From positions 1 through 20,287 of IMG/VR virus record IMGVR_UViG_3300042326_000816: DNA of 20,287 nt. One strand, 5' to 3'. The stretch's first letter is position 1. Every line of letters starts with the position of its first letter. The position numbers and the translations under genes were made by a program. Below are positions 1 through 20,287 of the stretch, piece after piece. The stretch is from a virus. The notes below the pieces were generated by a model. That model made no database searches. It was not told where the DNA came from and saw only the letters and a list, made by a program, of their open reading frames with translations.

Positions 1-2
1 CA

Positions 3-506
3 TCAAATACTGCAACAGTAATTACTGTACCTACATTAACTTCCAACGCCACAGATACATTCTATGCAATTTATGAAATTCCAGCAAGAAGCACAGGTAC
101 TAATATAACATGGCTGTATGGTGTTTCTGATGTAGAGAAGAAAGGAAGATGGTTGATTTCTCCCCGTGGCGGTGGTTCAAATATTTTTGATATATTTGAC
201 ATCCCGACATCAACTTGGGAAATTACGCCATTTGTTACACCAATTACAACTACTTTGACTACGGGTTCCATGTATGCATATGACGGAGTTGATTCGTATT
301 ACTTCACCAAAGACGCTACAAACCGTATTTATCAACTAGATCTTTCTAAGTTCCAAGTAGAAGCAGCAACATCTATTCCATATGCTCATAGCACAGCAAC
401 CCTCAGCAATAAATTTGAAATTGTAAAAACTGTTGATGGTTTAACATATCTGTACGTTATGCGTCATACTGGTCAGGAAATGTGGAGAACCTTAAAGTTC
501 TGGTGA
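3..506 (+). CDS. Phage virion or tail protein, C-terminal part
   Basis: The frame is open from the left edge to a TGA at 504-506, so the start lies outside the window and only about 167 C-terminal residues are visible. The visible part is rich in Thr, Ser, Tyr and Gly. It contains segments such as GGGSNIFDIFDIPTSTWE and MYAYDGVDSYYFTK followed by NRIYQLDLSKFQVE, which resemble Kelch-type beta-propeller blades (a glycine turn, then an aromatic-rich strand describing one blade). It ends in MWRTLKFW. The position directly before a collagen-like fibre gene, on the same strand and 7 bases upstream, suggests a tail or baseplate-associated structural protein. The propeller reading is inference from the repeat style; no catalytic motif was seen. 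Confidence 0.6.
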   Translation, partial: SNTATVITVPTLTSNATDTFYAIYEIPARSTGTNITWLYGVSDVEKKGRWLISPRGGGSNIFDIFDIPTSTWEITPFVTPITTTLTTGSMYAYDGVDSYYFTKDATNRIYQLDLSKFQVEAATSIPYAHSTATLSNKFEIVKTVDGLTYLYVMRHTGQEMWRTLKFW

Positions 507-513
507 AATTAAA

Positions 514-1815
514 ATGCCTATTGATTTCCCATCAAATCCATCATCGGGACAGACGTATTCATATGCTGGACAGCAATGGGAATACAATGGTGTTGCATGG
601 GATAAGACCACTGGATCTGGTAGTGGTCCAACTGGTCCAACTGGTCCACAAGGTAACACTGGTGCTACTGGTGCACAAGGTGAACCAGGACAATCTTCAA
701 ATTATTACAGTTATAAAGTTCATACGACAACCCAGACTCCACCTACTGGAAATGGTGAAATAAGATATAATAATGCCACCCAAACTAGTTCAACAATACT
801 ATATCTTGACCATTTAGATAACAATGGGGATGACATTGACATATTTCTTTCATTGCTCAAGCAAAATGATAATTTAATAATTCAAGATGCCAGTGATTCA
901 AATAATTACCAAACTTGGAGAATTAATTCCGCTCCAACAGTAATTTTAAATGATTATACGAGTATTCCAGTAACTGGAATTACTTCTGCTGGAACCGGGA
1001 CATCAGGATTTGGAAACAACCATCAAGTTTTGTTTATTGTATTTTCATCTCCAATTGCTACTGCATATGTTGAATCTTTGCGTGGATTAACTGGTGCTGT
1101 CGGTATCACCAATGGCTCTGGAATTGGTTTGTCTGTCTCTGGAAACACTCTGACTGTTTCGAATACTGGAGTTTTGAGTTTTAATGGTCTGACGGGAGCT
1201 GTTACAGGGGTGACCACAGGAAATGCAAATACCTTTGGTCCTCTTCAAAGTTTTACGAATGGAATTAGTTCTGCCGGAGGAACCTTCAGCGCACTTACAA
1301 GATTTACTGCGGGCATTAGTGCTTCGGGTGGGGTGACTCTTGCGGGATCTTTACAGGGTTCCACTGCGTCATTTAGTGGTCCGGTGACTATAAATAAATC
1401 ATCAGCTTTTGGAATTACAGCAGAATCTCGTTTTGCTGTACAATATAGTTCGTTTAATTACACAGCAGTTAATAAACTTTATAGTTACTACACTTCATCA
1501 TCAGCTTTGGTTGGAGTAACAATTTGTAAAATATCATATGCTACTACTTTTGATAATGTAAGTGGATCATTTAAAATAACGATAGCCAATAAAGAAACAT
1601 CGTTTGCAACTCCTTATGATAATTTATCAACGTTTATGGTAACTTTATCAGATTCTAATACTTTAAATTGGTCTGAAATATCCTTATATAATGGATTGAG
1701 TGCTCCTGTATATAGTTTATCATATGATGGAGATTACATTTCAATTTCTGTTACACAATCGATTCCAAAGGCTGGAACATTAAACTATATGATTGAAATA
1801 GAGAGAATAGGATGA
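514..1815 (+). CDS. Collagen-like phage tail fibre protein
   Basis: This 433-residue protein is probably a trimeric tail fibre that contacts the host surface. The N terminus (residues 1-33, MPIDFPSNPSSGQTYSYAGQ then WEYNGVAWDK) is a short module common at the start of phage fibre proteins. Residues 38-59 form seven Gly-X-Y triplets, a collagen-like triple helix. Residues about 65-180 form a domain seen in many phage fibres (GEIRYNNATQTSSTILYLDH, then DIDIFLSLLKQNDNLIIQDA). Residues about 190-300 hold Gly/Ser/Thr-rich repeats such as FTNGISSAGGTFS and FTAGISASGGVTL. The C-terminal 130 residues look like a beta-rich tip. The ATG at 514 is 7 bases after the previous stop; no strong Shine-Dalgarno is visible. 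The stop overlaps the next start (ATGA). Confidence 0.85.
   Translation: MPIDFPSNPSSGQTYSYAGQQWEYNGVAWDKTTGSGSGPTGPTGPQGNTGATGAQGEPGQSSNYYSYKVHTTTQTPPTGNGEIRYNNATQTSSTILYLDHLDNNGDDIDIFLSLLKQNDNLIIQDASDSNNYQTWRINSAPTVILNDYTSIPVTGITSAGTGTSGFGNNHQVLFIVFSSPIATAYVESLRGLTGAVGITNGSGIGLSVSGNTLTVSNTGVLSFNGLTGAVTGVTTGNANTFGPLQSFTNGISSAGGTFSALTRFTAGISASGGVTLAGSLQGSTASFSGPVTINKSSAFGITAESRFAVQYSSFNYTAVNKLYSYYTSSSALVGVTICKISYATTFDNVSGSFKITIANKETSFATPYDNLSTFMVTLSDSNTLNWSEISLYNGLSAPVYSLSYDGDYISISVTQSIPKAGTLNYMIEIERIG
625..690 (+). repeat. Collagen-like Gly-X-Y triplet tract
   Basis: Seven consecutive Gly-X-Y triplets plus a closing glycine, encoded by repeats of the form ggtccaactggtcca. The tract lies between the N-terminal module and the shaft domain of the fibre gene. 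Such tracts form a triple-helical stalk in phage fibres and can change in length by slippage or recombination. Confidence 0.9.
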
Positions 1816-2201
1816 TATATAATACTTCATATATTTTAGAAAATAATATTTTTGTAGAAAGCGGCAATACGTCAAATAGTTTTCAACATTTTTGGATTGT
1901 ATATCAGTTTACGGTAAATCAAGTAGAATATAATGTGTTGTTTTTTCATGATTCAAGTGAAAAAACTTGTGTAGCATTTAAACAAGCTGAAAATGTAAAT
2001 TTTGATAATGTAAACAATAAAAACATAAATGCACATGAAGTTTTTTCAAAGGTTATGCTCGCAGTAGAACATTACAAAAATTTAACAGGTGTAACCGAAT
2101 ACAAATATCAAACAAACAATCAACAAAAAGATAATATTTATCAATTGATGGGAACACGACTTCAAGTAAATGCGATAAATACTGAGGAGATTACCGAGTA
2201 A
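1812..2201 (+). CDS. Hypothetical protein in the tail-fibre cluster
   Basis: A 129-residue protein that I do not recognise. It starts in an ATGA overlap with the fibre gene and ends in a TAATG overlap with the next gene, so it is probably translationally coupled to both. It is rich in Asn, Tyr and Phe, has no signal peptide or membrane segment, and no cysteine pattern or catalytic motif. The N-terminal half reads as alternating beta strands (HFWIVYQFTVNQVEYNVLFF); the middle has a likely helix (HEVFSKVMLAVEHYKNL). Position alone suggests a fibre-associated component or an assembly chaperone; there is no direct sign of either. Confidence 0.6.
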   Translation: MIYNTSYILENNIFVESGNTSNSFQHFWIVYQFTVNQVEYNVLFFHDSSEKTCVAFKQAENVNFDNVNNKNINAHEVFSKVMLAVEHYKNLTGVTEYKYQTNNQQKDNIYQLMGTRLQVNAINTEEITE

Positions 2202-2440
2202 TGCCACTATTGCCATTCAATTCAGTAGGAGGATACTCAACAGGAATCACTGCAACTGCGGTGATTGATGTTCTTGGCAATATCACCGGAGTTGGTGCAA
2301 CTTTTAGTGGATTGATTCGTGCCAATGCAGGCATTAGTGCTGCTGGAGCAACATTTAGTAGCAATGTTCAAGCAGCAACATTTAGAGAAACTTCAAATTC
2401 TATTAGAGTTACAAATAATGCTAGGAGTTGGTTCTTATGA
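2201..2440 (+). CDS. Short tail-fibre-like repeat protein
   Basis: A 79-residue protein built from the same Gly-Ile-Ser repeat as the large fibre gene: GNITGVGATFSGLIRANAGI and then SAAGATFSSNVQAATF. The N terminus (MPLLPFNSVGGYSTG) and the ending NARSWFL are distinct. It may be a short fibre segment, or a separated shaft piece that once belonged to a longer fibre. Its ATG overlaps the previous stop (TAATG), and its own stop overlaps the ATG of the leucine-rich-repeat gene (ATGA at 2437). No frameshift that would fuse it to either neighbour is evident. Confidence 0.6.
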   Translation: MPLLPFNSVGGYSTGITATAVIDVLGNITGVGATFSGLIRANAGISAAGATFSSNVQAATFRETSNSIRVTNNARSWFL

Positions 2441-4119
2441 AGACTAGGAGCAACCGTACCAATAATGGTTACATTGGTGCATATGATTTGAATGACCTTG
2501 ATAATGGTATCATAGGAAATAATAAAAATTATACAATTTGTTTAAAAGAATCGCCAATAACTGAGAATTTTTATCAAGGGTACGGCATTTCGGGTGGTGT
2601 AAATTATACACGCCCATCACAATGGGTTCCCCTTCCCGGCGTAACTGGCGGAAATATCGTCGTTGGTGCATATGCTGTCTATAACACAGACAGCAATTTT
2701 GCTTCTTTTACCATAAACACAAGCAGCGGAAATTATCTTGTAAATTGGGGAGACGGAACAACTGGATCTTTTGCATCTGGTGTTGCTGCCTATAAACAAT
2801 ACACCACGACAACTTATTCCGGATTGACGAGTGATGTTTTTAGAAATTATAAAACTTTGCTCATAACAATTACTCCGGTAACAGCTGGTGCGAATATAAC
2901 AAGCGTTGATCTTGTAACAAAACACAACCAATCTGGTCTTGCAAGTTATTATTCAAATGGTTGGTTGGATTTGCGCATTTCTGCGCCTTCTTGCACACAA
3001 GCATTATTTTCTAACTATAATTTTAGCAATCAAAATCGTTCGTCCAAACTGGAGCAAGTTGAATGGATAGGCGAATCTCCTATATCATCTGTTTCCTTTT
3101 TAGGTTGTACTTCCTTGAAAAAGATAGTGTCATTCCCTTCATGTAGGAATGTTACTACTGGATGGTCTTCTGTCTTCCATTCTTGTCATTTGTTGCAAGA
3201 AATTCCAATAAACATGGATTTCAGTAGGGCAAGTGGAAGCTTTAACTATGTATTTTATAACTGTTATAATTTAAGAAAAGTGCCGCCACTTTATACTAAA
3301 AATTGCACATCTATGGTCGGCATATTTATTAATTGCGTGTGTTTAAGCCGAATTCCGTATCTTGATACGTCAAATGCAACTTCATTGGATAGCCTTTTTT
3401 ATAATTGCCAAGCAGTGGAATATGTTCCATATCTGGATACTAGAAAATGTACCAATGGAAATTATATTTATTGGAACTGTAAAAAATTAAAACAAATCCA
3501 ACCAGAGCTGGCTGGTGCATCGTTTACTTCTTTACTTGGAACATTTAGTAGTACAGCAATTTTAAATGCTCCAACTATTAATACGGCAAATGTTACTACA
3601 ATGAACTCTATGTTTTCGAGTTGTCTGACTCTAAAAACAATTCCACAGTATAATTTTTCTAGTTGCACAAATATCGGTTCAATGTTTAGTTCCTGCACCT
3701 CATTAGAATTTGTTCCGGATTTCAATACACCTTCTACGTTGGCAACGGTTGACAGTCTTTTCAATGAATGTAGAAATTTGCAATACTGCCCTGGCATAAC
3801 AATGGGAACTGCAACAAGTGTAGCAAATATGTTTTACCGATGTTGGAATATGCATAGTATTCCAAGTACAATAAATTTTTCAAATGTTGCGACGACAACA
3901 ACTGCTTTTTTTGAAAATTTTTCTTTATCATCGTGTGGAATAACCGGAATTTCAAGAAACGTAGATTTTACAAATGCCTGCATGGGACCAACAGCACTTA
4001 ACAATCTTTATACCAGTTTACAAACGGCAGTAAGAACAATAACAGTTACTGGAAACTGGGGAACTGCTAGCGATAACCCATCTATAGCAACGGCAAAAGG
4101 ATGGACAGTGACGGGTTAA
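2437..4119 (+). CDS. BspA-type leucine-rich-repeat virion protein with PKD-like domain
   Basis: I chose the ATG at 2437 (560 residues) over an upstream in-frame TTG at 2428 because an AGGAG sits at 2423-2427, 9 bases before it. Residues about 87-155 contain VNWGDGTTGSF, the turn typical of PKD-like beta-sandwich domains. Residues about 205-490 are about eleven units of 23-25 residues ending in MFxxC-like motifs (VFHSC, VFYNC, IFINC, LFYNC, MFSSC, LFNEC, MFYRC), the pattern of BspA/DUF285 leucine-rich repeats. The C terminus (VRTITVTGNWGTASDNPSIA) is of the kind that follows these repeats in other proteins. BspA-type repeats mediate binding to surfaces. In a tail-fibre cluster this is most likely a receptor-binding adhesin. 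The many cysteines could be free or zinc-binding rather than disulphides. Confidence 0.8.
   Translation: MKTRSNRTNNGYIGAYDLNDLDNGIIGNNKNYTICLKESPITENFYQGYGISGGVNYTRPSQWVPLPGVTGGNIVVGAYAVYNTDSNFASFTINTSSGNYLVNWGDGTTGSFASGVAAYKQYTTTTYSGLTSDVFRNYKTLLITITPVTAGANITSVDLVTKHNQSGLASYYSNGWLDLRISAPSCTQALFSNYNFSNQNRSSKLEQVEWIGESPISSVSFLGCTSLKKIVSFPSCRNVTTGWSSVFHSCHLLQEIPINMDFSRASGSFNYVFYNCYNLRKVPPLYTKNCTSMVGIFINCVCLSRIPYLDTSNATSLDSLFYNCQAVEYVPYLDTRKCTNGNYIYWNCKKLKQIQPELAGASFTSLLGTFSSTAILNAPTINTANVTTMNSMFSSCLTLKTIPQYNFSSCTNIGSMFSSCTSLEFVPDFNTPSTLATVDSLFNECRNLQYCPGITMGTATSVANMFYRCWNMHSIPSTINFSNVATTTTAFFENFSLSSCGITGISRNVDFTNACMGPTALNNLYTSLQTAVRTITVTGNWGTASDNPSIATAKGWTVTG
3049..3906 (+). repeat. BspA/DUF285-type leucine-rich repeat array
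   Basis: About eleven degenerate units of 23-25 codons, each with a core of the form (S/D)-x-MF-x-x-C-x-x-L-x-x-(I/V)-P. The repeats are conserved in protein rather than in DNA, which argues for old, selected repeats instead of a recent expansion. Boundaries are approximate. Confidence 0.75.
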
Positions 4120-4121
4120 TT

Positions 4122-4340
4122 ATGAAAGAATCAGGATTTTACAAATTAGATAATAATGAACTTTTATATGGTCCAAATTTTGTTTTAAATATAGATTATA
4201 GTCTATATAAAGAACAAAAAGATACTTATTCATATCCAGTTGATGGTTGGTACTGGTTTTTAGACGAAAATGAAGCCAGATCATTTTTTGGGTTGCCTTT
4301 GATTGAGCCAGAACCACCTACCCCTGGCTTGGACATCTAA
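4122..4340 (+). CDS. Small acidic phage protein, tail-fibre cluster
   Basis: A 72-residue protein of unknown function. The ATG at 4122 is 2 bases after the stop of the leucine-rich-repeat gene and gives MKESGFYKLDNNELLYGPNF; an earlier in-frame ATG at 4101 would lie inside that gene and has no advantage. The protein contains GWYWFLDENEARSFFGLPLI and ends in a proline-rich tail (EPEPPTPGLDI). Small proteins with a GWYWF-plus-acidic-helix pattern occur beside fibre genes in marine myoviruses as I recall them, but I cannot assign a role. Confidence 0.65.
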   Translation: MKESGFYKLDNNELLYGPNFVLNIDYSLYKEQKDTYSYPVDGWYWFLDENEARSFFGLPLIEPEPPTPGLDI

Positions 4341-4355
4341 ATATAAAGGAATATC

Positions 4356-4676
4356 ATGCCTGAAACATATAAAAGTTTTGGAACTATTATCGGTTCAACT
4401 GCAGCGACATCAATTTATTCTGGTGTTACTGGAACTGCATTGGTGAATTCAATCAACGTGAGTAATGGTTCAACAGGATACGGAAATTTTGTTACTGTGG
4501 AGCTTTTAAAGGGGTCTACTGCATATTCAATTATTACATCCGCAACCCTCCCCGTAGGGACCAGCCTACAAGTTTTGGATGCCCCGCTTGCTCTAGAAAG
4601 TAGCAATACTTTGAGATGTACTATGGGATACACATATTCAACCCATGTTATAGTCTCCGTAATGGAAATTACTTGA
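4356..4676 (+). CDS. Putative phage structural protein, beta-sandwich type
   Basis: A 106-residue protein with an AAAGGAAT Shine-Dalgarno 6-8 bases before the ATG. Its composition (Ser, Thr, Gly and Val rich, no Trp, one Cys) and alternating pattern (TGTALVNSINVSNGS, VTVELLKGSTAYSIITS, STHVIVSVMEIT) suggest an all-beta virion component. It ends the tail-fibre block: its stop codon lies inside the -35 box of the dUTPase promoter (TGA at 4674-4676 within TTGACA). No enzyme motif is present. Confidence 0.6.
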   Translation: MPETYKSFGTIIGSTAATSIYSGVTGTALVNSINVSNGSTGYGNFVTVELLKGSTAYSIITSATLPVGTSLQVLDAPLALESSNTLRCTMGYTYSTHVIVSVMEIT

Positions 4677-4700
4677 CAATAATTTTAAAATCGTTATAAT
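4673..4700 (+). promoter_or_regulatory. Consensus sigma70-like promoter of dUTPase, leaderless geometry
   Basis: TTGACA at 4673-4678 and TATAAT at 4695-4700 are both perfect consensus, with a 16-base spacer. The ATG of dUTPase begins 6 bases after the -10 box, which is where transcription should start. No Shine-Dalgarno lies between the promoter and the ATG, so the mRNA is predicted to be leaderless. Confidence 0.85.
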
Positions 4701-4706
4701 CTGTAC

Positions 4707-5222
4707 ATGTACTTAAATTATCACAAAGTAGACCCAAACGTCGTAGATCCCAATTATCAAACCCAACTTGCAGCCTGCTTTGATCTTGCTGCATACATTC
4801 CTGATAATGAAAAAGTTAGGGTTTACTCTGGTAAGGAGTTTGTTGATGTTATCCCTTCCTTTGAGAGCGGAAAGGGAAACTGCATCCTTCTGCTCCCCGG
4901 AGAGCGCGCCTTGATTCGAACTGGACTCACCTTTGATATTCCTGCCGGATACTCTATTAGGCTCCATCCGCGCTCCGGAATGGCTTTAAAGTTTGGGCTG
5001 ACTCTTGCAAACTGCGAAGGAGTCGTGGACGAAGACTATACCCACGAAACCAAGGTCATCATGATGAACACGAATACGCAAGAGGCTATTCGTATCTATG
5101 ACAGGGACAGGATTGCTCAGGCCGAGGTTGTCAAGTATGAGCAGATGAAGCTAATGGAGACATACGACAAACCCGGCCAGAAGTCTGACCGGGTTGGCGG
5201 GTTTGGGAGTACTGGAAAGTAA
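4707..5222 (+). CDS. dut: Deoxyuridine 5'-triphosphate nucleotidohydrolase (dUTPase)
   Basis: Hydrolyses dUTP to dUMP and pyrophosphate, keeping uracil out of phage DNA and feeding dUMP to the ThyX encoded at 14843. All five trimeric-dUTPase motifs are visible in order: I, AACFDLAA (22-29); II, HPRSGMA (87-93); III, ANCEGVVDEDYTHE (101-114), with the catalytic Asp of the GVVDEDY loop; IV, RDRIAQAEV (133-141); V, SDRVGGFGSTG (160-170), the mobile C-terminal loop. The 171-residue length is slightly long for the family because of an insertion between motifs I and II (about residues 37-57). GC is high compared with neighbours (34 of 60 bases at 4861-4920). It ends 3 bases from the convergent stop of the minus-strand cluster. 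Confidence 0.95.
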   Translation: MYLNYHKVDPNVVDPNYQTQLAACFDLAAYIPDNEKVRVYSGKEFVDVIPSFESGKGNCILLLPGERALIRTGLTFDIPAGYSIRLHPRSGMALKFGLTLANCEGVVDEDYTHETKVIMMNTNTQEAIRIYDRDRIAQAEVVKYEQMKLMETYDKPGQKSDRVGGFGSTGK

Positions 5223-5225
5223 TTT

Positions 5226-5852
5226 TTATTCTATGGATATTGTGTATGGAATTTGATCCAATACGGTCGATGTAGTAGTATTGGTTACTATTATGTTTCC
5301 TGTTCTTGTTCCTACTCCACCGGGAGTAGATGCACCGACTTTTAATGTATTAGTATTGTTTATTGTAATTGGAGTGCTATACGTTTGAGCAGCACCACCA
5401 TTCAGGCTATATTTAATAGCAGCTGGGGCAGCTCCTCCGACGCCAGACTGTGTAAGAGTTACTGTTATTGGACCGCTGAGATCGCTAAATGCTACGTTGG
5501 CTGCGTTTGCTACGAGTAATTGTGGGCCACTTGATGATGCCCAATAATCGGTACTTGGAGTATCCATGGTATTCAAATTGCCCCAATCAGCTGGGGTCAA
5601 CGTTGGATTAAAGTTTGCAGAAACAGCAGAGCCACTGTCACCACTATTTGATTCATAATCCATCATAAACATGTCTTGGAATGCGACATTATTCATAGTC
5701 ATTCCATTGTTTACGTTTTCCCATAATTGAATTGTATCATTCCAACGAAACGGGCCCATTGGAGTCGTTTTAATTTTTCCACCATAGCCACCCATACCGA
5801 CTTGCTCGTTCATGGCAGCAAAAAATGTTTTCATGTCTTTTCCTACGCCCAT
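5226..5852 (-). CDS. Putative virion protein with Ig-like C-terminal domain
   Basis: A 208-residue protein, last gene of the minus-strand cluster. Residues about 35-70 (RWNDTIQLWENVNNGMTMNN, then a Met-rich stretch FQDMFMMDY) and a Ser/Asp-rich linker precede a C-terminal domain (about 125-208) rich in Thr, Val and Gly (GPITVTLTQSGVGG, AIKYSLNGGAAQTYSTPITI, GNIIVTNTTTSTVL). The C-terminal domain reads as an Ig-like beta sandwich of the kind used on capsid or tail surfaces. A good Shine-Dalgarno (AAAGGAT, about 5 bases before the ATG) supports the start at 5852. A GATAAATA box at 5868-5875 on the same strand, overlapping the preceding stop, may be a weak extra late promoter. Function is inferred from composition and context only. 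Confidence 0.6.
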   Translation of the reverse strand: MGVGKDMKTFFAAMNEQVGMGGYGGKIKTTPMGPFRWNDTIQLWENVNNGMTMNNVAFQDMFMMDYESNSGDSGSAVSANFNPTLTPADWGNLNTMDTPSTDYWASSSGPQLLVANAANVAFSDLSGPITVTLTQSGVGGAAPAAIKYSLNGGAAQTYSTPITINNTNTLKVGASTPGGVGTRTGNIIVTNTTTSTVLDQIPYTISIE

Positions 5853-5866
5853 ATTAATCCTTTTAA

Positions 5867-6103
5867 TTATTTATCGTTTTTTGATTTGGGAAATTTAATC
5901 GATTTAAATTCTTTCCAAGCGTATCCTAAAACAACAGCAACTAAAATTAAATACCAAAAACTCCATTCAGAAGCCTGGTTAGGTGAACCAAAAAAAGGTT
6001 CTTTTAATACGCTGTGTATTTGGTTTCCGTCCTTGTCTAAAGGAGAAACGATCTGTGGGGTCGTACATGAAGCTAGCAAAAACAAAGCTAGAAGATATTT
6101 CAT
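5867..6103 (-). CDS. Small lipoprotein with C-terminal membrane anchor, unimolecular-spanin-like
   Basis: A 78-residue protein. The N terminus MKYLLALFLLASC ends in a lipobox (L-A-S-C, Cys13), predicting signal peptidase II cleavage and lipidation. A hydrophobic segment, FWYLILVAVVLGYAW, at about 49-63 is followed by a basic tail (KEFKSIKFPKSKNDK). An outer-membrane lipid anchor plus a C-terminal membrane segment is the architecture of unimolecular spanins (for example T1 gp11), which disrupt the outer membrane in lysis. The stretch between the anchors is only about 35 residues, short for bridging the periplasm, so it could be an unrelated membrane lipoprotein. The start overlaps the stop of the holin-like gene (ATGA) and has a strong AGGAGG upstream. 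Confidence 0.65.
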   Translation of the reverse strand: MKYLLALFLLASCTTPQIVSPLDKDGNQIHSVLKEPFFGSPNQASEWSFWYLILVAVVLGYAWKEFKSIKFPKSKNDK

Positions 6104-6534
6104 GATTTATTTCCTCCTGCAGCTGTACCAAAGTAGAATCCAACGACCGCTAAGAGAACTTGACGGTTCTCTTCAGCAAACAAATATCCGGGGATTTCTA
6201 CAAAATACTTCCGAGTTGTCTCCGGGACCAAACCAAAGAAACTTTCAGGTTGCTTTTGCGTAAACTCTGCAAAAGTTGAAATACCGAAGAATGGCAACAC
6301 AAAGGGTGCAGCAACAACCGCAAACAAGCATGCCAGCACAATCAACTGGCGAACGCCCTTACCGACATCTAGCGGAACTCTTTGCGCTGCTTTGTCTTGA
6401 TTGTCTGTAGTTTGTTTGTTGGCTTCAATAGCCATCTTAAACATGTCTTTTTGATCTTGAGCTCGTTGTGCCCAGTAACGGAATAGGAATCCCGTCACAC
6501 CACCTCCAAGCAAAGATATAAGTTCTGTCGGCAT
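6100..6534 (-). CDS. Holin-like protein with three membrane segments
   Basis: A 144-residue protein with three hydrophobic segments: about 5-19 (LISLLGGGVTGFLF), about 63-83 (QLIVLACLFAVVAAPFVLPF) and about 126-140 (VLLAVVGFYFGTAAG). A polar helix (22-60, rich in Gln, Lys and Asp) lies between the first two. The closing motif VxFYFG with a preceding LVPE resembles the three-membrane-segment holin family found in gene transfer agents and marine phages. Together with the neighbouring lipoprotein gene this suggests a lysis cassette, although no endolysin is in this window. AGAGGAAC lies 5-6 bases before the ATG, and the start is 1 base from the upstream gene's stop. Assignment to the holin family is by topology and the ending motif, not by alignment. 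Confidence 0.6.
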   Translation of the reverse strand: MPTELISLLGGGVTGFLFRYWAQRAQDQKDMFKMAIEANKQTTDNQDKAAQRVPLDVGKGVRQLIVLACLFAVVAAPFVLPFFGISTFAEFTQKQPESFFGLVPETTRKYFVEIPGYLFAEENRQVLLAVVGFYFGTAAGGNKS

Positions 6535-6535
6535 A

Positions 6536-7156
6536 TTAGTTCCTCTGATATGAAAGTTGAAGTTCTATGGAATCTTTTATAGTTTTAAAATGTTCCATCA
6601 TGGCATGTTCTTTGTCCATATTTGGTTTAAAATCTTCATGCCATTGAATTAGTATAAATCCAACATTGATTGCTTTGTTTTTTAAAGGAAGGCAAGCGTA
6701 GTGCGAGATGTTTTCATCTTCAAAGAAGTGCTTTGCATAACTTTCCGACATTCCTTCAACATGATAAATTATGGCTTTATTTTCAAGAATTCTATTTAAA
6801 AGTGGAATATACAAAGAACAAAGAACATTTTTAAATTTTACGGCCTGAGATATATAACCACGGTGAGAAGATTCGTGAGTGATTGAAAATTTTCTCATGG
6901 ATATACCATCCATGAAATATTCTCCATTATGAAATTGAAGCACTGTGGTTCTCATACTTCCAGCACTCAAACGAAGTTCGGTAAGCAATTCATGAATTTC
7001 CGTATGAATTGCTATAAAATTATCTGATTTTTCTTTAGATTTCCAGAATTTTGCAATACCCCATCCAATGCCTAAAATTCCCATAACTGCGAGAGAAATT
7101 CCTTCTATTACTTTAAGTGGGTCTATCATGGATAGGTACATCTTTGCAAACTCCAT
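6536..7156 (-). CDS. Membrane-anchored GAF-like domain protein
   Basis: A 206-residue protein, first gene of the minus-strand late cluster. A membrane segment at about 18-37 (EGISLAVMGILGIGWGIAKF) is followed by a charged helix (39-66) and then a globular domain (69-200). That domain begins RTTVLQFHNG, continues with FMDGISMRKFSITHE and ends with GFILIQWHED plus a long C-terminal helix. The FHNG...G...K.S pattern with this strand order resembles GAF/PAS-type sensor domains attached to membrane helices. It could sense a ligand or membrane state. The late promoter box at 7167-7174 lies 10 bases upstream of the ATG. The start has no strong Shine-Dalgarno. Fold assignment is inference. Confidence 0.6.
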   Translation of the reverse strand: MEFAKMYLSMIDPLKVIEGISLAVMGILGIGWGIAKFWKSKEKSDNFIAIHTEIHELLTELRLSAGSMRTTVLQFHNGEYFMDGISMRKFSITHESSHRGYISQAVKFKNVLCSLYIPLLNRILENKAIIYHVEGMSESYAKHFFEDENISHYACLPLKNKAINVGFILIQWHEDFKPNMDKEHAMMEHFKTIKDSIELQLSYQRN

Positions 7157-7166
7157 TGTGTCTTAA

Positions 7167-7174
7167 TATTTATA
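7167..7174 (-). promoter_or_regulatory. T4-like late promoter box for the minus-strand cluster
   Basis: Read on the minus strand the bases are TATAAATA followed by TT, a perfect match to the T4 late promoter box. The ATG of the GAF-like gene lies 10 bases downstream, so transcription beginning about 6 bases after the box would leave a leader of only about 5 bases. Confidence 0.75.
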
Positions 7175-7177
7175 TTC

Positions 7178-7205
7178 TTGACACTCCATTAAAAGGTGAT
7201 ATATT
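7178..7205 (+). promoter_or_regulatory. Sigma70-like promoter of the DUF1599-polymerase operon, leaderless geometry
   Basis: TTGACA at 7178-7183, a 16-base spacer and TATATT at 7200-7205. The ATG at 7212 begins 6 bases after the -10 box, at the expected transcription start. An AAGGTGAT at 7192-7199 lies in the promoter spacer and would not be in the RNA. The promoter is divergent from the late box at 7167-7174, only 3 bases away. Confidence 0.8.
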
Positions 7206-7211
7206 CATGAT

Positions 7212-7535
7212 ATGACTAGAGAAGAATTATTTGCATTGCACACAAAAATTTGCCAAGAAGCCAAGGAATTGATGGAAAAAAAGAACAATGACTATGCTTC
7301 TACTGCCGACCCATTCATGAATTTTCGTAGAGCAGAATATTTTGGGTTCTCAACAGCAGAACTGGGCGTTTTGATTAGGATAACTGATAAAATGTCTCGT
7401 ATTTCTACCTATCTAAATCAAGGAAAACTTTCACTTTCTAATGAAAGTGTTTATGATGCAATTGTTGACATAATTAACTACAGTGTTATACTTGCAGGTC
7501 TTCTAAAAGACAAGGAATCAAAGAACGCAAAATGA
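7212..7535 (+). CDS. DUF1599 (Nmad1-type), MazG-like all-alpha NTP pyrophosphatase homologue
   Basis: A 107-residue, helix-rich protein. Recognisable pieces are KKNNDYAS (23-30), RITDKMSRI (56-64) and ESVYDAIVDIINYSVI (78-93). Spaced acidic residues (E78, D82, D86) followed by NY match the DUF1599 / nucleotide-modification-associated domain 1 pattern. That family is related to the MazG/dUTPase-2 helical pyrophosphatases that hydrolyse (d)NTPs through Mg2+. It heads an operon with the DNA polymerase gene, whose ATG overlaps its stop (ATGA at 7532), which suggests a role in cleaning or balancing the nucleotide pool or handling modified nucleotides. The exact substrate cannot be read from the sequence. 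Confidence 0.75.
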   Translation: MTREELFALHTKICQEAKELMEKKNNDYASTADPFMNFRRAEYFGFSTAELGVLIRITDKMSRISTYLNQGKLSLSNESVYDAIVDIINYSVILAGLLKDKESKNAK

Positions 7536-10033
7536 AGTTTTATACTGCCTGCACACTAAAAGGCAATAAAATTTTGGTTCGTGGCTACAACAACGGAGTC
7601 AGGTTTACTGACTCTGTTGCTTTTAAACCATCTCTTTTTATTCGTTCAGAAAAAGATGGAAACTATAAAACTTTGAATGGTGTCAAAGTCAAGCGTATGA
7701 TATTTGATACGCTATATGACTGCAGAGAATTTTTGGATCAATATAGAGATCTGGAGGATTGCCCAATTTATGGCAATACAGACTTTATTACGCAATATCT
7801 TATGGAAAAATATCCAAGTGATATTGAGTATGATCTTTCAAAGATTAAAATTGCTTATCTGGACATTGAAACAGAGTCTGAGAATGGATTTCCAGATCTT
7901 GACAGCCCAAATGAACGCATTAATCTTGTAAGTATAAGAATTTCTAATGTTACCCATGTAATAAGTTTTACACCAATTACTTTGCCCGATTGCAAAGTTT
8001 ACATGGTTTCTTCCGAGAAAGAACTAATCAAAAAAATATTTGAAGTTCTTTGCAAGGAAGATGTTGATATTATTACAGGATGGAATATTAAATTGTTCGA
8101 TATGCCCTATATAATAGGTAGGGCAATACTTTATTACGATCAAAAAGAAATACAAAATTGGTTTCCGTTTGGTTTGATGAAAATGCGTGAAACTGATATT
8201 GGCGGGAAGAACTATAAAATTTATGAGTTTCCCGGTTATACGATATTGGATTACATGGATCTATACAAGAAGTTTTCTGGTACAAGTCAGGAAAGTTACG
8301 CTCTGCAAAACATTGCAAAGGTGGAACTAGATGCACAAAAACTGGATTACAGCGAGTATGGTTCACTTAGGGAGTTTTATAGGCAAAACTTTCAAAAGTT
8401 TGCGGAATATAACGTCCAAGATGCTGTCCTGGTTGAACGACTTGACGATAAGCTCAAACTAATCGACTTGGCAGTATCTATTGCTTATGAGGCAAAGATT
8501 ACATACGATACTGTTTTCTTTGCAACTCGTATCTGGGAAACAATTTGCTGTGACTATCTTGCTCAAAAAAATATTGTTCCACCACTAAAGCGTAGTTATG
8601 CAAAAGATGATCAATTTGTTGGGGCATATGTAAAAGAAGTTACTCCAGGATTCTATAAAAATGTTGTTAGCTTTGATGCTACAAGCCTGTACCCATCTAT
8701 TATAATGCAATGGAATATTTCTCCAGAAACATGCACAAAGAAAGATCTTTCTTTGAATGCTGATGATTTTTTGAGAAGTAACCGTAAAGATATACCTGAG
8801 CTTATTTCACAAGCTGAATCTATTAATTCGTGTCTTGCATGCAATGGCTCCATGTTTACTAAAGATATCAACGGATTTATACCGATACTAATTGAACGCA
8901 CATTCAATCAGCGTAAACAAGCTAAATCAAGGATGATTGAACTTGAAAAAGAATACGAACAGTCTAAAGAAGAAAAACTCCTACCTAAAATCGCCGCCCT
9001 CAAAATTCGGCAATCAGTTAAGAAAATTTTGGCTAACAGCCTTTACGGTTGTCTTGGCAACCCTGCTTTTGTTTACTCATCTCCTGAGTTGGCTACTGCA
9101 GTTACTGTCACGGGACAAGTCATTATCCGCAAAGCAGAAACCGCAATGAATGATTATATTCAAAGCCTGACAAAAAACGACAAAGATTATGTTATTGCCG
9201 TTGACACAGATTCTGTTTATTTAAATCTTGACGCCATTGTACACAAGATTTCAGAAAAAACAAAAATAGCAAATATTACTGATTTTATTAATCAAGTATG
9301 CGAACAAAAGATACAACCTGAATTTAAAAAAGAAATGGATCTATTGAGTCACGCTTTGGGTTGCTCTGAGAATAAGATTGTTTTTAAACGCGAGGCCATT
9401 GCTTCAGCTGGAATTTTTATTGCAAAAAAGCGATATGCTTTGTTAGTACAAGATTTAGAAGGAGTTCGTTTTAGCGAACCAAAATTAAAGATCATGGGTC
9501 TTGAAACTGCCCGTAGCAGCACACCAACAATTGTTAGAAATAAACTTAAAAACTGCATTAAATTAATTCTGACAAAAACTCCCGAGGAGTTGAGCAAATA
9601 CGTTGATGAGTTTTATGATGAATTTATGAAGCTTCCTATTGAGGATATCGCCGCTCCTCGCGGAGTTAAAGGAATAAACAAGTATAAGGATTCAAGTTCT
9701 ATTTACAAGACAGGTACTCCAATTGCAACTAAGGCAGCGTTATTGCACAATGCATTTGTAAATAAGTTGGATTTGAACAAAGAAGTTCAACCAATCAGAG
9801 AAAACGATAAGATTAAATTTGTATTTGTAAAAATACCAAACCCATATGGTGTTGCTGGAAAGGATGCTGTCATCGCTTTTATTGGAAAACCACCAAAAGA
9901 ATTTAATCTTGAAAAATACATCGATAGAAAAAAGCAATTTGAAAAAACATTTGAAGAACCCTTGGAGAATGTATTACAAGCAATTAATTGGAAATTAAAA
10001 GAAGAAGTGACACTTGAATCATTCTTTATTTGA
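7532..10033 (+). CDS. 43: Family B DNA polymerase, T4 gp43-like, with 3'-5' exonuclease
   Basis: The replicative polymerase, 833 residues (T4 gp43 is 898). The exonuclease motifs are present: Exo I AYLDIETES (D111, E113), Exo II NIKLFDMPY (N185, D190), Exo III YNVQD (Y293, D297). The polymerase motifs are Pol A SFDATSLYPSII (D382), Pol B KKILANSLYGCLGNP (498-511) and Pol C VIAVDTDSVYL (D558, D560). KKRYALLV follows, as expected in the palm/thumb boundary. All catalytic carboxylates are intact, so both activities should be present. The ATG overlaps the stop of the DUF1599 gene (ATGA), indicating translational coupling. The gene is AT-rich (18 G+C of 60 at 8041-8100). No intein or intron interrupts it. 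Confidence 0.96.
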   Translation: MKFYTACTLKGNKILVRGYNNGVRFTDSVAFKPSLFIRSEKDGNYKTLNGVKVKRMIFDTLYDCREFLDQYRDLEDCPIYGNTDFITQYLMEKYPSDIEYDLSKIKIAYLDIETESENGFPDLDSPNERINLVSIRISNVTHVISFTPITLPDCKVYMVSSEKELIKKIFEVLCKEDVDIITGWNIKLFDMPYIIGRAILYYDQKEIQNWFPFGLMKMRETDIGGKNYKIYEFPGYTILDYMDLYKKFSGTSQESYALQNIAKVELDAQKLDYSEYGSLREFYRQNFQKFAEYNVQDAVLVERLDDKLKLIDLAVSIAYEAKITYDTVFFATRIWETICCDYLAQKNIVPPLKRSYAKDDQFVGAYVKEVTPGFYKNVVSFDATSLYPSIIMQWNISPETCTKKDLSLNADDFLRSNRKDIPELISQAESINSCLACNGSMFTKDINGFIPILIERTFNQRKQAKSRMIELEKEYEQSKEEKLLPKIAALKIRQSVKKILANSLYGCLGNPAFVYSSPELATAVTVTGQVIIRKAETAMNDYIQSLTKNDKDYVIAVDTDSVYLNLDAIVHKISEKTKIANITDFINQVCEQKIQPEFKKEMDLLSHALGCSENKIVFKREAIASAGIFIAKKRYALLVQDLEGVRFSEPKLKIMGLETARSSTPTIVRNKLKNCIKLILTKTPEELSKYVDEFYDEFMKLPIEDIAAPRGVKGINKYKDSSSIYKTGTPIATKAALLHNAFVNKLDLNKEVQPIRENDKIKFVFVKIPNPYGVAGKDAVIAFIGKPPKEFNLEKYIDRKKQFEKTFEEPLENVLQAINWKLKEEVTLESFFI

Positions 10034-10041
10034 TGTATAAT
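10014..10041 (+). promoter_or_regulatory. Sigma70-like promoter of the small-gene/uvsX operon
   Basis: TTGAAT at 10014-10019 and a perfect TATAAT at 10036-10041 with a 16-base spacer, overlapping the 3' end of the polymerase gene. The predicted start near 10048 leaves a leader of about 13 bases containing only GGAA before the ATG at 10061, so this one is nearly but not fully leaderless. The -35 box is imperfect. Confidence 0.6.
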
Positions 10042-10060
10042 TAACTAGGAATATTAAGAA

Positions 10061-10321
10061 ATGGTAAAGAAATTTAAATCTAGATATGGTGATGAAAGAA
10101 TTCTCACAGCTCTTAAAGATGGACGTTACAGAGTCGAAGGTAGGACTCATTTTACTAGGCATGGGGATGGTCTATTTGATTTTGAAGGTGGGCCATGCTA
10201 TATCGTTGGCGATAGATTACTTGATCTTAAGCATCAACCTATAATTGAAAAAGTAGAAATTGATCAAAACGTAATTGACAAAGGCTACGCAGCTGTTATA
10301 TTGCATACTAGAAAGGCATAA
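10061..10321 (+). CDS. Hypothetical phage protein downstream of DNA polymerase
   Basis: An 86-residue protein that I do not recognise. It is basic at the N terminus (MVKKFKSRYGDERILTALKD) and otherwise mixed alpha/beta, with GRYRVEGRTHFTRHG and FDFEGGPCYIVGDRLL. There is no membrane segment and only one cysteine. It is the first gene after the promoter at 10014-10041, with a TAGGA 10 bases upstream of the ATG, and it starts a run of three small genes leading to uvsX. That placement suggests an early accessory to replication or a host-takeover protein; nothing in the sequence decides between them. Confidence 0.65.
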   Translation: MVKKFKSRYGDERILTALKDGRYRVEGRTHFTRHGDGLFDFEGGPCYIVGDRLLDLKHQPIIEKVEIDQNVIDKGYAAVILHTRKA

Positions 10322-10322
10322 A

Positions 10323-10526
10323 ATGATTAAAGAACTTGGTAAACTGTGTGGACGAGTTTTTAACATGATTAAGCGTAATTTTAAAATGGGAGAGTGGGTG
10401 GAAAGAATTACCGCTGTTATGATGGGCGCGGTTACACTACTTTCTTTTGGAATAATGGGATGGGAATTTGGACTGATAATGTTGCTCATAGCGCTTATCG
10501 ATCCCCGTTGGTTTGATGAGAAATAA
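10323..10526 (+). CDS. Small protein with two predicted membrane segments
   Basis: A 67-residue protein. The ATG at 10323, one base after the preceding stop and 6 bases after AGAAAGG, is preferred; an in-frame ATG at 10275 lies inside the previous gene. The N-terminal 25 residues are basic and amphipathic (MIKELGKLCGRVFNMIKRNF), followed by ITAVMMGAVTLLSFGIMGWE and FGLIMLLIALID, a hydrophobic hairpin or one long membrane segment, and a short charged end (PRWFDEK). A small inner-membrane protein in an early operon could act on the host envelope or anchor a replication component; the role is unknown. Confidence 0.65.
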   Translation: MIKELGKLCGRVFNMIKRNFKMGEWVERITAVMMGAVTLLSFGIMGWEFGLIMLLIALIDPRWFDEK

Positions 10527-10527
10527 A

Positions 10528-10893
10528 ATGGCTAAGAAAAAAATTAGAAAAAACAGCAAACTGATTCGCTACAATCAATACTACCAAATTCCACAGGAAT
10601 CATTGCAAGAGTTGAAGGAGCGTATTTCAGGGATGCCAGTACATATGCTACTTACGGAGCATCAAACGCTCTCTGAGTATTATGGTACTCTACAGAAAAA
10701 AAATAAAGATTGGTTTTCGGGACCAACGATGTGTGTTTTTGACAAGTTAATGGCTGTCAGGGACAGAATCATGCATATTGTGCATTCCTTGCAAGATCAC
10801 CTTTCTATGGCAGAATATCAAACAGACGAAGCCTATCGGACAATAGAAAAGAAAGAAAAAAATGTCGAAGTATCTAAAAAATCTATTAAGTAA
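10528..10893 (+). CDS. Hypothetical helical protein upstream of uvsX
   Basis: A 121-residue protein of unknown function. The ATG at 10528 (MAKKKIRKNSK) is chosen; in-frame TTG 10513 and ATG 10516 lie further inside the previous gene. The N terminus is strongly basic, and the rest is predicted helical with a Met/His-rich middle (VHMLLTEHQTLSEYYGTLQK, DKLMAVRDRIMHIVHSLQDH) and a Lys/Glu-rich end. The 3' end overlaps uvsX by 32 bases, which suggests coupled translation with the recombinase. No zinc, nucleotide-binding or membrane motif is visible. Confidence 0.6.
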   Translation: MAKKKIRKNSKLIRYNQYYQIPQESLQELKERISGMPVHMLLTEHQTLSEYYGTLQKKNKDWFSGPTMCVFDKLMAVRDRIMHIVHSLQDHLSMAEYQTDEAYRTIEKKEKNVEVSKKSIK

Positions 10894-11890
10894 AGTAAAT
10901 AATCCAGACGCCACAATTGTTGCCGAGGGTATTGAAGGAGCAGATGTAACCGGTTATATTGATACCGGTTCATATGTTTTGAATGCTCTTCTTTCTGGAT
11001 CAATTTATGGTGGTCTTCCAAACAATAAGATCTCTTGTTTAGCAGGAGATCCAGCAACGGGAAAGACTTTCTATGCCATTGGCATCGCAGGTCAGTTTTT
11101 AAAGGATCATAAAGATGGTGTTGTGATTTATTTTGATACCGAACAGGCAGTGACATCAGATATGTTCACTGCCCGTGGTGTTGATCCTGAGCGCGTAGCA
11201 GTCATTCCCGTTGCTACAATCGAAGAGTTTAAGACACAAGCCCTCAAGATTGTCAATGATATTATTGAGCAGCCGGAAGACGAGCGTAAGCCCGTCTTTA
11301 TGATCTTGGATTCACTTGGCATGTTGTCAACAGAGAAAGAAATGAATGACTCTGCTGAAGGTAAAAATGTTCGTGACATGACAAAGGCACAGCAAACTAA
11401 GGCAACATTTAGAGTTCTTACTCTTAAACTTGGCAAAGCAAAAATTCCAATGCTGTTAACTAATCACACTTATCAGGTAATTGGTGCATATGTTCCAACT
11501 AAAGAGCTTGGCGGTGGTATTGGTTTGAAGTATGCAGCAAGTAACATTTTAACTCTCTCCAAGAGTAAAGATAAAACAGACGAGGGAGTAGTTGGAAACT
11601 TTATCAAATGTACTAACTACAAGAATCGTTTTGTAAAAGAAAACATGCAAGTTGAAACTAGATTAAATTATAAATCTGGTTTGAGTAGATACTATGGTTT
11701 GACAGATTTGGCTTTAAAGTATGGAATTTTTAAAAAGGTTTCTACCCGTATTGAATTGCAAGATGGATCTAAGGTATTTGAAAAAAATATTGACGAAGAA
11801 CCAGAAAAATATTTTACAAAAGATATTCTAGATAAATTAGATATAGCAATCCAAAAGGATTTTAAATATGGACAAGATTCCAGCGTATAA
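10862..11890 (+). CDS. uvsX: UvsX-like RecA-family recombinase
   Basis: An ATP-dependent strand-exchange protein for recombination-dependent replication and repair, 342 residues. Walker A is GDPATGKT (62-69), the conserved FDTEQA carries the probable catalytic Glu94, and Walker B is VFMILDS (145-151, Asp150). Loop-region residues follow (NHTYQVIGAYVPTKELGGGI), and the N-terminal helix MSKYLKNLLSKV is of the UvsX/RecA polymerisation type. A purine-rich stretch (GAAAGAAAAA) directly before the ATG may act as a weak ribosome site; the gene starts inside the previous one. The first two thirds are GC-richer (31 of 60 at 11161-11220) than the last third (16 of 60 at 11641-11700). The next gene starts 23 bases before its end. 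Confidence 0.93.
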   Translation: MSKYLKNLLSKVNNPDATIVAEGIEGADVTGYIDTGSYVLNALLSGSIYGGLPNNKISCLAGDPATGKTFYAIGIAGQFLKDHKDGVVIYFDTEQAVTSDMFTARGVDPERVAVIPVATIEEFKTQALKIVNDIIEQPEDERKPVFMILDSLGMLSTEKEMNDSAEGKNVRDMTKAQQTKATFRVLTLKLGKAKIPMLLTNHTYQVIGAYVPTKELGGGIGLKYAASNILTLSKSKDKTDEGVVGNFIKCTNYKNRFVKENMQVETRLNYKSGLSRYYGLTDLALKYGIFKKVSTRIELQDGSKVFEKNIDEEPEKYFTKDILDKLDIAIQKDFKYGQDSSV

Positions 11891-12179
11891 ATTTTGTGAA
11901 GAACTATTTCAAGGTTCTGATACTTGCCCAATTCAAATAATGGAAGGCAAGTATAAAGATATTATCTTTAAATATGGCAAAATTAGTGTAAAAGAAACAG
12001 AAGATGAAAATCTATCCGTTACTATGGACATCACAACGATAAGTGCGCCAGAAAACTTTAATCAAGAAGAAGAAGAATTTACAAATATTGCTGGTAATAT
12101 TTTTGTTGATATTTTTGAAAAAAATATAGTAACAACAAAAGAACCAGTAGATCTTGAAGACGATGTTCATCAAGATTAA
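11868..12179 (+). CDS. Small acidic phage protein between uvsX and helicase
   Basis: A 103-residue acidic protein. The ATG at 11868 overlaps the end of uvsX by 23 bases and is preceded by AAAAGGAT with 8 bases spacing. The sequence has a strand-rich N-terminal half (YKDIIFKYGKISVKE, ENLSVTMDITTIS) and a Glu/Asp-rich second half (NQEEEEFTNIAGNIFVDIF). Small genes in this position between uvsX and the gene 41-type helicase are common in T4-like marine phages. A role as a helicase or recombinase accessory is inferred from position only. Confidence 0.7.
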   Translation: MDKIPAYKFCEELFQGSDTCPIQIMEGKYKDIIFKYGKISVKETEDENLSVTMDITTISAPENFNQEEEEFTNIAGNIFVDIFEKNIVTTKEPVDLEDDVHQD

Positions 12180-12182
12180 TTG

Positions 12183-12210
12183 TGGACAATTAGTAACTAC
12201 AACTTATACT
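12183..12210 (+). promoter_or_regulatory. Sigma70-like promoter of the helicase operon, leaderless geometry
   Basis: TGGACA at 12183-12188 (5 of 6 to consensus), a 16-base spacer and TATACT at 12205-12210. The helicase ATG at 12217 begins 6 bases after the -10 box, the same geometry as at 4673-4707 and 7178-7212. No Shine-Dalgarno precedes the ATG. Confidence 0.75.
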
Positions 12211-12216
12211 TAATAC

Positions 12217-13632
12217 ATGGAAACAGTAATCCTAAAAAACTTGGTACTCAATGAAGAGTACGCAAGAAAAGTCGTACCATTTCTCCAAGAAGAATACTTT
12301 CACGACAAATGTGAAAAAACAGTATTCAATATTGTTGGAAAATTTATTCTTAAGTACAATAACATCCCAACAAAAGATGCGATACTAATTTCATTGGAAA
12401 ATGAAAAGGCTCTAGGGGAGACAGAATTTAAACGTTGCGTATCTATTGCCGAGGAAATGTACAAAGAGGGTGAAAAGTCAGATACAGTATGGCTTGTAGA
12501 AAATACTGAAAAGTTTTGCAAAGAAAAGGCCATATACAATGGTATCATGGAATCCATTGGTATTATTGAAGGCAAGGATAAAGAAAAAACCCAAAACATT
12601 ATTCCAGAAATTATGACTAAGGCTCTTTCTGTGTCATTTGACACAAGAGTTGGTCACGATTTCCTTGAAGACGTGGATGAGCGGTATGAGTATTATCATA
12701 GAGTGGAAGAGAAGGTTCCATTTGATTTGGAAATGTTTAATATCATTACTAGAGGTGGAACCAGAAAGAAAACACTCAATGTAGTCATGGCAGCTTCTGG
12801 TGTTGGTAAGAGTGCATTTCTTTGCCATCATGCAGCAGCTTGTTTGTCACAGAATCTAAACGTTCTCTACATTACCTTGGAAATGGCAGAAGAAGAGATT
12901 GCTAAAAGAATCGATGCTAATCTTTTGGACACAGATATGCATGTTCTTGAGCAGATGCCTCTTATGCAGTATGAGAGCAAGTTAGAAAATTTAAAGAAGA
13001 CTTGCAGAGGAAAATTAATTATTAAAGAATATCCAACCGCTGCAGCAAACGTAACACATTTTAAGAATCTTCTTGAAGAACTAAAAATTAAAAAGAAGTT
13101 TATTCCAGATGTTATCTTTGTAGATTATTTGAACATTTGTTCTTGCGCAAGATTTAAATTGGGTAACGGAATGAATAGTTATACCTATGTCAAGGGAATC
13201 GCAGAAGAATTAAGAGGCTTGGCAAAGCAGTTTAACATTCCTCTTTGGACTGCGACACAGGTAAACCGCGAAGGTGCAAAGAGTAGTGACATGGAAATGA
13301 CAGACACATCTGAAAGTTTTGGTCTACCACAAACTGCAGATTTCTTTTTTGCTCTAATTGAAAATGAAGAATTGGCTACGGCAAATCAGATTATGGTCAA
13401 GCAGTTGAAGAACCGAGGAAACGATCTTACAAAAAATAGAAAGTTTCTTCTAGGTGTCAATAAGTCTAAGATGAAATTTTTTGACGTTGATAATAGCAAT
13501 AATAATTTGATTAACGCAAATAATACAGATGAAGAGGGATTTGGCTCCGGATCAGATGGTAAAGCATTCGATCCACAATTTGGAAAGAAGAAGAACAAGG
13601 CCATCAACTGGACCTTCGAAGGCGCTAAATAA
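12217..13632 (+). CDS. 41: DnaB-like replicative DNA helicase, T4 gp41-type
   Basis: A hexameric 5'-3' helicase that unwinds the fork ahead of the polymerase and recruits the primase, 471 residues. The N-terminal helical domain (1-140) is followed by the RecA-like motor: Walker A AASGVGKSAF (192-201), LYITLEMAEEEIAKR (motif H1a region, 217-231), Walker B VIFVDYLN (299-306, Asp303), and LWTATQVNREG (the sensor loop with Gln). The C-terminal tail is Asn/Gly-rich, then basic (FGKKKNKAINWTFEGAK). It is first in a tight operon: its stop overlaps the primase start (TAATG at 13632). The mRNA from the promoter at 12183-12210 would begin at its ATG. Confidence 0.94.
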   Translation: METVILKNLVLNEEYARKVVPFLQEEYFHDKCEKTVFNIVGKFILKYNNIPTKDAILISLENEKALGETEFKRCVSIAEEMYKEGEKSDTVWLVENTEKFCKEKAIYNGIMESIGIIEGKDKEKTQNIIPEIMTKALSVSFDTRVGHDFLEDVDERYEYYHRVEEKVPFDLEMFNIITRGGTRKKTLNVVMAASGVGKSAFLCHHAAACLSQNLNVLYITLEMAEEEIAKRIDANLLDTDMHVLEQMPLMQYESKLENLKKTCRGKLIIKEYPTAAANVTHFKNLLEELKIKKKFIPDVIFVDYLNICSCARFKLGNGMNSYTYVKGIAEELRGLAKQFNIPLWTATQVNREGAKSSDMEMTDTSESFGLPQTADFFFALIENEELATANQIMVKQLKNRGNDLTKNRKFLLGVNKSKMKFFDVDNSNNNLINANNTDEEGFGSGSDGKAFDPQFGKKKNKAINWTFEGAK

Positions 13633-14642
13633 TGTTGTATATTGACAAGAAGTATGTGAATCTCCTCTCAGGTACACTTGAAAAGTTTAAGTGGAAAAAA
13701 GATTCACTAGCCACATGCAGATGTTTTAAGTGTGGCGACTCAAAGAAGAATAAGTCCAAGACAAGGGGATACTTTTTTGAGCATAAAGGAAATTATGTTT
13801 ATAAATGTCACAACTGCGGCTTTGCTTGCAACTTATATTCTGTACTTGAAAGTATCAGCCCATCTCTTTGCAAAGAATATGCATTTGAAGTTTTTAAAGA
13901 AAAAAATCCAGAACCAATCTTTACACCAAAAGAAGAAAAACGTGTTCCAATATTCACTGACCTTGGAACGCGGCTTGACTTGCTGAATGAAGATCACAAG
14001 GCGGTACAATATGTTAAATCTAGACAAATACCGAAAGAAAAATATAGCAACTTTTATTACAGCAGTGATTTTAGTAAAATCATGCAATCTTTTGAAAGAA
14101 CTGGATCTAAAGAAGCCAGACTCGTCATTCCGTTCTATGACGAGATGGGCTCACTTATTGGCGTACAAGGACGTATATTCGACCAAACAGAAAAGTATGC
14201 AAAAAGTAACAAAGAAAATGAAAAAATTCGCTACATTACTCTCAAAAAAGAAGGGCAAGAAAGGCTCTGGTACGGATTACAAGACGTAAATCCAAATGAA
14301 ACAATTTACGTAACAGAGGGACCAATTGATTCAATGTTTATTCCAAACGCACTTGCAATGCAGGGTGCAGGATGGCTGGATAAACTTCCTGAAAAAATTG
14401 AAAAATCCAAAGTTGTTTTTATTTTTGATAATGAACCAAGAAACGCAGAAATAGTTTCTTTGATTGGTAAATATATTGATGCTGGCAGAAATGTTGTGAT
14501 CTGGCCCGAAGAGATAAATAAAAAAGATATAAACGATATGATTCTTGCTTATGGATACAATACCACGATTAAACTTATTATTAATAATGTTTATTCTGGA
14601 CTAAAAGCAAAAATGAAGTATACTTACTGGAAGAAGGTTTAA
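13632..14642 (+). CDS. 61: DNA primase with zinc finger and TOPRIM domain, T4 gp61-type
   Basis: Synthesises RNA primers for lagging-strand replication, 336 residues. The N-terminal zinc ribbon has C31/C34 and C59/C62 (CFKCGDSKKN ... YKCHNCGF) and contacts template DNA. A linker (80-160) leads to the catalytic core: RLVIPFYDEMGSLIGVQGRI (163-182), the TOPRIM glutamate in IYVTEGPIDSMF (225-236, Glu229), and the metal-binding FIFDNE (263-268, Asp266) followed by NKKDINDMI. It is the partner of the helicase encoded just upstream with a one-base coupled overlap (TAATG). All expected ligands are present. Confidence 0.92.
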   Translation: MLYIDKKYVNLLSGTLEKFKWKKDSLATCRCFKCGDSKKNKSKTRGYFFEHKGNYVYKCHNCGFACNLYSVLESISPSLCKEYAFEVFKEKNPEPIFTPKEEKRVPIFTDLGTRLDLLNEDHKAVQYVKSRQIPKEKYSNFYYSSDFSKIMQSFERTGSKEARLVIPFYDEMGSLIGVQGRIFDQTEKYAKSNKENEKIRYITLKKEGQERLWYGLQDVNPNETIYVTEGPIDSMFIPNALAMQGAGWLDKLPEKIEKSKVVFIFDNEPRNAEIVSLIGKYIDAGRNVVIWPEEINKKDINDMILAYGYNTTIKLIINNVYSGLKAKMKYTYWKKV

Positions 14643-14643
14643 A

Positions 14644-14880
14644 ATGAATAATGATAATGAAGATATATCTGATGAAGATATGGAAAAAGCAAGCCAAGCC
14701 TACCTAACATTTGTTTATAGATTTGGTGAATATGTAAAAGAGATGGACCCGCAGCTTTGGAATAAAGCAAGAGAATATGCTGCCGATTTTACAAAGATTC
14801 CCGGTGTAAAGGTTGAACTTGTAGATAATGATGAGGAAGAAAATGACAGAGATGCCGAACATAAAAATGGCGCAGACTAA
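14644..14880 (+). CDS. Small acidic hypothetical protein between primase and thyX
   Basis: A 78-residue, strongly acidic protein starting 1 base after the primase stop and overlapping the thyX start by 38 bases. Both ends are Asp/Glu/Asn-rich (MNNDNEDISDEDMEKASQAY; VDNDEEENDRDAEHKNGAD) around a helical middle (LTFVYRFGEYVKEMDPQLWN). Its GATGAGGAAG stretch doubles as the ribosome site of thyX. No known motif; it could be a DNA mimic or a small adaptor, but acidity alone does not show that. Confidence 0.65.
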   Translation: MNNDNEDISDEDMEKASQAYLTFVYRFGEYVKEMDPQLWNKAREYAADFTKIPGVKVELVDNDEEENDRDAEHKNGAD

Positions 14881-15577
14881 GCATTTTGTTTTAGATCACG
14901 GACATGTTGATCTGGTTGACTATATGGGATCGGATCTCAGTGTCGTCAACGCCGCAAGAGTTTCCTTCAACAAGGAAAGTTATTGGGATTCAGAGAAAAA
15001 CTGGACTGGCTATCAAGAACAGAAGTTGCTGGAAAAAGATACAAAACTTATTAAGTATCTTGCAAAGCACAATCACTTCACTCCTTTCTGTCATCCGCAG
15101 ATTAGCTTACGCATCAAGTGCCCGATCTTTGTTCGTGCACAACTTGGCAAGCATCAGATTGGTCTTGTCATGAACGAGGTCAGTCGCAGATATGTCACGT
15201 TTGAACCGGAAGTCTATATTCCTATGTGGCGTGGCGCACCTACCGATGGTGCGAAGCAAGGAAGCAGCGGTGCGATTGAAGATATGGATCTCTGCATTAA
15301 GTTGCGACAGGAATACCAAGGTGTCGTCAACGAGTGTCTTGATCTTTACAATAAACTTTTGGCAGACGGTGTTGCTCCCGAGCAAGCCCGTTCAATCTTG
15401 CCACAAGGAACTTATACGGAATTTGTGTGGACTGGTTCTCTCTACGCATTTGCCCGCGTTTATAACTTGAGAATCGACAGTCACGCACAATGGGAAATTC
15501 AGGAATACGCAAAGGCAATTGACAAAATTATTGCTCCACTTTTCCCGGTTTCGTGGCAAACTCTAACATCTAAATAA
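14843..15577 (+). CDS. thyX: Flavin-dependent thymidylate synthase ThyX, variant signature
   Basis: Makes dTMP from dUMP using FAD, NADPH and methylene-tetrahydrofolate; it takes over from the dUTPase product. The ATG at 14843 (244 residues) has AGGA 5 bases upstream; a later ATG at 14867 lacks a ribosome site. HFTPFCHPQISLRIKCPIFV (78-97) and NEVSRRY (111-117) match the family. The signature stretch reads KHQIGLVMNEVSRRY (103-117), where most ThyX proteins have RHRxxSxNExSxRY, so Arg-His-Arg is replaced by Lys-His-Gln and the Ser by Leu. The C-terminal half is normal (ARSILPQGTYTEFVWTGSLY; LRIDSHAQWEIQEYA). GC is higher than in the helicase and polymerase genes. Confidence 0.92.
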   Translation: MTEMPNIKMAQTKHFVLDHGHVDLVDYMGSDLSVVNAARVSFNKESYWDSEKNWTGYQEQKLLEKDTKLIKYLAKHNHFTPFCHPQISLRIKCPIFVRAQLGKHQIGLVMNEVSRRYVTFEPEVYIPMWRGAPTDGAKQGSSGAIEDMDLCIKLRQEYQGVVNECLDLYNKLLADGVAPEQARSILPQGTYTEFVWTGSLYAFARVYNLRIDSHAQWEIQEYAKAIDKIIAPLFPVSWQTLTSK

Positions 15578-15603
15578 AGACACCCACCAAAGGAGTCTCA
15601 AAT

Positions 15604-17493
15604 ATGGCAGAAATTTTATCACCATTTCAATCGTTTATTTTCATCTCTCGCTACTCTCGCTGGATGCCAGATTACAATCGGCGTGAATCCTGGGACGAAT
15701 GCGTTGACCGCTGGTGGAAATACTTTACCGCTAAGGTTCCGCAACTCGCAGAGCGTCCTGACGTAAAAGAAGCAATTCTCAACCTTGAGGTATTGCCTTC
15801 CATGCGTAGCCTTATGACCGCTGGACCTGCATTGGATCACGACAACACTTGCCTATATAATTGCTCGTACTTGCCAATTGACAGTCTTGATTCATTTGCG
15901 GAGCTTTTTGTTGTTCTCATGAACGGCACTGGTGTTGGCTATTCGGTTGAACATCAATACACCGACAAGCTTCCACAGGTTGCAAACAAGATTGAAAAAG
16001 TTTTTAATATCACTTATGTTGTTGAAGACTCCAAGGAAGGTTGGGGCAATGCAGTCAAGTTCCTGATGGATCACCTCTATGCAGGTCGCCACGTTAAGTG
16101 GGATCTGTCAATGATCCGTCCAGCAGGTGCAAGACTAAAGACCTTTGGTGGTCGTGCAAGCGGTCCTGCTCCTCTTGACAATCTGTTCAAGTTCATCGTC
16201 AAGGTGTTCTACAATGCACAGGGACGCAGACTCACTGCTCTTGAATGCCATGACATCTGCTGTGCAATTGCAAACGCAGTAATAGTCGGTGGTGTTCGTC
16301 GCTCGGCCATGATCTCTCTCAGCGATCTTTCGGATCGTGAGATGGCTCTCTGCAAGAGCGGTGCATGGTGGGAGCAGGCTGGTTTCCGTTCCTACGCAAA
16401 CAACTCTGCTGTCTACCGTGGTCGTCCTCCAATGGGACAATTCCTTGAGGAATGGACTTCACTATACAACAGCCATAGTGGTGAGCGTGGAATGATCAAC
16501 CGCAAGGCATTGCAAGAACAAGCAGCTAAATGGGGTCGTGATGAGATCTGTGAGTATGGCACAAATCCATGCTCGGAGATCATTCTCAAGCCATTTGAGT
16601 TCTGCAATCTCTCAACAGTTGTCGTTCGTCCTGATGACACTGCTGCTTCCTTGAAAAAGAAGATCGAAATTGCCACTATCATTGGTACGGTTCAATCTAC
16701 TTTCACTAACTTCCCATACCTTCGTCCCGAGTGGAAGAAGAACTGCGAAGAGGAGCGTCTGCTAGGTGTCAGCATGACCGGAATTTATGATAATAAATTG
16801 ACCAGCGGTCTTGAGGGTAAGCCAAAGTTGGTGCGTCTACTTGAAACCCTCCGCGACCATGCAACGGCAACGAACATGAAGTGGGCAGAGAAGCTTGGTA
16901 TCAATCCAAGCAAGTCCATTACATGCATCAAGCCAGAGGGCACGACTTCGTGCTTGGTCGATTCGGCATCGGGTCTGCACCCACGTTATGCGGAACACTA
17001 TTACCGTAGAATTCGCATTGACAAGAAGGACCCGATTTACAATCTCATGAAGGATCAAGGCGTTCCTTGCGAAGATGATGTGATTAATCCTAATAACACA
17101 GCGGTCTTCACGTTTGCCATGAAGGCCCCAAGAGGCACAATCACCACGGAAGATCTCCGTGCATTGGATCACTTGGATCTCTGGAAGACTTATCAGGAAC
17201 ATTACTGTCACCACAAGCCATCAATCACCGTCAACTATAAGGACTCTGAGTTTCTTGAGGTCGGTAACTGGCTCTGGGAAAACTTCGATGTCGCAACAGG
17301 CATCTCGTTCCTTCCCGGTGGCGACAATCACACATACGCTCAGGCTCCATTTGAGCAAATTGATTCTGCAACATATGCAGCGCATCCGAAAGTTAAAGTT
17401 AACTTCAAGGAGCTCTCTAAATATGAAGCAGAAGACAATACTGAGTCGGCAAAGGAATTTGCCTGCAGTGCTGGAGGTTGCCAGATAGTCTGA
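15604..17493 (+). CDS. nrdJ: Class II (adenosylcobalamin-dependent) ribonucleotide reductase, monomeric type
   Basis: Reduces ribonucleotides to deoxyribonucleotides using adenosylcobalamin, with no oxygen or small subunit needed. It has 629 residues, shorter than the Lactobacillus leichmannii RTPR (739). Cysteine spacing matches that enzyme: NPCSEI (C323, E325), then C334 eleven residues after C323 (as C408/C419), a probable partner Cys87 in NCSYLP, and a C-terminal CxxxxC (C621, C626; as C731/C736) for re-reduction by thioredoxin. GTGVGYSVE (108-116), GGVRRSAMISLSDLSDREM (229-247) and CIKPEGT (441-447) are further family landmarks; the inserted segment after GGVRRSA points to the monomeric type. 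AAAGGAG stands 11 bases before the ATG. GC is high (32 of 60 at 16081-16140). The tRNA starts 7 bases after its stop. Confidence 0.94.
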   Translation: MAEILSPFQSFIFISRYSRWMPDYNRRESWDECVDRWWKYFTAKVPQLAERPDVKEAILNLEVLPSMRSLMTAGPALDHDNTCLYNCSYLPIDSLDSFAELFVVLMNGTGVGYSVEHQYTDKLPQVANKIEKVFNITYVVEDSKEGWGNAVKFLMDHLYAGRHVKWDLSMIRPAGARLKTFGGRASGPAPLDNLFKFIVKVFYNAQGRRLTALECHDICCAIANAVIVGGVRRSAMISLSDLSDREMALCKSGAWWEQAGFRSYANNSAVYRGRPPMGQFLEEWTSLYNSHSGERGMINRKALQEQAAKWGRDEICEYGTNPCSEIILKPFEFCNLSTVVVRPDDTAASLKKKIEIATIIGTVQSTFTNFPYLRPEWKKNCEEERLLGVSMTGIYDNKLTSGLEGKPKLVRLLETLRDHATATNMKWAEKLGINPSKSITCIKPEGTTSCLVDSASGLHPRYAEHYYRRIRIDKKDPIYNLMKDQGVPCEDDVINPNNTAVFTFAMKAPRGTITTEDLRALDHLDLWKTYQEHYCHHKPSITVNYKDSEFLEVGNWLWENFDVATGISFLPGGDNHTYAQAPFEQIDSATYAAHPKVKVNFKELSKYEAEDNTESAKEFACSAGGCQIV

Positions 17494-17500
17494 TCCTCAA

Positions 17501-17573
17501 TCCTCTGTAGCTCAGTCGGTAGAGCGGGAAGCTGTTAACTTCCATGTCACTGGTTCGATTCCAGTCGGAGGAG
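17501..17573 (+). tRNA. tRNA-Asn (anticodon GTT)
   Basis: A complete 73-base cloverleaf. Acceptor TCCTCTG pairs with CGGAGGA (one T-G wobble), D arm GCTC/GAGC, anticodon stem GGAAG/CTTCC with loop CTGTTAA giving anticodon GTT, variable ATGTC, T arm ACTGG/CCAGT with loop TTCGATT, discriminator G. The 3' CCA is not encoded (CAT follows), so host nucleotidyltransferase must add it. Apart from the anticodon stem and a few bases it is close to the E. coli tRNA-Asn that I remember, which suggests acquisition from a proteobacterium. It lies 7 bases after the RNR stop and is probably cut from a shared transcript. The anticodon would read AAC and AAT. Confidence 0.95.
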
Positions 17574-17578
17574 CATAT

Positions 17579-17610
17579 ATAACCCCCTAGGAGCAATCCT
17601 GGGGGGTTAT
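17579..17610 (+). terminator. GNRA-capped hairpin after tRNA-Asn, terminator or processing hairpin
   Basis: A 14-bp stem (ATAACCCCCTAGGA with TCCTGGGGGGTTAT, one T-G wobble) closed by a GCAA tetraloop. No T run follows (the next bases are AAATATT), so it is not a standard rho-independent terminator. It may end the RNR-tRNA transcript by another route, protect a 3' end, or insulate the overlapping late promoter. The wobble pair works only in the plus-strand RNA, which supports that orientation. Confidence 0.7.
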
Positions 17611-17615
17611 AAATA
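17608..17615 (+). promoter_or_regulatory. T4-like late promoter of the metallopeptidase gene, leaderless geometry
   Basis: TATAAATA followed by TT, a perfect late box. Its first bases belong to the 3' arm of the preceding hairpin. The gene's ATG begins 5 bases after the box, where a late transcript should start, and no Shine-Dalgarno precedes it. Confidence 0.8.
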
Positions 17616-17620
17616 TTAGT

Positions 17621-18841
17621 ATGCTAAGATTTAAACAATTTTTACTTGAAGCGCCCTCTATAGAGAATCAATTATCTGCTATAAAAAGTTATGAAAATAG
17701 AATAAGACAACAAAATAAACTTGGTTTGTACGGAGTACATAATCCGGTAACAAACTCTATGTCTCCAGGATTGTGGTCTGATTTTACAGTATCTTCTAAA
17801 GATAATACAGTTTCTTCTCCTATTTCTGTAATTTCAGGAGGAAACAATCCTGAATATGCTGGGTTTTATGCTCCCGGGTCAAAAACAGCTCAATTGTTTA
17901 ATATCAAAAATCCTACTAAAGATTTAGAACCAGAAAGTACTGTTTTCAGACATGAAATGGCCCACGCTTATCAAGATTTAGCCCAAATAGCCCAAAATAA
18001 AAAACCACAATACTACCCTATAATTTTATCAACATCACCAAATATTAATCCTGGAAATATTAAAAATGCACCTGCCATCGGCAAACCGCGGCAAAGTAAT
18101 ACAAATACACTTGAGTACCCGGAATATTCTTATCAAGACGTTGAAGTAAATGCTAGAGCAGTAGCCAATGCTAGAAAATCACAAGATTGGTATGAAAAAG
18201 CATTAGAAAAAGGTATGCGTTATGTTGATCAAAATGATGAAAAAGCTGTTCAAGATTTAAAAAATAAATTAAGGTCTGCAGCTATGACTCTTGGTATAAA
18301 AGATGAAATAAAAACTACAGATCTCAATACTAAATGGGGTAGATATACAGACAGTGTATTAAAAGCAACTGGTACACCATCACAATCAGAGACACAAGTA
18401 GCCGGTGCAGCAAAAAAAGCAGAGAGAACAACACAAGAAAAAATTGCTAGAGGATTGGCACAAGTTGAAAATGAATTTGAGATGCCGTCTCAAGCTATTG
18501 GCGGAATTAAAACAAATACTAACCAGAATAATGTTTCAACAACTCCACGCAGCACAAATACCGTAAATCGACAGGGAATGCCTAGTAGTTCCAGTGTAAG
18601 CGGATCACCAAATATTAATTTGGCAACGGATATGGCGGTCAACATGATGGGACTATTAACTCCTCCTTCAGCAAAAGATAGAATGCAAATTGAAAAAGAT
18701 CTTAATACTGATGTTGGTTTGGGATTCGATCTTGAAGGTGGCGAACTTGTAGCAAGTCCTGAAGGATTTGAAGCGGTAAGGCGTAGACAAAATCAAGGTG
18801 TTAAATTCCCAACTGCCTTCCCGGAAAATCTTTATAAATAA
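17621..18841 (+). CDS. Predicted capsid-packaged metallopeptidase (HExxH) with T4-type capsid-targeting N terminus
   Basis: A 406-residue late protein. RHEMAHAYQD (110-119) holds a zinc-binding HExxH (H111, E112, H115); a possible third ligand is E175 in YQDVEVNARA, as in gluzincin-like families. The N terminus MLRFKQFLLE|A lines up position by position with the T4 internal-protein capsid-targeting sequence MKTYQEF(I)xE|A, which directs proteins into the prohead and is cut after Glu10 by the gp21 prohead protease. The rest is helical (about 185-285), then Ser/Thr/Asn-rich and disordered (290-345), with a C-terminal globular piece (350-406). A late box immediately upstream fits virion synthesis. 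I infer packaging and injection; an alternative is a structural protein with a degenerate zincin domain. Confidence 0.75.
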   Translation: MLRFKQFLLEAPSIENQLSAIKSYENRIRQQNKLGLYGVHNPVTNSMSPGLWSDFTVSSKDNTVSSPISVISGGNNPEYAGFYAPGSKTAQLFNIKNPTKDLEPESTVFRHEMAHAYQDLAQIAQNKKPQYYPIILSTSPNINPGNIKNAPAIGKPRQSNTNTLEYPEYSYQDVEVNARAVANARKSQDWYEKALEKGMRYVDQNDEKAVQDLKNKLRSAAMTLGIKDEIKTTDLNTKWGRYTDSVLKATGTPSQSETQVAGAAKKAERTTQEKIARGLAQVENEFEMPSQAIGGIKTNTNQNNVSTTPRSTNTVNRQGMPSSSSVSGSPNINLATDMAVNMMGLLTPPSAKDRMQIEKDLNTDVGLGFDLEGGELVASPEGFEAVRRRQNQGVKFPTAFPENLYK

Positions 18842-18860
18842 AAAAATTTAATTATTAAAT

Positions 18861-18894
18861 AAAAATCCTCCTCAACAAAGGGGAGGATTTTTTT
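18861..18894 (+). terminator. Strong rho-independent terminator after the metallopeptidase gene
   Basis: A 13-bp stem (AAAAATCCTCCTC with GGGGAGGATTTTT, one T-G wobble) with an AACAAA loop, followed by a run of seven T (18888-18894). It begins 20 bases after the stop of the metallopeptidase gene. Its T run merges directly into the next late promoter box. Confidence 0.92.
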
Positions 18895-18901
18895 ATAAAT
18901 A
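18894..18901 (+). promoter_or_regulatory. T4-like late promoter directly after the terminator
   Basis: TATAAATA followed by TT. Using the 5-base distance seen at 17608-17621, transcription should start at G18907, which is exactly the first base of the structured element at 18907-18994. Confidence 0.75.
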
Positions 18902-18906
18902 TTTTT

Positions 18907-18994
18907 GTCGGGGATGGTGGGGTAGTTCCACGTAATCCTTTTGGAGCCTTCGAAGTAACCTCCATCGTATTACTCAGGAACCACCATCTCTGAC
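18907..18994 (+). ncRNA. Structured RNA element, long imperfect hairpin, unrecognised family
   Basis: The only non-coding stretch of notable size here (18842-19010). The ends pair: 18907-18920 with 18981-18994 makes 14 bp including two G-U wobbles. A 5-base bulge (GGTAG) is followed by TTCC with GGAA (18926-18929 / 18977-18980), an internal loop, GTAAT with ATTAC (18932-18936 / 18969-18973), then TGGAG with CTCCA (18942-18946 / 18960-18964), and an apical region containing CTTCGAAG. The wobble pairs would be C-A mismatches on the other strand, so the plus-strand RNA is the form that folds. The predicted late start coincides with the first paired base. It could be a stand-alone late RNA or the leader of the RuvC-like gene. 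I do not recognise the family. Confidence 0.65.
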
Positions 18995-18999
18995 AACGG

Positions 19000-19007
19000 T
19001 ATAAATA
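19000..19007 (+). promoter_or_regulatory. T4-like late promoter of the RuvC-like gene
   Basis: TATAAATA followed by TC, 5 bases after the structured element. With a 5-base distance the start falls at 19013, after the first possible ATG (19011) but before the second (19020). Confidence 0.7.
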
Positions 19008-19010
19008 TCT

Positions 19011-19571
19011 ATGTTCTATATGCTGGTTGGAATTGACTATTCTATAACTTGCCCGTGCTTATGTCTTTATGACGAGCGCCAACCATTTAAATTTGATAAT
19101 TGTTTTTTTTATTATCTGACAAATACTAAAAAATTTGCTGATAAAATTTTGCCGAATATTACTGGTGAATCTTTTCAAGAATATATCCAGGATGTGGATA
19201 GATTTGACACAATTTCTGATTGGGCCATTAACCTTTGCGTAGGAGCCTCAGACGTGGCCATAGAGGGCTATTCCTTTGGTTCTAAGGGCCGCGTGTTCAA
19301 TCTGGCGGAAAACATGGGTATCCTAAAGCATAAGCTCTATAAGGCTGCTATACCGGTTACTATAATTGAGCCATCTAGGGCTAAAAAAATTGCTACAGGA
19401 AAGGGCAATGCTGATAAAGAAGCCATGTATGAGGCTTTTATGAAAGAAACTGGGGTTGACTTAATTAAAAAATTTGGCCAGCTAAAGCTGACCAATCCAG
19501 TAACTGATATTGTAGACAGTTACTTTATTCTGAAATCTCTGATTCAACTAAAAGATTGTCCTCAAGATTGA
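19011..19571 (+). CDS. RuvC-like Holliday-junction resolvase / RNase H-fold nuclease
   Basis: Resolves branched DNA, probably recombination and replication intermediates before packaging. It has 186 residues with the RuvC acidic set: VGIDYS (Asp9) at the start of strand 1, DVAIEGYSFGSKG (Glu85), KKIATGKGNADKEAM (125-139, with Lys136 in the conserved loop) and VTDIVDSYF (Asp166/Asp169). NLAENMGILKHKLYKA is the expected helix. The ATG at 19011 gives MFYMLVGIDYS; the ATG at 19020 gives MLVGIDYS and is the one left downstream if the late promoter starts RNA at 19013, so 19020 is an equally good start. It overlaps the convergent minus-strand gene by 47 bases. Confidence 0.85.
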   Translation: MFYMLVGIDYSITCPCLCLYDERQPFKFDNCFFYYLTNTKKFADKILPNITGESFQEYIQDVDRFDTISDWAINLCVGASDVAIEGYSFGSKGRVFNLAENMGILKHKLYKAAIPVTIIEPSRAKKIATGKGNADKEAMYEAFMKETGVDLIKKFGQLKLTNPVTDIVDSYFILKSLIQLKDCPQD

Positions 19572-19827
19572 CAACTTTAAATTCGTATAAAGGCTCTAGT
19601 TCTGGAGATGGGTTTAGGGTATAAAGTTTATATTCACCCTCATTTAAAACCCAGCAATTTCCAGAAAAATTAAAAGATTCTACAATTGGAATAATTGAAG
19701 TATCGCCAGCAGAGACTAATACTCTAGAATCTTCAGTGTCAATCAAGTGACCTAGTAGTTCATTTTCATAAAGAAAATTATATACAACCGCATTATCCAT
19801 TATAATTTTTTGAACGGTATATTTCAT
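19525..19827 (-). CDS. Hypothetical phage protein, convergent with the RuvC-like gene
   Basis: A 100-residue protein that I do not recognise. The sequence is rich in Glu, Leu, Val and Asn, with beta-type stretches (MKYTVQKIIMDNAVVYNFLY; NCWVLNEGEYKLYTLN) and an acidic C terminus (VNLEDNLLVESEISE). There is no cysteine pattern, signal peptide or membrane segment. Its last 47 bases overlap the end of the RuvC-like gene on the other strand. A GATAAATA box ends 5 bases before its ATG and overlaps the FmdB-like stop codon, the same distance as the late promoter at 17608, and no Shine-Dalgarno is visible. Confidence 0.65.
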   Translation of the reverse strand: MKYTVQKIIMDNAVVYNFLYENELLGHLIDTEDSRVLVSAGDTSIIPIVESFNFSGNCWVLNEGEYKLYTLNPSPELEPLYEFKVVNLEDNLLVESEISE

Positions 19828-19832
19828 AAAAT

Positions 19833-19840
19833 TATTTATC
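19833..19840 (-). promoter_or_regulatory. Late-promoter-like box (GATAAATA), leaderless geometry
   Basis: On the minus strand GATAAATA matches the late box at 7 of 8 positions and is followed by 5 bases (ATTTT) and the ATG at 19827. The distance equals that at 17608-17621. The box overlaps the TAA of the FmdB-like gene, so part of the match is constrained by coding sequence. Confidence 0.4.
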
Positions 19841-20135
19841 TTACAAAACGGCCAGCATTAAAAGTTCTGCTTTGCTCAATATGATCTTTTTTGTGGGCAG
19901 GGGCAGCTTTTTTAACTTTTTCCATTACTTCATTCCAAGCACTTCCACAGACTTTAGTTGGAGTAAGAGTGGCATCGACTGCAATAGAATTTATTTGTTC
20001 TGCCCAATTTTTTACAACTTTTTTCTTTTTGCATTTTGGACAAGGTTCTTTTGTTGGTTGGTTGTTTTCAGACATTTTTAAAAATGTTTCAAAACAATGA
20101 TCACAACCTTCACATTTAAATGAATAATTAGGCAT
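19836..20135 (-). CDS. FmdB-like zinc-ribbon protein
   Basis: A 99-residue protein. The N terminus [20 protein letters not shown] with a second pair at EPCPKC (C8/C11 and C32/C35) is the FmdB-type putative regulatory zinc ribbon, a fold found in many bacterial and phage proteins and linked to nucleic-acid or protein binding. After residue 40 the protein is basic and predicted disordered ([19 protein letters not shown]). Its start overlaps the end of the HNH gene by 8 bases, so the two are probably co-translated. In phages these proteins are unassigned; regulation of late transcription or a virion role are both possible. Confidence 0.8.
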
Positions 20136-20286
20136 TTTTATCTTTCTTAAAAGTAATTAGCATGTGATCAAATAAGAATCCATAGGACGGTTCCTTCGGT
20201 CTTGACCGCATTTGCATTTTTGCTTCTTTTGGTGTTCTATTTCCTTTTGAGAGGTTGCAAGATTTACAGGCAGCAACCATATTAGT
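20128..20286 (-). CDS. HNH endonuclease, C-terminal part
   Basis: The minus-strand frame is open from the right edge to a TAA at 20128-20130, giving 52 residues; the N-terminal part lies outside the window. [21 protein letters not shown] matches the second half of the HNH motif: the Asn of H-N-H, then CxxC of a zinc knuckle and KGNRTP. The remainder ([20 protein letters not shown] and a basic tail) is typical of a small phage HNH nuclease of the type that nicks or cuts DNA during packaging or homing. It is too short to tell a homing enzyme from a genome-packaging nuclease. Confidence 0.8.
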
Positions 20287-20287
20287 C

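Follow-up and report, generated by a model that had tools for sequence, protein, structure and literature searches.

A Zincin-like Protein with a T4-Type Capsid-Targeting Leader at a Cassette Site of a T4-like Phage: A Probable Injected Effector

In our judgment, the gene described here rather probably encodes a zinc metalloprotease that is packaged in the capsid, is probably injected, and works in the manner of the internal proteins (IPs) of T4, from an effector locus whose cargo rotates. The protein carries a capsid-targeting tag and lies at a site where tagged proteins are swapped, and it is therefore probably injected with the viral DNA. The leader, the late-promoter sequence, the conserved predicted zinc ligands, and the exchange of both cassettes and modules are features of the sequence itself.

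The window, meaning the whole stretch of DNA that was analyzed, is a complete IMG/VR record of 20,287 bases. It encodes a family B DNA polymerase about 42–44% identical to those of Synechococcus myoviruses, together with RecA/UvsX, a DnaB-type helicase, a primase, ThyX, and a class II ribonucleotide reductase (RNR), and by its genes the source is a T4-like phage. No prohead-protease gene lies within the 20-kb window.

The Tagged Gene, Its Promoter, and Its Leader

The tagged gene (17621..18841; like all features located below in the window, on the + strand) encodes a predicted capsid-targeted, zincin-like protein of 406 aa, an assignment made from its leader, its HExxH motif, and family conservation. 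The leader MLRFKQFLLE spans 17621..17650, with a predicted prohead-protease cut after E10. According to the original prediction, MLRFKQFLLEA aligns without gaps to the T4 type (aromatic F4, F7, a hydrophobic residue at 8, E10, and A11), and this is right because T4 ipIII starts MKTYQEFIAEA. In T4, gp21 cuts after L/I-x-E, and the ten first residues of IPIII suffice for packaging (PMC9026906); here, the gp21 motif is present at the leader end as L8-L9-E10. The other residues that had been singled out are also in place: HEMAH at residues 111–115 (17951..17965), which holds predicted zinc ligands and the catalytic Glu, and E175, the predicted third zinc ligand, inside EVNAR (residues 175–179, 18143..18157), both read from family conservation.

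The late promoter proposed directly upstream can likewise be recognized. It is a putative T4-type -10 box, TATAAATA, at 17608..17615, 5 nt ahead of the ATG and without a Shine-Dalgarno sequence. The same 5-nt spacing is found in L062, L072, L076, L082, L101, and nearly all of the cassette loci described below, and non-redundant promoter/ORF pairs form a small, separate spacing peak at 5–6 nt in addition to a broad one at 15–34 nt. For a 5-nt spacing, T4 promoter geometry would put the transcription start at the ATG, and by this geometry the late mRNA of the tagged gene would be leaderless.

Is the leader more than a chance pattern? Leader-like ATG starts in the window number 1 versus 0.19 in shuffles, which is weak by itself. 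The pattern M-x2-[FY]-x2-F-[LIF]-x-E-A, searched as DNA from the ATG, has only two matches in the T4 genome (168.9 kb): ipIII, which annotation confirms, and another that we take to be ipII from its position. When TATAAATA is required 2–30 nt ahead of the pattern, at least 120 stretches are found in IMG/VR, and a decoy with the leader codons in reverse order, searched with the promoter, gave 0 matches there. By these counts the leader is not a chance pattern. The promoter-plus-leader matches listed fall into 31 cargo clusters; among the matches listed, one nucleotidyltransferase-like cluster is homologous to the virion cytidylyltransferase of cyanophage S-CREM2, and others hold muramidase-like, HAD-like, and small basic proteins, all named by motif reading.

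The commonest leader-led cargo of this census has a KWDGAPA motif (28 of the 105 unique proteins listed; L032, L019, L133, L150, and others). By motif reading it resembles ATP-dependent ligases or nucleotidyltransferases, and it is possibly another injected enzyme; its relative in S-SZBM1 (141) is without the leader.

A Site of Exchangeable Cargos

The location of the gene in a cassette was beyond the view of the original prediction. It was recognized by taking 80 IMG/VR relatives of the RNR (91–100% identity) together with their flanks. The constant 5′ flank of the site is the B12-dependent (class II) RNR (15604..17493; Pfam RNR-II_ins_dom, 9e-10), followed by a tRNA-Asn (GTT) at 17501..17574 (ARAGORN, Rfam) and, in the interval between tRNA and promoter, by a terminator-like inverted repeat read from the sequence (17580..17609), which precedes most cassette cargos in the upstream sequences compared. 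The constant 3′ flank is a RuvC-like protein (19011..19571), named by motif reading and without a match in a Pfam search, whose homologue is found downstream in cassette loci at 61–100% identity. Despite the 91–100% identical RNR, the cargo differs across the 80 loci, and the RNR–RuvC interval holds a short spacer alone, other ORFs, or leader-led proteins. At the site, about twenty records carry leader-led proteins, one or two each, nearly all of these proteins 5 nt past TATAAATA, and in L248 two such genes stand in tandem; in L242, the RNR is 99% identical and the leader-led protein just 28%. By this comparison the RNR–RuvC site is a cassette, in which promoter and leader are constant and the cargo is exchanged. 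All of the 19 cassette leaders compared have F4, K5, and E10, and all have L or I at position 8, so that L/I-x-E is present in 19/19; in 16 of them, A, G, or S stands at residue 11. The sequence MRYYGSLIED downstream of an RNR, which matched a loose regular expression and had no promoter, was set aside.

What do these cargos encode? HExxH is weak alone; what makes it strong is its presence in 8 of the 14 different cargos of the homologous site (expected 0.07; maximum 2 in 5000 shuffles) and its confinement, within the cassette loci, to four of the 118 ORFs that are 280 aa or longer, all four being leader-led cargos. The HExxH cargos are of three kinds, the catalytic parts of which have no detectable mutual similarity: the family of the window protein, a HESWH pair (the first gene of L248 and L313), and L267. 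The HESWH cargos have sub-threshold Pfam matches to zinc peptidases (SprT-like, 0.0075; DUF5700, 0.031).

The family of the window protein (P0001, the second gene of L248, L251, L289, L290, L324, and L332) is 17–40% identical in the domain. Outside the leader, its invariant columns are H111, E112, H115, Q122, Y169, EVNAR, and a few P, G, and R; in a domain-only alignment they are H, E, H, Q, Y, EVNAR, and three P/G. The leader, the zinc-ligand positions, and EVNAR make up nearly all of the invariant positions. HExxH and the downstream Glu ligand are conserved, with one homologue, L251, having the HExxxH form HEGGGH in place of HExxH. A reading of L251 as a degenerate enzyme was dropped because HExxxH is a described variant in the metallopeptidase (zincin) domains of polyvalent proteins (PMC5512222).

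Searches of Pfam, NCBIfam, and PDB with the 406-aa protein gave no family match, tblastn against 50,697 phage records gave no real relative of the zincin, and the best PHROG match (E=0.011) is a function-unknown family. The chain has one recognizable catalytic motif and is not of the very large multi-enzyme polyvalent type. An AlphaFold model of the full protein from a single sequence (pLDDT 38) was set aside; with seven sequences, pLDDT rose to 52 with pTM 0.59, and the secondary structure of this low-confidence model runs N-helix, three strands, HExxH helix, E175 helix. A helix, three strands, the HExxH helix, and a Glu helix form the zincin core order of polyvalent proteins (PMC5512222). 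Foldseek with the pLDDT 52 model against PDB and BFVD gave nothing at E≤0.001. Because of this low confidence and the lack of a Foldseek match, the predicted zinc site rests on conservation and not on the model. What holds of the tagged metallopeptidase first proposed is, by comparison with its relatives, a genuine leader with an L/I-x-E site, a late-promoter sequence, and a zincin-like cargo with conserved predicted zinc ligands; that the cargo is a zinc-dependent, protein-cutting enzyme is probable.

The protein ends in a C-terminal module A (residues 332–406, 18614..18838) that is common to unrelated leader-led cargos. Its identity is 52–53% to L249 and L250, 66% over 21 aa to L277, and 42% to L147, and on these four it joins different catalytic parts. 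A hydrophobic module B, on L251, L254, L261, L286, and L314, is similar to a stretch found in phage peptidases and endolysins. By these alignments, the C-terminal modules are swapped between cargos.

Three cargos (L249:2076-3254, L254:6520-7611, and L286:3774-4859) start ...VVPFYHKTSPEYAKKL... and may, by eye, be ADP-ribosyltransferase-like. For L249 (YHKTSP...) and L254 (YHKTDP...), this identity is a tentative lead that neither Pfam nor PDB supports.

Tagged Proteins in Virions and Known Systems

Do proteins with this leader reach the virion? The virion lists of three cultured cyanophages bear on this point. That of S-CREM2, obtained by mass spectrometry, comprises 52 proteins (PMC10665884, Table 3). 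Six annotated CDS of this phage start with the leader (one from GTG), and five of them are in the list: gp6 SAM hydrolase, gp13, gp14 kinase, gp136, and gp154 cytidylyltransferase (P by chance about 0.003 when all CDS are counted and 0.0003 for the non-structural CDS). The sixth, gp175 (55 aa), is absent from it. Of the two leader-led CDS of S-SCSM1, the NMNAT is in the virion list and ORF30 is not detected there. For S-SZBM1, the leader-led 191 and 192 are not among the 30 detected virion proteins in the list, and the sole enzyme detected starts MRFRQFIIEA, one residue shorter. Pooled over the three lists, with approximate CDS totals and the shifted S-SZBM1 case excluded, 6/10 are detected (P about 0.003), and the listed virion NMNAT/cytidylyltransferases of all three phages have the leader at their start. 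Structural proteins can bear similar leaders. By analogy with these phages, the tagged protein of the window would be present in virions.

The Cas9-like nuclease gp12, which is also listed in S-CREM2 virions (OR473000, L234, 7704-10313), has LRFASFMAEA at residues 17–26. This is likely a capsid tag, preceded by a start that is misplaced or extended.

The T4 tag, injected enzymes, and zincins in virion-delivered polyvalent proteins are each already known singly. Of the T4 IPs, IPI inhibits a restriction enzyme and IPIII enables infection of a particular strain (PMC9391042); T4 Alt is a head-packaged, injected ADP-ribosyltransferase that modifies RNA polymerase (PMC9026906). The window protein is like IPI, IPII, and IPIII in its 10-residue leader (F/Y4, F7, I/L8, E10) with an L/I-x-E cut site, in being encoded by a gene that is putatively late by its promoter sequence, and in having a tag that is found on unrelated cargos. 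Unlike the T4 IPs, which are small, basic, and without a protease, it has a zincin-like cargo of 400 aa with several domains, and its site also takes alternative cargos. As proposed here, it would resemble Alt as a head-packaged enzyme that is injected and modifies host proteins, although with different chemistry and leader length. With the zincin MPTase domains of polyvalent proteins (P1 DdrB, N4 virion RNAP) it shares a predicted HExxH helix plus glutamate helix, the HExxxH variant (in its homologue L251), modular swapping and, presumably, virion delivery (PMC5512222); those, however, are multi-enzyme proteins of giant size that lack a T4-type leader. The virion enzymes listed for S-CREM2, S-SCSM1, and S-SZBM1 (NMNAT/cytidylyltransferase, APH-like kinase, SAM hydrolase) are leader-led as well, but are metabolic or anti-restriction, whereas the window cargo is protease-like. 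The available portions of the papers on these three phages do not link the virion enzymes to a capsid-targeting sequence; several enzymes whose presence in cyanophage virions had been unexplained carry the tag. In the literature searched, we found no description of a T4-tagged zincin at a site that exchanges tagged effectors.

Proposed Role, Alternatives, and the Cassette Border

For the window protein we infer packaging, cleavage, injection, and proteolysis, along the following lines. The gene would be transcribed late from its T4-type promoter, the first ten residues would dock the protein to the prohead core, and the gp21-type protease of the phage would cut after E10, leaving a mature protein that starts at A11. 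This would be packaged alongside the DNA and enter the host at infection, where the zincin fold (HExxH helix, then the E175/EVNAR helix) would use zinc to cut a host protein. And which protein might that be? An early defence or regulatory protein, cut ahead of new phage gene products, would be plausible, and this is a guess. At the cassette site, promoter and leader would be kept and the cargo replaced, as for effectors chasing changing hosts; the replacements would comprise several zincin families, several other folds, and two exchangeable C-terminal modules.

Could the zincin act inside the particle instead, cutting itself or head proteins at packaging and not host proteins? For the metallopeptidase domains that polyvalent proteins such as P1 DdrB carry, autoprocessing has been proposed as one role (PMC5512222), and the window protein has several domains, linkers, and a C-terminal module that can be exchanged. 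T4-type phages, however, already have gp21 for processing, and the zincin would not be needed for it because other cargos at the same site retain the leader and the C-terminal modules without HExxH. The gene is also replaced or absent where the RNR is 91–99% identical, which is unsuited to a maturation enzyme; cargo swapping under a constant tag suits an injected effector better, and we regard action within the particle as unlikely. It is quite improbable that the protein is an internal or core component (filler, DNA binder, or head-length factor) in which the HExxH family persists as an inactive structural relic. Many leader-led census proteins are indeed small and basic, like T4 IPs, among the matches listed, and L251 carries HEGGGH; yet HExxxH is a described metallopeptidase variant of polyvalent proteins (PMC5512222), the invariant residues of the family are confined almost wholly to the zinc-ligand positions and EVNAR, and HExxH recurs in at least three cargo types without detectable sequence similarity among them.

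A last alternative concerns the leader, which might not be a capsid tag but conserved 5′ sequence hitchhiking alongside the promoter when cassettes are exchanged. Promoter, terminator-like repeat, and leader move as one, and the F4 and K5 codons are the same in 19/19 leaders. Against this, the codons of L2, L8, and E10 change synonymously in these 19 leaders while the amino acids are kept, similarity among the cassette proteins ends abruptly at the predicted cleavage site, the leader amino acids recur in the census at many unrelated loci and promoter spacings, and the leader marks listed virion enzymes of cultured phages. Hitchhiking is a highly improbable explanation.

If the injected protease is real, T4-like phages inject proteases at the start of infection, beyond inhibitors and ADP-ribosyltransferases. 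The signature of tag plus late promoter would then list injected effectors from sequence alone, with at least 31 cargo clusters already, and it becomes directly testable what phages deliver alongside their DNA. A broader proposal, to which we give an even chance, is that this is the clade's modular injected-effector locus, in which late promoter and tag are fixed, the catalytic domain rotates (at least three HExxH cargo kinds plus other folds), the C-terminal modules are exchangeable, and a structured RNA forms the border, and that promoter plus tag are a general mining key to virion-delivered effectors in uncultured T4-like phages.

The border is a conserved structured RNA-like element at the 3′ end of the cassette (18906..18995; fold z -3.0, with covariation), flanked by TATAAATA boxes at 18894 before it and 19000 after it. 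A search of Rfam gave no match at the gathering threshold. Copies are found in the window (18906-18995), L242:6513-6608, L254:7666-7761, and 15 other places, and 7 of the 28 pairs show compensatory changes over the 18 sequences. In L331, a second partial copy (2784-2850) lies immediately ahead of a leader-led gene.
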